This document shows, piece by piece, positions 1 through 47,698 of a stretch of 47,698 nucleotides of DNA (its first letter is position 1; each line of letters starts with the position of its first letter). Source of the stretch: a virus. The stretch lies in the IMG/VR virus record IMGVR_UViG_3300050821_008264, positions 1-47,698 of that record, one strand, 5' to 3'. A program made the translations under genes and the position numbers. The notes beneath the pieces are model-generated. The model saw only the letters and a list, made by a program, of their open reading frames with translations, was not told where the DNA came from and did no database searches.

Positions 1-97
1 TGGAGCCGAGGGCGAGAGTTGAACTCGCGACCTGCCGATTACGAAGAGGCCGCTCTGATTGGAAGGAATGGATTTATTGCGGGAGTGTAGCGGAGTT
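1..97 (-). repeat. att: Left copy of 97-bp terminal direct repeat; att site with partial tRNA-Thr(CGT)
   Basis: Bases 1-97 are identical to 47602-47698. On the minus strand bases 1 to about 57 read as the 3' part of a tRNA. The T arm is GCGAG-TTCAACT-CTCGC, the acceptor 3' strand CCTCGGC is followed by T and CCA, and the anticodon loop TTCGTAA carries CGT (threonine). The anticodon stem GCCTC/TCGGC pairs at only three of five positions and no 5' acceptor strand follows, so this is not a complete tRNA gene. Together with the nearby integrase this marks the phage attachment site. Confidence 0.8.
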
Positions 98-159
98 GCT
101 CAAAGAGTGTGCGAGAATCAAGGCGAATAGCGGATAAGGAAGGCAGAAAACTGACGCAG

Positions 160-210
160 GTCCGGGAGTCTCCGTGCTGGCGTCTCCCGGACCGTATATT
201 TAAATATACA
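160..210 (-). terminator. Hairpin plus 16-bp palindrome ending the late operon
   Basis: Bases 160-168 (GTCCGGGAG) and 184-192 (CTCCCGGAC) form a perfect 9-bp stem with a 15-base loop. Next to it, 194-209 is a perfect palindrome, GTATATTTAAATATAC. Both lie just past the last minus-strand gene. The T run after the hairpin is short and displaced (CAGTTTTC), so termination is likely but not textbook. The plus-strand integrase operon converges on this point across the circular junction. Confidence 0.5.
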
Positions 211-219
211 AATGTGAAT

Positions 220-870
220 TCAGAGCTTGCAGTGACCCGTGCCACACAGCGCGACGCCGCCAGCGACTCCGCCGACCACCAGCCACTTCGCGGCGCGCTT
301 CGTCCGTAGCCACCAGCTCCCGCCCTTCAGCGCCGTCTGCAGATCCCCATTCTCTTTCTTCAGCGAATCCATCTGCGTCTTCGCCAGCTTGGCCTGCGCC
401 GCGCGGTCCGCGGCGTCCGCCTGCAGCTTCGCGCGATCCAGCTTGCACTGCTCGCACTCCTGCAGGTACGCTTTCGCCTGTGGAAAGTCGATTTGCGGAA
501 CCTGAGCGACTGGTGACGGATGAGGATCGCTGGCGTTCGGCGCAGGTGTCACTACCTGAATCGGCGTACGAAGACCCACCAGTTGTGTTGCTAGTGTTGC
601 GACTTGCTGGGGAGTTGTGGCGTCAGCGAATCGTGCTTCGAGTGACTTCAACTGATTCTGGTAGATAGAATCCCTATCCGCCATCTGTTTCGCCAACGCC
701 GTGATCTGGCTTTCTGCCTGAGCCTGCACCGCCTCCGCCGCCTTCTTCTCCCCCGCAAGCTGCAGCCTAGCGTCGTGCTCGCTCAGCCAGGTCCGGAATC
801 CCAACACCCCACCCGCGAGTCCAGCCACCAGCAATCCAAGCAATAGTTTGTGCTTCCAGTCCAACATCAT
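220..870 (-). CDS. Inner-membrane coiled-coil protein, i-spanin-like
   Basis: A 216-residue protein. A positively charged start (MMLDWKHK) precedes a membrane segment at about residues 9-25, then a long Ala/Gln/Lys/Glu-rich helical stretch. A proline-rich linker sits in the middle, a second helical stretch contains a CxxC (ECEQCK), and a Gly/Val-rich hydrophobic segment lies near the C-terminus. The start at 870 is chosen because it overlaps the stop of the lipoprotein gene as ATGA. A membrane anchor plus coiled coil next to a small lipoprotein suggests the inner-membrane spanin subunit that spans the periplasm in the last step of lysis. The C-terminal hydrophobic segment and the gene order (lipoprotein first) are unusual for spanins, so the role is inferred. 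Confidence 0.6.
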   Translation of the reverse strand: MMLDWKHKLLLGLLVAGLAGGVLGFRTWLSEHDARLQLAGEKKAAEAVQAQAESQITALAKQMADRDSIYQNQLKSLEARFADATTPQQVATLATQLVGLRTPIQVVTPAPNASDPHPSPVAQVPQIDFPQAKAYLQECEQCKLDRAKLQADAADRAAQAKLAKTQMDSLKKENGDLQTALKGGSWWLRTKRAAKWLVVGGVAGGVALCGTGHCKL

Positions 871-1091
871 TTCGGTTGCCTTCTCACCAACACTTCCCAT
901 CGTTTCGCCTTCACGTCCGTACAAACAAAATGCTGAAACCCGTCCGCTTCCGCCGGCACCGTCTCTTGGCAGTCCTGCCAATACTTCTGCTCCTGCGGAA
1001 CCGTGTCCGGCGCCGGAACCCTCCGCACCGCGCACCCACACCCCAACCCCGCCAGCAGCAGCGCCGCCGCGAGAATCAATGGCCGCCTCAC
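867..1091 (-). CDS. Small outer-membrane lipoprotein, o-spanin candidate
   Basis: A 74-residue protein with a short n-region (MRR), a hydrophobic core and a lipobox-like AGLGC at residues 14-18, followed by another Cys at 20. The predicted mature part is about 55 residues, polar, with two further Cys. The start overlaps the stop of the phosphatase gene as ATGA. Size, lipobox and position after the endolysin match Rz1-type outer-membrane spanins. Classical Rz1 genes lie inside or after the i-spanin gene, whereas here the lipoprotein comes first. It could instead be a lipoprotein of another role. Confidence 0.6.
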   Translation of the reverse strand: MRRPLILAAALLLAGLGCGCAVRRVPAPDTVPQEQKYWQDCQETVPAEADGFQHFVCTDVKAKRWEVLVRRQPK

Positions 1092-1741
1092 TTTTTCACT
1101 TTTTCGTCAAAGCCCTTCGGATGTATCCGCTCGAGCTCCGCACCATCCCCGCGAATATGCAAAAGCATTACGCTACCCGGCGGAAAATCCTTATCCAAGC
1201 TGTCGAGCTTGTCAGGGTCCGGCTCTTCCCCTGAGAAAACCTCTTCCGAGAAAATCATGTGATGCCCATGAAGCACCAACCCCATCGGCGCATCCGGATT
1301 CTTTTCGTTGTACCGCGCCGCGCTCTTCAGTTCCGGCGAATTGCGGTCCACAGCCGTGTTGAACGTCTCGCCGCCTCGCGGCTTTTCATCCGGATACTTG
1401 ATGTATTTCTTGCGGATCGGAATCGTCTCCGATTCCTTTTTCCCCTCAACATCTGTCCCCGTGTTCCAGGTCTTCAGGTCCGGCGTCGACTCCACCGGAA
1501 TATTCATCCGGTCCCCCAGCCAGCTAGCCGTGCCCCGCGCCCGCGGCAAGCTCGAGCTCCGCAGCTTCGCTACGCCCAGCCCCTTCAGCGTTTCCGCGAT
1601 GCCCGGCCCCAACTCCTCCAGCTTCTCTGGATCCGGCGGATTCGCCAGCCACCCCCGCGAAATCCCTTTCTCATTGAGTGCGGTCGGTACGTGCCGCACG
1701 ATCGGTATGGTCACTTCGCCGGATTGTTTGTCGTCCCTCAC
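1088..1741 (-). CDS. Histidine phosphatase-superfamily-like protein
   Basis: The GTG start at 1741 overlaps the endolysin stop as GTGA, giving 217 residues. The branch-1 histidine phosphatase pattern is visible: VRHVPT near residues 15-20 in place of RHGxT (R16-H17), then SSSLPRARGTA with the second arginine near residue 67, and VLHGHH near 157-160 supplying the second histidine. The family transfers phosphate through the first histidine. The canonical Gly after R-H is Val here, so activity is not certain. Its place between endolysin and spanin candidates is odd. It may act on a phosphorylated metabolite or envelope component, which is speculation. Confidence 0.65.
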   Translation of the reverse strand: MRDDKQSGEVTIPIVRHVPTALNEKGISRGWLANPPDPEKLEELGPGIAETLKGLGVAKLRSSSLPRARGTASWLGDRMNIPVESTPDLKTWNTGTDVEGKKESETIPIRKKYIKYPDEKPRGGETFNTAVDRNSPELKSAARYNEKNPDAPMGLVLHGHHMIFSEEVFSGEEPDPDKLDSLDKDFPPGSVMLLHIRGDGAELERIHPKGFDEKVKK

Positions 1742-2196
1742 AGATATAGCTGCTTCCGCGCCAGCACCTGCGTCGGATAGCTCGGATTCCCGCCGCCGTT
1801 CCATGCCAGCAGCCCCTTCGCCACGTCGCCCTTAAACGCATCCAGCTTCTTCGCCAGCACCGTGCACCCGATCGACAGCCCTTGCTCCGGATCGCAAAGC
1901 GCGGACAGAAACAGATAATCCCCGCCACACTCCCGCGCTACCTGCCCCATCACCTGCATCAATCCCCAACTGAAGGCCCGCGCATACGCCTCGCTGGATG
2001 AAATTTTGTTAGCCGTGTACAGCGGAGCCACATACTTCGCCATAAACGCCGGCTCGTACCGCATCGCCCACGGATTCCAGTTGCTCTCCTGCTCGCACAC
2101 CGCACACACAAGCGCCCCATCCAGCTTGAACCGCTGCGCCACCGTCTTCGCCAGCACGATAAGCCGCTGCTTGTATGATCCCGCATCAACTGGCAT
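1738..2196 (-). CDS. Endolysin, lytic transglycosylase (SLT/lysozyme-like fold)
   Basis: A 152-residue protein. EQESNWNP near residues 35-42 holds the catalytic Glu of the ES motif. SWGLMQVMG (about 76-84) is the conserved GLMQ motif, and LAWNGG near the C-terminus matches the AYN/AWN motif of soluble lytic transglycosylases, which cleave the glycan chain of peptidoglycan. No signal peptide is seen, so export would need the neighbouring holin candidate. The ATG at 2196 has GGGAAG upstream and overlaps the holin gene by 11 bases. An in-frame TTG at 2226 is the alternative start. Confidence 0.85.
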   Translation of the reverse strand: MPVDAGSYKQRLIVLAKTVAQRFKLDGALVCAVCEQESNWNPWAMRYEPAFMAKYVAPLYTANKISSSEAYARAFSWGLMQVMGQVARECGGDYLFLSALCDPEQGLSIGCTVLAKKLDAFKGDVAKGLLAWNGGGNPSYPTQVLARKQLYL

Positions 2197-2428
2197 GGCG
2201 CTTCCCACGGCCGTTGAATTCCACAAACTGGATCATCGGCGTCTCGTCCAGCTCGACGTCCAACTTCCGCGCAATCTTTTCCATCGACACGTACAAATGC
2301 GGCAAGTGATTCACCGCAATGTCCCGCACAAACACCCGCGTCACATCGTCGCTGCGCTTCCGCCGGTACATCCATCCGGCAAAGAAAATCGATTGCACCA
2401 GCAACGCCGCCAGCACCGGTCCCCACAT
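2186..2428 (-). CDS. Small membrane protein, holin candidate of the lysis module
   Basis: An 80-residue protein with one N-terminal membrane segment (about residues 4-20), a basic stop-transfer patch (YRRKR) and a soluble charged tail. It starts right after an intrinsic terminator and overlaps the endolysin gene, so it opens the lysis cassette. Position and topology suggest a holin or pinholin, but a single membrane segment and no clear family match leave other membrane roles open. The 79-residue membrane protein at 9360-9599 is a rival holin candidate. Confidence 0.5.
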   Translation of the reverse strand: MWGPVLAALLVQSIFFAGWMYRRKRSDDVTRVFVRDIAVNHLPHLYVSMEKIARKLDVELDETPMIQFVEFNGRGKRHAS

Positions 2429-2445
2429 TTTGTTTTTTCCTTGAC

Positions 2446-2475
2446 AAAAAAAAACGCCAGAGCAAAACTCTGGCG
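2446..2475 (-). terminator. Intrinsic terminator between virion and lysis genes
   Basis: On the minus strand an 8-bp perfect stem (CGCCAGAG/CTCTGGCG) with a 5-base loop is followed at once by nine T residues. This is a textbook rho-independent terminator read by transcripts coming from the internal virion genes. It lies just ahead of the holin candidate gene and would separate or attenuate lysis gene expression. Confidence 0.85.
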
Positions 2476-2706
2476 ATGGTTCCTTACGCTTCCCCGTTTG
2501 TTCGTCTTCGCTTAAGCCTTCGCTACACGCTCCGCGAAATAACTCTGTTCATCGGACTAGCTTGGCTTCTCGTCGCTTTGACCGTGGGCGCGTTTAACTC
2601 TCCCGCCGTCACCGTTGCTCTGATTACTTCCCTTCTCTTTGCCGTCCCATTCGGATTCATCGGGTGGATTGTCTACCGACTTGCCCGATTTATGATCGGC
2701 CACTAG
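2476..2706 (+). CDS. Two-helix membrane protein, counter-oriented insert
   Basis: A 76-residue plus-strand ORF in a 274-bp gap of the minus-strand operon. It has two hydrophobic segments (about residues 20-40 and 45-66) and basic flanks. It begins one base after the terminator hairpin and its end overlaps the end of the converging virion gene by 4 bp. No Shine-Dalgarno sequence is visible. A TTGACA at 2441-2446 could be a -35 box, but no good -10 follows. No family is recognised. It fits the pattern of small independently expressed phage cargo genes (morons), though an unused ORF cannot be excluded. Confidence 0.5.
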   Translation: MVPYASPFVRLRLSLRYTLREITLFIGLAWLLVALTVGAFNSPAVTVALITSLLFAVPFGFIGWIVYRLARFMIGH

Positions 2707-4715
2707 AACGGCGCATCCTCTTCCCCGGGCTCCCGCTCTGCCAGCTGTTCCTTCGCTCGTCGTGCGATGTATTCCCGCGCACTTTTCATTACCCGGTGCG
2801 GTCGTCCCTGTTCCGTCGCCTTTATTGCGTCCTCGAGGTCTTGCGGCGTGAACTCTGTATCGCTGATCCACGGCAGCATCGTGCGCATGCTCTTCACGCC
2901 ACGCCAGATGCCGCCATGCGTCGCACCCTTTGTGTTTGCTCGACCGAATGCCGTCAACGGCTCGTCGGTCTGTCCAAATGAATCGAAATAATGCCCAGGT
3001 CGGTCCCCAGACCTCATCGCATCCAAGGTTTGCTGCACCAGCATTTTGGCGTCCAAGTATTCTTTTGACGCCCGCAGTAGCTTAGCTGGACTCGGCGCTG
3101 TACCTGTTTCCGTCACACTCTCAGGAGCCAAGTTGATCGTCTTCCCGGCCACCTTCGCCATGCGCCCAATGCCGCGACTCACCAACACGTCCGGTTTGTT
3201 CAATTGATGAGCAATTTCGCCGAGAGCGAAGCCAACACCCGGCAGAACAGTCGCGCCGGAAATTAGTCCGAGAATCCGCGGTAGCGACATAGGCTTTGCA
3301 CGGTCGTTTACATTAATCCGTCTCTCTGTCGTCTTCTGCAGTTCCTTGATTGCACCGTAGGTTTTTCGCGCGTCGCGGATTCCCGCCTCGCCCTGTTGTT
3401 CCAGATGGTCCAGCACCTCTTCCCGCAGCTGCTCGCGCGCCGTCTCCCATGCGGCCGTATCTGGATTCCTCATCAAATCGCCCGCGCGCGCCGACGGATA
3501 TTTCGCGAAATACGATTCGAGGTGCGCATTGATGTAGCCCAGCAACCCGCCGCGGCTCTTTGCGTCTGTCCCGATAATGTCACCCACCGTTCGCGGCCTG
3601 GCTAGTTTCTCCGCCAAGGCTCGCACCTGCTCCGCTTGCCCTTCATTGAATTCTTCCGTGAACGGACTAACGCTGTCGTGCACCGCCTGGCTAACTCGCT
3701 CCATCCGCTCCGGTGCCAACACCTCAGTAGCGTGTTTCTGCGCCACCGGATTCAACTGCTCTTTTGCAATCCGCTCCTTAATCTCCGGCAGCGCTTCATG
3801 CAAATCCTTGACGTTCTTTATCGGGTTTTCCTGGTGGTACCGAACAATCTCATCCTTCGCCTGATCCATTGCCGCATCGTAACCCGTTTGTTTCGCGTAC
3901 GGCGCCAGCCCCTTCTTTACCAGTGATTCGCCCGGAACTCCGATCCCGTAACTCTCAACTGTCGCCTTGCCAGCATTACCCAATACCCGGCCCGCCGCTC
4001 GCACCAATCCTGCCGCTGGCTTCGTCACCGGACTTACGGCGCGTTCCACCATCTCCGGATTAGCCGCCGTTGCAGCTTGTCCGGCCACTGTAGCCGCATC
4101 GAAAGCGTTGCTGATCGGATCCTGCGCGCCGGTCGCCATGTTGTGCCCGACTTTCACCGCTGCCGGTCCCACGACTGGCAGCGCCGACGCCGCAGCGCGC
4201 ACCAACCCCGCCGCTACCGGATGCTCGAGCTCGCCGCCTAACTTCTGCACCGGTCCGCCTGGCCGCGCCTGAAACGCTCCCGTCTCATTCGGTGCAGCTG
4301 TCTCTACACTTCTCCCGGTCTTCGCAATCGTCGTGCCCTCGCGCGATGTGTCATTCATCTGATTCACGATGTCTTTGACAAACCCAGGCGGCCCGACGCG
4401 CGCCGGATTCAATACCTGTCCGGCCATCCTAACCATACTCCCGAGCCACTTCGTTCCCGCATCCTTCTCCACATTTACGCCAGCCACACGCGCCGGCAGT
4501 GCCGCCGCTTCCGAAGCAAGCCGCGAAAACGTAGACGGCCGTGCCTTCTCGATCGCATTGTCCGCCGTCGTGGGCTTCGCGTTTTTTGACTCCATGTCTG
4601 CGATGATCTTGTTGCGCTCATCGAACGGCATGGCCTTGGGAAATTTCAGCGGCCCCAGCGTCGGATGCTGCACCTCATCAATCTGCGTGGCGTCGTATTG
4701 TGGCGTGTCTGCCAT
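2703..4715 (-). CDS. Internal virion / DNA ejection protein (large)
   Basis: A 670-residue protein. The N-terminus carries a short motif found in many podoviral internal proteins: GPLKFPKAMPFDE, then a helix. Ala/Gly/Val-rich stretches (about residues 160-260) could insert into membranes; then come long charged helices and a further hydrophobic Gly-rich stretch near 500 (GLISGATVLPGVGFALG). It is last of three consecutive genes of this kind, immediately after the 529-to-508-residue neighbour with no gap. In P22 and T7 such proteins sit in the capsid and leave with the DNA to build a trans-envelope conduit. The assignment rests on composition and order. Confidence 0.65.
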   Translation of the reverse strand: MADTPQYDATQIDEVQHPTLGPLKFPKAMPFDERNKIIADMESKNAKPTTADNAIEKARPSTFSRLASEAAALPARVAGVNVEKDAGTKWLGSMVRMAGQVLNPARVGPPGFVKDIVNQMNDTSREGTTIAKTGRSVETAAPNETGAFQARPGGPVQKLGGELEHPVAAGLVRAAASALPVVGPAAVKVGHNMATGAQDPISNAFDAATVAGQAATAANPEMVERAVSPVTKPAAGLVRAAGRVLGNAGKATVESYGIGVPGESLVKKGLAPYAKQTGYDAAMDQAKDEIVRYHQENPIKNVKDLHEALPEIKERIAKEQLNPVAQKHATEVLAPERMERVSQAVHDSVSPFTEEFNEGQAEQVRALAEKLARPRTVGDIIGTDAKSRGGLLGYINAHLESYFAKYPSARAGDLMRNPDTAAWETAREQLREEVLDHLEQQGEAGIRDARKTYGAIKELQKTTERRINVNDRAKPMSLPRILGLISGATVLPGVGFALGEIAHQLNKPDVLVSRGIGRMAKVAGKTINLAPESVTETGTAPSPAKLLRASKEYLDAKMLVQQTLDAMRSGDRPGHYFDSFGQTDEPLTAFGRANTKGATHGGIWRGVKSMRTMLPWISDTEFTPQDLEDAIKATEQGRPHRVMKSAREYIARRAKEQLAEREPGEEDAPF

Positions 4716-6242
4716 CTACTCGTACCGGCCAGTTTTCGGATTCCATGTTGGAGTCTTGCCGTCGTCACTTTTCGTCGTTGGAGGCGTGTACGCATTTCCC
4801 GCGCTCGCTCCCGCCGGCACTAACTTCATCGAATTTTCGCGGTAGCGGATGCTCTCCCGAATATCCTTCAGCGCACCCTTAAACGTTTGCTCGTTCCAGT
4901 CCCCGCTCAGGTTCTTCGCCGCCAACTTCAGGGACTCATCCGTCGAGCTGTTCCCTCCCTTGTACACCGTCCCGAGCTCTGAAGTTACATCCGCCATGCG
5001 CGCTTCCAGCCGGTGCGCCAGCTCGCCTGCCGCTCCCGGCAATTGCTTCGCCGTCGCTAGCGACGCTTTGTTGAACGTCTTCCACCCGCTCGTTGCTCCC
5101 ACCCGCTGCCACTGGTTATAAATATCCTCCAACTGATCCAGCCCGTCCTTCGTGAAGCTCACCGCTTGCCGTAGCCGCGTTTGTTGCGCCCCGTTCAGCG
5201 TGCTCAAATACTTCTGCGTCGCCGTCCAGTCCTGCTCCGCCCTCGTCAAATTAAATCCCTGCCGCTTCAGTTCCGCAGCCAGCGCCGTGCGATCCCGATA
5301 CCCGTACGTCTTCAGATCCGGCGGGTCGATTCCGCCGATAATCCCTTGCGCCAGGTCCTTTACGTCCGTCGCCCCAGCCGTTCCCGCTTCCGCACGAACC
5401 GCTCCGCGCTTCACCTCGTACGTCGTATTGTCCTGGCGCTGCATCACCTCGACGCGTTTTCCGTCTGCCCCTACGTATTCATCAATTTTTTTGTCGGTTT
5501 TGTCCGCCTGCCCTGCGGTTTTGTTTCGCTCCGCCAGCTCGCCTCGAGCCGCGTCACGATTCTGCGGCGTGTCCGGCCGATTCGTCGCTGCCAGATGGTC
5601 CGCTATAGCCTGCTCTGCTTCGGGAAGTCGCGGATCTGGTTTATTGTCTCGTTCGCGGATCTCGGATTCGACGTTGGCCGCACTCTCTTCTGTTTTGATG
5701 CCCTCGACGCGGGCGTTTGACCGCGCCAAAGCTCCTCTTTGCGCGGCTGCGAAATTCCCAGGCGTTCCCTGAATCCGCGACTCAATTCCCGGCGCCGCAA
5801 CCTGCCCAGCGATATCCAACCATTTCTTCCAACCGTGCAATTGAGGCGCTGGTGTCGCCGCTATTGCCTGCCCCCGCGCTTCCTCATCTTGGATGCGCTT
5901 CGCAAACGACACCGGTTGCGCGCCCTTGTTCATCGGGTCCGCAGGATTCCCCGCGGGTGCAGGATTGCCGATCGACGCGGGCTGTGCCGGCTGCCCATTC
6001 CGCACAAAACTCAGCGCATTCCCCGTAGGCTGATTCGCCTGTATGTCCGGTGCTGCGGGCTCCGGCTTCGGTCCCATGAAACCCATCGGCTTGTTCGGCT
6101 GGCTCGGCTGCGCAAACGAAAGCGCGCTCGAGGCTGGCTTCGTTGGCGGTTGCGCACCACTCAGCGCAGCGATCACTTCCGGATGCACTCCGCGCCGCAG
6201 AAGATCCTGATCAATCCCGTCGATGTCGAGGTCTAGCGCCAT
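4716..6242 (-). CDS. Internal virion protein (middle)
   Basis: A 508-residue protein starting MALDLDIDGID at 6242, 4 bases after the preceding stop. A 21-codon longer in-frame start would overlap that gene. The N-terminal third is disordered, rich in Pro, Gln, Asn and Ala. The centre and C-terminus are charged and helical (TRAEQDWTATQKYLSTLNG region), resembling podoviral ejection proteins. It lies between two other internal virion candidates and its stop abuts the next start, so the three are probably made together. Confidence 0.6.
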   Translation of the reverse strand: MALDLDIDGIDQDLLRRGVHPEVIAALSGAQPPTKPASSALSFAQPSQPNKPMGFMGPKPEPAAPDIQANQPTGNALSFVRNGQPAQPASIGNPAPAGNPADPMNKGAQPVSFAKRIQDEEARGQAIAATPAPQLHGWKKWLDIAGQVAAPGIESRIQGTPGNFAAAQRGALARSNARVEGIKTEESAANVESEIRERDNKPDPRLPEAEQAIADHLAATNRPDTPQNRDAARGELAERNKTAGQADKTDKKIDEYVGADGKRVEVMQRQDNTTYEVKRGAVRAEAGTAGATDVKDLAQGIIGGIDPPDLKTYGYRDRTALAAELKRQGFNLTRAEQDWTATQKYLSTLNGAQQTRLRQAVSFTKDGLDQLEDIYNQWQRVGATSGWKTFNKASLATAKQLPGAAGELAHRLEARMADVTSELGTVYKGGNSSTDESLKLAAKNLSGDWNEQTFKGALKDIRESIRYRENSMKLVPAGASAGNAYTPPTTKSDDGKTPTWNPKTGRYE

Positions 6243-6246
6243 CTTT

Positions 6247-6870
6247 TTACCAGCCGTAGTTTCCGGAACCGACTTGGCTGGCACCAGTGCCAATTCCACC
6301 AGCAATTCCGCCGCCGAGCCCTGATCCCAAGGCTGACCCGAATGCCGTACTGAATGCTCCGGTGAATCCGCCTTTTTTCATCTGCGCGGCATTGATGTAC
6401 TGTCCCAGGTACTCCGGGGGAATTCCTATGCTCCGCGCCAGCAAATTCTGGTCGACGCCGTACAAACTGCTAATCCCCTGTAGCCCCGCGCGCTGATCGC
6501 TGCGCGCCGCATCTGCAAACTTCAGTTGATTCTCCGCCGCCTGCGTCGACATCGTCGTCGCCTTATCCCGAGCCAGTTGATCCTGCCCCTCTATCACTCC
6601 CGCAGAATTCCCCGTACGCGCCGCCCGCCTCCCCAGCGCATCCGCGGCACTCCCAAACGCCGCGCCTGTCGCCCCTTGGCTCGCGGACACCACCCCCGCC
6701 TTCGTAGCCGCGTCATACCCCGGATTCTGAATCATGTTTTCGTAACCCGGAATCAGCAACCCTGTCTGTATCGCATTATTCTGCGCAGTCAGCTGATTGT
6801 TGGCCGCCGTCGAATTCACGAATCCTGTGTTGGCGTTATTCTCCGCCGTCTTCTGTGCGCCGCGCGCCAT
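6247..6870 (-). CDS. Internal virion protein (small)
   Basis: A 207-residue protein. The N-terminal 150 residues are helical and rich in Ala, Asn and Gln, as in T7 gp14-type internal proteins. The C-terminal 50 residues are a Gly/Ala/Ser tract with GxxxG spacing (GSALGSGLGGGIAGG), which could enter a membrane. As first of three tandem ejection-type genes it matches the podoviral order of a small membrane-inserting protein followed by larger ones. AAGGAC lies upstream of the ATG. Confidence 0.6.
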   Translation of the reverse strand: MARGAQKTAENNANTGFVNSTAANNQLTAQNNAIQTGLLIPGYENMIQNPGYDAATKAGVVSASQGATGAAFGSAADALGRRAARTGNSAGVIEGQDQLARDKATTMSTQAAENQLKFADAARSDQRAGLQGISSLYGVDQNLLARSIGIPPEYLGQYINAAQMKKGGFTGAFSTAFGSALGSGLGGGIAGGIGTGASQVGSGNYGW

Positions 6871-6976
6871 GATATTGTCCTTGAGTGGATGCTTACGCTC
6901 TTGCTCTATTTTGCTTGCCGCTCGTGGTGTGGCTCGCCTTTATGATTCCGACAAGAAATCGCGGTGGCCATAAGTC

Positions 6977-7384
6977 TTAGTTCGCCGTGTCTTCCGTTTT
7001 CCGCCAAAACGTTCGCCCCGGCTCTTCCGTCCAGCCCAGCTTCCGCAGCCGCCGGCAAAATCCCTCCGGGATCTCCGGAGGCAAAAACGCGTGTACATCC
7101 TCCACGCCGCTCTTCACCAATTCCCGCCGCATCACTTCGTGCAGCATCTTGAAGCGTTCCCAACGCTGATTCGGCGTCCCATCCTCATGGTCCACCAACA
7201 CATAAACTTCCGAAGTCAGCCGCGCATGCGCGCTCATCACCGTGCGATACGCCCCGTTCTCCACCACCAGATTCGATACAAACATCGGGTTCGCAAAGTC
7301 CGGCAGCGAATAATAGTCAGACAGCGGCGCGTGCATCCGCTTCACCGCCGCAAAATCGGCCTCCGTATAAGTCCGGATCCTCAT
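6977..7384 (-). CDS. GNAT-fold (N-acetyltransferase-like) protein
   Basis: A 135-residue protein. The N-terminus MRIRTYTEADFAAVKRMH has the beta1-alpha1 pattern of GNAT acetyltransferases, and a central strand plus an R-x-x-x-x-F-K helix could be the acetyl-CoA region, though no clean Q/RxxGxG/A loop is visible. The start at 7384 lies 4 bases past the upstream stop; the longer frame overlaps a real gene. GNAT-like genes are often found among podoviral structural genes. Whether this one binds acetyl-CoA or is a structural derivative is unknown. Confidence 0.6.
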   Translation of the reverse strand: MRIRTYTEADFAAVKRMHAPLSDYYSLPDFANPMFVSNLVVENGAYRTVMSAHARLTSEVYVLVDHEDGTPNQRWERFKMLHEVMRRELVKSGVEDVHAFLPPEIPEGFCRRLRKLGWTEEPGRTFWRKTEDTAN

Positions 7385-7388
7385 CGCG

Positions 7389-7916
7389 CTACCTGGTTTG
7401 CCGGCTCCTCGTCTCGCCACCACCGCCAAAGCCGCCACCGCCCCCGGCCGCCCCGCTTCCCGCGCCAGCTGGAGGCGGCACTGCAGCTCCTCCGCCCACC
7501 ACCGCCGTAGGACTCTTCCCGCCAAAATTCACTTTCTTGCTTAGCAGTGAATTGCGAAACCCGCTGTACGCCCGCCAATACAGCGTCAGGTTCCCCAGCT
7601 GTAGAGACTTCCCGCGAGAAGGCCCAATGTCTTCCACCGTGGGATTCGGAAACGCCGGGTTCGTGTCGTACTCCAAAAAATAGTGCAGGCCCAGATTTGG
7701 TTGCGCCTGCCCGGCCGGGTCCGTGATGGCAATCGTGAATTGCCCGTTCATCGCCACAACGTTCAGCGCCGCTATATTCGGCGGCGCCGCCAGTTGATTC
7801 GCGCTGCTCCCGGTCTGTGAAGCGATCCCGTTCACTTCGTCCACAATTTGCGTGAGCGTCTCGTACAGGTACGGATCCCTGTCCTTGATCACCGCAAGCT
7901 GTGGCGGATTCAGCAT
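7389..7916 (-). CDS. Structural protein with Fn3-like region and Gly-rich tail
   Basis: A 175-residue protein. The first 120 residues have a beta-sandwich look (LGLHYFLEYDTNPAF, LYWRAYSGF), like fibronectin III modules in virion proteins. The rest is low-complexity Gly/Ala/Pro, ending in a basic tip. It lies between a beta-rich small structural gene and the GNAT-like gene, with gaps of 6 and 4 bases. It is probably a minor head or tail component. Confidence 0.5.
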   Translation of the reverse strand: MLNPPQLAVIKDRDPYLYETLTQIVDEVNGIASQTGSSANQLAAPPNIAALNVVAMNGQFTIAITDPAGQAQPNLGLHYFLEYDTNPAFPNPTVEDIGPSRGKSLQLGNLTLYWRAYSGFRNSLLSKKVNFGGKSPTAVVGGGAAVPPPAGAGSGAAGGGGGFGGGGETRSRQTR

Positions 7917-7922
7917 TTCGCC

Positions 7923-8336
7923 TTACGAAGACAGCATCTTCCGCCAGCTAATTTCCAGAAACACGTTGTCTGTGGTCACATCCGTTCCATACGCGCCAGC
8001 CGAATATTCCGCAACGGACCCCGCCGTGTTCTTGAAAACCTTGATCTTGTAATTGTTCAGTGCCGGCACAGCAGCCTGAATCAGCTCGTAGAACCCTCCC
8101 GCAGCGCTCAAGCTCGGCACCGCCGCCGTGCCCTGCTCGGTGATCACCACCGTCAATGGCAGTGCCCCGCTCGGAATCAGGCTGGCGATCGCCGATAAGT
8201 CCAGGGTGTCGCCGCCGGTGACGTAGTTTGATGTGAACGTCAGCTTGTGCTTGCTAACAATGATGTTGCTTCCGCTGCCGTCCAAGTCCCGTTGCGTCCA
8301 CGGATTTCCGTCCAGCCCCACGATTGCAAGTGACAT
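7923..8336 (-). CDS. Small beta-rich virion protein
   Basis: A 137-residue protein with alternating hydrophobic strands and many Thr, Ser and Ala (LTFTSNYVTGGDTLDLSAIA), no Cys and no membrane segment. Its location 3' of the head-tail adaptor gene suggests a minor virion protein or decoration. No family was recognised. Confidence 0.5.
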   Translation of the reverse strand: MSLAIVGLDGNPWTQRDLDGSGSNIIVSKHKLTFTSNYVTGGDTLDLSAIASLIPSGALPLTVVITEQGTAAVPSLSAAGGFYELIQAAVPALNNYKIKVFKNTAGSVAEYSAGAYGTDVTTDNVFLEISWRKMLSS

Positions 8337-8378
8337 GGTTCCTCTTTTCTATATTTCAAGCTTGTAATGCGAAAATCT

Positions 8379-9359
8379 TCAAAACGGACTAAACCCGCTC
8401 CGCGAGCTAAACGGCCGCCTTCGCGTCGGGCGCCGCTGATTCTGCCGCGTGGCATCCAAAATCAAATCCTCGATCGCGTCCACCGCCGCCGTGTCCCACT
8501 TCTCCGCAAACGGACTCCCTCGCGACGCCCCGATAATCGCCGCGGTCGTAAACGCCACCGCTTCCTGGCAGTCCCTTAACAACAGCACCGAGCTCCCATC
8601 CGTCAGGTTCACAAATCCCGCTTTGTACCGCAGCCGGATCTGTGTATCCTGCGTTGCGCCCAGAAAATAAATCCCGTCCCCGCGAAACTCGAATATGTCC
8701 AGCGTCTGCTCTTGATTCCGCGACGGCAGCCCGCCCTTGTTCGTCAAGTCGTCCATCTCCATGAACTCTTGGCTCGACCCGTTCGGCCGCTCCCAAATCT
8801 TCAGCACTTCCAGCAAGTCCACCGGCAGTTGATTCGGAGGCGCCGTCGAATCCGTGATGCTCACCTGTAGCGATGGGTCCGCCTGCGCAATCGCCGGCAC
8901 CACCAGCAGCACATCGTCGCGAATCAACGTCGGCTTGCCGACGTTGCTCACCGCGCGCCGCACTTTCCGATACCCCGAATTCGTGTAGCGCATCAGCACC
9001 GCGTCGGTCCATACCGCGCCCAGTCCCACCGCGCTCGAGGTTCCCGCCGCAGCCGCTTCATTCGCGCCCGCTTGCGCATACGTGTATTGCGTCGGCCCAA
9101 TCACGCTGGCCACCGGGAAAACCCCATTGAAGCTGTTCGCCCCCACCGGTACGCCCGCAACCGTCGCTTGGTCCGGATTCACTCCCGCCAGCAACCCGTG
9201 CGGACCGATCGTGGTCACCGTCACCACGCCGCCCGCGCGTGAAATCGACGCGACAAACACCGGAGCATTCGCGCCAATGTTCGCGTCATTCATCAGCCCG
9301 CGAATCAGCTCATTCACCTCGCGAGCCTGCGGATACGCTGTGGACCCGACAACCGGCAT
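8379..9359 (-). CDS. Head-tail adaptor (P22 gp4-like role)
   Basis: A 326-residue protein. The helical N-terminus (AREVNELIRGLMNDAN) and a C-terminal half with GYRKVRRAV and LRYKAGF-type elements resemble podoviral portal-adaptor proteins. Residues about 45-105 hold an inserted beta module (GPHGLLAG ... NSFNGVFPV ... QYTYAQAG) that recurs in the nozzle protein and in one fibre-like protein. The C-terminal tail is strongly basic. It would extend the portal channel after packaging and receive the nozzle. The assignment comes from pattern and neighbours. Confidence 0.6.
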   Translation of the reverse strand: MPVVGSTAYPQAREVNELIRGLMNDANIGANAPVFVASISRAGGVVTVTTIGPHGLLAGVNPDQATVAGVPVGANSFNGVFPVASVIGPTQYTYAQAGANEAAAAGTSSAVGLGAVWTDAVLMRYTNSGYRKVRRAVSNVGKPTLIRDDVLLVVPAIAQADPSLQVSITDSTAPPNQLPVDLLEVLKIWERPNGSSQEFMEMDDLTNKGGLPSRNQEQTLDIFEFRGDGIYFLGATQDTQIRLRYKAGFVNLTDGSSVLLLRDCQEAVAFTTAAIIGASRGSPFAEKWDTAAVDAIEDLILDATRQNQRRPTRRRPFSSRSGFSPF

Positions 9360-9599
9360 CTATTTCCCGTCCGTCGCAGGGCTCGCTTGCCCTATGCCCT
9401 GCGAAAATCGATTCACCGCGTAATGCACCGTCGCAAACACGCCCAACCCGCCCATCGTCGCAATATCCGGAATCGCTCCATGGTTGTGCACCGAGTAATT
9501 CGCCACCACGCCCACCGCGCAAAGGCTGTGCAGCATCGTCAGGACGCGGCTCGCGCTCGGCGACCCGTTGTCGCTAAACACCGATTTCCAGAAGTTCAT
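9360..9599 (-). CDS. Small two-helix membrane protein, holin-like
   Basis: A 79-residue protein starting MNFWKSVFSDNG. Two hydrophobic segments (about residues 20-36 and 45-62) surround a short polar loop with PDI. The layout (serine-rich head, SRVLTMLHSL helix, PD turn, second helix, ..VN) is common among small phage membrane proteins annotated as holin-like. It is embedded between the fibre and adaptor genes rather than in the lysis cassette. A holin, or a virion membrane protein for ejection, are both possible. Confidence 0.5.
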   Translation of the reverse strand: MNFWKSVFSDNGSPSASRVLTMLHSLCAVGVVANYSVHNHGAIPDIATMGGLGVFATVHYAVNRFSQGIGQASPATDGK

Positions 9600-9610
9600 A
9601 GCAGGAATTC

Positions 9611-10951
9611 CTATTTCGCTGTGACGGTCCAATTGGTTCCGTCGCAGTAGCCCATAACGTGATTCGCGCCGCCTCCCGTAATGGTTGCACCCCAAGTGCT
9701 TGTCGTAGAGTCGGTAATGCTGGCCTGCGAACCCTCAAGGCCAGCGCCGCAAGCTGTGTATGTGGAGAAGGCATTGGCGGGGAGTTGCAGCATGCCAGTA
9801 TTCTTAACGTAGACGGCACTTCCGACCGAGGATTGGAGTTGTAAATTCCCGTTTTGGTCAGCGAGAATTGATGCTTCGTGCAATACATTCCCTCCGTCAT
9901 AGCCACGAAACGCAATGCGGTTGGAACTTGTGCCTGCCGTGGAATTCAAACCATCCATAACCATCGCGGCGTTGCTGAATGTTCCGCGCGTAAAGAACAC
10001 GCCGAAAGGCCACTGTGCTACACCGATGTGGTTTATTTCGTAGGCGGTTGCGGTGCCTGGGACCGTTCCCGTCCAACCCGCTACGCAGGTAGTGCAAATC
10101 TCAGAGAGGAAAGACCGTACGTAAGAAGGCGTTCCCACGATATTTACATCGGCCTCCAAGCAAGTGAGATTGCCATTCGTAATCCCATTTGCATCTTGTA
10201 CGAGGCAGTTCCCGCCCCATCCAGCGCCGCCGTTCCCTAGCACCCTGGCTGACATATACACGCCCGCCACATTATTAACGGTTCGTCCAGATGAGTTGGC
10301 AAAGGTGTTCGCGTAGAATGCCCCGCCGTTCCCCTGATGCACGCTCGATGAAACCGGCAACGAAAGGCATCCGGTAAAACCATCCGAACTGAAGTTCGCA
10401 GTCGTTTGTGCCGCTTGAAACTCCGCCAATGGAGAGCAATTATTTATGAGAGAAGTCGCGTACAAATTCATCTGCGTGTTGGTGAACACGCCCGGGTTGA
10501 CCACGCTCTGCGGTGCCGTGAACGTGTTCGCCGCATTCAACTGCGCGCCAAGCCCCGTACATCCCGTCCCGCCCGGCACGCACCCTATCCCCACCGTCTG
10601 CGTTACCGCGGTCACTCCCGCGCCTGAGTACGACACCTGATATTTTCCCGGCGCCGCCCAGAACGTCACATTCCCTAAACCGTCCGACGGGAACGGATTC
10701 GCTACGTGCGTCCCCAATCCTCCATCCGTGAAGCAGCAATTCGCGTCTACTTCTGGCGTTGTACACACATTCGCCACCACCGGAGAGCTGGGCGCGCATA
10801 CCGTCACCGTCACCCCACCCTTCGGCAACCCCATCGGCCCAAACGTAATGCTCTGGTACTCTCCGCCCTGCGCAAACCCTCTTACAGGGAAGAACAGGCA
10901 CACCACCGCCATGATGGCCAGATACGGCCACGCGCTGAATATTTTTCGCAT
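9611..10951 (-). CDS. Fibre-like protein with Sec signal peptide (1)
   Basis: A 446-residue protein. Residues 1-27 form a signal peptide (MRKIF..., hydrophobic core, RGFA-Q cleavage site). A beta domain with several Cys follows (VCTTPEVDANCC, FTDGGLGT), ending in a WAAPGKYQVSYSG strand pattern typical of tail-fibre N-terminal modules. A collar-like NAANTFTAPQSV and long beta-rich repeats come next. The C-terminus, with TDSTTSTWGATITGGG and CDGTNWTV, matches a widely shared fibre tip pattern. Tail proteins are normally cytoplasmic, so the signal peptide is striking. Confidence 0.7.
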   Translation of the reverse strand: MRKIFSAWPYLAIMAVVCLFFPVRGFAQGGEYQSITFGPMGLPKGGVTVTVCAPSSPVVANVCTTPEVDANCCFTDGGLGTHVANPFPSDGLGNVTFWAAPGKYQVSYSGAGVTAVTQTVGIGCVPGGTGCTGLGAQLNAANTFTAPQSVVNPGVFTNTQMNLYATSLINNCSPLAEFQAAQTTANFSSDGFTGCLSLPVSSSVHQGNGGAFYANTFANSSGRTVNNVAGVYMSARVLGNGGAGWGGNCLVQDANGITNGNLTCLEADVNIVGTPSYVRSFLSEICTTCVAGWTGTVPGTATAYEINHIGVAQWPFGVFFTRGTFSNAAMVMDGLNSTAGTSSNRIAFRGYDGGNVLHEASILADQNGNLQLQSSVGSAVYVKNTGMLQLPANAFSTYTACGAGLEGSQASITDSTTSTWGATITGGGANHVMGYCDGTNWTVTAK

Positions 10952-10978
10952 TTTGCTTTACTGTAAGAGCCTTTGGTT

Positions 10979-13972
10979 TTAGTTCTGTCCTCGCACCGGC
11001 GCGTGCGGATCGCCCGCCAGGCTCGGCGTCAACTTCTGCAATCGAAACCATGCACTCGGCACGGTCACATCCGCCGCGCACTTGAACGCCACCCGCTCCG
11101 CGTGCACGTCGATCGTCATTTCCAAATCTTTGCTCGCTGGGCTGCTCAGCCGCAAATCCGGCAACCGCTGCGGGAAGTTCTCATTGTTCGCAAACGCGGT
11201 CACCTGCAGCAGCCCCGCGCCTTCCACATACATCGTCAAATACGTGAACACCTTGCGGTGCTCATGCATCTGCAACATCTGATTCGTTTCCCGCTGCGGA
11301 TAAAAGCTCGTCAGGTAGTAACTGGCAATCGTTTTCCCGTCATCGTTTCTCGCCGTCTGATCCAGAAAATATATCTTTCCCGTCGGGTTTCCGCCTGGCG
11401 CCTGATTCCCGTACGCTCCCGCCCCCAGAAATAGCGGCTGCGTCCCGTCCGGCCGCTGCACAATCGCCCCATGATTCGCGCTGATCGTCCACGGACTCCA
11501 TTTCCGGCTTTTGTCCCGAACAATCTTCATCCCGCGGTAGCTGATCGTGATCGGCGGCGCACCCGCAATCCCGTCCGCCGTCGCCGGGTCAATGTCCCGG
11601 TAATCCATCTGCAAAATAAAATTTGGCGATGTCGCCGCCCCAAACGGCGCACCCACGTAAATCCGCTTCTCCTGCTGGTCGACCGTAACCCACACCGTAT
11701 GCCCGTACTGCCAGTTGATCTGATCCCACGCCAGCGTCATCGGCGTTACGCCGTCTGCCTTCGTCGCCGAACTGTGCCCTACTTCCTGCGAAATCTTCAT
11801 CGGCTCCCCGCCGGCAAAGATGTGCAGCCCGGAATTGTGCGCAATCACTACCCAGTCCGGTCCGATTCCCACCCCGCGCACGCTCGGCGTCCCAATCCGC
11901 TGCGAAACTTCCGTAATGTCCCAGGTGTCCGGCTCCTGCCCGTTATCCGAAGTCGCATGCAAGCTGTGCTCTTTCACGAAATACAATCGCGTGCGCAACT
12001 TAAACGCCGCGCGCACCGCTTGCCCATTGTTCTCCGCAACGTTCAGAAATCCCTGCACCCCGTCGTACGCTTCCGGCTCTTCCGCCCTCGAGGCGCGCAC
12101 CAAGCTCGCATTCACCGGCGTCAGCGTCGGAAATATCTCTATCGAATCCGCGTAGAACGTTCCGCCATTCGTCGGCGTCCCATCCGCATAAATCCGCAGC
12201 ACGAAATCCGCCGGCACGCTGGCCAGCGCCGCCGTCAGCACCCCCGTAAACTCCACATAATTCAGCCCCGCCTGCGCGGCCGTTACCGCCAGGCCCGCCG
12301 TGTTCACCCCGGTACCAAATAGGTGAATGTGCCAGGTCCCCGCAGCCAGCGCGTTATTCCGCGCCACCCTCACCCGCACCGAATACCCCACGTTCGGCGC
12401 GATCCGCGGCACCCCAAACGTGTCCGCAACCGCCGGCAGCGTAATCCGCCCGCGCACCGCCGTCGCACCATCGCCGGTAATCTGGTACGCATCGCCCCAA
12501 ACCACCGGGCCACCCGCAGCTACCGCCGACCCGCCTCCAGGTCCCGCCGCTCCCGGATCCACCGTCCAGCCCAGCGGCACATTCCCGCCAAACCCGCCGT
12601 CAAATCCCAAGTTCTGCCAGTTCTTCAGCGTGTTTCGCTCGCCCCACCAAAACAGCCGCTCGCTGTAATCGATCACTCCCTGCACTTCCGGAAGCTCAAT
12701 CTGGCTAAACAAATCGTCCGCGCTCGTAGCCGCAAACAAAATCGTGTCCGTAAAATCCACGGTCACGCTAACGCTCACGTTATCGTTTACCACCGTGCTG
12801 CCGCTAAACAGCGTCGACGCCCCCGCCGGAATGTAGAAATAGCTCGCTCCGCCCGCCCCCGTGAAAATCAGCACTCGCCCGGCCACATTCGCCGGACCAA
12901 TCGCCAACCCGCTCACCACCGCGCGGCGTCCGCCCGCCGCAATCCAGCTCGCCGTCGGCCCCGGCGCCGTAATCGCTCCGCTACGCAAAAGAAAAGCCTG
13001 CGCAACGCCATGCAGCCCAGCAACAATGCTCCCTGCAGCAGAAGCCGTCCCCGCACCGCTAGCCGCAAGGCCGCCCGCACCCGCACGGTAAGTGAAGTGC
13101 GTTGCATCCGGCACCTTAACGATGCTGAATGTTCCGTTGTACCCGGCCACACCAACATTCGCGATGGTCACCAGCTGCGTCGCCGATAATCCGTGCGCCG
13201 CGCTGGTTAGAATTGTTACCGTCGCGCTCGCCGACGTCCCAAACACCGTCCCTGGCCCCAGCCCAGACGTCCCCGCAATAAACGTAAAATTATTCGCATC
13301 GATCACCGTCGCCACGGTCTGATTACCGTTGTACCCCGCCGGCGTCACCCCAGCGATCGTGGTCACATCCCCTACGCTCAGCCCATGCCCCGCAGCCGTA
13401 ATCGTGGCCACAAACCCATTCGCGCTAGCCGCGGTAATCGCCACCGCCGCCGGTTGTGTCGCCCCGGTCGGACTCGCCGCAATCGCTACGCTGGTGTTTT
13501 CGTCCGCAACCGTTGGCGCCGCGCCCGGGCCTCCCTGCGTCACCCGATCCAGAAACGTGTCGTCAAAGTGGCGCGGCATGTCCGCGCCCAGCTTCCCATC
13601 CCCAAACGCCAGATATTCCTGTCCGAATATCGTGGTCGAGCTCGCCCAGGGACTTTGCGGACCTACCAGCGCCTGCACCAGCGCCAGCGTCCCCGCTGGA
13701 TTCTCTTTCCACAAATTTCCCAGGCTGTCGTACGCCAAGAGCCGCAGGGTCTCATTCAGCGTGATGTACGTCTTGAGGTAATTGACCGTCGGATTCCCGG
13801 CCAGCGCCGCAAACACGCTAGTCAGGCCTCCGCGCGTCTCCGCCGCACTCTTCGGAAACCACACATCCTGACAATCTGGACTGACCCCAGGCGGCAACTC
13901 GCTCGGCGCCATGTCGCACTGCAGTCCCCCAATAATCTCAATCGGGGCATCGAGTGATCCGGCTATGCTCAT
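10979..13972 (-). CDS. Tail nozzle / tubular protein B-like
   Basis: A 997-residue protein. The N-terminal region (GGLQCDMAPSELPPGVSPDC ... ETRGGL) is typical of podoviral tail hub proteins, which start with a rule of the form 'DVWF..G....R.GL'. Beta-propeller-like strands follow, with two tandem beta modules at about residues 180-310 (HGLSVGD ... GYNGNQTV ... FTFIAG, then HGLSATQ ... GYNGTFSIV ... FTYRAG). A sugar-binding-like jelly roll region lies at about 450-630. It would form the distal tube below the adaptor. Confidence 0.65.
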   Translation of the reverse strand: MSIAGSLDAPIEIIGGLQCDMAPSELPPGVSPDCQDVWFPKSAAETRGGLTSVFAALAGNPTVNYLKTYITLNETLRLLAYDSLGNLWKENPAGTLALVQALVGPQSPWASSTTIFGQEYLAFGDGKLGADMPRHFDDTFLDRVTQGGPGAAPTVADENTSVAIAASPTGATQPAAVAITAASANGFVATITAAGHGLSVGDVTTIAGVTPAGYNGNQTVATVIDANNFTFIAGTSGLGPGTVFGTSASATVTILTSAAHGLSATQLVTIANVGVAGYNGTFSIVKVPDATHFTYRAGAGGLAASGAGTASAAGSIVAGLHGVAQAFLLRSGAITAPGPTASWIAAGGRRAVVSGLAIGPANVAGRVLIFTGAGGASYFYIPAGASTLFSGSTVVNDNVSVSVTVDFTDTILFAATSADDLFSQIELPEVQGVIDYSERLFWWGERNTLKNWQNLGFDGGFGGNVPLGWTVDPGAAGPGGGSAVAAGGPVVWGDAYQITGDGATAVRGRITLPAVADTFGVPRIAPNVGYSVRVRVARNNALAAGTWHIHLFGTGVNTAGLAVTAAQAGLNYVEFTGVLTAALASVPADFVLRIYADGTPTNGGTFYADSIEIFPTLTPVNASLVRASRAEEPEAYDGVQGFLNVAENNGQAVRAAFKLRTRLYFVKEHSLHATSDNGQEPDTWDITEVSQRIGTPSVRGVGIGPDWVVIAHNSGLHIFAGGEPMKISQEVGHSSATKADGVTPMTLAWDQINWQYGHTVWVTVDQQEKRIYVGAPFGAATSPNFILQMDYRDIDPATADGIAGAPPITISYRGMKIVRDKSRKWSPWTISANHGAIVQRPDGTQPLFLGAGAYGNQAPGGNPTGKIYFLDQTARNDDGKTIASYYLTSFYPQRETNQMLQMHEHRKVFTYLTMYVEGAGLLQVTAFANNENFPQRLPDLRLSSPASKDLEMTIDVHAERVAFKCAADVTVPSAWFRLQKLTPSLAGDPHAPVRGQN

Positions 13973-13988
13973 GTAGAATTAGCGTGTC

Positions 13989-14390
13989 GTGACGTACCGC
14001 AGCCGGTCAGCGATGAAGCGCGCCTTTCGCGACGGTCGCGGTGTCTACGAAGATGGTCAGTCCAGTTTTTCTGTTAACGCGCAAGAGTGCCGTGCGAGAG
14101 GGCGCCGTCCTATTTCTCAGGCCGTACCTATCGTTCGTTCCGTCTGTCGCTGCTCAGAACGGGTTGCACGCCGTGCCCTAGTCCTCACGCACGACGGCGA
14201 GTGGCATCACGCTTCCAAGTATGGAAATAGGGTTCCGTATTACGACCCGCAGAAGGCTATTGACGCGATTTTGCAGCTTTCCCTGTTTGTTCCGTGCTGC
14301 CGGATTCATGCGCTTCTTGCCGCTCCGGCAGTAGGTGATACTTCCGCGCCTTCGCTTCGTCCAGAATCGCCCCGCACGTCGGGCACTTGA
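13989..14390 (+). CDS. Small hypothetical, counter-oriented insert
   Basis: A plus-strand ORF of 133 codons starting GTG at 13989 (ATG at 14013 is the alternative) in a gap of the minus operon. It diverges from the nozzle gene and its last 45 codons run antisense through the end of the next minus gene. The core (LTHDGEWHHASKYGNRVPYYD) has a protein-like composition with His and aromatic residues. The tail beyond about codon 90 may be read-through of antisense sequence. No family was recognised. Confidence 0.4.
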   Translation: MTYRSRSAMKRAFRDGRGVYEDGQSSFSVNAQECRARGRRPISQAVPIVRSVCRCSERVARRALVLTHDGEWHHASKYGNRVPYYDPQKAIDAILQLSLFVPCCRIHALLAAPAVGDTSAPSLRPESPRTSGT

Positions 14391-14994
14391 TCGTGCCTTC
14401 CGCGATCGGCTTCACGCACACCGGGCACTTCGTCTGCGATGGCGCTTCCACCATGTAGGGCATATCCTCCAGGCCCAAATACTTCGCCGCAAACCGCGCA
14501 AAGTCCGGAATCCAAGCCCCATTTTTGTACCGGCTGTACTCTTCCTTCGCGATCTGGCAAAAATGCGTGCAGTATTTCCTCAGCTTTTCCTTCTGCTCCG
14601 CAAGCTGCGCTGCCGTCGGCTTCTTCCCGTACTCCACCACGAACACGCCCACAAAGCTGTCCGTGCCTACGTTCTCGTTCAACTGCCGCACCATATCGTG
14701 CGCAATGTGCAGCGCGCCGATCGGCTCTTCCGTAGTGTTCTTGTCCCCATGATCATTCCGCTGGATCCGCGCGGTTATCAGCTCCAGGTGATACTCCTCA
14801 CCCGGCTTGCACCCGTCCACCTTGAACCGCCCAAACGCATAATCCATGTACGGCCACGCCAGCTCCGTGATGTTGCAAATGTACGCGCGATGCGCAAACG
14901 GGATCTGCGGACTCCCGTCCGGCAGCTTCAACCCCGCCGCCAATTCCACCGCGCTCAGCGGCGTCGCATCTGCTTTCTGCTCAACTGTCTGCAT
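14257..14994 (-). CDS. Conserved phage-type protein with C-terminal zinc ribbon
   Basis: A 245-residue alpha/beta protein without a membrane segment. Near residues 190-212 it has CPVC-x10-CPTC, a zinc ribbon, followed by a charged tail. No enzymatic motif is visible. It sits between the nozzle gene and a 212-residue gene of unknown role, downstream of the HNH nuclease. Zinc ribbons are also seen in the portal, so the phage may use them as structural clips. Function unknown. Confidence 0.6.
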   Translation of the reverse strand: MQTVEQKADATPLSAVELAAGLKLPDGSPQIPFAHRAYICNITELAWPYMDYAFGRFKVDGCKPGEEYHLELITARIQRNDHGDKNTTEEPIGALHIAHDMVRQLNENVGTDSFVGVFVVEYGKKPTAAQLAEQKEKLRKYCTHFCQIAKEEYSRYKNGAWIPDFARFAAKYLGLEDMPYMVEAPSQTKCPVCVKPIAEGTIKCPTCGAILDEAKARKYHLLPERQEAHESGSTEQTGKAAKSRQ

Positions 14995-15008
14995 GCTCTT
15001 CTCCTTTT

Positions 15009-15647
15009 TCAGACCACCGTCACAAATGGATTCTTGCTGAATGCCGGCACCGCATCGTCCAGCACGTCGTACGCCCAGGCGTCGTAATCGCTGTCCGCTT
15101 TCTCTTCCCGCTTACCTAGCGCGCCTTTGCGCTTGCTGCGCGTGAAATTCCGCGAATACTCGATCGCGCGCGCAATCCGTTCCGCCACAGTCGTCGTCAG
15201 CTGCACAAACTCGCCCTTTGGCCCCTCGAGCGTGAACGCGTGCTCATACTCCCCGCGCGCCGGATACGGTCCCAGCGCCGGAATGCTTTCCCCGTTCGCC
15301 CGTTCCATCGTCTGCGCCCACCACATCCGCGGCGAACCGTACGTCTCCGGAGGCAGCCACTTCTCAATGTGCCAGCGATTCACCGCCGTCGGATATTTCG
15401 GCTCTTGCCGCAGCTCCACCACTTCCCGCAGCAATATCCCGTGCTCGTCCCGCTCCTCAAACTTGCCGCCAATCCACCCCAATCGATTCCAGCCCCAAAT
15501 CGCCCGATAGTTAGCCTCGCCGAACCGGTTCACCCCGCCCGCCAGCAACAGCGTCCGCGCCACACTCTCCGGCGTCTCATGCGTCTCCCGCAGCACGCGA
15601 ACCCGTGGTACAGCCACTCTTGGCTGTACGCCTTTTCCTGTCCTCAC
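15009..15647 (-). CDS. Hypothetical protein, translationally coupled to HNH gene
   Basis: A 212-residue protein. The GTG at 15647 overlaps the HNH stop as GTGA. The longer frame upstream runs inside the HNH gene and is a shadow. The protein is rich in Trp, Tyr and charged residues (NRFGEANYRAIWGWNRLGW, WHIEKWLPPETYGSPRMWW) with a basic stretch near 175 (RSKRKG). No family was recognised. Coupling to the secreted nuclease suggests a linked role, for example control or folding, but nothing in the sequence shows it. Confidence 0.6.
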   Translation of the reverse strand: MRTGKGVQPRVAVPRVRVLRETHETPESVARTLLLAGGVNRFGEANYRAIWGWNRLGWIGGKFEERDEHGILLREVVELRQEPKYPTAVNRWHIEKWLPPETYGSPRMWWAQTMERANGESIPALGPYPARGEYEHAFTLEGPKGEFVQLTTTVAERIARAIEYSRNFTRSKRKGALGKREEKADSDYDAWAYDVLDDAVPAFSKNPFVTVV

Positions 15648-16117
15648 TGGCCAGGCTCCTTGCCGTATTCCTTCACAAACCCATCTACCCAATCGCCCAG
15701 AAAAATCGCCTGCGCATCCGCAACGCTGATCTTTCCCTGTTTGATTTCCTTGCATACCCGCGTCTCCAGCCGGTCCTTCCAGTGAAACTCCGGAGCCCGC
15801 TGCGGCCACAGATTGCGCTCATCGTCCGCCCCACCTGCGCACCGCGGCACCCGATGATCAATCTCCCATCCCTTGCCAGGGCATTTCCCCGGCACTCCGT
15901 ACGCCACGCACGCGGCCACCTTCATCTTCTGCGTTACGTGCCGTGCGTCTTTCCCCCACGCAACCGAAACGATGGCTTTCCGCTCCGTGGTCGCGATCAC
16001 ACCCGGCGTCACCTTGTCGTCCGGCAAATCAATGCCGCCATGACGGCCGTATTGCGCTTGCGCCGATGCTTGCGCGCTCACGCATAGCAAAACCGCAATA
16101 AAAAGCAGTATTTTCAT
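15644..16117 (-). CDS. Secreted HNH-type endonuclease
   Basis: A 157-residue protein. Residues 1-19 or 21 are a signal peptide (MKILLF, hydrophobic core, SAQASA-Q). The HNH core is EIDHRVP (D87-H88), then GGADDERNLWPQ with the Asn at about 102, then HWKDRLE. This matches the bacterial family with 'EIDHLVPLELGG..D..NLWPQ' and a downstream KDRLE helix. Cys 70, 79, 93 and 122 could form disulfides. An exported nuclease would act in the periplasm or outside the cell, for example on incoming DNA. The gene follows the coat gene after a terminator-like hairpin. Confidence 0.75.
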   Translation of the reverse strand: MKILLFIAVLLCVSAQASAQAQYGRHGGIDLPDDKVTPGVIATTERKAIVSVAWGKDARHVTQKMKVAACVAYGVPGKCPGKGWEIDHRVPRCAGGADDERNLWPQRAPEFHWKDRLETRVCKEIKQGKISVADAQAIFLGDWVDGFVKEYGKEPGQ

Positions 16118-16129
16118 GCGAAAGAAAAA

Positions 16130-16161
16130 GGGACGGGCGCCCCCGCGCGAACACCCGTCCC
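16130..16161 (-). terminator. Intrinsic terminator after coat protein gene
   Basis: GGGACGGG (16130-16137) pairs perfectly with CCCGTCCC (16154-16161). On the minus strand the stem is followed by TTTTTCTTTC. It lies between the coat stop and the HNH start and would limit read-through from the heavily expressed coat gene. Confidence 0.75.
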
Positions 16162-16229
16162 CACCAAGCCCGCTGTGTCATGCCGGGAGGAGAGGCCCGG
16201 CCAGCAGGCAGATCGTTGTAATCCAGCCT

Positions 16230-17486
16230 TTAATAACCGGACGGACGCGCAAGCGTGTTGATGTAAGCCCCGCTACGCGGGCTGTCGTCCCAGGTCTGAA
16301 ACGCAGTGTGGAAATAAAACACGTACGCGGCAGCCAAGCCCCCGCTCGCCCCGTAAATCGGAAACACCGTGTTTCCATTCACTTCGTACATATCGATGTC
16401 CACCATCACCGCGCGGCCCCAATGGTTCAGCGCCAGAAAATCGATGCGCGTCTGATCCGCGTTGATGCTGCTCTTGATCGGAATGCCGCTAATCGTTTTC
16501 TTCCCGGTGAACAGCAAATCCAAATCATCCGCCCCGCCTCCGGAGCCTCCCTCTTTAATGATCTGGCTGATCCCGATGCCCAGGTTCTCCCAAGCGTGCT
16601 CTTGCTCCAGCGCCATGTACGCAATCAGCTTCTCCAGCGCATTGATGCCCAAGCTCTTGCGCACCTTGTTGATCGCCAGGCGCGCAAAGCTCGGCACCAA
16701 CGCCGAATTGGCCGCGCTCACCGCCGGCGTCTGCAGCTGCACCGGATACGTCGCGCGGTTGAGGTTCAGCCAGCTTCCCGTGGTCGCATTGTTCTGGTGA
16801 TACTTGATTCCAAACAAGCTCACCGGCTGCGCACCCGCAAGTCCGTCATGCACAATCACGTCCGTGGCCACCGTGCCCGCAGGCGCGGCGTCCACCGTAA
16901 TCGTTTGCGCATTGATCGGATCGGCCGCCACCACGTTCGCCGTACCGCGATTCGTGGTCAGCGTGGTGTCGTACACCTGAATCGTTTGCCCCACATACAC
17001 CAGCGCAGCACCGCTAGGCACGGCCATGGTGAACACGTTCCCAGCCACGCTGTTGATCGTCCCCAGCACGCCGTTCCCGGCCGTCTGCATCAGCTTGTCC
17101 AGGAACGCGCGAAATTGCTTCATCCCGTTGCCCACTTCGCGCTTCGCGGCGTTCTCAATAGCCTTGTCCCGCCCGGTAGTCGCGTATTCCACCAGCTTCG
17201 TTATCTCGATCGCGAACCGGAAGAAGATCGGCGTTACCTGCGCCACGTCGTACGCCGTTCCGCTCCCGCGCCCTAGGTCTCCGCCATCCGCGTTATACGA
17301 TCCGGCCTTGCCCCCAGGATTGATTTGCAGCGGCAAACGCATGTTGCGGCTGCTCACCTTCTCCACATCTCCCCTCTGCTGGATCATGGTCAATAAAATG
17401 TCGTCACGCTCGTACAAGAGAGGCACCTTGTCCCTCACCTTTTCGAGCTGCAACGCAATTACGTTCGCATTCTGCTGTGCTGGCAT
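16230..17486 (-). CDS. Major capsid (coat) protein
   Basis: A 418-residue protein directly after the scaffold gene. The helical N-terminus (VRDKVPLLYERDDILLTMI) continues into a basic, Gly-rich loop, then mixed alpha/beta sequence. A small beta domain at about residues 155-215 (VFTMAVPSGAALVYVGQTI) looks like an inserted I-domain. The C-terminal half (INKVRKSLGINALEKLIAY; FLALNHWGRA) is typical of HK97-fold coat proteins of the podoviral type. Terminators on both sides and a structured leader suggest strong separate expression. Confidence 0.8.
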   Translation of the reverse strand: MPAQQNANVIALQLEKVRDKVPLLYERDDILLTMIQQRGDVEKVSSRNMRLPLQINPGGKAGSYNADGGDLGRGSGTAYDVAQVTPIFFRFAIEITKLVEYATTGRDKAIENAAKREVGNGMKQFRAFLDKLMQTAGNGVLGTINSVAGNVFTMAVPSGAALVYVGQTIQVYDTTLTTNRGTANVVAADPINAQTITVDAAPAGTVATDVIVHDGLAGAQPVSLFGIKYHQNNATTGSWLNLNRATYPVQLQTPAVSAANSALVPSFARLAINKVRKSLGINALEKLIAYMALEQEHAWENLGIGISQIIKEGGSGGGADDLDLLFTGKKTISGIPIKSSINADQTRIDFLALNHWGRAVMVDIDMYEVNGNTVFPIYGASGGLAAAYVFYFHTAFQTWDDSPRSGAYINTLARPSGY

Positions 17487-17497
17487 GTTTTTTCCTT

Positions 17498-17540
17498 TTC
17501 ACCCCGACACGTCGGGGCATTCCCGGTGAACCGGGGTGAA
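17498..17540 (-). promoter_or_regulatory. Structured 5' leader of the coat gene
   Basis: TTCACCCCG (17498-17506) pairs perfectly with CGGGGTGAA (17532-17540), and an alternative inner stem CCCCGAC/GTCGGGG (17502-17508/17511-17517) competes with it. AAGGA and the coat ATG follow. The leader could protect the mRNA from 5' decay or tune initiation. Structure is seen; the role is inferred. Confidence 0.5.
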
Positions 17541-17577
17541 TTTTTGCTGCTCTGAAATTCGTCTCTACAAATGAAAA

Positions 17578-17599
17578 GGCCCGGCTGTTACACCGGGCC
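17578..17599 (-). terminator. Intrinsic terminator after scaffold gene
   Basis: On the minus strand GGCCCGG, an 8-base loop and CCGGGCC are followed by TTTTCATTTG. The element lies between the scaffold stop at 17632 and the coat start at 17486, so the coat gene probably also has its own promoter within the roughly 90 bases that follow. No convincing promoter boxes were picked out. Confidence 0.75.
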
Positions 17600-17631
17600 C
17601 TTCCGTGCGGCGGCTCGTGGACAGAGAACTT

Positions 17632-19029
17632 TTACATATCCAGAATCTGCTCGTCCGTCATTCCCGCTACGTCCTTCTTCGTCAGCGGCTTGCTCCGCTG
17701 GCTCCCCGCGCTTCCCGCCGTGCTCACTTCAATCCGCTGCGTGCTCTTCTCTTCCCGCTCCGCCCGGTTATTGGCCGCCGCCACCGTCGCTTCCGTAAAC
17801 GGATTCAAGATGTCCCGCGCCACGTACGGCAGCAGCTGCTTCGCCCTTCCGAAATACAGGTTATGCACCTGCGTGCGCGTCTGCTCCCCGCTCGTCTTCC
17901 ACGCGTTGTTTTCGATTACCTTGGCCACGTTCTTGCCCAAGTCCAGGTCCGCGTTCAGCTGCTTCTCAATCTCCGCAAATATCTCGTTGCTGATCCGGCT
18001 CATCAGCCATTCGCGCGGCTTGGTCGCAATGTTTTTCGGGATGGCGTCTGCGTCCTCGATCGCCTTCCTAATCTCTTCCTTCGCCGCCTTCTGGAAATTC
18101 GTGTCCAGCCCTTCCTTCCAGGTCTTGAATCCGTTCATCAGTTCCGTGCGCTCGCGGTCTTTGTACGCCTTGTTCTCATCCAGCGCGCGCTGCAATTCCG
18201 GCGTCAGCTTTTGCTCCGGCTGCTTTCCCGGCGCCGTGGACGTCGCAAATCCCGCCTTCGTTCGCCACTCCCCCAGCTTCCCAATGGCCTCCGCAAACCC
18301 CTTCTCATCTTCTTTGCCCAACGCATCGAAAAGCTGCGTCAGCATCGCCGGCATACCGTCCGCCGTCAGCGCCTCTGTAGCCACTTCCATACCAATTTTG
18401 TTATACGCCTCCGGATTGCTCGCCTTGAGCGTCTCCAGCCAGGGCTTCGCAGCCGACGCAAACGCTTGCGGGTTCTCCGCGGCGATCGCCTGCAGCACCG
18501 CTCCCTGCCGTGCCGGATCCCCGCTCGCAAACTCCGCTTGCTCCATCCGCGCATCCACCCCGGCCTGCACCTTCGTCTTCAACTCCTCCACACCACCAGG
18601 CGCCATGGACTTGAATTCGCGCGCCTCTTCCACGCTAGGGAAAAACTCCCGCCATTTCGCCGCTTCCGCCAACTGCCCCTGCATCTGCTTAACCAGCCCG
18701 CCCAACTCTGGATGCGCCAGCCCCACCTCCAACTGCTTAGCATCAATCGCCCAAGGATCCACCACCGCAGCAGCGGCCGCCGCAGGCGCAGCTTCCCCTG
18801 GCTTAGCTCCATCCGCAACAACCTTCGTCGCATCGGCCGTAGACGCAGCCCCGTCCGTCTTTTCCTGTACAGGAGCCGTTTCCGCCGCATTCACCGGCGC
18901 TTGCGGGTCGTAATCCAGAATCGTATTCGCGGCAACGTCGAAATTCGGCGCGGCATTCACCGCTTCCTGCGTCCCCGCCGCCGGCGCGGCCGGCGCTACA
19001 TTCGTCACTGCCGGTGCTGTTGTGCTCAT
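17632..19029 (-). CDS. Scaffolding protein
   Basis: A 465-residue, acidic, Ala/Glu/Lys-rich and largely helical protein. The N-terminal 110 residues are low-complexity (Ala, Pro, Thr), the middle is a long coiled region (LTPELQRALDENKAYKDRE) and the C-terminus is short and basic/polar. Composition, size and position between portal and coat match podoviral scaffolds, which direct procapsid assembly and then leave. Its start overlaps the portal stop as ATGA. No protease motif is visible. Confidence 0.75.
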   Translation of the reverse strand: MSTTAPAVTNVAPAAPAAGTQEAVNAAPNFDVAANTILDYDPQAPVNAAETAPVQEKTDGAASTADATKVVADGAKPGEAAPAAAAAAVVDPWAIDAKQLEVGLAHPELGGLVKQMQGQLAEAAKWREFFPSVEEAREFKSMAPGGVEELKTKVQAGVDARMEQAEFASGDPARQGAVLQAIAAENPQAFASAAKPWLETLKASNPEAYNKIGMEVATEALTADGMPAMLTQLFDALGKEDEKGFAEAIGKLGEWRTKAGFATSTAPGKQPEQKLTPELQRALDENKAYKDRERTELMNGFKTWKEGLDTNFQKAAKEEIRKAIEDADAIPKNIATKPREWLMSRISNEIFAEIEKQLNADLDLGKNVAKVIENNAWKTSGEQTRTQVHNLYFGRAKQLLPYVARDILNPFTEATVAAANNRAEREEKSTQRIEVSTAGSAGSQRSKPLTKKDVAGMTDEQILDM

Positions 19030-21569
19030 GCTGCTTTCTCCTTCGGTTTCGCGTTCACTTTCGCGTTTAGCTCGTCTTTCTTGTCTTTCCGGTCCTGCTC
19101 ATCCTTCGCGATCAGCTCCAGCGGGTTCAGCTGAATCCCCGCCTGCCCGGCCATCTGCACTTTCCCGCCCGGCGTCAAATCCTTGAAGTTGATGCTCTCG
19201 CTAGGTGGCTTTTCCTGCCCGGGCTTTTGCATGGCCGCTTGCTGCGCCATCGCGTATGCCTTCACGTTCGCGTACCCTGCCGGATTGCTCATCTTCGCTT
19301 TCTGCCCACTCGCCGAATTCGCCCAGCGCACACACTCCGCAAATTCCAAGTCGTGCCGGTCTAGCTCATCCACCGCAACGCTCGGCAACACTTGCGGCTG
19401 CCCCGGCGCTCCCGTCTGCATATCGGGCTGGCCCTGAATCACAAGCGGTTGCTGCGTCAGCAGCAAACTAATTGTGCGCAGCGCCTTGTCCCTCGAGTCC
19501 TTCCCCGGAATCACCAAATCCTTCATTCCAAGGTCGCGCGAAATCGTCTCCTGATTCGCGGGCTCCTGTATCAGCTCCGCAAACATAGGATTCTCATTCG
19601 CCCCCGCCAACATCTGCGTCAGCACCGCGCGTTGCTGGCTCTTTAGCCGCGGAAAAGTCTCATCCGCTTCCGGACGCGCCTGCAAATTCCCCTTCAAATC
19701 CGCCATGCGGATAACCTTGGCCTCGTACTCGCTGTCCTCCCCAAGGATCGGCATCTCCACATCTTCCGGCCGGTTTTTCCGGAAACAATCCACCGCCAGC
19801 AGCATCACATCTGCCCAGAAATACTTGATCCCCCGCCAAATCAACCCCAGCCGACCCATGGCTTGGTCCCGCGCCATCGAATACCCGCTCGCCGTCTTCT
19901 GATCCGGCATCTCCCCGCCCCATATCGCCGGAAATAGCCCCGTCAAAAACTGCGCCACCGGGCCCATCAAGTCCTGTAGCAAGAGCATCGTGTCCGGAGA
20001 CAAATTCGTCGGCGCCGGCTGGAAGAATCCGGCCGCCAACGGCTGCCCGTTCCGCGCTCGAGCCGGATAGTGCGCGCCAGGCTCCGCTGTCTGATCCGCC
20101 AGGGCATCGAAGTCCAATACTTGCGGGTCGGCATAAATCGGTGGAATCCCGAATTCCTCGCGCTCTTGCACGATGTTGCTCAGAATGTTGTAGCGTTCCT
20201 GCACGCTGATCAGCGAAGTCCCCACCGCCGGCCGATTCTGCCCATCGCCCTCCAGCGCCTGCAAAATCCGCCAGTGGTCCGCTTTGTTCTCGTTCCGAGC
20301 TTCGCAGAACGTATCCCCTGCAAACGCGCAGTACGCCCCATCCGGAAACAGTTTCAGCAGTTGCGGCCGAATCTCCTTCGGCACTCGCTCGCTGAAAAAC
20401 GTCCACGGCTCAAACCAGTTGCGATCGAACGTAATCTGCGAATACAAAGCATCCCCAGGATGCGTGGTAGGCAAGCCCTGCTTCACGCTCACCCGGCTCG
20501 CTCGCGCGTACACGTCGTCCGCATCGTTCGGGTTTCCCGGCTTAATCTTGTCCGCGGCATCCGGATATGCCGCGCGCAGCTTCCCTTCATGCACCTCGAC
20601 CGTCAGGCGCAAATACGACATCTCCTCCACGGAGTCCGCGTACACCGGCCGGTCGACCTCGAGCTCCCCAAATATCGAGATCACTTCCTGCCCGTTGGGC
20701 ACCTTGCGCACCGACGTAATCTGCGGCACCTGCACCATTGGCGCTTCGCGGAAATCCTTTTGCCCCAGCGTCCACCCGCATTGCGGGCACGCCGACCCCG
20801 CGAACAAATTCCCCGGCGGCGTTTCCGCCCCGCAGCTCGGGCAAACAAAAGCGTCCTGCCCCATCTTCTTTTCCCCGATGCTCATCTGCGGCACATCGTG
20901 GAACCCGAACCGCTGCCCATCCGCCACATAGCGCACGTACGCGCATACGCTGCCATCCGTCCACAGAAAATACCCAATCTTCGCCAGCAACCTTTCCACC
21001 CGGTTGTTTTGCGCGATCAGCTCTTCAATGTCGCTAGCCGCCTTCGCCGTCGCAATATCCTCCTCAGACTGCGCGCTCTGCGGATACCACTCAATGCTTG
21101 GCACATCCTGGCTAACCACCGCAATGAAGCTCAGCCCAAATCCCTGATAGAAGTTCGTCACGAACTGGTAGCGGCCGCCTTCCACCGCATCCTTGTCGTC
21201 GTTGAACGAAAGACCCGCCCCGCTTAACCCGGACCCGAACGGCATCCGCCAATCCATGTTGTCGGCGTCCCAGCCCAGCGAATAATGCAGCCCTTGCCAG
21301 AACAGCCGCGCCTGCTTCGCTTTCCTAATTTGGTGACGTCGCGCCACAATCCCTTCGTTGCGAAACGCCACCATCAAATCCTTCAGCGCTTTCACCACAT
21401 CCGGATACACATCCTCCAGATTGGTCATGTTCGGCTTGAGCTGCGGATCCTGCTGCTGTTCCTTCTCCGGGTCGCCGTACTCCTTCGGCGCCGTCCGGCC
21501 AGGCTCCGCCTGCGCCCCTTCGCTCATCGCGTTGCGCGCCTCTTCCGTAAATGTCAGTGATGTCGCCAA
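19026..21569 (-). CDS. Portal protein (large, with zinc ribbon)
   Basis: An 847-residue protein, long for a portal. It includes LFWQGLHYSLGWDADNMDW near residues 85-105 and a wing-type region. An unusual zinc ribbon, CPSCG ... CPQCG, lies at about 243-264. The C-terminal part has long helices (crown/barrel). The gene lies two units after the terminase and before the scaffold. The frame opens at a TTG at 21569 with AGGA at good distance; an ATG 14 codons in is an alternative. It would form the dodecameric DNA gate of the capsid. Confidence 0.75.
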   Translation of the reverse strand: MATSLTFTEEARNAMSEGAQAEPGRTAPKEYGDPEKEQQQDPQLKPNMTNLEDVYPDVVKALKDLMVAFRNEGIVARRHQIRKAKQARLFWQGLHYSLGWDADNMDWRMPFGSGLSGAGLSFNDDKDAVEGGRYQFVTNFYQGFGLSFIAVVSQDVPSIEWYPQSAQSEEDIATAKAASDIEELIAQNNRVERLLAKIGYFLWTDGSVCAYVRYVADGQRFGFHDVPQMSIGEKKMGQDAFVCPSCGAETPPGNLFAGSACPQCGWTLGQKDFREAPMVQVPQITSVRKVPNGQEVISIFGELEVDRPVYADSVEEMSYLRLTVEVHEGKLRAAYPDAADKIKPGNPNDADDVYARASRVSVKQGLPTTHPGDALYSQITFDRNWFEPWTFFSERVPKEIRPQLLKLFPDGAYCAFAGDTFCEARNENKADHWRILQALEGDGQNRPAVGTSLISVQERYNILSNIVQEREEFGIPPIYADPQVLDFDALADQTAEPGAHYPARARNGQPLAAGFFQPAPTNLSPDTMLLLQDLMGPVAQFLTGLFPAIWGGEMPDQKTASGYSMARDQAMGRLGLIWRGIKYFWADVMLLAVDCFRKNRPEDVEMPILGEDSEYEAKVIRMADLKGNLQARPEADETFPRLKSQQRAVLTQMLAGANENPMFAELIQEPANQETISRDLGMKDLVIPGKDSRDKALRTISLLLTQQPLVIQGQPDMQTGAPGQPQVLPSVAVDELDRHDLEFAECVRWANSASGQKAKMSNPAGYANVKAYAMAQQAAMQKPGQEKPPSESINFKDLTPGGKVQMAGQAGIQLNPLELIAKDEQDRKDKKDELNAKVNAKPKEKAA

Positions 21570-21717
21570 GTTTCTGTCCTAAAATGCAAAATGAGCCGGG
21601 GTGCGGGCTGTACTTGCAGCCCGCCAAATAAATTGACACTCACGACTCGCCACGCTTGGGCTGGCCAGGCCCTGGTAAGCTGGGCCAGCCCCGGCGTTCC
21701 TTCTACTTCGCGGCTTT
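21570..21717 (-). promoter_or_regulatory. Intergenic region with two perfect hairpins before portal
   Basis: Between the gene ending at 21718 and the portal start lie two perfect stems: GGGCTGGCC/GGCCAGCCC (21658-21666/21683-21691) and GCGGGCTG/CAGCCCGC (21603-21610/21617-21624). Neither has a clean T run after it; only CATTTTGCATTTT follows the second. They may be weak terminators, processing sites or leader structures of the portal mRNA. Confidence 0.45.
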
Positions 21718-22371
21718 TTACTGCTGCACTTCGGACGGAAGTTCTTTGTGCTCGGCCGGCTTTGCCGCGGCAATCGCCGCCACAACCTTGTCCCCTACCG
21801 CGCTAGCGATTCCGTCGATAACCCTGTCGTCGTGCATCTTCCGCTCGGCGTCGGCGGCAGCGTCGGCAGCTTTTTGGTCCTGTGCAGCCTTCTCGGCCGC
21901 CTCTCGCGCTAAACGGCGCTTCGTCTCCATCTCGCTCTTCAGCATGATCGTCCCGGTCTCCCCATCCTTCTCCAGTTGCGGCACCGGAATCGCAAACTCC
22001 ACCTTGAGCGCACCGTCGACCACCGATAGCGTCACCGGCACAATCCGACCCGCGCGTTCCCGCACAATCGCTTCAAAGATGTCATGCTCCGTCGGCGTGT
22101 GCGGCTGCACCACGTCCGAAAATTGCAATTCCGTTATCCGCTCCTGATGTGGATCAAAGTGAAATTTCGCGTTGCCAATCATTTTTATTCCCCTCTCTTT
22201 CAATCCGAATCTCGCAAACCCTTCCTCGCGCTTCATCTCCACATACCACTTCGCGTAAACCCGCACCCACCTCCACGGATTACGCCGGCGCCACCCCACC
22301 AACTCCGCCACCCCGCCGGTAATACAGCTCCGGTCCAACAGCTCCAGCGTCCGCAGCAGCGGCCCGTCCAC
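21718..22371 (-). CDS. Hypothetical protein with C-terminal coiled coil
   Basis: A 217-residue protein. The N-terminus is Trp/Arg-rich (WRRRNPWRWVRVYAKW), the centre beta-like (RIVPVTLSVVDGALKVEFA), and residues about 140-200 form a charged helix. It starts 4 bases after the preceding stop; internal ATGs at codons 46 and 64 are alternatives, the latter giving MIGNAKFHFDP. Position between terminase and portal is often occupied by small accessory genes. Not recognised. Confidence 0.5.
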   Translation of the reverse strand: MDGPLLRTLELLDRSCITGGVAELVGWRRRNPWRWVRVYAKWYVEMKREEGFARFGLKERGIKMIGNAKFHFDPHQERITELQFSDVVQPHTPTEHDIFEAIVRERAGRIVPVTLSVVDGALKVEFAIPVPQLEKDGETGTIMLKSEMETKRRLAREAAEKAAQDQKAADAAADAERKMHDDRVIDGIASAVGDKVVAAIAAAKPAEHKELPSEVQQ

Positions 22372-22375
22372 CGCT

Positions 22376-22552
22376 TCAGACCCCTTCAGCGTTGCGAAAT
22401 GCGCGCAACTCCGCGTCAGCCGCTTCGCGCGCCCGCGTCAACTCAATCGCTTTCTCAACCTTGAATAGCTTCACTTCCAGGTGCGCCTTCTCCTTCAGCA
22501 AATGGTCCAGCACGGTCACATCCACAAACACTCTTTCGTCCGGCATCGTCAT
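22376..22552 (-). CDS. Small coiled-coil protein
   Basis: A 58-residue helical protein (HLLKEKAHLEVKLFKVEKAI). The start overlaps the upstream stop as ATGA; an ATG two codons in is also possible. No family was recognised. It could be a dimeric regulator or assembly helper. Confidence 0.5.
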   Translation of the reverse strand: MTMPDERVFVDVTVLDHLLKEKAHLEVKLFKVEKAIELTRAREAADAELRAFRNAEGV

Positions 22553-23070
22553 TTCTCCTTTTTCAGTAACCGCTGCGCTTCCTGCCACGGTATCGATGGC
22601 CCTAGATGCGCTGCGCAACAATCGTCGGAATCTACTTCGTTATCGTTCTCCAGCATCACTTCGCAAAGTCCGTCTTCGCCTTGCGTCGGAACAAAGTGCC
22701 GGCACGGCGCACCGCCTGCATGCCCAAAACAGTTAGTGCCTTTACCCTTCGCCCATTCCAGCCCAAGCTCCTCCGGATCCTTCTTACCCAAATACTTCGG
22801 GCTGTCCGTCTGTGCCGGCGTTCCGCCAATCTGGTATCCGCACACCGGCGTATACGTCTCGCCGTCCTTCTTCACCCGCTCGAGGACAATTCCCTCGCCC
22901 ATGTACTCGCAGGTTTTCTGCTTCGCGAATAAATGCGGACAGTTAAAGCAGCTCTTCGGTTCCCCGCCGGTATCTTTTCCGCCGACAAATAGAATCGCCC
23001 AACGTTCGAGTCTCACCGGCCCGCCAGGCAGAATGCTTTTGCGCCCTTTGATTTTTCCGGTCCCGAACAT
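22549..23070 (-). CDS. Cysteine-rich putative metal-binding protein
   Basis: A 173-residue protein. The start at 23070 overlaps the preceding stop by one base (TGATG); the longer frame lies inside the upstream gene. About ten Cys and several His occur as CFNCPHLF, CEY, CGYQ, CFGH, PCRHF, LCEV and DDCCAAH, suggesting one or two zinc sites or an iron-sulfur site. No enzymatic signature is visible. It lies in the accessory block between the secreted protein gene at 23.4-24.3 kb and the portal. Confidence 0.6.
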   Translation of the reverse strand: MFGTGKIKGRKSILPGGPVRLERWAILFVGGKDTGGEPKSCFNCPHLFAKQKTCEYMGEGIVLERVKKDGETYTPVCGYQIGGTPAQTDSPKYLGKKDPEELGLEWAKGKGTNCFGHAGGAPCRHFVPTQGEDGLCEVMLENDNEVDSDDCCAAHLGPSIPWQEAQRLLKKEK

Positions 23071-23387
23071 CAGCTCGCGTCCGGCTTCCCCGCGGTCGCT
23101 TCCGCCGTCTCCATCGCCGCTGCCCGCGCCTGTATCCGCTCGAGCGAGGCCCGTTCCGTCCTCGCTTGCACTTGATGCAAACTCCGCCGCCCCATCAGCC
23201 GCGGCGTCTGCGGCTTCACCGGCTCCGTCATCGGACCGTGCCCCGCCACTCCCAGCAGCGAATTCGTCAGCCCGCGATTCTCCGCGCGCAATTTGCGACA
23301 CTCCTCCCGCTCACGCACCAGCTCTTCCTCCAGCCACACCTCATGCCGCGAGCGGAATATCCCCCTCAATCTCTCCCACCAGTTCAT
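23070..23387 (-). CDS. Hypothetical helical protein
   Basis: A 105-residue protein, amphipathic and charged (WLEEELVREREECRKLRAEN), with a second charged helix at the C-terminus. It starts MNWWERLRGIF, an amphipathic helix that may touch membranes. It follows the secreted protein gene and is coupled to the Cys-rich protein. Not recognised. Confidence 0.5.
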   Translation of the reverse strand: MNWWERLRGIFRSRHEVWLEEELVREREECRKLRAENRGLTNSLLGVAGHGPMTEPVKPQTPRLMGRRSLHQVQARTERASLERIQARAAAMETAEATAGKPDAS

Positions 23388-23447
23388 AAAAAAGAATGCG
23401 CGTGTGATCTCCGGATGCGCGCCTTCCCCCGGCCGTATCTCGGAGAC

Positions 23448-24323
23448 CTAGAACGTAGACTGCGCGGCCGTATAACCCCACACACGCGCGTGAATCGCGC
23501 CAGCGCCAGGGTTCGACGTGCCCATCGTGAACAGAATCGCGGTCAATCCGGTCGTAGTGCCTACCGTCGCCGGGCTATTCATGTTCGCAATACCAGTAGT
23601 CCCGGCCGTCAGCGTGCTATTTGCCGTCAAGAATGCCGACGTCGAGCCCGAAATTCCCACCGCCCAGCTCGCCGACGTGGTAATCGTCGTCGTTACACGC
23701 CCCGACGCTCCAGCCGACAGAAAGTTGGCCGGCACCTTCACCGCTGTGGTCGTGGTCAACGCCCCGGTGTTCAGCGTCACGCTGCCAGTGTCCGCCGTCC
23801 AGTACACTAACCCGCCGCCATTCAGCGAAGCATCATTCAGCGCCTCTTGAATCCCCTGATCGCCGGAGATCACTTGATTCGGCGCGTAGCTAGACCCATG
23901 TACGTTGCTGAAGCTGGCCGTAACGTTCGCGCAGCTCTGCGCACCAGACGCTCCCGCCGGCGCGTTAATAATAGACACTGCAGTGGGCGTCACCGTCTCC
24001 GCTACGCTGCCCTGCGGATCCACCGTGATCGCCGAAAATGTCGCGTTGGCCGCAAGGAATGGACTGAATTGCCGCCCGTCCGGCAGTGACGCGAACGCTG
24101 GACATACCGTGATCGTCTGCGAACCCGTAGCCGAATTTCCGCTCAGGATGTACGCGCCCCAGCCCGAATACGCCTGCGACATATACAGCCCGCCAACGCG
24201 CGACAGGTTCGATTGCACGCTCTGCGCCTTCGTTTGGTGATACACCGGCAACGCCAGCAACAGCAGCACCGCGCACACCATCAACAAGACCGCCGTGGCG
24301 GCCGCAACCCTCTTCATCTTCAT
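23448..24323 (-). CDS. Secreted fibre-like beta protein (2)
   Basis: A 291-residue protein. Residues 1-34 have a basic n-region (MKMKR), a long hydrophobic stretch and a possible cleavage site at TKA-Q. The mature part is Ser/Thr/Ala/Gly-rich beta sequence with a pectate-lyase-like start (YAPNQVISGDQGIQEALND), as in tail-spike heads, and ends in GAIHARVWGYTAAQ. Only three Cys are present. It lies between the terminase block and the portal. It may be a virion adhesin or a protein exported to the host surface. Confidence 0.6.
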   Translation of the reverse strand: MKMKRVAAATAVLLMVCAVLLLLALPVYHQTKAQSVQSNLSRVGGLYMSQAYSGWGAYILSGNSATGSQTITVCPAFASLPDGRQFSPFLAANATFSAITVDPQGSVAETVTPTAVSIINAPAGASGAQSCANVTASFSNVHGSSYAPNQVISGDQGIQEALNDASLNGGGLVYWTADTGSVTLNTGALTTTTAVKVPANFLSAGASGRVTTTITTSASWAVGISGSTSAFLTANSTLTAGTTGIANMNSPATVGTTTGLTAILFTMGTSNPGAGAIHARVWGYTAAQSTF

Positions 24324-24340
24324 TTTTGTTTTCCTTTTCC

Positions 24341-24568
24341 TTAAAGTGGGGAAATCCTCAAACCCTTCAGAAACTTCAAATCCGTTGCCGTCCAGTAAAT
24401 CTTGTCTGCCGTTTCGTTCGCGCTACTATGATTACGCTCAATGTGCTCATCCAGCCGGCGATTCGCCGTCGCCGCCGTGTCCGCCAGAAATTCCCGGTTG
24501 AAACAGTACGGGCATTTCAGCTTGATTAGCCCGCTTGGCGTTCCGTCGTCTGCGTCGTCGTTCGGCAT
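24341..24568 (-). CDS. Small C2H2-type zinc finger protein
   Basis: A 75-residue protein. KCPYCFNREF, then an alpha-helical stretch ending HIERNH, gives Cys-x2-Cys and His-x4-His, a C2H2 finger. Such proteins in phages bind nucleic acid or proteins. It overlaps the gene at 24447-24656 by 122 bases, and the finger itself lies partly in that overlap, so its exact start is uncertain. Confidence 0.55.
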   Translation of the reverse strand: MPNDDADDGTPSGLIKLKCPYCFNREFLADTAATANRRLDEHIERNHSSANETADKIYWTATDLKFLKGLRISPL

Positions 24569-24656
24569 CTACTTTGTCTTGCGCCCGCAAAACCAGTTCG
24601 CGCTCCTCCGGCTTAAGGAACGCCAGCCGTTCACGCTTTGTCGCTCGCCTGCTCAC
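24447..24656 (-). CDS. Small basic protein after terminase (overlapping)
   Basis: A 69-residue ORF starting 13 bases past the terminase stop. The first 45 residues are helical and strongly basic (RLAFLKPEERELVLRAQDK, then an Arg run). The last 24 lie out of frame over the zinc finger gene and are Gly-rich. The first part looks coding. The long overlap is unusual; the true C-terminus may be as shown or the gene may be decaying. Confidence 0.4.
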   Translation of the reverse strand: MSRRATKRERLAFLKPEERELVLRAQDKVDAERRRRRRNAKRANQAEMPVLFQPGISGGHGGDGESPAG

Positions 24657-24668
24657 ACAGATTTGATT

Positions 24669-26237
24669 TCATGTGCCCCGGAATCGTTTGCGCACCACCG
24701 GCTGATACTTCTTCCGCTCCTCCGCTTCATATTTCTGCGCCAGGATTGCACGGCTCGTAGGATCCAGCGGGCGCCCCTGATTCCTCTCCGCCGTCTGCAT
24801 CCGCTCATGTAAGGTCACTTCCAGAGGCTTACGATTCGGCCCGCCAAACATCGCATACAGGCCGTACCCGCTTGATTGCAGCGGGTCATCCCCAAGAAAT
24901 TCCGCAATTTCTTCACGGTTTTTCTCATCCCGCGGCGCGCGCGGTATCGTCCGAATCAGGTTCTTGCAGCTATCCGCAATCTGTAGCTTCGCAACCCGGA
25001 CCGGCTCGCTCTTACCCGTTCCGTCATTGAAAATCTGCCCGGTTGCAACGCGCCCCTTCAGATAATCGTAAAGAACCTGCTCGCGTCCGGGCTTGTCCTT
25101 AGTCGACCTAGCGGGAGCCACCATTCCCGCCGCCTGTAGCACCGCGCCCATGCGTAGCGCAATCGGGTTTGTGTCCTGCCGTTCCGCGAACGCATCATGC
25201 GAAAACGAAAACATTTCATAGTTTTCGCACTGCGTTCCAATCTTTCCAGTTACCAGCGCGTGAAGCTTTCGGCTCTCCTCAACGATTCGCTCGCCCAGCT
25301 CTTCCGGCGTGTGCCGGTTCACCACCAGCTCATGGTAAATCCGGGCAATGCCTAGATCATCCAGGCAGAACCAGTGCACCACCGAGTTGTGGTCAAATCC
25401 CCAATCGCCGCCCAGCCAGCGCTTCCACCAACGCTCTAGCTTTACTGTGCTGGGATCGTAAACGTTTAGCGCTTCGTCCCAAGCGCCCTCGAAGTACCCG
25501 CCGGCCACGCCCCAGATTCCTTCTTTCAGCGCCCGGCTAACCTCCGCCTGATAGCTGTCCAGGTTCGCGATGTACCGCGGATCGTTCGCGTAAACCGGAT
25601 TGTCCCGGTACGTCGCCGGAAAATATTTGTAGTCCTCCGGCTTGTACTGGGCCCGCTGATTCGGCGTCATCTCCGCGCACGGCTGATTCTTCACAAAGAC
25701 GTCTTCCACCCACTGCGCGCCAATCCCGATCGGATTGGTTGCGCCGTCTTTCGTGCAGTTCGGCGCTACCGGGCAGCGATTCCACGCGGAAATGTTCTGC
25801 CACTGCCCAAACGTGAACTCCGTCAGCTCGTCATAGCCGATTTTGTACCACTGCCCCTGATAGCCCCATACATCGTGCTCGTACTGCATGGAGCCAAATT
25901 TCGTTGTCGCGCCATTCCGCCAAGTGACAACGCCCTGCGTCTCATTGAACGACCGGTACAGCTCGCGAGGAATCTCTTCGCGAAAGCGCGTTATCACCGT
26001 ATCGCGCAGCTTCGGATTTGTGCGCCGCAGAATCAGCGTGTGCACCTTCGCCGCGTCGTCCACACTGAAGCGATTGCAGTGCAGCATCTGATCCACGATC
26101 AGACACAGCGTCTTCCCCGGCCCAGCCGCTCCGCCTAGCAAACGGTGCTGTGCTCGCGAACCGTGAAACGCTTTTTGATGGGGATACGGGTCCCACCGGT
26201 AAACGAACCGGTCTACCGCATCGGAAACTTGCACCAT
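24669..26237 (-). CDS. terL: Terminase large subunit
   Basis: A 522-residue protein. Walker A GGAAGPGKT at residues 35-43, Walker B IGYDEL near 133-138 with the catalytic Glu, and a C-terminal RNase H-like nuclease starting WLGGDWGFDHNS near 280. This is the ATP-driven packaging motor that cuts and translocates DNA into the procapsid via the portal. It follows the small terminase candidate through three tiny genes and abuts the membrane peptide gene upstream. Confidence 0.92.
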   Translation of the reverse strand: MVQVSDAVDRFVYRWDPYPHQKAFHGSRAQHRLLGGAAGPGKTLCLIVDQMLHCNRFSVDDAAKVHTLILRRTNPKLRDTVITRFREEIPRELYRSFNETQGVVTWRNGATTKFGSMQYEHDVWGYQGQWYKIGYDELTEFTFGQWQNISAWNRCPVAPNCTKDGATNPIGIGAQWVEDVFVKNQPCAEMTPNQRAQYKPEDYKYFPATYRDNPVYANDPRYIANLDSYQAEVSRALKEGIWGVAGGYFEGAWDEALNVYDPSTVKLERWWKRWLGGDWGFDHNSVVHWFCLDDLGIARIYHELVVNRHTPEELGERIVEESRKLHALVTGKIGTQCENYEMFSFSHDAFAERQDTNPIALRMGAVLQAAGMVAPARSTKDKPGREQVLYDYLKGRVATGQIFNDGTGKSEPVRVAKLQIADSCKNLIRTIPRAPRDEKNREEIAEFLGDDPLQSSGYGLYAMFGGPNRKPLEVTLHERMQTAERNQGRPLDPTSRAILAQKYEAEERKKYQPVVRKRFRGT

Positions 26238-26447
26238 CTAGCGATAAATCTTGGTGAACCGCGCGCCCACAAACCACATCGCCGGCGCCACACCAAATCC
26301 CACCTTGTGCAGCAAGCTCAGCGATCCCCAACTGTTCAGGAACACCAGCACAAACACCGCAACGCCCAAAATCTTAAGCACCCTGTCCAGGTAAATCGTC
26401 TGCGTCAGCTTCTCCAGAAATCCCATGTTCGTCTGCACCACGGTCAT
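26238..26447 (-). CDS. Small membrane protein before terminase
   Basis: Starting at ATG 26447, about 69 residues: MTVVQTNMGFLEKLTQ, then a hydrophobic stretch (about residues 24-40) and a second weaker one (50-62). A strong AGGAGG lies 6 bases upstream. Its first residues resemble those of the 16-codon ORF at 26617-26667 (MTVVQT-x-M-x-F). It abuts the terminase start. Holin or superinfection roles are possible. Not recognised. Confidence 0.6.
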   Translation of the reverse strand: MTVVQTNMGFLEKLTQTIYLDRVLKILGVAVFVLVFLNSWGSLSLLHKVGFGVAPAMWFVGARFTKIYR

Positions 26448-26458
26448 CACTTCCTCCT

Positions 26459-26620
26459 TTAGACTTCTTTCACTACCAACTCGCCCAGCCTTGGGTCATC
26501 GTATAGCAGTCGCGTGCACGCCCTTTGCGCGTCATCGAACGTTACGTAGTAAGTATTTGGCTCGACTGCGACGTGACTGCCGTCCTTGTGCTTCACAAAT
26601 ACTTGGTAGGTCTTTTTCAT
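26459..26620 (-). CDS. 53-residue conserved-looking protein
   Basis: A short protein beginning MKKTYQVFVK and ending LGELVVKEV, with strands and one helix (FDDAQRACTRLLYDD), giving a compact alpha/beta look. Its ATG overlaps the stop of a 16-codon ORF as ATGA. Its stop lies within the Shine-Dalgarno region of the next gene. Not recognised, but codon use and spacing support a real gene. Confidence 0.6.
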   Translation of the reverse strand: MKKTYQVFVKHKDGSHVAVEPNTYYVTFDDAQRACTRLLYDDPRLGELVVKEV

Positions 26621-26667
26621 TTCTGCGCTCTCACGAAAAAGCTCATCTTGGTCTGCACGACTGTCAT
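26617..26667 (-). CDS. 16-codon micro-ORF, duplicate leader
   Basis: Encodes MTVVQTKMSFFVRAQK, with GAGGA upstream and its stop overlapping the next start as ATGA. The first seven residues nearly repeat the start of the membrane protein at 26447. It may be a translational coupler or the remnant of a duplicated gene. Confidence 0.4.
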   Translation of the reverse strand: MTVVQTKMSFFVRAQK

Positions 26668-26680
26668 TTGTCCTCGCTTT

Positions 26681-26983
26681 TTATTTCGGCGGCAAATTCG
26701 CACCGGTTATGATCTGCACTCCCAAAGGCTTGTCCCCAAAATCCATCGGCTGCACCGCTTTCCCGTCCCGCTTGTCGTACAAATATTTCCGCACATCGAA
26801 CCTCAGCCGTAGATCCTTCGCCAGCGCCAATTCCCGCCAGGCTTTCACCTCGTAAGAGTCTTCGGCCTTCTCGTCGCGATTCAGCGCCTCCAGAAGCCGC
26901 GCAGCCGCGCCCTTGTCCGCAACCTCCGGCAATACCACCCCAGGCTTCCGCCCCGCTCCCTCGCGCTTTCCTCCCCGTGCCAT
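26681..26983 (-). CDS. Terminase small subunit candidate
   Basis: A 100-residue protein starting MARGGKREGAGRKPG, a basic AT-hook-like head common in small terminase subunits and their relatives. A helical core with RLRFDVRKYLYDKRDGK resembles 'LYD+.DGK' of such proteins. It is the first gene of the packaging block and has promoter-like boxes about 50-75 bases upstream. It would recognise the packaging site and recruit the large subunit. Confidence 0.65.
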   Translation of the reverse strand: MARGGKREGAGRKPGVVLPEVADKGAAARLLEALNRDEKAEDSYEVKAWRELALAKDLRLRFDVRKYLYDKRDGKAVQPMDFGDKPLGVQIITGANLPPK

Positions 26984-27031
26984 AAACTTCGAAGTTTCCC
27001 GTAAGTCCTTTGTTTTATTGCGGCGCTTCGC

Positions 27032-27059
27032 GATATAGAAAAACTCGCGAGAAAATCAA
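27032..27059 (-). promoter_or_regulatory. Candidate promoter for packaging genes
   Basis: On the minus strand TTGATT (27059-27054), a 16-base spacer and TATATC (27037-27032) approximate -35 and -10 boxes, in an AT-rich gap between the small recombinase gene and the small terminase gene. Match by eye only. Confidence 0.4.
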
Positions 27060-27073
27060 AAATTCAAAATTTT

Positions 27074-27610
27074 TCAGACTTTCAAAGCTTCCGCAATTCG
27101 CTTAGAAGCTTCCTCGTCGGAGACCCGCAAATACGCTCCGGTCGACGACAAACTCTTGTGCCCCAAATGCTGCCGCACGTTCTCAACTCCCGCCGTTCCA
27201 ATCGTTTGCATCGCTATCGAATGCTTCAGCATCTTCGTGTTCCTCTTATGCGCAGGCAGCCCGATCGCCCTCGCATGCCGCTGTAGCGCGCGCCAAAACG
27301 TCTGCCGGCACACCGGAAACAACCTTTGATCCCGGTGCATCCCCCGCACGAAATCAATCACCAACCCGCGCTCATTCAAAAGCGGATTCTCGCTCGCAAT
27401 CAGCGGCTGCACCGTCCGCATCGAGCCCTTCAACCGCTGCACCGTCAGGTATCCGTCGGCCACATTCACCGGCGTTAACCCTATGACTTCACTCGCCCTT
27501 AGCCCATGCTGGAACGCCAGCAGGATCATCAAATGATCGCGCCCAGAGCACGCTCGAGCCTGCTCCAGCAACCGCACAATCTCTTCCCGCGTCAGGCTCT
27601 GAATTCCCAC
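27074..27610 (-). CDS. Single-domain tyrosine recombinase-like protein with altered active site
   Basis: A 178-residue protein covering only the catalytic domain, with no core-binding domain. GLRASEV holds Arg38, RLKGS holds Lys61, QHLGHKS the His (about 151) and GAYLRV the Tyr (about 160). The usual HxxR box is KMLK (K126, K129) followed by His, so both box residues are Lys. It is probably weak or inactive as a recombinase, or uses a Lys instead. It sits inside the late region beside the terminase, far from the main integrase. Roles in packaging-region recombination or DNA inversion are guesses. Confidence 0.7.
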   Translation of the reverse strand: MGIQSLTREEIVRLLEQARACSGRDHLMILLAFQHGLRASEVIGLTPVNVADGYLTVQRLKGSMRTVQPLIASENPLLNERGLVIDFVRGMHRDQRLFPVCRQTFWRALQRHARAIGLPAHKRNTKMLKHSIAMQTIGTAGVENVRQHLGHKSLSSTGAYLRVSDEEASKRIAEALKV

Positions 27611-27654
27611 ATTTAATCAACTTTTGCACCACTACACGAAAGTGTTGCAGCCCC

Positions 27655-27918
27655 TTACTCCTCCACCACCTCAATCTCGTATCGACCTATCCCGTGCGCC
27701 CGAAAAACCTTGTTCGCCGTCAAATACAAGTCCCTGATCACCGCTTTCTTCCCGCCGGCCAGCGGTATCTCTTCGCCCGATTTCCCGCGTTGCACAATCT
27801 CATCCAGCAACCGCTCCGCGCGCTTGTACGCCCGCTTCCCACTCTCCCGCGAACGCAGATGCCGCTGCACCAGCTCCGCCAGGCTAAGCGCTTTTTTTGT
27901 TTTTCCTGTTTCGCTCAT
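27655..27918 (-). CDS. Small helical hypothetical protein
   Basis: An 87-residue basic protein: a helix (LAELVQRHLRSRESGKRAYKR) then strands (KKAVIRDLYLTANKVFRAHG; YEIEVVEE). It looks compact and soluble, perhaps DNA-binding. It overlaps the upstream ORF by 35 bases. Not recognised. Confidence 0.55.
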   Translation of the reverse strand: MSETGKTKKALSLAELVQRHLRSRESGKRAYKRAERLLDEIVQRGKSGEEIPLAGGKKAVIRDLYLTANKVFRAHGIGRYEIEVVEE

Positions 27919-28132
27919 GTCGCGCCGCTCGTTCTACCGTCTCGTTCCCGTAAAATCTTTCCCCCGGCGTCAGTTCCGGCCGCCCATCCCACTCCAGCAC
28001 CGCCAATCCCAGCATCGCCCCCTGAACCGCTTCGCTGTGCGCCCGGCAAAATCGACCGCACCGCGCCGGCCGCGCGCACCGCCTCCACCCCGCTTGCGTC
28101 CTGCGCAGCCGCTGGAACGCCGCGCACCGCAT
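27884..28132 (-). CDS. Small Cys/His-rich protein
   Basis: An 82-residue ORF. RRCARPARCGRFCRAHSEA resembles the short zinc motif 'C..PA..G..FC..H' found in small phage and bacterial proteins, followed by LEWDGRP and a basic tail. Another frame, 27915-28136, has ATGA overlaps at both ends but a Gly/Ala/Val-rich, less protein-like composition. I prefer the Cys-rich frame with reserve; the start could also be an internal ATG at 28015. Confidence 0.45.
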   Translation of the reverse strand: MRCAAFQRLRRTQAGWRRCARPARCGRFCRAHSEAVQGAMLGLAVLEWDGRPELTPGERFYGNETVERAARHERNRKNKKSA

Positions 28133-31100
28133 TCATTTCCTTCCGATAAAGCACACGCTGCACGGAGCGGTGGGCACTGGCGAGCCGTTTGTCGGTATAA
28201 ACGACTGCCACTGCGCGTTTGCTGTTGTCGCAGGGCCGATGAAGTTTCCGTAGCAGCTCCCTGGACCGCCGGCGATCTGGATCTCGCCGCCGGTGGGGAA
28301 GCCAAACGCATCGGTGCCGGTGTTATAGCAAGCCTGCACGCCGTCGTATGCGTTTCCGCGCGGCGTCTCCATCGTCCAAGTTTGATTTTCGGGACGCTGG
28401 TCTTGAAATTGCCAATTCACCGCACCGATGACGTGAGGATGCCCGAATTTAGTAGAGCTCAGAGTCAAGTACCGGCTCATCTTGTTCGCATAGAACGTGC
28501 CCGAAGCACCTTCAGTCGTTTGCCTGTTAGAGCCGCCGTTGCTGTTGAAGCCATCGAAATAGGTCTGGGTATCTCCTGCTGATGTGACCGTAACGTTGGT
28601 GAATGTGCTGCCCGCATTTGAGGCTAAAGTGAGAACCGACCCGGAAATGCAACTACTGGTTACTAAATGGGTTTGAAGCTGCTGAGAATTTCCGACCAGA
28701 ATCCCCATGCCACAGTTGAAGCCAGCCGTCGAGGCCACCGTCAGTTGGTTGCTTCCGTTGTTGATGGAGCCGGTTGTGCTTATCGCTGGACTAGCCTCTT
28801 TTGTGACCGTGGCGGTCCACATAATAAGCGGCTCGTCTTTCACGTTTAGATTCAAAGACGAGAGAGGGTTAACCGTTGCATCAAGCCGCGCTTGGTCTCC
28901 GGCCAGTGTGTCAATACCCGTGGGCACATCCCCCGTCGTGATTGCATCGGCGTAAGCAATTGCTCCGAGAAGAATTCCCGGCCTCGGCGGATTACCCCAT
29001 GACCCGAGATTGGTTGTCGTAAAGTAAGGGACATTGGGATACACAGCCTGTATCCCTTCCTTCAGGGTTTTGTGATTCTGTTTCGATAGGTGCGTCAAAA
29101 AGTTTTGCCGGTCGATGTTGAACGCATTGGTGGTGTTGGCCAGCGCCGTCGATCCGCACAGCGCATTCGATTTGTAATCGCACCAGGGGTCTGTGGGCAG
29201 CCACGGTGCGTTAGCGCCCTTGGATGGCATCAGCCCATCTTCATCGGCCACTCCGGTGCCGCAGCCCCATCCGCACGTCACATACGCATTCGTCTTTAGT
29301 GGCTCGTTGGCTGCTTGCGAGCTCGAAAATGTAACCGAGACCGCACCCGTGGAATCGTTCAGCGTTCCAGCGGACACTCCCGAACCGCGAAACGTCTCGA
29401 TCGCGGTAACGGAAGTTCCTGTCGGGCCTCCACTGCTGGACGTTCCACCATTGCCGCCATCCGCCCCGGACAACGCTGTCCCGCTCGAGTTCAATATCTG
29501 CGTGCCCAGCGGCGCCACGGAAGTATTCAGCGTGGCGGTGTAGGTCAAATGGTCGCTGGTGGTCAGCGTGACCTGTGTTTGCGGCGTCCCGGTGCTGCTG
29601 AATTGCGTGTACTGCGAACCCCACGCTGAATTCAGCGTGGCAATGGTCCCGTAGTTCGGCCCATCGAAGATGCGGCATCCCGTTGCGGACCCGCTCACCG
29701 CTTGATTGGTGGTGAACCCGGTCAACGTCGCAGAGACAACATTCACGCCGGTTCCGGGCGTGGTGTTGAACGCGGAATTCGAGCAGCTATCGATAGAGAT
29801 AAGCTCGCCCACGATGTAGGAAGGAAATCCAGCACCATCGTTGAAGCTCCCGTTGAACGTCGCGGCGCTGCCGTTGCCGGAGGCGCTGACGCCCGTGGTG
29901 GGATTCACCGCCGCGCAATTCGGCCCGCAGAGCCAATTGATCAGGCCGCTCGGTCCAATCTTGGCGTAGAAGGTCGTATTCTGGTAGACCACTGTGATGT
30001 TGAGCGTTCCAGAAAGGTTCTTCGCCGCTTGCAAAGGAGCGGCAATGAGTGTCATCAACGCGAAGTCGTTGGCGTTGTTGCCGTGGTAGGATTCGTTTGT
30101 TCCGTTAGCCCAATCACGGAATGCTGGTCCTCCCTTAGAGCTGCCGGTGTAATCGGCGTCGTCCACCATAATGCAGCACAGAAAGTCGCTGTACTTCCCC
30201 GTCACGCTCTGCGGCGTGTTGAAGGTGGCGGCATCGTTGCAGCCCACAGTGGTCAGGCAGCCGTTAAACCACACCGCAAAGTTCGGGTCGAAAGGATCAA
30301 TATCAACCGCAATGTCTCGCCCCGATCCCAGGGGAACGGAGGTCAACTTCACGCTCCCCTTGAAATCCTTAACGTTGTCGGATGCATAGCCTCCGCCATT
30401 GTTCGGGGAAGCCGCCGCTGGTCTTGGCAGGATGATGAACGGCATTTTCCCGGCTAGCGGGATAGTTTGGTCGGGAGTCCCATAATCGGAGCCAAATGGA
30501 ACTGTAGGATAGAGACGAGAAAAAGCGTATGGGCCAATCGCGTTGAAGCCCCAAGACAGCCAGCGTTGTGTGGAGTAATAACGAGCTACCACGCTGGAAG
30601 TTTTTAGGATGCTGGTCACGCCGGAAGCGTAGCGATTGGCGACATAGCTACTCGATGTAATCCCGTTATAGTCAGTGCCAGAGTCGTAGGTCGCTGCGTT
30701 GTAGAGCGCATTGATAAATGTAAGTTCGCTTGCTGGCGTACACATCCACCAACGATTGCTGACAAAGCGAGGAACGAACTGGCCTCGGGAGATTGATCCG
30801 CCGCTGGAGCTGGCCAGGCTGGCGGCTTGCGCCCAGGTGACATGCGTGCCGTCCGGAATCGTCGCCACGATGTACGGATTCGCGCTGCCGGCATTGTTGT
30901 ATCCGGCCACGCCCACTCCACCCACGAAGATGGCTTCGCCGACGCTGAGTTCCGCGGTCGACGTAATCGTCGCGGTGGTGATCCCTCCGGCGTTGGAGAT
31001 CGCGGAGATCGCCCCGTGCGAGCTCGGCAGCGCCACATTGCTCGGCGCACACAATCCCTGCGTGCTGATCAGCCCGCCATAGCGCGGATCCACCTGCGCC

Positions 31101-31141
31101 CGCGCTCCCGGCACGCACAGCGCCATTGCCAAAAACAACAT
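28133..31141 (-). CDS. Large fibre-like protein with signal peptide (3)
   Basis: A 1002-residue protein. The ATG at 31141 gives a signal peptide MLFLAMALCVPGARA-Q; the longer open frame upstream lies antisense to the plus-strand gene at 31160 and is discarded. Residues about 30-110 hold the beta module (LSVGEAIFVGGVGVAGYNN ... DGTHVTWAQ) also seen in nozzle and adaptor. A large middle region follows and a C-terminal region with NVPYFTTTNLGSWGNPP and QFQDQRPENQTW, reminiscent of carbohydrate-active folds. It may be a receptor-binding or polysaccharide-degrading spike; the enzymatic idea is weak. Confidence 0.65.
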   Translation of the reverse strand: MLFLAMALCVPGARAQVDPRYGGLISTQGLCAPSNVALPSSHGAISAISNAGGITTATITSTAELSVGEAIFVGGVGVAGYNNAGSANPYIVATIPDGTHVTWAQAASLASSSGGSISRGQFVPRFVSNRWWMCTPASELTFINALYNAATYDSGTDYNGITSSSYVANRYASGVTSILKTSSVVARYYSTQRWLSWGFNAIGPYAFSRLYPTVPFGSDYGTPDQTIPLAGKMPFIILPRPAAASPNNGGGYASDNVKDFKGSVKLTSVPLGSGRDIAVDIDPFDPNFAVWFNGCLTTVGCNDAATFNTPQSVTGKYSDFLCCIMVDDADYTGSSKGGPAFRDWANGTNESYHGNNANDFALMTLIAAPLQAAKNLSGTLNITVVYQNTTFYAKIGPSGLINWLCGPNCAAVNPTTGVSASGNGSAATFNGSFNDGAGFPSYIVGELISIDSCSNSAFNTTPGTGVNVVSATLTGFTTNQAVSGSATGCRIFDGPNYGTIATLNSAWGSQYTQFSSTGTPQTQVTLTTSDHLTYTATLNTSVAPLGTQILNSSGTALSGADGGNGGTSSSGGPTGTSVTAIETFRGSGVSAGTLNDSTGAVSVTFSSSQAANEPLKTNAYVTCGWGCGTGVADEDGLMPSKGANAPWLPTDPWCDYKSNALCGSTALANTTNAFNIDRQNFLTHLSKQNHKTLKEGIQAVYPNVPYFTTTNLGSWGNPPRPGILLGAIAYADAITTGDVPTGIDTLAGDQARLDATVNPLSSLNLNVKDEPLIMWTATVTKEASPAISTTGSINNGSNQLTVASTAGFNCGMGILVGNSQQLQTHLVTSSCISGSVLTLASNAGSTFTNVTVTSAGDTQTYFDGFNSNGGSNRQTTEGASGTFYANKMSRYLTLSSTKFGHPHVIGAVNWQFQDQRPENQTWTMETPRGNAYDGVQACYNTGTDAFGFPTGGEIQIAGGPGSCYGNFIGPATTANAQWQSFIPTNGSPVPTAPCSVCFIGRK

Positions 31142-31159
31142 ACAGGCATACAATGGCGA

Positions 31160-31495
31160 ATGATGAAGAGCATATTTCGCCTTTACGTCATCCCTGCTCT
31201 TTCTCTTCTCGTTATCCCCGCGATGTTCGCAATTTACTGCAACTTGCCCTATTTGATACCCATTACGCCGCTGCCACGCCCGACTGCCCCTCGTGTTCCA
31301 ACTTTCCCCGTCTTGAGCGTTCGCTACGAGGAAACGTGCGAGTATTCGGCGGGGAAACCATGCGCCGTGCTCGTATGGGATACGAGCGTAGGCCCTCTGT
31401 ACTCTCTTCCAAATCCCGGCGCTTTGCAGCCGAGCCTTGAGAATTATTGCCCGCCAGACATCTACTGCGTTGTGAACGTTATCGAGGTCGAATAG
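31160..31495 (+). CDS. Membrane-anchored small protein, counter-oriented insert
   Basis: A 111-residue protein starting MMKSIFRLYV, with one membrane segment or signal anchor (about residues 9-30), a proline-rich linker (LPRPTAPRVPTFPV) and a C-terminal domain with four Cys, suited to the periplasm. It is read away from the fibre gene whose start is only 18 bases away, and converges on the fibre gene at 31618. It forms a short plus-strand pair with the 34-residue peptide gene. Not recognised. Confidence 0.65.
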   Translation: MMKSIFRLYVIPALSLLVIPAMFAIYCNLPYLIPITPLPRPTAPRVPTFPVLSVRYEETCEYSAGKPCAVLVWDTSVGPLYSLPNPGALQPSLENYCPPDIYCVVNVIEVE

Positions 31496-31508
31496 GTACG
31501 GTAGGCGC

Positions 31509-31613
31509 GTGAAAAAAGATCGTTTCCATGACTGGTTACTTCTCGGCGCGGTCGCGCTCGCTGTCGCCGCATACTTCCTGATGAAGCACTTCAACATAGG
31601 CGCGGTGCTGTAG
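31509..31613 (+). CDS. 34-residue single-span membrane peptide
   Basis: Starts GTG 13 bases after the previous stop and encodes VKKDRFHDW, a hydrophobic segment (LLLGAVALAVAAYFLM) and a short tail. It ends 4 bases before the converging fibre gene. The clear transmembrane helix and tight packing support a real gene. Possibly a lysis, exclusion or toxin-like peptide; nothing decides. Confidence 0.5.
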   Translation: MKKDRFHDWLLLGAVALAVAAYFLMKHFNIGAVL

Positions 31614-31617
31614 GTCA

Positions 31618-34212
31618 TCAGAATGCCGTTGCCATCCACGTAATCACGTCCCCCGATGCGGTCGTTCCAGAAATAGTGCAGGTTGTTGTTGTGAAGGCCG
31701 TCTGCTTTACGGTGTCCGCTGCCGTCGTGATGTCCCACGCCTGACAGACGAAACCATTGAGCGCGGTGATTCCCGGAGTGATGGTCACCGTGCAGGTTCC
31801 TGCCGTGCCGCTGTGGAATGAACCTGCGGATGCTCCGCCGAGCGCAGTGGTTAAGCTACAACCGGAAACGGTTTGCGTGCCAAGCGATAGCAGCACGCCC
31901 ATGCCGTGTATTTCAATGCCGGTGCCTGGGCCGCGAATAGAGCCGCCAGAGGAGATCGTGCTCGGGTTCGTTCCCGCTTGGCAGTTCGCATTCAAGGCGC
32001 AAGTGAAGTAAGAACCTTGCTGGGAATTAGCCAATTGACCGAGCGCAGTGAAATTACAGATGAATCTGGTGTTACCACAGAAATCGGCGATGAAGGAGTT
32101 TGCGACAACATTGTACGCAGTCGCGTTTGCTGCGTTGAAAGTGACTGTGCTCGTGCAGGAAGGGGGTTGATTGCCTTGAATCTTTCCGCTGTTCTGGGCT
32201 TGGAATGCGTGGTACGCACCGGAGCCGTTAAAGGTCATCGTCACGCACTGCAAGTTCATGTACCCTGACTCGTTAACGAGAAAAGCGTTCTCGCCTGCGG
32301 TAGAGTTGCTGTAGGTCAGAGTGAATTGCCCGTTCAGGCTCTCGAAATCGCACTGTGAATTGACGCTGCCTGTGTCACATACGCCGTCGTTTGTGTTGTT
32401 CCAAGTTCCACCGAGACGAGCCACCCCTCCCGCGATAGCGCCAACAAGATAATCCTGCCCACCGCCTGCATTGTCGCCGTTGCCGGTGATGTTCTCGGCA
32501 TAGAGGACGCCGCCCGCACCACGAACTTCAACGGCGTTGGCGGTGAAATAGTTGACGCTCATCCCGTTCATGCGCCACTGCCCACCGAACATTACGACTG
32601 CCTGCTTGTTGCTTGAAGTGGTCCCGCCGCAGGTTGTTGCACCCGTGATGTTGATGTTCGCCGGTGTCGATGGATTGCCCAGAAAATATAGGTAGCTCGC
32701 CGGATAGGTGTCCGCTCCATTCATGGGGACATCGGCGGCGTAAACTATCACCTCTGGTGCGCCGGTATTCGGAAAAATGTTTTGGAAGGTCACGCCGTTT
32801 GGCTGATAGCACTTCCCGCTGGGCAGCGCGTTCCCGGCTGTGTCGGACAATTGGACTGTGACAACTGCTGGCGGGATGATGGCGAAATTATTGAACTTCG
32901 CCGCAACTGTAGAGAATTCCTGGCAAGGAATCGCTTGCGTGCCGCACGTCGCGGCGGTCGTTGAAGGGGTACATGCTACGCCCGTTGCACCATTGTAAGA
33001 GCACGTGGTTAGTCCAGCAGGGGCAGCGTAGACTGTGACATTGGCCGTGATCGCCAGCGCAGGCGGCGCTCCTGCATCTTGTACCGCGTGGCTACCGGCT
33101 CCGGTGACAGCATTTCCGGATGTAAGCGGCGCGGCACTGGTCACGCAGGGTGCGCCAGCGTCCAACAAGTCGAAAGCGGCGGTCCCTACCCACTTTGCGC
33201 AATCCTGGTCTATCGACGATCCATTGTTGCGAACCAGCACCCCTCCATCGGGAGGCAATTGCAACTGTGCGTTCAGCGGAGTGACCGTCGCGAGGCTTTC
33301 TATGTATTGGAGGATGCCGGACGGCGAAACTAGCTGAAGGACGCCAGGGGTAGGTGTGGCCGTGTTGCCAACCGTAAGCGTGGGCTGGCCGGTGGAGAGG
33401 TCATAGGTAAGATTGGCTCCTCCAGAGATACCGCTTTCCTGTGCTTCCCAAATGCCGCCGGCGCCATTGTTCAGCTTGACGTACATCCCATTGGTCATCG
33501 TGAAAGACGTCGCACCGTCCACGTTCGTTGAGCCATTCACGATAGTGAACGTGTCCGAGCCGCCGCGGTTGACGGTCAACGCTCCAGCGCCATCGTCAAT
33601 CAAGATGAAAGTCATGTTCGACGCGCAACCGCTGGCAGTGTGGTCTGGCGCGTTGATGACGCTGGCCCCGGATTGAAAGCGAATCACGGTTGTGCGATCA
33701 CGAACTTGTGTGCCGTTGTCACACTTGATTGCGTACGGCGTGATAGTCACCGGCGCACCGCCGTTGCCGTCCGCAAGCCCCGATGAACCCCATGCTCCTA
33801 CTCCCGGCGCGGTGTTTACCGGCAATTGCCCGATTAGCCCGCCAGAGGGGAGCCCCGAGCCAATCCCGGCTCCGGTTAAATTCCAGAAATTGCTCGTCGC
33901 GTCATATCGCCACTCGCAGTCCGTCGACGCGTTCGCCACCACGCTTACCGTGCACGTCGCCACGTTCCCGCCAAATACCACCGCAAATCCCCCGACCGCA
34001 TTCTGCTGAAATACGATCGAGAGCTGCTCCCCAGGACTCGCGTTATTGATCGCCACGCTCGAAATCGCCGCACTCACCGGCACCTTGAACGCCCGGCTCA
34101 CGCTCGCATCGATCGTCACTCCTCCGCCAAATCCCGGCAGCACCGTCGTCTGCGCGCACACCTGCACCCCGCCCGCCAGCAGCAGGACCAATATCGGAAG
34201 GAATTTTTTCAC
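31618..34212 (-). CDS. Large fibre/spike-like protein with signal peptide (4)
   Basis: An 864-residue protein. Signal peptide MKKFLPILVLLLAGGVQVCA-Q. The mature N-terminus (LPGFGGGVTIDASVSRAFKV) is followed by repetitive beta sequence. A right-handed beta-helix-like middle (about 430-760) is rich in Asn, Gly, Thr and Cys. The C-terminal part (GTCTVTITPGITALNGFVCQAWDITTAADT) resembles other phage fibre tips. No catalytic residues can be named. It is the second structural-type gene after the late terminator/promoter region. Confidence 0.65.
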   Translation of the reverse strand: MKKFLPILVLLLAGGVQVCAQTTVLPGFGGGVTIDASVSRAFKVPVSAAISSVAINNASPGEQLSIVFQQNAVGGFAVVFGGNVATCTVSVVANASTDCEWRYDATSNFWNLTGAGIGSGLPSGGLIGQLPVNTAPGVGAWGSSGLADGNGGAPVTITPYAIKCDNGTQVRDRTTVIRFQSGASVINAPDHTASGCASNMTFILIDDGAGALTVNRGGSDTFTIVNGSTNVDGATSFTMTNGMYVKLNNGAGGIWEAQESGISGGANLTYDLSTGQPTLTVGNTATPTPGVLQLVSPSGILQYIESLATVTPLNAQLQLPPDGGVLVRNNGSSIDQDCAKWVGTAAFDLLDAGAPCVTSAAPLTSGNAVTGAGSHAVQDAGAPPALAITANVTVYAAPAGLTTCSYNGATGVACTPSTTAATCGTQAIPCQEFSTVAAKFNNFAIIPPAVVTVQLSDTAGNALPSGKCYQPNGVTFQNIFPNTGAPEVIVYAADVPMNGADTYPASYLYFLGNPSTPANINITGATTCGGTTSSNKQAVVMFGGQWRMNGMSVNYFTANAVEVRGAGGVLYAENITGNGDNAGGGQDYLVGAIAGGVARLGGTWNNTNDGVCDTGSVNSQCDFESLNGQFTLTYSNSTAGENAFLVNESGYMNLQCVTMTFNGSGAYHAFQAQNSGKIQGNQPPSCTSTVTFNAANATAYNVVANSFIADFCGNTRFICNFTALGQLANSQQGSYFTCALNANCQAGTNPSTISSGGSIRGPGTGIEIHGMGVLLSLGTQTVSGCSLTTALGGASAGSFHSGTAGTCTVTITPGITALNGFVCQAWDITTAADTVKQTAFTTTTCTISGTTASGDVITWMATAF

Positions 34213-34270
34213 TTTGCAGTTTAGGAAACAGCGCCAAATGCGCCCGCTTAACTCGCGTTACACTTTCCCC

Positions 34271-34636
34271 ATGCGAACCAAAATCCTGCTTTCCGTTCTC
34301 TTCCTATCCGTCCTGGCCGCCGCGTCCCCGGCGCAATACACGCCCAGCAAACCGCAGTACGAGAAACTCGCCAAACAAAAAGCGCGTATCGTGCAAATCC
34401 AGGTCGAGATCCTTCGCCTGCAAACCCAGCAAGCCTTCGAGTTCAGCAGCCTGCAGCGCCTCTGCAGCGAAGTCAGTCTAGACAACCACTGGCCCGCCCA
34501 GGTTGCCTGCAGCCCGGAGAACTTGACCTTCTACTTGCCCGCTCCGCCACCACCGCCGCCACCGCCGCCAACTCCCGCGCCGGCACCAGCTCCGCCCGCA
34601 CCCACGCCCTCGGCGGATCCCAAAAAACCCGCCTGA
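34271..34636 (+). CDS. Secreted proline-rich small protein, counter-oriented insert
   Basis: A 121-residue protein. Signal peptide MRTKILLSVLFLSVLAAASPA-Q, then a coiled-coil helix (YEKLAKQKARIVQIQVEILR), a short Cys-containing region, and a C-terminal tail with about ten consecutive Pro followed by Pro/Ala repeats. It is divergent from the fibre gene at 34212 and stops 3 bases before the convergent gene end at 34640. The rigid Pro tail could span the periplasm or wall, as in some spanins. No lipobox is seen. Confidence 0.65.
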   Translation: MRTKILLSVLFLSVLAAASPAQYTPSKPQYEKLAKQKARIVQIQVEILRLQTQQAFEFSSLQRLCSEVSLDNHWPAQVACSPENLTFYLPAPPPPPPPPPTPAPAPAPPAPTPSADPKKPA

Positions 34637-34639
34637 AAC

Positions 34640-35077
34640 TTACGACAGGCTGCCGTCCAGGTTGACGCTCGTAGCCGTGCCTAGCGTGAGCGTTGCCGCC
34701 GCCAAAGTGTAGAGTGGTCCCGCCACCACGTTCTTGAATTGTGCCGACGGCAGTCCCGCGCCACCCATCGCGCCACTGGTCGCATAAATCTCCCAGTTCG
34801 CCCCATTGTCATAGCTTGCCAGCAGGTTTACCGTCAGCGTGGTAATCGTTCCGCCCGCCGGCGTCGGTACCGCTGTTACGTTCAGCGTCCGGTCCCCGTG
34901 ATCCCCGCGAGGCTGCACGCAAAATACTGGCGTCTGTGGAGTGTTTACGGTGGCTGCGGCCGCAGTTAGCCCTGTGGCAATCTGCGTCTGCACTCCGGTT
35001 TCAATCGTTTGCGGCTGTAATCCTGTGGCGGCTGCGGCAGACCCCGGTATGGGGCCCGTCAAAGTAAAGGTAGGCAC
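34640..35077 (-). CDS. First late-region beta-rich protein
   Basis: A 145-residue protein with a GTG start and AAGGAC upstream. Ala/Thr/Gly-rich beta sequence (TLNVTAVPTPAGGTITTLTV; NLLASYDNGANWEIYA) like a small Ig-type or decoration protein. No signal peptide, in contrast to the fibre genes that follow. It is the first gene after the terminator at 35.25 kb. Probably a minor virion component. Confidence 0.5.
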   Translation of the reverse strand: MPTFTLTGPIPGSAAAATGLQPQTIETGVQTQIATGLTAAAATVNTPQTPVFCVQPRGDHGDRTLNVTAVPTPAGGTITTLTVNLLASYDNGANWEIYATSGAMGGAGLPSAQFKNVVAGPLYTLAAATLTLGTATSVNLDGSLS

Positions 35078-35398
35078 AGATTCCGTCCTTTTAGCTCGCT
35101 TCGTCTCTCGAGCTCTTCGTGAACGAATCTACTTTTCTAAGGCAGGTACTAAGGAGGTGCTAAGGTTTTTCCCGGATTGCGTGTTTGCCGTCACACGCTA
35201 CAATTCGCGCGAGCTCGCCGCCCCGGCGGGCATTCCCCATCCGCACAAAAAAATAGCGGGCTGACGGCAATCAGCCCGCTGCGGCGACTCTTCTCTTAAT
35301 CGATCACGCGCGCGATCTTCCGTCGCCATTATAACCACAATCCCGCCCAGCCTTGTCAAGCTGTTCATCCGTACAGGTTCGTTAACCTGCAACTTCGG
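35078..35398. promoter_or_regulatory. 321-bp boundary between early and late minus operons
   Basis: Apart from the terminator (listed separately) I see no convincing gene. A minus-strand ORF (35198-35392) runs through the terminator stem and is rejected. The 170 bases between terminator and the first late gene are relatively AT-rich in part and must hold the late promoter or antitermination site; I could not name boxes. A plus-strand AGGAGGTG at about 35153 precedes a 36-codon open frame of doubtful value. Confidence 0.4.
35247..35280 (-). terminator. Strong intrinsic terminator of the early operon
   Basis: AGCGGGCTGA (35255-35264) and TCAGCCCGCT (35271-35280) form a perfect 10-bp stem with a 6-base loop. 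On the minus strand it is followed by A and seven T residues. It separates the regulatory/early genes from the late genes. Confidence 0.9.
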
Positions 35399-35713
35399 TC
35401 AGCTCGCCAACCGGTGAATCCAAGCTCCTACCAGCAGCGCCAGTGCGGGTTTGGCAAGCGATAGCGACAATGCACTTGCGAATTTCTCTCTATAGCTTCT
35501 TTCGTCCGGCGGCGGACTCGTCTTCGTGGCATAACTGATCGCCATCATCAAGCCCATGGCTGGTAACATCCTCAGCGGACTTACAGGGAACAATGGCACG
35601 ACAAACCAACTCCACAATTTTACGAAGGCATACGCGTCGAACATCATGAGAGGGGGCAGCAGTAAGAACGTTAAGAGGACGTACAATACAGCTTCGTGCT
35701 GCTTCTCCGTCAA
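35399..35713 (-). CDS. Integral membrane protein
   Basis: A 104-residue protein with hydrophobic segments at about residues 9-26, 32-43, 47-62 and 83-100, probably three or four helices. Its start overlaps the previous stop as ATGA and it is last gene before the early terminator. Holin, exclusion protein or other membrane role; no family named. Confidence 0.6.
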   Translation of the reverse strand: MTEKQHEAVLYVLLTFLLLPPLMMFDAYAFVKLWSWFVVPLFPVSPLRMLPAMGLMMAISYATKTSPPPDERSYREKFASALSLSLAKPALALLVGAWIHRLAS

Positions 35714-36105
35714 GAGGCCTCCTTAAAATACGACCGCGGCGGAAACAGTCTCCGCCGCAGAATCTCTCCCCCCACCCGGCACCGGATCTGCACCGTCCAT
35801 TGCGCCCAACTCAATTCGCTGATCCCCAGAAACCGCCGCGCACTCTCATACGGCGCCAGGCCCAGGTAATACATCCGGAAAACCACCAGGCGGCTAGCCA
35901 GTTGCGGTCCCTCCAACACGCGCTGCCCCGCCAAACTGAAGTCCGCCACATACTCCGTCAACTTCGGCCGTAAACTCGGCCGCCACAAAAAATCGCTGGC
36001 CGACGTCGGATCCAGCGCCGAAATCCCCCGCTTGGTCTCCAACACTTCCCGCGCCCCGCGATACACTTCCCAGCAAACATCAAACGCCAGCTCCGGCTTG
36101 GGCAT
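35710..36105 (-). CDS. Candidate late-gene regulator (helical, sigma/Q-like position)
   Basis: A 131-residue protein; the start at 36105 overlaps the previous stop by one base (TGATG) and the longer frame lies in the upstream gene. The C-terminal half (RLVVFRMYYLGLAPYESARRFLGISELSWAQW) has a helix-turn-helix look like region 4 of sigma factors or Q-type antiterminators. It lies one gene before the terminator that guards the late operon, where lambdoid phages keep such a regulator. The role is inferred from place and pattern. Confidence 0.5.
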   Translation of the reverse strand: MPKPELAFDVCWEVYRGAREVLETKRGISALDPTSASDFLWRPSLRPKLTEYVADFSLAGQRVLEGPQLASRLVVFRMYYLGLAPYESARRFLGISELSWAQWTVQIRCRVGGEILRRRLFPPRSYFKEAS

Positions 36106-36539
36106 CACGCCGCCCGCTTTCGCTGCGCCGCGGCCAGCCTGCGCTCCATCCGCTCCGGCGTCTCCAGATATTCCCGATGCCGCTCCCCGTGCTCGTCCTC
36201 CCAGATAAATACGGGGCAAACCAAATCCACCGCGCGGATCGCTCTCAGCGCCCGCGTCCAGAATTCGCGCTCCGCTTCCCGCTCTTTTTCGCTCTTAGCG
36301 CCAAAGCGGAAACAAAGCTCCGCCTTGCGCTGGCTCAAATAATTCGCGTTGTTTTTATTCCACCGGATGGAGGCTTTTCGCCGGGCCGCGCGCCGTCGCC
36401 TATACCGTTCCGCCGGCAGCAATGGCTTGCGCCCACGCGCTGCCGATCCGTTGCGTGCGTCCGGGTTTTTCTTTTTGCGATAACGGAGATTTCTGCGGGC
36501 TTTGGCCGGATCGCCGGATCCGTAGATTCCGCGTGGCAT
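36105..36539 (-). CDS. Basic hypothetical protein
   Basis: A 144-residue protein, strongly basic N-terminus (Arg/Lys-rich, about residues 14-60), then charged helices and a strand pair (VCPVFIWEDEHGERHREYLE). Possibly nucleic-acid binding. It is coupled to the candidate late regulator downstream. Not recognised. Confidence 0.55.
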   Translation of the reverse strand: MPRGIYGSGDPAKARRNLRYRKKKNPDARNGSAARGRKPLLPAERYRRRRAARRKASIRWNKNNANYLSQRKAELCFRFGAKSEKEREAEREFWTRALRAIRAVDLVCPVFIWEDEHGERHREYLETPERMERRLAAAQRKRAA

Positions 36540-36600
36540 AGGTGGGAACCGCCCATCTGCCGCCGCGTTCCCCTACTCTGCGTCACCCGCTAAACCGGTG

Positions 36601-36792
36601 TCAATGGTACTTCCCGCCTCCGCTGCTGCTCGGCTCGCTGGACGCTGGATAGGTAATCTCGCCCGTACCGTAGTGCCCCGCTTCTGGCTGGCTGCCGCAC
36701 CACGGACATGCTAGCCCTATCGCCCAGTAGATAGAGCAAGCCACTACGCTGCTCATGCCGTTCATTTTGATGTAGTGTAGCTGGTCGCTCAT
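36601..36792 (-). CDS. Small protein with CPWCG motif
   Basis: A 63-residue protein starting MSDQLHYIKMNG; a hydrophobic stretch (VVACSIYWAIGLA) is followed by CPWCGSQPEAGHY and a Ser/Gly tail. Its start overlaps the preceding stop as ATGA. CPWCG may be half of a metal site or a redox pair. Unknown role. Confidence 0.5.
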   Translation of the reverse strand: MSDQLHYIKMNGMSSVVACSIYWAIGLACPWCGSQPEAGHYGTGEITYPASSEPSSSGGGKYH

Positions 36793-37070
36793 GCCCCTTC
36801 CTTCCTCTCTCCCGCTGCGGACTGGGCGTGACGCTTACATGGCGTCTCAATTTCGTAGCGAATAAAGCACCCGCAAGAAAAATTGGTACGCGCCCCCGCG
36901 CTCGCTATTCCGCTGCCTGCCGCGCCGCGCTGGACGTGGTAAGCCTTGCAGATTTCGGCTAACTCGTAAGCGAAGTCCCATTTGTCGGGGGTTTTCTCGC
37001 GGCACTTTTCGACTAAGCCCAAGCATCGCTGCCACAAGGCATCCCCCGCTGCTTCGCGGGTCTGTGTCAT
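36789..37070 (-). CDS. Small hypothetical protein
   Basis: A 93-residue protein; ATG at 37070 overlaps the previous stop as ATGA. Helical N-terminus (ALWQRCLGLVEKCREKTPDKWDFAYELAEIC) and Cys-rich C-terminus (NFSCGCFIRYEIETPCKRH). Not recognised. Confidence 0.5.
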   Translation of the reverse strand: MTQTREAAGDALWQRCLGLVEKCREKTPDKWDFAYELAEICKAYHVQRGAAGSGIASAGARTNFSCGCFIRYEIETPCKRHAQSAAGERKEGA

Positions 37071-37270
37071 CTTCCCTCCGGATGCATCAGCTCCATGTGC
37101 CGCAGCCACGCCGTCTCCGCCTTCCGAGCCGAAACCAAGTTGCTCTTCCATGGACAAAAACCGCACTCCGCCCGCACCTTCTCCACTCGCCCACGCCACG
37201 TCCGCCGCTTCCCCTTATAACTCCCCGGCAAGGCCGCAACCCGCTTCCCCTCCAGCTCAAATTTGATCAT
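37067..37270 (-). CDS. Small zinc finger-like protein
   Basis: A 67-residue protein beginning MIKFELEGKRVAALPG, one base after the upstream stop (TGA-G-ATG). ECGFCPWKS, an intervening helix and RHMELMH give Cys-x2-Cys and His-x4-His, a C2H2-like finger. Likely nucleic-acid or protein binding; coupled to the next gene. Confidence 0.6.
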   Translation of the reverse strand: MIKFELEGKRVAALPGSYKGKRRTWRGRVEKVRAECGFCPWKSNLVSARKAETAWLRHMELMHPEGR

Positions 37271-37271
37271 C

Positions 37272-37823
37272 TCAACATGCCCGCAGCGCAAACTCGCCCT
37301 TCAACTGCCGCGACCGCCACATCAACTGCTCCGGCGTGATCACCTGCTCCCAACTTCGCGGCAATTCCATTAGCGCCAGCTGCTTCACATGCGCCCGGCA
37401 TTTCACCGCTACGTTTCCCACCAACCCATCCATCCGCGGCACCAACTTCCATCCGCTTCCCCGGCATAGGCAGCAGCCCTCCGCGTCCTGTCTCCTGTCT
37501 CTTAGGTCGGAGACTATCTTTTGTTTTCTTGCACTTACGGAGCAAAAACCCGCAAAGCGTGGAGACTTACAGTAGCCCACCAGGTGGAACGTCCTAACCC
37601 TTGATTTATCACCACGTTTCAGCATTCGCTCCACTTCCCGCAGGTGCGATAGTCTCCAAAGTGTTTTGTACAGTTCGGCGCGCGATAGCCGCCCCTCCCG
37701 GATCGCTTCCTCCGCCGTGCATCGCGCTACGCAACCCTCCGCCCGCTCCGCCAACGCCCACAATAAAGCTCTCGCCGTCCCCCGCGCCTCCGAACACTCC
37801 CGCACCCATTCCACCGGTCCCAT
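37272..37823 (-). CDS. Winged-helix protein with Cys-rich C-terminal half
   Basis: A 183-residue protein. Residues about 14-85 look like a winged helix (ARALLWALAERAEGC ... SRAELYKTLWRLSHLREVERM). The C-terminal half has CCLCRGSGW and a later VKCRAH, possibly a metal site. It could be a replication or transcription regulator. The phage lacks a recognised replication initiator, so this and its wHTH neighbour are the first candidates; that is only inference. Confidence 0.55.
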   Translation of the reverse strand: MGPVEWVRECSEARGTARALLWALAERAEGCVARCTAEEAIREGRLSRAELYKTLWRLSHLREVERMLKRGDKSRVRTFHLVGYCKSPRFAGFCSVSARKQKIVSDLRDRRQDAEGCCLCRGSGWKLVPRMDGLVGNVAVKCRAHVKQLALMELPRSWEQVITPEQLMWRSRQLKGEFALRAC

Positions 37824-37843
37824 GCGCCCCCTCAGACCCGACC

Positions 37844-38344
37844 CTACAGCGGTAGCAGACGCAACTTTCCCCCGCTCTCCTCAATCAGCCCCGCAGAATT
37901 CAGCTTGCTAATGTTCGCCCGATAATTCCCGCTACCGCGGTCCTGCTTTGTGAACGCCGCGAGTTGCGTGCGCGATAACCCGCCTTCGTACGTCAGCAGA
38001 CAGTCAATCATGTCCGCGCACTTGCCGGGATATTTCCGCTTCCACGGCTCCCATTTCGCTGGATCTAGTGGCGCGCGCCCCCCGCCATCATCCGTCCCGC
38101 CTCCCCGCGTCGCATCGGTCGGGATGTTCGCCGAGTCCAGCTCTCCGAACACCATCCGCAACGCGACGTGCAACGGCTCAAGCTCGCGCCGCAGTCGCGA
38201 TAGCGCAATCCCCGCCTTTGTGTCGCGGGAGTTCGCCTGCGCAAGCTGCGCCTTTAGCTCAGCAACTTCCGTCTCGAGCTCCTCAATCCGCTTCCGCAGC
38301 AAATCGCGTTCGCCAGGCTCCGGCGAATTAAGAAGTCGTTGCAC
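37844..38344 (-). CDS. Coiled-coil plus winged-helix protein
   Basis: A 166-residue protein. Leucine-rich coiled coil at about residues 15-60 (IEELETEVAELKAQLAQ), a disordered Gly/Asp linker, then a C-terminal winged helix (GGLSRTQLAAFTKQ ... ISKLNSAGLIEESGGKL). A dimeric DNA-binding regulator or replication protein is likely. The ATG at 38344 overlaps the J-domain gene by 17 bases. Confidence 0.55.
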   Translation of the reverse strand: MQRLLNSPEPGERDLLRKRIEELETEVAELKAQLAQANSRDTKAGIALSRLRRELEPLHVALRMVFGELDSANIPTDATRGGGTDDGGGRAPLDPAKWEPWKRKYPGKCADMIDCLLTYEGGLSRTQLAAFTKQDRGSGNYRANISKLNSAGLIEESGGKLRLLPL

Positions 38345-38948
38345 TGGATTTCTCCGCTATCGCCTCGAAGCCCTTGAAAGCCCGTTCCAGCAACGAAGAC
38401 GTTCCGCAGCGTTCCATCTGCCGCAGCGCCGCGATCGTCAGCCGGATCGCCGTAATGTTCCAGCGCACCTCTTTGAACGTGTCGCACGCGATCACATATT
38501 GGTGGTCCTGGTGCTCCCGCTGATTCACCCAGGCCCGCGCTTTGTCACGCGCGGCCGTGATCATCTTGAACGTTTCGATGTCCCCGCCCGAATCCGGATG
38601 GTGCAGCCGCGCCTTATCGCGATACGCGCGATCAATCATCTCCAGCGATGGCGCCGGGTCGTTGATCCCTAAAATGTCTTGCCAGGTGTAGTCCTCCTTC
38701 AACTTGCGAGAGAAGTACAGCGCCACGCCCGGATCCCGCGGCTCCTGCACCGTTTGCAGCGCGCCGCTAAACTTCGTCGGAATGTTCGTGGAAATGAGCA
38801 TCGATTCCACGTCCCACCGCTCCAGCTCCTTCACCAGCAAGTCCCGCGAATCATTCGCGTTTTTCTTCCAGGCCGCTTGCGCCTTCCGGTCCTGAATGCG
38901 CATGCGCACCCAGCCCTCCGGCCATGCCAACGGATACGCTTCTTTCAC
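38328..38948 (-). CDS. J-domain (DnaJ-like) protein
   Basis: A 206-residue protein. The GTG at 38948 has AGGAG five bases upstream; the longer ATG frame overlaps another gene. Around residues 95-135, TWQDILGI, helix II (MIDRAYRDKARLH), the HPD motif at about 117-119 and helix III (TFKMITAARDKARAW) form a J domain, which stimulates the ATPase of Hsp70/DnaK. The N-terminal 85 residues are unassigned, and the C-terminal part is helical. Phage replication (lambda O/P) depends on host DnaJ/DnaK, so a self-made J protein may serve replication or assembly. Confidence 0.7.
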   Translation of the reverse strand: MKEAYPLAWPEGWVRMRIQDRKAQAAWKKNANDSRDLLVKELERWDVESMLISTNIPTKFSGALQTVQEPRDPGVALYFSRKLKEDYTWQDILGINDPAPSLEMIDRAYRDKARLHHPDSGGDIETFKMITAARDKARAWVNQREHQDHQYVIACDTFKEVRWNITAIRLTIAALRQMERCGTSSLLERAFKGFEAIAEKSSATTS

Positions 38949-38958
38949 GTTTTCTCCT

Positions 38959-39282
38959 TTACGAAAGTGGCTCCCAATAACTCGGATGAAAATCTTTCGG
39001 TCGCTTGTAACCGTCCGGCAGCACGCGCAACAGTCGGCCACCATTGACAAAGCGCATCAGAGTTCCGTATTCGGCACCGCGCTTCAACTTGTGCCCGGTA
39101 TCGCGTATCGGATTCCACCGCAGGGGCAAAGTTCTCCCCTTCATCAGAATGGCTAGCAAGGAGTCCATTCGCCGATTCGTTGGCTCAACGACTTCGCGCA
39201 TATATTTCATTTGGGCACGCCAGACTGCTCGCGTGTTGGCTGCTTTCTTTGCGGCCCTTCGTCGCCGTTCTTTCTTAGTCAT
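38959..39282 (-). CDS. Basic hypothetical protein
   Basis: A 107-residue protein; the start at 39282 overlaps the previous stop as ATGA. Lys/Arg-rich helical N-terminus (MTKKERRRRAAKKAANT), then a mixed region ending in DFHPSYWEPLS. Possibly DNA- or RNA-binding. Not recognised. Confidence 0.5.
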   Translation of the reverse strand: MTKKERRRRAAKKAANTRAVWRAQMKYMREVVEPTNRRMDSLLAILMKGRTLPLRWNPIRDTGHKLKRGAEYGTLMRFVNGGRLLRVLPDGYKRPKDFHPSYWEPLS

Positions 39283-39587
39283 GCCGCCTCCGCCTTTCGC
39301 GAGACCCGATACTCCCAAAGCCCATCGCGCGGCTCGCCCCGCCGCCGCTTCTGGACGTCGCACAACGGACCGCCATACCCGCCCGTCCCGTTCCGCAAAT
39401 GTCGCAGCTGCGCGCTTACGCTCGCCGGCGGATACCCTGTCATCTCCGCTATCTCTGCCAGCGTCAGCCAGCAACTTGTGCCGCTTTTCGGGCCTGGCTC
39501 GCCAAGCTGCAACATCACCGCCCGGATCACGTCCCGCTGCCGCTCCAGCCGCGGCGCGTCCAGCTCCAAGCTGTATTGCTCGCTCAT
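39279..39587 (-). CDS. Winged helix-turn-helix DNA-binding protein
   Basis: A 102-residue protein. WLTLAEIAEMTGYPPASVSAQ is a clear helix-turn-helix, followed by RHLRN, a wing with Gly, and GLWEYRVSRK as the last strand. This layout is common in small phage transcription or replication regulators. It starts with an ATGA-coupled ATG. Confidence 0.7.
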   Translation of the reverse strand: MSEQYSLELDAPRLERQRDVIRAVMLQLGEPGPKSGTSCWLTLAEIAEMTGYPPASVSAQLRHLRNGTGGYGGPLCDVQKRRRGEPRDGLWEYRVSRKAEAA

Positions 39588-40084
39588 TGCACCCGTGCCG
39601 TCATCGCTTTCGGCTCATCCTTCAGTAACTCCGTCTGACACTCCTCAAACTCCGCGTACAGCGTCGCCGATTGCTCGCTGTGAAACAGCCAGTCCCACAA
39701 GTCCTTCCCAATCGGCTGCATTACCTGAAAGAACAGCGCAATCTGCCCGCTCTTGTGCTTCTCGAGGCGTAGCATGCCCAGGTCCGTCGCCTCCATCGTC
39801 AGTACCACTTCATTCGTCTGCGGCCCGTATTCCCCTTTCGGCAACGGATAAAACCGGATCGTCTGACTCTCTACCCCGCGCTCCAGCTCCACCAAGCATT
39901 GACCGCTCGTCGGCCGCTTCATCCCTTTCCACGCATCCGCAATGAACGTCGATATCCCCGAAATCTTCTGCCCGTCCAGCACCATCGCGAATTCCATCAC
40001 CACATGCCGCTTCTCCCGCCGCCCCGTCGTCTTCGACTTGTGCAGCGCCATCTCTACCCGTTCCCCCGCCGGTAAGAATTTCAT
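39584..40084 (-). CDS. Hypothetical alpha/beta protein
   Basis: A 166-residue soluble protein, beta-rich N-terminal and central part (RHVVMEFAMVLDGQKISG; RFYPLPKGEYGPQTNEVVL) and a helical C-terminus. It lies 4 bases after the repeat-protein gene. No motif was recognised. Confidence 0.55.
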   Translation of the reverse strand: MKFLPAGERVEMALHKSKTTGRREKRHVVMEFAMVLDGQKISGISTFIADAWKGMKRPTSGQCLVELERGVESQTIRFYPLPKGEYGPQTNEVVLTMEATDLGMLRLEKHKSGQIALFFQVMQPIGKDLWDWLFHSEQSATLYAEFEECQTELLKDEPKAMTARVQ

Positions 40085-40088
40085 CGTT

Positions 40089-41354
40089 TTAGGTCTCCGC
40101 CACTGGCCGATATTGCTTGGCTACGTCGAAGCCGAAGGTCCACGCTACGGCGTCATCGGCGCGCTTAATGGCTGGCGGCACGCGCAAGAAATAAATTCGG
40201 CCTGTCGATGGATCCGTTACGCGGACCGCGCGCAGAACGCGCTCCGGATCGCCCGGCAAGTCGATTGAGAACAGGTCGCCCATTTCGTGCGTGTGGATCT
40301 GCTTGGCGCCGGCTTCGCCAAGGAAGCGTTCCATACCAATACGCTCCATCATTACGCGGCGCACTTCAGTGTTTTGCTCGGCGAGAATTTCCTTGGCGGA
40401 TATTGTTTCGGGTTGTTCGATTACGCGCTGGTCGACGCGCACGCCGTGCCACGCCCAGATGCCCCAGCCATCTCCATAGCCGATCGCCTGGCCGGCTGGA
40501 TTGTGCAGGCGGCTTTCCGCGTCCACCTTGCAAACGGTATAGCGTTCAGATGCCAGCGCGATGCCGTCATATGGAAACCACCAATGCAGATGCCGAGATT
40601 GATGCAGCCACAAGTCGAGGAGCTCTGAATCTTTCTCCGCGTACTTGACGCCGATTTCTTCGCAGAAACGGTAGAAGACTTCCCATGCGCACCAGTGATG
40701 GCCACCCAAAATGTTGTTGAGCTGGCTCCCGAGCTGGCTCTCGAGCTGGCTCCTGAGCTGGCTCCTGAGCTGGCTCCAGAGCTGGCTCCTGAGCTGGCTC
40801 CAGAGCTGGCTCCTGAGCTGGCTCCCGAGCTGGCTCTCGAGCTGGCTCCCGAGCTGGCTCCTGAGCTGGCTCTCGAGCTGGCTCCAGAGCTGGCTCCTGA
40901 GCTGGCTCCTGAGCTGGCTCCAGAGCTGGCTCTCGAGCTGGCTCCCGAGCTGGCTCTCGAGCTGGCTCCAGAGCTGGCTCTCGAGCTGGCTCCTGAGCTG
41001 GCTCCTGAGCTGGCTCTCGAGCTGGCTCCAGAGCTGGCTCTCGAGCTGGCTCCCGAGCTGGCTCCTGAGCTGGCTCCAGAGCTGGCTCCTGAGCTGGCTC
41101 CCGAGCTGGCTCCCGAGCTTTGTTGTGGAAAAATTTTTCAAAACCGCCCAGGCAAGAATGCACATCATCGGCGAACCAAAGAAAAGTACGACCGGCTTTG
41201 GCTTGCCGATGCGTGCGTAGAATTCGCCGATGATGGCCTCACACTCTTTGCGGTTTAGGGGCGCCGTCGAGTAGCCGATCGAGAGCCATTCCGACCGCAA
41301 ATCGATAAGGCGCTTTTCCTGCTCCTCGGTCAGTTCGGTGACCTTCTTCGGCAT
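40089..41354 (-). CDS. DUF6745-like protein with 33 tetrapeptide repeats
   Basis: A 421-residue protein. The N-terminal 80 residues (NRKECEAIIGEFYARIGKPKP, FGSPMM) and the C-terminal 200 (SRLHNPAGQAIGYGDGW, IWAWHGVRVDQRVIEQPE, NTEVRRVMMERIGMERFL, FLRVPP, AVAWTFGF) match my memory of DUF6745, a widespread family of unknown function. Between them residues 81-212 are 33 copies of xSQL with x = Arg (11), Glu (8), Trp (7) or Gly (7). The 4-residue period suggests a beta-solenoid or other regular fold. It follows the GEATGHxHR/QREY gene by 9 bases. Confidence 0.7.
   Translation of the reverse strand: MPKKVTELTEEQEKRLIDLRSEWLSIGYSTAPLNRKECEAIIGEFYARIGKPKPVVLFFGSPMMCILAWAVLKNFSTTKLGSQLGSQLRSQLWSQLRSQLGSQLESQLWSQLESQLRSQLRSQLESQLWSQLESQLGSQLESQLWSQLRSQLRSQLWSQLESQLRSQLGSQLESQLGSQLRSQLWSQLRSQLWSQLRSQLRSQLESQLGSQLNNILGGHHWCAWEVFYRFCEEIGVKYAEKDSELLDLWLHQSRHLHWWFPYDGIALASERYTVCKVDAESRLHNPAGQAIGYGDGWGIWAWHGVRVDQRVIEQPETISAKEILAEQNTEVRRVMMERIGMERFLGEAGAKQIHTHEMGDLFSIDLPGDPERVLRAVRVTDPSTGRIYFLRVPPAIKRADDAVAWTFGFDVAKQYRPVAET
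40719..41114. repeat. 33 x 12-bp tandem repeat inside the DUF6745-like gene
   Basis: Each 12-bp unit on the plus strand is GAGCTGGCTC plus a variable dinucleotide that is only CT, CA, CC or TC. In the coding strand this gives SQL plus a codon AGG, TGG, GGG or GAG. The constant part has GAGC/GCTC arms, so both strands stay open in several frames. The unit has exactly 12 bases throughout, with no frame-breaking change. Confidence 0.95.
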
Positions 41355-41363
41355 AGCGGCTCC

Positions 41364-41687
41364 TCAGTCCGCAACGTTGCGGATTTCTTCCGGGCTGTAC
41401 TCCCGCTGGCGCACCACATCGTAGTTACCGGCAGGCAGGATAATGGGCTTGTGCTCTTCGTGAACGATGGCTACGCCGTCTTCTGAGGCAGACAAAAACA
41501 GCCTGTCCTCTACCTCATAGACTTCGGCGATGGCTAGCGAAGTTTCCGCCACGCGGTGTACGTGCCCGGTCGCTTCCCCTTCGAGAATGCGACCGTCCTT
41601 GCGGACCATCCGCTTCCCCGCTGGCGCGCACGCCCTGGCGATAAACAGCACATCTCCCTGCCTGTACTGCTTCTTCTCGATGTTCAT
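41364..41687 (-). CDS. GEATGHxHR / QREY-motif partner protein
   Basis: A 107-residue beta-rich protein starting MNIEKKQYRQGDVLF (start chosen at 41687, after AAAAGGGAA). Motifs: EGEATGHVHR near residues 37-46, IVHEEHKPIILPAGNYDV, then QREYSPEEIRNVAD at the C-terminus. From memory, proteins with this set of motifs often neighbour DUF6745 genes, so the pair may be a functional unit. The several conserved His and Glu could bind metal. Function unknown. Confidence 0.65.
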   Translation of the reverse strand: MNIEKKQYRQGDVLFIARACAPAGKRMVRKDGRILEGEATGHVHRVAETSLAIAEVYEVEDRLFLSASEDGVAIVHEEHKPIILPAGNYDVVRQREYSPEEIRNVAD

Positions 41688-41704
41688 TTCCCTTTTTTCC
41701 TCCC

Positions 41705-41821
41705 TCAAATTTGAAAAAACTGGCGGGCCAGCCGCTGTTCGGTCGATCGTTTCGGTAGGGCAACCAGCCCGCTTCTTGCATGAGCGTAAGACCCCTCAAG
41801 TTTTTCTTCCGTCGGTTGCAC
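41705..41821 (-). CDS. 38-residue ORF upstream of the repeat cassette
   Basis: GTG start with GGAGAAGG close upstream; a charged short peptide (VQPTEEKLEGSYAHARSG ... LARQFFQI). It fills a 155-bp gap before the QREY gene. Support is thin; another frame over the same bases also stays open. Confidence 0.25.
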   Translation of the reverse strand: MQPTEEKLEGSYAHARSGLVALPKRSTEQRLARQFFQI

Positions 41822-41842
41822 CTCCCTTCTCCACCAGGAGCT

Positions 41843-42583
41843 TTACTTTGCGCGGCCCGTCATGCGCACAAATTGCTGCTCTTCCTCCAGCACGTCCAGC
41901 AGCACCTTGTCCACCACCGCCTCATACTCTTTCGCCTCATACAGCTTCGGCACCACCGCGCCACTCACCTTGTGCGGCTCGATCCCTAATCCCAGGCTCG
42001 CTTCCGTGCAGCTCACCATAATGTCCCGCGAACCCGCGAACAGATGGCAGTACTTGTGCATGCAGTCGAACACCGCTTGCTCCGGATTCAGCAGCGTGTC
42101 CGGAATCGGCATCTTGCGCCGCGCCCATGCGCGCCGCACCGCCGGCAAATCAAAATCCCGGATGTTGAATCCCGCAATCACCGTGTCCCCATCCACCTTC
42201 TTCTGGAACAGCGCCCACAGCATTCCCAGCATCGTTTGCTCGTCCGCAAACCCTTCCACCAACCCGCCTAGCCGCTGCATCGGCGCGTGCTCCCACATCG
42301 GATGCAAACACCGCAGCTCGTTCTCGCTCTTGATCCCCACCGCGATAATCGGCGAACACGGCAGTAGCGAAGCCTTCTCCTTGCACTTCTCAAACGCCTC
42401 CGCTTTGTGCGCCTTGATCTTCGCCGGATCCTTGTAATTCGACGGCGCCCGGTACGTCGTCTCGAACCACGCTTTCACTTCCTCGTCCGACGCATACGAC
42501 GTCTCAATGTCCAGAATGATGTAGTCGTACGCCTCGCGAACCATCGGCGCGCCCCACCCCGGCGCCATTGCCGGTGCGGCCAT
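41843..42583 (-). CDS. DnaQ-like 3'-5' exonuclease
   Basis: A 246-residue protein. ILDIET at residues 23-28 (Asp and Glu of Exo I), AGFNIRDFDLP at 137-147 (Exo II Asp) and a C-terminal helix with YEAVVDKVLLDV supplying the last Asp fit the DEDD exonuclease fold, closest in feel to the family-B polymerase-like exonucleases found alone in phages. It would trim 3' ends in replication or recombination. It is next to the glycine-rich protein gene (3-base gap), a pairing reminiscent of recombination modules. Confidence 0.75.
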   Translation of the reverse strand: MAAPAMAPGWGAPMVREAYDYIILDIETSYASDEEVKAWFETTYRAPSNYKDPAKIKAHKAEAFEKCKEKASLLPCSPIIAVGIKSENELRCLHPMWEHAPMQRLGGLVEGFADEQTMLGMLWALFQKKVDGDTVIAGFNIRDFDLPAVRRAWARRKMPIPDTLLNPEQAVFDCMHKYCHLFAGSRDIMVSCTEASLGLGIEPHKVSGAVVPKLYEAKEYEAVVDKVLLDVLEEEQQFVRMTGRAK

Positions 42584-42586
42584 AAC

Positions 42587-43039
42587 TCACCACCCTCCCC
42601 GGTTGCCGCCCCAGCCTCCGCCGCCGCCGTTTCCGCGGAATCCGCCGCCGCCCCAGTTTTGTTTTGGCACGTACACGTCCAGCGGGAACCCTTGCCCCGC
42701 CAGCGTTGCCAGCGCCTGCATCAGCACTTGCGGATTGGCCAGCTCCCCGCCGAACTGCAGATACACCCGCAGCGATCCCCCATTCGGCGTCGGAATCTTG
42801 ATGGGAATCAGCACCCTCTCCGGCGCAGGCGCACCCATCATCTGCGGCTGCTGGAATCCGAACGTTGCCACCGGCGCGGGCGCCGCTGCCGCCGACCATC
42901 CCGGAGGTGTTGCCGCTCCGCCTCCGTTCCCGTTCGCTGCTCCCGCCGCGATCATCGCCTTCGCTTCCGCCAATTGTTCTGGTGTTATCATTTCGCCGCC
43001 GCCTTTCTTCTCCGTCTCAAACAACATTCCTTGCTGCAT
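42587..43039 (-). CDS. Glycine-rich protein, possible ssDNA-binding role
   Basis: A 150-residue protein. A helical start (EQLAEAKAMIAAGAANG), Ala/Pro/Gly linker, a compact alpha/beta centre (ERVLIPIKIPTPNGGSLRVY ... LATLAGQGFPLDVYV) and a C-terminal tail of Gly with Trp, Arg and Asn. Such tails occur in ssDNA- and RNA-binding proteins. Position before an exonuclease supports a role in DNA handling. No OB-fold can be shown from the sequence. Confidence 0.5.
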   Translation of the reverse strand: MQQGMLFETEKKGGGEMITPEQLAEAKAMIAAGAANGNGGGAATPPGWSAAAAPAPVATFGFQQPQMMGAPAPERVLIPIKIPTPNGGSLRVYLQFGGELANPQVLMQALATLAGQGFPLDVYVPKQNWGGGGFRGNGGGGGWGGNRGGW

Positions 43040-43172
43040 CGCCTTCTACCTCAGTGGTTGGGAGTCGGCTTACAATGGTTGTGGCCATTCCCTTCCCGGT
43101 AAACGTCTCTGGCTCACTCCACCGCGACTCCCGCCCACCTCTATTCAGGTTGACCCCGCGTCAGCCCGAAAC

Positions 43173-43475
43173 TCACGCGCCGAAAACTTGCGCCTTCGCT
43201 TCCAGCCGCATCCGCGCTTTCAACAGCGTTTCCGACAAATCCAAAATCTCGCGGATGTCGTCAATGTGCCGGTCCACCTGATCCGCGCCCAAATACGCTT
43301 CCTTCGACCAATTCAGCACCGCGATCCGCGCTTGCTTCAAATATGCCGCCGCTTCCGTCAACTTCGCGCCGGACACAATTCCCCTCGCCGCCAGCGCCGT
43401 CTCTCCATTCGTTCCCCCGGCCCGCGCTGTCCCTAGCCGCTCTCGCACCGCTGCCGTCCCCATTTGTCCCGCCAT
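43173..43475 (-). CDS. Small helical protein
   Basis: A 100-residue protein, disordered Gly/Thr-rich N-terminus and long amphipathic helices (LTEAAAYLKQARIAVLNWSKE; DIREILDLSETLLKARMRL). Not recognised. About 130 bases of non-coding or micro-ORF sequence separate it from the next gene. Confidence 0.5.
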   Translation of the reverse strand: MAGQMGTAAVRERLGTARAGGTNGETALAARGIVSGAKLTEAAAYLKQARIAVLNWSKEAYLGADQVDRHIDDIREILDLSETLLKARMRLEAKAQVFGA

Positions 43476-43488
43476 GTTTCCCCTCCCC

Positions 43489-43785
43489 TCACCAATTCCG
43501 CAAAAAGCCGTGCATCGCTTCCGTGAACCATTGCGCGAAATAACACAAAATCCCTACCCAGATCACCAGCCCCACCACACCCCACAGCAGCCCGTACACC
43601 CGCGAACTCCACAACTCCCGCTGCGCCAGGTTCTTCCTCCGCCGCTCCTCTTTATCCCGAGCTATCTCCTCGCTTGTGAGGGACGCCGCGCCTTCCCGGA
43701 TCCATAGCGGACCCACAAAAATGTCCGGCTCCGTCGCTTCGGGCACATGTACAGTCCGCCCTGTCTGCTTGTTTTTCAGGTTCAT
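43489..43785 (-). CDS. Tail-anchored small membrane protein
   Basis: A 98-residue protein; start 43785 overlaps the previous stop as ATGA. Charged N-terminal half with a helix (SEEIARDKEERRRKNLAQRE), then a membrane segment (VYGLLWGVVGLVIWVGILCYF) and a short tail with Trp. Position in the early operon suggests host takeover or exclusion; unknown. Confidence 0.6.
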   Translation of the reverse strand: MNLKNKQTGRTVHVPEATEPDIFVGPLWIREGAASLTSEEIARDKEERRRKNLAQRELWSSRVYGLLWGVVGLVIWVGILCYFAQWFTEAMHGFLRNW

Positions 43786-44246
43786 CCTGTTTTCCCCCGT
43801 TCTCCGCAGACCTCGAACAAGTGCCAGAACTTTCCCCACGCGTGATAACTGCCCCGCGGAATCATGCTTACCTGCTCGCTGCCCATCGCGTTCGCCGCTT
43901 CCGCCCGCGTCGGCAACGGCTGATTCGTCAGCGCCACGAAAAAACGCCGCTGCTCGTACTCCCGCTCCCCAGTGTTTACCCACGCGAAAATCTTGATGCT
44001 CAGCAGCGTTGGGTCCTTCCCTACCCCAATAATCTCCGCGCCCTTCGGCATGCGAATTACCGACCCGACAAAATCCCCCTTCTCATTCTTTCCCCCAAAG
44101 CGGTCCTCAATCCGCACCGCCGGGCCAACCTTCGTCGGCAGCAGGTACTCCCAAACCGCCAGCACCGCCGTCTCCCCAGGAACGCCAATCTCCGTATTGG
44201 CGCTTTTCTTCGCCATCTCCGCCACGCTCTCCGGTTGTGTGCTCAT
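43782..44246 (-). CDS. Hypothetical alpha/beta protein
   Basis: A 154-residue protein with a strand-rich middle (IRMPKGAEIIGVGKDPTLLSIKIFAWV; EYEQRRFFVALTNQPLP) and a small helical end. Looks like a small soluble enzyme or binding protein. Coupled to both neighbours by 4-base overlaps. Not recognised. Confidence 0.55.
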   Translation of the reverse strand: MSTQPESVAEMAKKSANTEIGVPGETAVLAVWEYLLPTKVGPAVRIEDRFGGKNEKGDFVGSVIRMPKGAEIIGVGKDPTLLSIKIFAWVNTGEREYEQRRFFVALTNQPLPTRAEAANAMGSEQVSMIPRGSYHAWGKFWHLFEVCGERGKTG

Positions 44247-44614
44247 AGCGAAATGCTCCCCGGCCGCACGATCTTCTCGATCGGAATCGCAAACGCCAAA
44301 CTCAGCTCAAACACGAACGGCCGCACCAACTTGCCCATGTCAAAATCCGCAATGAACCGCGCCACTTCCGGAGGCAATGCCACCTCGTACGGCGTCCACT
44401 TGTAATCGAAAAACGCTTCCGCTCTCGACACCCGAAAACTTCCCTCCGGCGCGCGCAGCCGCACATCCACGCAGTCCATTCCCTCCAGGTCCGCAATGGC
44501 CAGCGCCACCGCGCACCGCTTCGGATTCCCGCACGTCCCCTTGTTGATGTGCTTGTCCGTCACTTCCACCCGCCAACTCCGCACCGGCAATTCCTTCACC
44601 TTCGGCCCCGTCAT
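44243..44614 (-). CDS. Hypothetical protein
   Basis: A 123-residue protein (TDKHINKGTCGNPKRCAVAL, CVDVRLRAPEGSFRVS, FDYKWTPYEVALP), mixed alpha/beta, two close Cys. It begins 4 bases after the FtsK-gamma-like gene. Not recognised. Confidence 0.55.
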   Translation of the reverse strand: MTGPKVKELPVRSWRVEVTDKHINKGTCGNPKRCAVALAIADLEGMDCVDVRLRAPEGSFRVSRAEAFFDYKWTPYEVALPPEVARFIADFDMGKLVRPFVFELSLAFAIPIEKIVRPGSISL

Positions 44615-44618
44615 GGCA

Positions 44619-44948
44619 TCACTCCGTTTCGTGCGCGTGTCCGCGCGGATCGTTCACCGGACGCCGGCAAATCGAGCACACTTCAATGTCCCCACTCTCC
44701 CGCATCCGCTCAATCAAGCTCACCGCGCGCCCGTACCCAATCCGCAATTTCCGCTGCAGCTCCGTAGCGCGAAATTGTCCACTCGCCCTCACGATCGCCA
44801 CCGCCTCCGCGTAGTAACTGTCGTCCACCGGCACTTGCTGCAATTCCTGCCGCAGCTCCATCGTGCTTCCCGCGCGCCGCCGAGCTCGCGCATCCGCCTC
44901 GATCGTTTCCCGGTACTCCCTATCTCCACCGCTGCACGCGCTGCACAT
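44619..44948 (-). CDS. Stand-alone FtsK gamma-like winged-helix protein
   Basis: A 109-residue protein from ATG 44948. Residues about 48-98 (DDSYYAEAVAIVRASGQF, LQRKLRIGYGRAVSLIERM, GDIEV) match the gamma domain of FtsK, the winged helix that reads KOPS sequences near the terminus. A CxxC near the start (CSAC) and another (CSICRR) near the end may bind zinc. There is no FtsK motor here. It may bind phage or host sites and compete with or recruit FtsK. Confidence 0.7.
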   Translation of the reverse strand: MCSACSGGDREYRETIEADARARRRAGSTMELRQELQQVPVDDSYYAEAVAIVRASGQFRATELQRKLRIGYGRAVSLIERMRESGDIEVCSICRRPVNDPRGHAHETE

Positions 44949-44952
44949 CGTT

Positions 44953-45129
44953 TCACTCCTGGCCAGCAGCCTTCGCCGCTTCCGCCGGCCGATACTCCAT
45001 GCACGGACACACTGGGCTCGCGTCATCGTCCGGATCGTCGTCGTGAAAACACACCGCCGCCGACTTCGGCATCCCCGTGTTCTCGTGCTCGCTTTCCGCA
45101 TGACCGCAGACACACATCCCCTCCGCCAT
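44953..45129 (-). CDS. Small Cys/His zinc-binding protein
   Basis: A 58-residue protein: CVCGHAESEH near the start, CFHDDDPDDD in the middle and CPCMEY near the end. The pattern CxCGH...H / C.H / CxC is typical of small phage metal-binding proteins. GGAGG precedes the ATG and it ends 4 bases before the next gene. Role unknown. Confidence 0.6.
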   Translation of the reverse strand: MAEGMCVCGHAESEHENTGMPKSAAVCFHDDDPDDDASPVCPCMEYRPAEAAKAAGQE

Positions 45130-45204
45130 TTCACCCCTCCTTTTTTCTTGATTCCGACTCGACTCCAGGACCTTTACCGCATCACTACCGCAAGACCTTT
45201 TTGT

Positions 45205-45408
45205 TCACCGTTGGACGAAATTGGACGCCATTAGACGAATTTGTTCCGGAACCCGCTTGCCCATCCTCCGCACCATGTGGTGTGCTCCCACGGCCATGCA
45301 GTCCCGCGCCACGTCCTGTATCCGCTGCCGACGCAACGTCGCCACCGCACGCACCGTCATGTCCAGCTCGCTGTCCACCCGGATCCATAGCTTTTGGTCC
45401 AACTTCAT
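45205..45408 (-). CDS. Ribbon-helix-helix-like small DNA-binding protein
   Basis: A 67-residue protein: KLWIRVDSELDMTVRAVATLRRQRIQDVARDC has the strand-helix-helix pattern of Arc/MetJ regulators. The start overlaps the stop of the excisionase-like gene by one base. The three short TTGGACGAAA-like repeats near its end (45210-45240) are within its coding region. Likely an early regulator. Confidence 0.5.
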   Translation of the reverse strand: MKLDQKLWIRVDSELDMTVRAVATLRRQRIQDVARDCMAVGAHHMVRRMGKRVPEQIRLMASNFVQR

Positions 45409-45641
45409 CAGCTCGCCTTCCTCATCGCCGCAAAATTGCTCGCCTTCCTCATCGCCGCAAAATTGCTCTGCACACTGTGCTTCCGTACCACCGCGTTCAA
45501 GTCCGTCTCCCGCACCAGCACGATCCCCCGCCGCGGATTGTCCGGCAGCACAAACCCCATCTCCACCAGCCACCGCCGCAGCGTCTTCCGATCCACCCCC
45601 ACCATCGCCGCCGCCGCCGCCAGCGAATAATGCTTCTCCAT
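45408..45641 (-). CDS. Excisionase / MerR-like helix-turn-helix protein
   Basis: A 77-residue protein: AAAAMVGVDRKTLRRWLVEMG is a MerR/Xis type helix-turn-helix, followed by a wing (RRGIVLVRETDL). The C-terminus repeats NFAAMRKAS twice because of a 27-bp tandem duplication. It is coupled to the repressor gene by TGATG. It could be the excisionase, an anti-repressor or a Cro-like regulator. Confidence 0.65.
   Translation of the reverse strand: MEKHYSLAAAAAMVGVDRKTLRRWLVEMGFVLPDNPRRGIVLVRETDLNAVVRKHSVQSNFAAMRKASNFAAMRKAS
45411..45464. repeat. 27-bp tandem duplication in the HTH gene
   Basis: Bases 45411-45437 and 45438-45464 are identical (GCTCGCCTTCCTCATCGCCG and 7 more bases). The unit is 9 codons, so frame is kept. 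Likely a recent slippage event. Confidence 0.9.
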
Positions 45642-45856
45642 CACGCCGCCACCGCCGGGTAATACCCGTGCCGATTCAGAAACGCTACAATCCGAGCCTC
45701 TGTAGTGGGATTCGGCTTCACTTTTTCCTGCTCGATCTTCCACAACCCAGACGGGCTCATCTTCAGCGCCTTGGCCATCTGCGTCAGCGACAGCTTCCTC
45801 TCTGCCCGGCACCGGAGAATCATTTTGGCCAGCTCTTCCTGTGGTGTGCTGTGCAT
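45641..45856 (-). CDS. XRE-family repressor-like protein
   Basis: A 71-residue protein from ATG 45856 (MHSTPQEE). AERKLSLTQMAKALKMSPSGLWKIEQ is a lambda-type helix-turn-helix; the rest is a short helical end, with no protease or dimer domain, so it resembles Cro or a minimal repressor. Divergent to the plus-strand RHH gene across 67 bases. A perfect TTGACA with a 17-base spacer to TAGTGT puts the start of transcription at or next to the ATG, suggesting a leaderless message. Confidence 0.7.
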   Translation of the reverse strand: MHSTPQEELAKMILRCRAERKLSLTQMAKALKMSPSGLWKIEQEKVKPNPTTEARIVAFLNRHGYYPAVAA

Positions 45857-45931
45857 ACGGGGCACACTACGCCTGCAAAGAATACGTGTCAAGTCTTTTT
45901 TTGACTTTTTTTACTGGTGTACTATGCACTC
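45842..45931. promoter_or_regulatory. Divergent switch region with paired operator-like repeats
   Basis: TGGTGTGCTGTGCATAC (45842-45858) and TGGTGTACTATGCACTC (45915-45931) match at 13 of 17 positions and each covers one of the two start codons. Between them, minus-strand TTGACA (45892-45887), 17 bases and TAGTGT (45869-45864) form a repressor promoter. GTGTGC (45844-45849) and GCACAC (45862-45867) form an inverted repeat. Likely the lysogeny/lysis switch. Confidence 0.5.
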
Positions 45932-46181
45932 TGTGGAAGATAAAAAAGTACCTCTCAGCCTCCGCGTCAGCCCGCAGCTCAAGGCCGAACTCCACCAGTT
46001 CGCCAAACGCGAAAAACGCCCCATCGGTAACCTCGCCGAACTCCTCCTCGAATGGGCTTTTGAACGCCTCACTGAAGCTGGCAGCACCATGAACTTGCTT
46101 GCCGCCTCCCCTGAAGACCTCGCCACTCCCCGCGGGCGCATTCGCAAAGAGCTCGCAGACGTGCTTTCAAAAAAAAAGTAG
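45924..46181 (+). CDS. Ribbon-helix-helix protein with frameshift heptamer
   Basis: An 85-residue zero-frame product starting MHSVEDKKVP. LSLRVSPQLKAELHQFAKRE plus a following helix (NLAELLLEWAFERL) is a ribbon-helix-helix DNA-binding pattern. It ends SKKK-stop at a run of nine A. Bases 46172-46178 read A AAA AAG in the zero frame, the classic bacterial -1 slippery site, and TAG follows directly. Slippage would add 46 residues. It opens the plus-strand integrase operon and faces the XRE repressor. Confidence 0.7.
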   Translation: MHSVEDKKVPLSLRVSPQLKAELHQFAKREKRPIGNLAELLLEWAFERLTEAGSTMNLLAASPEDLATPRGRIRKELADVLSKKK

Positions 46182-46318
46182 ATGCCCCACCGGGAGAGCT
46201 TCGTGAAACGCTGCACATCGCACTCGACGTTATTTTCGACCGTGCACCCTCCACCGTCGTCGCCACGGTCGTTGAGTTTTTGAGCGAAAAGGCCGTTCGT
46301 TACAGCGGGGACGACTGA
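46178..46318 (+). other. Start-less -1 frame extension of the RHH protein
   Basis: After the slippery site, the -1 frame stays open for 46 codons: VDAPPGELRETLHIALDV, a second helical stretch with FLSEKAV and the end RYSGDD. It has no start codon of its own before a late TTG. Its composition is protein-like with helices, unlike the zero frame after the stop. Either a programmed -1 frameshift makes a 131-residue form, or a one-base change in the A run has split one gene. Confidence 0.6.
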
Positions 46319-46323
46319 AACGT

Positions 46324-46431
46324 ATGTGGTGGCAATTTGCTATCGGTTATGTGGTTGGCCGCATCGTCTATAGCGTCCTACGTCTGCTCGTTGAAAACTA
46401 CATCGTGGATTTTTCGCGCGCCCGGCGATGA
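46324..46431 (+). CDS. 35-residue membrane peptide coupled to integrase
   Basis: Encodes MWWQFAIGYVVGRIVYSVLR and a short charged end. One membrane or amphipathic segment. Its stop overlaps the integrase start as ATGA, so the integrase is probably translated by coupling to it. Not recognised. Confidence 0.55.
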   Translation: MWWQFAIGYVVGRIVYSVLRLLVENYIVDFSRARR

Positions 46432-47465
46432 TCACCCTCTACAAACGAGGGCGCGTCTTCTGGGCACAGTCCAACTTCCACGGCGTCCGCAAACAATGGT
46501 CCCTGCAAACGCGCGACCGCTCCGTCGCCGTGGAACTCCTCCGCCAGGCTCAGTTGGATGAACTCTCCGGAAAGGCTTACAAGCAGAAATCGTGGCAGGA
46601 CTTCAAAGAAGAATTTCTATCGTGGATCGAACCGCAAGTCGCTCCCCACACCTACAAGGAATACGCCCGCGTCCTCAAACTGTTTTCCAATTTTCTAGCG
46701 AATCTTGGTATCGCTCAAGTGGGCAACTGCGTACCAGAGACGATCACCGCGTTTACGCACGAACGTTCGCGCAGCCAGCACAGAATAAACCGACGAGCGA
46801 TGACGACTGGAGGCATTAAGTTTGAGTTGCGTATCCTCCACCGCGTTTTCGCGCATGCGCTGGAGCATGGGTACATCGCAAGGAACCCGGTCACGGCCAA
46901 AAATCTCGGCAGCACTTCCGGCAAGACGTTGCCATTCTCCCTCGACGAGATACGTACGATGCTCGAATGTCCGTACCTCAAAGTCAAACCTTACCTCAAG
47001 GCAATCATCCTGCTCTTTCTCCACACTGGCCTGCGCATCAGCGACGTGATCCATCTGCAACGCTCCTCGATCGCCAACGGAATCCTACACCTCAAAACCA
47101 AAAAGCGCGGCACCATCGTCCGACTCCCGCTCCATCCCGACGTCCTGGCGGCCATTAAAGAATTAAAAATGACAAAATCCCCCTACGTGTTCACCACCGC
47201 CGCCGGCCGGCCCATCGTCTCGCTCGACAAGCATCTCCGCCGCCTCTGGAAAGCTTGCGGGATCTCCGGCGGCCACGCGCACCGCTTCCGCGATACCTTC
47301 GCCGTCAATCTCCTCGAGCACGGCGCAACCCTCTACGACGTCGCCAAGCTTCTCGGCATCTCCCACCAAACCGCCGAACGCCACTACACCCCTTACGTGA
47401 AAGAACTCCAGGAACGCGGCGCCCGCCTGATCCATTCCCTAGACTACAAAGTCAAACATGCTTGA
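46428..47465 (+). CDS. int: Tyrosine integrase
   Basis: A 345-residue protein: N-terminal arm-binding-like region, a SAM-like core-binding domain (about 55-155) and a catalytic domain with Arg203 (GLRISDV), Lys in TKKRG (about 226), HAHRFRDT (H285, R288) and Tyr320 (ERHY). The usual second His (LGH) is Ile (LLGIS). It joins attP with attB in the host tRNA-Thr gene. It lies 137 bases before the att repeat and is transcribed toward it. Its last codons overlap an 18-bp palindrome. Confidence 0.9.
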   Translation: MITLYKRGRVFWAQSNFHGVRKQWSLQTRDRSVAVELLRQAQLDELSGKAYKQKSWQDFKEEFLSWIEPQVAPHTYKEYARVLKLFSNFLANLGIAQVGNCVPETITAFTHERSRSQHRINRRAMTTGGIKFELRILHRVFAHALEHGYIARNPVTAKNLGSTSGKTLPFSLDEIRTMLECPYLKVKPYLKAIILLFLHTGLRISDVIHLQRSSIANGILHLKTKKRGTIVRLPLHPDVLAAIKELKMTKSPYVFTTAAGRPIVSLDKHLRRLWKACGISGGHAHRFRDTFAVNLLEHGATLYDVAKLLGISHQTAERHYTPYVKELQERGARLIHSLDYKVKHA

Positions 47466-47555
47466 CATGTGTAGCGGGATTGTCACACAGGATGGGCAAG
47501 AGTGCCCCCGAACGCCCGAAATTCCCCACCGGCGGATGTCAAACATATTTGACAT
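47451..47555. repeat. Two copies of an 18-bp palindromic site between int and att
   Basis: GTCAAACATGCTTGACAT (47451-47468) and GTCAAACATATTTGACAT (47538-47555) differ at two central positions and are 87 bases apart. Arms GTCAA/TTGAC are inverted repeats. The first covers the integrase stop codon. They are placed like arm-type integrase sites or excisionase/repressor sites. Confidence 0.75.
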
Positions 47556-47601
47556 TTCGCCGCGTAAAGCGCGCATTTCCGCTGTAGTAAAGGGAAAAAC
47601 A

Positions 47602-47698
47602 TGGAGCCGAGGGCGAGAGTTGAACTCGCGACCTGCCGATTACGAAGAGGCCGCTCTGATTGGAAGGAATGGATTTATTGCGGGAGTGTAGCGGAGTT
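47602..47698 (-). repeat. att: Right copy of the 97-bp terminal repeat (att / tRNA-Thr part)
   Basis: Identical to bases 1-97, including about 40 bases beyond the tRNA-like part. It lies 137 bases downstream of the integrase stop. Exact identity up to both ends of the window favours a circular contig with overlapping ends; a prophage with attL and attR trimmed to the repeat would look the same. Confidence 0.8.

Follow-up and report, generated by a model that had tools for sequence, protein, structure and literature searches.

A phage-borne Q–DUF6745 gene pair with a hypervariable tetrapeptide array, and its relatives in phages, plasmids and bacterial chromosomes

Introduction

Hypervariable tetrapeptide proteins are already known in phages from one lineage, in which Tweety gp54, Che8 gp57 and PMC gp51 carry 15-48 tetrapeptide repeats between N- and C-terminal domains (PMC2884959, PMC9262239). 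Each repeat of Tweety gp54 has two invariant residues, while the variable ones are G/W/Q and S/Y (PMC2884959, PMC9262239), and the authors of the Tweety genome inferred for gp54 that selection acts on the protein (PMC2884959). Escape mutants of Tweety with an altered number of gp54 tetrapeptides gain counter-defence against Phrann gp29/gp30 (PMC9262239). VR2 of bbp36 in Bordetella phage BMP-1, as outlined in PMC2884959, is also made up of in-frame repeats, in numbers that vary between isolates.

The DUF6745 family (PF20530), many members of which contain short-repeat arrays, is likewise already known; Pfam gives it only as a domain of unknown function, and the literature we searched makes no mention of it. 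The same holds for the role of the STM4011-STM4015 locus (family identifiers NF038073, PRK08208, NF038075, NF038074 and NF038076), whose products are two radical SAM enzymes, an ATP-grasp protein, a hydrolase (STM4013) and an LRR/WGR protein (STM4015), and for which our searches returned no function. Here we describe a DUF6745 gene and its small partner, Q, in a stretch of 47,698 bases from an IMG/VR record, hereafter the window. The partnership of Q with DUF6745, the exchangeable front half of the DUF6745 protein, the hypervariability of its arrays and the link to STM4011-4015 all appear to be undescribed in the literature searched.

Results

The window derives from a temperate phage with an integrase, a CI-like repressor, an excisionase-like protein and a terminase (Table 1), and nearly all of its remaining genes are oriented leftward. 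Q and DUF6745 sit within the leftward early region, in keeping with the preliminary description, which had assigned them to a phage early operon; an exonuclease-like gene lies on one side of the pair and, beyond one small gene, a replication-initiation-like gene lies on the other. Q comes first and DUF6745 second on the same strand, with 9 bp between the Q stop and the DUF6745 start, and each gene is preceded by a purine-rich stretch resembling a Shine-Dalgarno sequence. Judging from the overlap of the second ribosome-binding site with the Q stop codon, the two genes are probably translationally coupled. Elsewhere in the window, the J-domain of DnaJ is weakly matched in an early-region protein (38328-39050, minus strand; E 8e-6, narrowly missing Pfam's cut-off), behind a phrog_9210 domain. 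The 3' end of the excisionase-like gene holds a perfect 27-bp tandem duplication (45411-45468, 2.1 copies), which doubles the residues SNFAAMRKA.

Table 1. Positions in the window of the Q–DUF6745 pair, its parts and the phage genes mentioned in the text.
Feature	Position	Strand	Evidence
DUF6745 protein, 421 aa, second gene of the pair	40089..41354	-	PF20530 E 3.5e-40; phrog_31813 E 3e-7
C-terminal DUF6745 domain, residues ~222-421	40092..40691	-	PF20530; AF2 pLDDT mostly above 85
Array of 33 xSQL repeats, 12 bp each	40719-41119	-	TRF; per-codon table
N-terminal domain, residues 1-77	41124..41354	-	AF2 pLDDT ~79-96; N-profile matches in many relatives
Q stop codon and overlapping DUF6745 ribosome-binding site (gacTGAGGAGccgctATG)	41355..41372	-	sequence
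Q, 107 aa, first gene of the pair	41364..41687	-	ORF
Replication-initiation-like HTH gene	39279-39587		
Exonuclease-like gene	41843-42583		RNase_H_2 E 8.6e-7
Terminase	24669-26237		
Excisionase-like protein	45408-45812		
CI-like repressor	45641-45892		
Integrase	46428-47465		

The second protein of the pair, earlier called DUF6745-like, belongs to the family, its C-terminal 175 residues matching PF20530 (residues 248-421; 137.9 bits against Pfam's curated cut-off of 27). AF2 confidence is high for residues ~1-77 and ~222-410 (roughly 80-97) and mostly below 50 across the array, which is modelled as disordered or as a low-confidence helix; the PF20530 match and the confident stretches on both sides thus agree with the N- and C-domains that had been proposed to flank the repeats. 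A sequence search of the protein against solved structures gave chance-level matches only, and matches of the repeat region to trigger factor, a type I specificity subunit, MpsC and similar proteins were dismissed as low complexity.

TRF reports a single array of period 12 (33.4 copies, score 620), which in frame comprises exactly 33 xSQL units (residues 80-211, 396 bp), a copy number that is read off a metagenome assembly and could be off in its exact value; TRF and the codon table agree in this with the repeat count and periodicity first noted. One and the same codon each for Leu, Ser and Gln is used in 33/33 copies, so that 9/12 bases are invariant, and the x codon always ends in G: AGG in 11 copies (R), GAG in 8 (E), GGG in 7 (G) and TGG in 7 (W). 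An array of this kind is far beyond chance, for similarly built arrays occur in relatives from some 40 phage contigs. The order of unit types is not distinguishable from random (longest repeated run 4 against a shuffle mean of 3.9, p 0.69), which leaves block duplication unsupported as the sole origin of this array; block duplication is evident in the arrays of L003, L027 and L036. No second copy of the array is present elsewhere in the window, and a diversity-generating retroelement was ruled out as the source of variation on the single criterion that the window holds no template copy.

The His/Glu motifs previously remarked on in the neighbouring gene are upheld by an alignment of 37 Q homologues. 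Q contains RQGDV, GEATGHxH, HEEH (HxxH) and, at the C-terminus, QREYSPEEIRNVAD (QREY), and the residues invariant in the alignment are G37, E38, T40, G41, H42, H44, H76, H79, G87 and D107. The window protein gives a full-length match to phrog_27831 (E 1e-11 over residues 6-107) and carries the invariant GE-TGH-H, H--H and C-terminal D by which we define the family; Asp is the final residue in 85/86 Q proteins. AF2 models Q as a small all-beta protein (pLDDT 84.5), with a tail that is conserved yet modelled at a pLDDT of about 50. Because four histidines and a glutamate are invariant, Q probably holds a metal site. PADLOC, NCBIfam and Pfam offer no name for Q, a sequence search against solved structures returned no matches, and Foldseek of the Q and DUF6745 models against the PDB gave nothing significant for either. 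In a viral structure library, the sole fold match of probability 1 to the Q model was the Acidianus rod-shaped virus 2 (rudivirus) protein A0A0N9P6K3, and this match is weak (E 0.014, TM 0.54, 17% identity).

Q and DUF6745 form one module, whose genes are linked and co-evolving. On viral contigs the DUF6745 C-domain as bait finds an adjacent Q and Q as bait finds DUF6745, wherever there is room on the contig, and in bacterial loci found with Q, DUF6745 lies alongside in 26/27, the remaining locus being at a contig end. All 80 non-redundant pairs (80/80) are co-directional, at most 180 bp apart and unfused (0 fusions), with Q upstream in 70/80; the window pair, adjacent and co-directional, is of this type. 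The co-occurrence in bacteria that the preliminary description had put forward is also seen among 542 random genomes of three phyla (bait genomes left out), where DUF6745 was found in 14, Q in 11 and both in 8 against 0.28 expected, a figure inflated by related Chloroflexota hits. Distances between Q proteins track those between DUF6745 tails (mirror-tree r 0.69; permutation maximum 0.23), and apparent loners of either gene are mostly contig ends or decayed fragments. The module is found in many phages and in bacteria of at least eight phyla, on prophages, plasmids and chromosomes; in Microcystis phage LMM01 the pair is MAP_175 and MAP_174. The two proteins, each modelled here as a single chain, probably form a physical complex, to which their co-evolution speaks indirectly. 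As a separate observation, Mycolicibacterium plasmid pCBMA213_1 (L139:2234-4555) encodes a protein of more than 750 aa with apparently two DUF6745 units, near which no Q was found.

What is constant in this module is Q together with the DUF6745 tail, and the front half of DUF6745 is swapped, as seen in two phage contigs and in the replacement of the array by leucine-rich repeats (LRRs). In the phage contigs L026 and L027, Q is 87.5% identical and the last 148 aa of DUF6745 are 78% identical, whereas the 385 residues at the front are unrelated; the array of one contig has 75 three-residue units and that of the other 58 four-residue units. The same C-terminal tail is fused to LPxGL leucine-rich repeats in Planctomycetota, Chloroflexota, Verrucomicrobiota, Hymenobacter, Lysobacterales and Deinococcus, and the LMM01, L083 and Streptomyces plasmid copies have neither LRR nor array. 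N-half types thus include xSQL, xDQV, xAAT, 3-mers and LRRs, with the last ~150 aa retained wherever the N-half is swapped. It had been proposed that homologues without the flanking domains would count against the original reading: such homologues do exist for the N-domain, many carrying LRRs in its place, and the C-terminal part is retained. As many homologues lack both the N-domain and the repeats, the essential core is therefore Q plus the C-terminal part of DUF6745, not the repeat.

We compared 41 arrays, built on the scaffolds xSQL, xSAV, x[DA]SV, x[DA]QV, xAAT, [DA]A[RL] and others. Of the 158 columns at each codon position, 46, 59 and 8 vary at positions 1, 2 and 3, and extra alleles comprise 136 amino-acid versus 5 synonymous ones, the scaffold codons being almost invariant. 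Arrays on unlike scaffolds have arrived at a common residue chemistry, with Arg offered at the variable positions in 40/41 arrays, Asp or Glu in 41/41 and an aromatic residue in 35/41. Between L038 and L043, 2/264 nt differ before the array and 31/618 nt after it, the latter distributed 8/3/20 over codon positions 1/2/3, a pattern indicating purifying selection on the flanks; the arrays themselves have 27 and 30 copies in differing order, without synonymous changes. L030 and L032 are a few repeats apart and otherwise alike where comparable, a difference that assembly collapse could also produce. The array is thus a protein-level hypervariable element whose length and order change quickly. Homogenisation should clear diversity from all 12 bases alike, and only amino-acid-changing positions are mixed, which argues for selection at the protein level. 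Two further loci deserve mention: in L013:5119-7653 one Q is followed by two tandem DUF6745 genes with nearly identical C-domains and different xSAA arrays, and in Nocardia farcinica plasmid NZ_LN868940 (L134:573-1932) an x[DA]QV array is out of frame over much of the DUF6745 gene, the annotated CDS beginning inside the array, by slippage or sequencing error.

Tweety gp54 resembles the DUF6745 protein in having two flanking domains around a tetrapeptide array, and its per-codon table, like that of the window array, shows amino-acid without synonymous variation, at codon positions 1 and 2 and not 3. However, its flanks have no detectable DUF6745 similarity and no Q lies nearby; hmmsearch of the Tweety region with the Q, C- and N-profiles gave nothing better than E 0.3, and homology was rejected. 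For these reasons gp54 supports the view that the window protein may work in a like manner, and not membership of one family; it is the closest experimental analogue, the functional analogy being one of repeat style alone. The BMP-1 VR2 array, compared by description only, is likewise an in-frame array of changing copy number in a phage gene, but its 24-bp units consist of a 19-bp repeat and a 5-bp spacer.

Discussion

The reading we prefer, to which we give somewhat less than an even chance, is that Q and the DUF6745 protein form a complex with a constant core and a tunable, target-engaging half, serving the phage early in counter-defence or host take-over. The constant part would be Q (all-beta, with its putative metal site and conserved, Asp-ending tail) and the C-terminal ~150 residues of DUF6745, and the N-half would be an exchangeable element for engaging a target or for assembly, usually an LRR in chromosomes and, in phages, a small domain followed by an array of short repeats. 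Phage arrays nearly always present Arg together with acidic, aromatic and small residues, mixed over one or two positions of the unit. Made early, from an operon with exonuclease-like and replication-initiation-like genes, the pair would neutralise or redirect a host or competitor factor, and an altered copy number or order of repeats would re-tune spacing or binding, as in the Tweety gp54 copy-number mutants. The role in defence, counter-defence or host modification first suggested for the pair is plausible by analogy; counter-defence or host take-over as its purpose may be weakly inferred on the same grounds.

The strongest competing explanation comes from the STM4011-STM4015 locus, which neighbours chromosomal or plasmid pairs in Planctomycetota, Verrucomicrobiota, Lysobacterales, Deinococcota and Streptomyces. 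In our first genome set, STM401x genes lay within 6 kb of 12/12 LRR-type loci of Planctomycetes, Verrucomicrobia and Lysobacterales, with NCBIfam matches of E 1e-74 or better (in L068, STM4015 6.7e-93, STM4014 8e-99, STM4013 1e-112 and STM4012 7e-158; in L072, STM4011 4e-75). Two Streptomyces plasmids and one Deinococcus plasmid carry Q and DUF6745 directly alongside the STM4011-4015 genes, most or all of which are present (NCBI annotation). Of 201 Chloroflexota genomes, five have a strong STM4014 and all five carry Q and DUF6745, although the loci are far apart and the five are close relatives. Direct adjacency was noted in L068:5992-12212, L069, L072, L135, L137 and L138, from several phyla. 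The pair might accordingly belong to a pathway of post-translational or small-molecule modification, with Q as carrier or substrate, DUF6745 as adaptor and the phages holding a stand-alone version, a role that the conserved, Asp-ending Q tail of low predicted order would suit; however, STM401x genes are absent within 6 kb of the Hymenobacter LRR loci and absent near phage loci, the window pair included, and the literature found assigns STM4011-4015 no role. The phage pair therefore either works alone or borrows STM401x from its host. We regard a modification pathway as unlikely. Set against our preferred reading, the link to a radical-SAM/ATP-grasp operon in bacteria points as easily to such a pathway as to conflict.

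Prophage-encoded defence or superinfection exclusion, in which the array or LRR half would sense an incoming phage component and Q plus the C-terminal core would be the effector, seems to us rather improbable. The pair's patchy occurrence (about 1-5% of genomes across three phyla), its presence on prophages, plasmids and chromosomes alike and the joining of a constant core to an LRR or hypervariable half are what one might expect of such a system, but there is no recognisable toxic domain, and PADLOC gave no credible defence-system match, only low-complexity ones to the repeat and its surroundings, with E values no better than 3e-4, and none for Q. Moreover, the large phage LMM01 carries the pair among DNA-replication genes, which fits a benefit to the phage during infection better than defence of a lysogen.

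A view of the array as a minisatellite, selfish or neutral, within a linker that the protein could do without, of its diversity as mutational noise and of the gene as a passenger, is the least likely of these explanations and very improbable, because of the codon pattern (noise would strike third positions as well, and these vary in 8/158 columns against 46 and 59), the excess of amino-acid over synonymous alleles, the purifying selection on the flanks and the same residue chemistry reached by different scaffolds, even though copy number differs between close relatives, the array is predicted to be disordered or a low-confidence helix and the Nocardia plasmid copy has its array out of frame.

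A broader formulation of our preferred reading, in which a conserved core of Q and the DUF6745 tail would be aimed by an exchangeable half, phages would use a re-writable tetrapeptide array whose copy number and residue mix tune binding or self-assembly, and the bacterial counterpart would be the missing partner of STM4011-4015, is possible but doubtful. The findings reveal a widespread two-protein system, spread over phyla and phages and unnamed in the literature searched. The orphan STM4011-4015 operon gains two partners and an entry to its function, and the contrast between frozen scaffold codons and free chemistry at one or two positions makes repeat-array tuning testable outside mycobacteriophages.

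Follow-up and report, generated by a model that had tools for sequence, protein, structure and literature searches.

Bacterial transcription slips efficiently on runs of nine A or T, as summarized in a review (PMC5009743), and tssM1 of Citrobacter rodentium is reported to give about 20% of the full-length form across a run of 11 A (PMC4256274). For the ribosome, A_AA.A_AA.G has been placed among the most shift-prone heptamers in E. coli when stimulators are present, and it passes 0.10% without them (PMC4066793). In the portions of the literature on frameshifting, phage repressors, lysogeny, CopG and Acidobacteria that were consulted, no RHH regulator is listed as a frameshift product, and the case that comes closest is the cro gene of phage A2, for which -1 frameshifting during decoding in E. 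coli has been reported (PMC5009743). A survey of frame transitions in prokaryotes expects BLASTp-validated singleton frameshifts to be sequencing errors (PMC3711429).

Here we analyse a regulator gene of a soil phage in which an RHH domain and a C-terminal tail lie in different reading frames, whereas in its strong tailed relatives the tail and the DNA-binding domain share one continuous frame; the layout of the surrounding module is common to related phages. The gene belongs to the IMG/VR record IMGVR_UViG_3300050821_008264, a whole virus record of 47,698 bases, which was analysed at full length and is referred to as the window.

The regulator gene and its module

The 0-frame ORF of the regulator (45924-46181, plus strand) starts with the ATG at 45924 and encodes an RHH (Arc/CopG-like) protein of 85 aa; alignment with the phage contig L216, described below, indicates that it may start at the GTG at 45933 instead. 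Its 3' end reads TCA AAA AAA AAG TAG (46167-46181) and holds a run of nine adenines, A9 (46169-46177, +), and the heptamer A AAA AAG in the 0 frame (46172-46178, +), with the TAG directly after it. In the -1 frame, 46 codons and a TGA (46178-46318, +) extend from the GTA at 46178 to the stop at 46316-46318 and code for the tail residues VDAPPGELRETLHIALDVIFDRAPSTVVATVVEFLSEKAVRYSGDD. The in-frame heptamer before the stop and the start-less -1 frame that ends 5 bases before the next gene, both pointed out in the preliminary description, were thus found in the sequence as described. No ATG, GTG or TTG lies near the beginning of the tail, so that a start codon of its own was rejected, and a 33-aa ORF at TAGATG was discarded, being judged by eye not to be protein-like. 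The next ATG is that at 46324, five bases past the TGA of the tail. Since the 0 and the -1 frame are both open from 46115 to 46181 (+), the frame switches somewhere within these 67 nt.

RHH proteins are DNA-binding dimers. A profile search assigns the regulator to them by its match to phrog_3431 (E 6.7e-6); Pfam RHH_5 gave 0.013 for the RHH ORF alone and 0.0017 in the read-through protein, both below the cut-off. Relatives of the RHH part are 50-60% identical to it (50-59% for five short RHH proteins from genomes), and because the closest of them are short, tailless proteins of 72-85 aa, the 85-aa product would be of natural length for a short RHH protein. At one locus (L118, G034:C2), four short RHH genes are arranged in tandem, head to tail.

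The regulator gene is divergent from a Cro/CI-like HTH regulator (45641-45892, minus strand; Pfam HTH_3, 1.3e-6), which is 54% identical over 78 aa to its counterpart in L216 and 44% over 70 aa to that in a second contig, L162. On the same strand lies an excisionase-like HTH protein (45408-45812, -; phrog_66, 1.6e-4; 39% over 66 aa to L216), the true start of which is probably internal; a perfect 27-bp tandem duplication at the 3' end of its gene (45411-45468) repeats NFAAMRKAS. Downstream of the tail, a 35-aa hydrophobic ORF (46324-46431, +) that matches no family in Pfam or PHROGs overlaps the start of a tyrosine integrase (46428-47465, +; Pfam 2.1e-17; phrog_1 1.2e-40; 60% over 340 aa to L216), and part of a tRNA 3' half (47613-47645, -) is presumed to be the attachment core. 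The earlier reading of the gene as an RHH regulator in a lysogeny module is thus borne out. As in L162 and L216, the regulator diverges from a CI-like HTH gene and precedes the integrase, a position that suggests control of this module.

A GTCAAACATnnTTGACAT-like palindrome is present in two copies, one over the end of the integrase gene (47451-47468) and one near the tRNA piece (47538-47555), and TGTCAA was noticed by eye in the HTH/RHH intergenic region of the window and also in L162 and L216; these elements are possible operator, promoter or integrase arm sites. Further away, the window encodes a protein (40089-41354, -) with about 33 tandem 12-bp units, read as SQLx tetrapeptides, ahead of a conserved C-terminal region. 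This protein is shared with 7 other viral contigs (8 loci), among which the repeat number differs.

Relatives of the tail and of the module

With a profile of 12 tails that excludes the window, the -1 segment scored 42.9 bits (E=1.7e-12) among 1331 window segments, and the next best segment reached E=1.4. The tail is therefore a genuine coding domain as judged by its likeness to these proteins, and the preliminary description was right to call the -1 frame protein-like. The window gene has the C-terminal tail of the RHH-tail family by this profile and departs from the family in its interrupted frame.

The read-through protein of 131 aa was searched against 399 genomes of the class Terriglobia (Acidobacteriota; the class of genome G029) and had matches in 23, some of them in RHH proteins that align in a single frame from the RHH domain to the end. 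With a second tail profile (A4), which includes the window sequence, 15 of the 399 genomes were matched: 11 with E of about 1e-23 or better, counted as strong, and four weakly. All the strong matches have a single open frame; 10 are RHH-tail proteins, and in the eleventh the tail follows an HTH domain of the Cro/CI type (L154 / L190, 5997-6506; the genome is from another Acidobacteriota order). One of the weak matches is a decayed tail piece of 20 residues (L157, G238) with no RHH beside it in the translated stretch, and the other three were treated as chance. Scanning the family of G026 matched 3 of 398 genomes, the only strong one being already known, and a scan in the phylum matched one of 297 genomes, likewise already known. 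Together with the RHH-tail protein of L162, all 12 strong tailed relatives (10 RHH and 1 HTH chromosomal, 1 RHH of L162) join their DNA-binding domain to the tail continuously, and no second split-frame copy turned up in the genomes and viral contigs searched.

The tail found no match in Pfam at E<=1 and none of significance in PHROGs (best 0.14), and neither the tail profile nor the full-length profile matched PDB sequences significantly. Structure prediction of the L162 protein from its single sequence gave a poor model (mean pLDDT 60.7) with two helices in the tail region and no RHH strand. Its presence behind RHH as well as HTH domains makes a role in assembly or partner binding more likely for the tail than one in DNA recognition. 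The analysis thus identifies a C-terminal domain without significant match in Pfam, PHROGs or the PDB that is found on regulators of both the RHH and the HTH type in Acidobacteriota and their phages.

Two viral contigs carry modules of the same layout. In L162 (IMGVR_UViG_3300036903_000029), a CI-like HTH gene (-) and an RHH-tail gene (+) face away from each other with an integrase gene downstream, and the module has a second RHH gene as well. Its tail is the nearest to that of the window (51% over 37 aa). Unlike the window gene, L162 and the RHH-tail regulators of one Acidobacteriota order have a continuous frame and no A tract at the joint; their linker is about 15-18 residues shorter, and their RHH domain is from another subfamily. 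L216 (IMGVR_UViG_3300007265_000001) resembles the window in its HTH (-), RHH (+), integrase (+) and excisionase-like genes, with 39-60% identity per part, and has the closest module by integrase (60% over 340) and HTH (54% over 78). Its RHH domain is 52% identical to that of the window over 56 residues, but its C-terminus, read on in the same frame, is unrelated and not matched by the tail profile, and A or T runs in the stretch of the locus that was examined stay below 7. A third contig, L217, encodes a short tailless RHH. The window regulator thus combines an RHH of the short, tailless type with a tail of the L162 type and, given that L216, the nearest by integrase, ends in a different, continuous C-terminus, comparison of these sequences indicates that the C-terminus of the regulator is mosaic and varies between phages. 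This mosaicism holds even if the window gene is simply broken.

Direct searches with the 131-aa read-through protein yielded nothing in viral contigs, phage records and genome contigs. Such empty scans, made with exact peptide patterns, prove little, because that for the integrase in viral contigs came back empty as well, although L216 has a relative at 60%. The regulator was absent from the 7 records with relatives of the SQL-repeat protein and was not carried by the 18 of 39 loci with terminase relatives that were searched; one weak match among the latter (L050) was set aside as antisense to a long ORF.

Acidobacteriota genomes encode relatives of the terminase at about 50%. The 33-base tRNA part occurs in 9 of 199 genomes of the class, all within the order of G029 (41 members in that sample); within the sample searched, the identical sequence is confined to this order, to which 10 of the 11 strong tail carriers also belong. 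Since the tRNA 3' end at the end of the contig thus matches the order of the tail carriers, we presume the host to belong to that order of Acidobacteriota.

Site and cause of the frame break

The slippery motif alone is not unusual in the window, as AAAAAAG occurs 10 times on both strands against 6.6 expected from shuffles, and A9 twice against 0.57. Within 45 ORFs listed by hand (40,983 nt, about 41 kb), one of four AAAAAAG is in the phase A AAA AAG, namely the heptamer of the regulator. The window has only two 9-base A/T runs, one of them inside the frame-change stretch; such runs are a usual place for indels. Codon-position G+C is 0.67, 0.40 and 0.66 in the RHH part and similar over 46115-46177 (0.67, 0.43, 0.57), and changes to 0.41, 0.63 and 0.72 in 0-frame positions after 46178, which favours a frame change at the 3' end of 46115-46181, near A9. 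A joint upstream of A9 is possible, because the -1 residues there add 3 bits to the score of the full-length profile (36.6 vs 33.6) and codon log-odds over 46115-46177, where the +1 frame scores best, are not decisive. The 15-18 linker residues surrounding the site are missing from the relatives.

On balance we lean towards a break caused by a change in the length of A9 or at a nearby recombination joint, be it real or an assembly error, in a two-domain regulator of the lysogeny module. The gene consists of an N-terminal RHH DNA-binding domain, a variable linker and a helical C-terminal domain of about 45 residues, the last presumably serving regulator assembly. In the window the linker ends in A9 and the two domains lie in different frames, probably through either a slipped-strand mutation or an error of assembly, so that the main product of the given sequence would be the 85-aa RHH protein alone, with some full-length protein perhaps still made by slippage on A9. 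An accidental origin is favoured by the continuous tail in 12 of 12 strong relatives, the lack of a second split copy and of downstream structure, the 9-base run within the frame-change stretch, the expectation that singleton frameshifts are errors (PMC3711429) and the same HTH (-), RHH-tail (+), integrase (+) order in L162. Several observations count against it. Heptamer phase, -1 direction and adjoining stop all suit a programmed site, though by our own estimate they would coincide by chance, given a run, in roughly 1 in 6 cases; the tail is intact over 46 codons; 85 aa is close to the natural length of tailless RHH proteins; and none of the 12 other window genes that can be compared with related phages (G001, G008) has a frame break, on account of which the general sequence quality of the record looks good.

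The nearness of the RHH part to tailless RHHs and of the tail to L162, the different C-terminus of L216 and the decayed tail piece of G238 would also fit a recombination that set a short RHH gene with a natural stop before an L162-like tail, the latter being an untranslated relic. We regard this as improbable, as the 46 tail codons are conserved and free of stops and their codon-position G+C is normal. With a homopolymer in the linker and both domains intact, the tail could also be turned on and off in the phage population if the A tract changed reversibly, which, with one sequence only, appears very improbable.

Comparison with known slippage systems

The preliminary description had proposed a regulated switch between an 85- and a 131-residue protein. 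The continuous frames of the relatives do not support this. A AAA AAG is not conserved among them; the protein sequence of the -1 frame is, so that one of the two refuting outcomes set beforehand, a -1 frame lacking conservation, did not arise. The plain alternative offered at the same time, with the gene split or A9 in error, fits at least as well. In its broader form, programmed recoding would mean slippage, either by RNA polymerase on A9 or in the -1 direction by the ribosome on A AAA AAG, with a set ratio of RHH to RHH-tail protein tuning the lysogeny module. The window offers a heptamer of the X XXY YYZ type, the sole in-frame A AAA AAG of the 45 ORFs, inside the frame-change stretch and followed by the stop; A9 is of the length (about 9 or more A or T) associated with transcriptional slippage; the tail is conserved and intact; and short RHH proteins stand alone elsewhere. 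The split tssM1 gene, which works by such slippage (PMC5009743, PMC4256274), and the cro gene of phage A2 (PMC5009743) are the precedents. Patterns for tRNA-Lys in the presumed host order detected the UUU type in 12 of 14 genomes and the CUU type in none of the 14, counts that depend on patterns which may miss divergent D arms and that do not speak against ribosomal slippage.

Against this stand the single sequence and the relatives, none of which keeps the site or the split, but none of which shares the linker of the window either. No hairpin lies directly downstream (z +0.71 for 82 nt and +0.67 for 46 nt vs shuffles, a test that covers local, unknotted folding), and on reading 46150-46170 we saw no four-base piece of GGAGG that could act as a Shine-Dalgarno-like stimulator. 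Programmed recoding therefore seems doubtful to us, and the more specific proposal, in which one gene of a temperate Acidobacteriota phage yields both a tailless and a tailed RHH through slippage at A9 / A AAA AAG and their ratio sets the lysis-lysogeny balance, is unlikely. If slippage were used, it would be an unusual way of tuning a lysogeny regulator. With a break of accidental origin, which we prefer, some tailed protein would still likely be made, by analogy with the efficient slippage on runs of 9 A or T and with the roughly 20% of tssM1 over 11 A.

With the -1 ribosomal frameshifting of the IS3 family and of dnaX, the window has the A AAA AAG heptamer in common; the high-efficiency cases there possess a stimulatory structure or an internal Shine-Dalgarno, neither of which was found in the window. 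Slippage has been demonstrated in C. rodentium tssM1 and Thermus thermophilus dnaX, as well as in Yersinia tssM3, whereas for the window it is a possibility. The likeness to tssM1 (A11) and T. thermophilus dnaX is in the arrangement, a homopolymer in the gene or near a premature stop and two length variants per gene.
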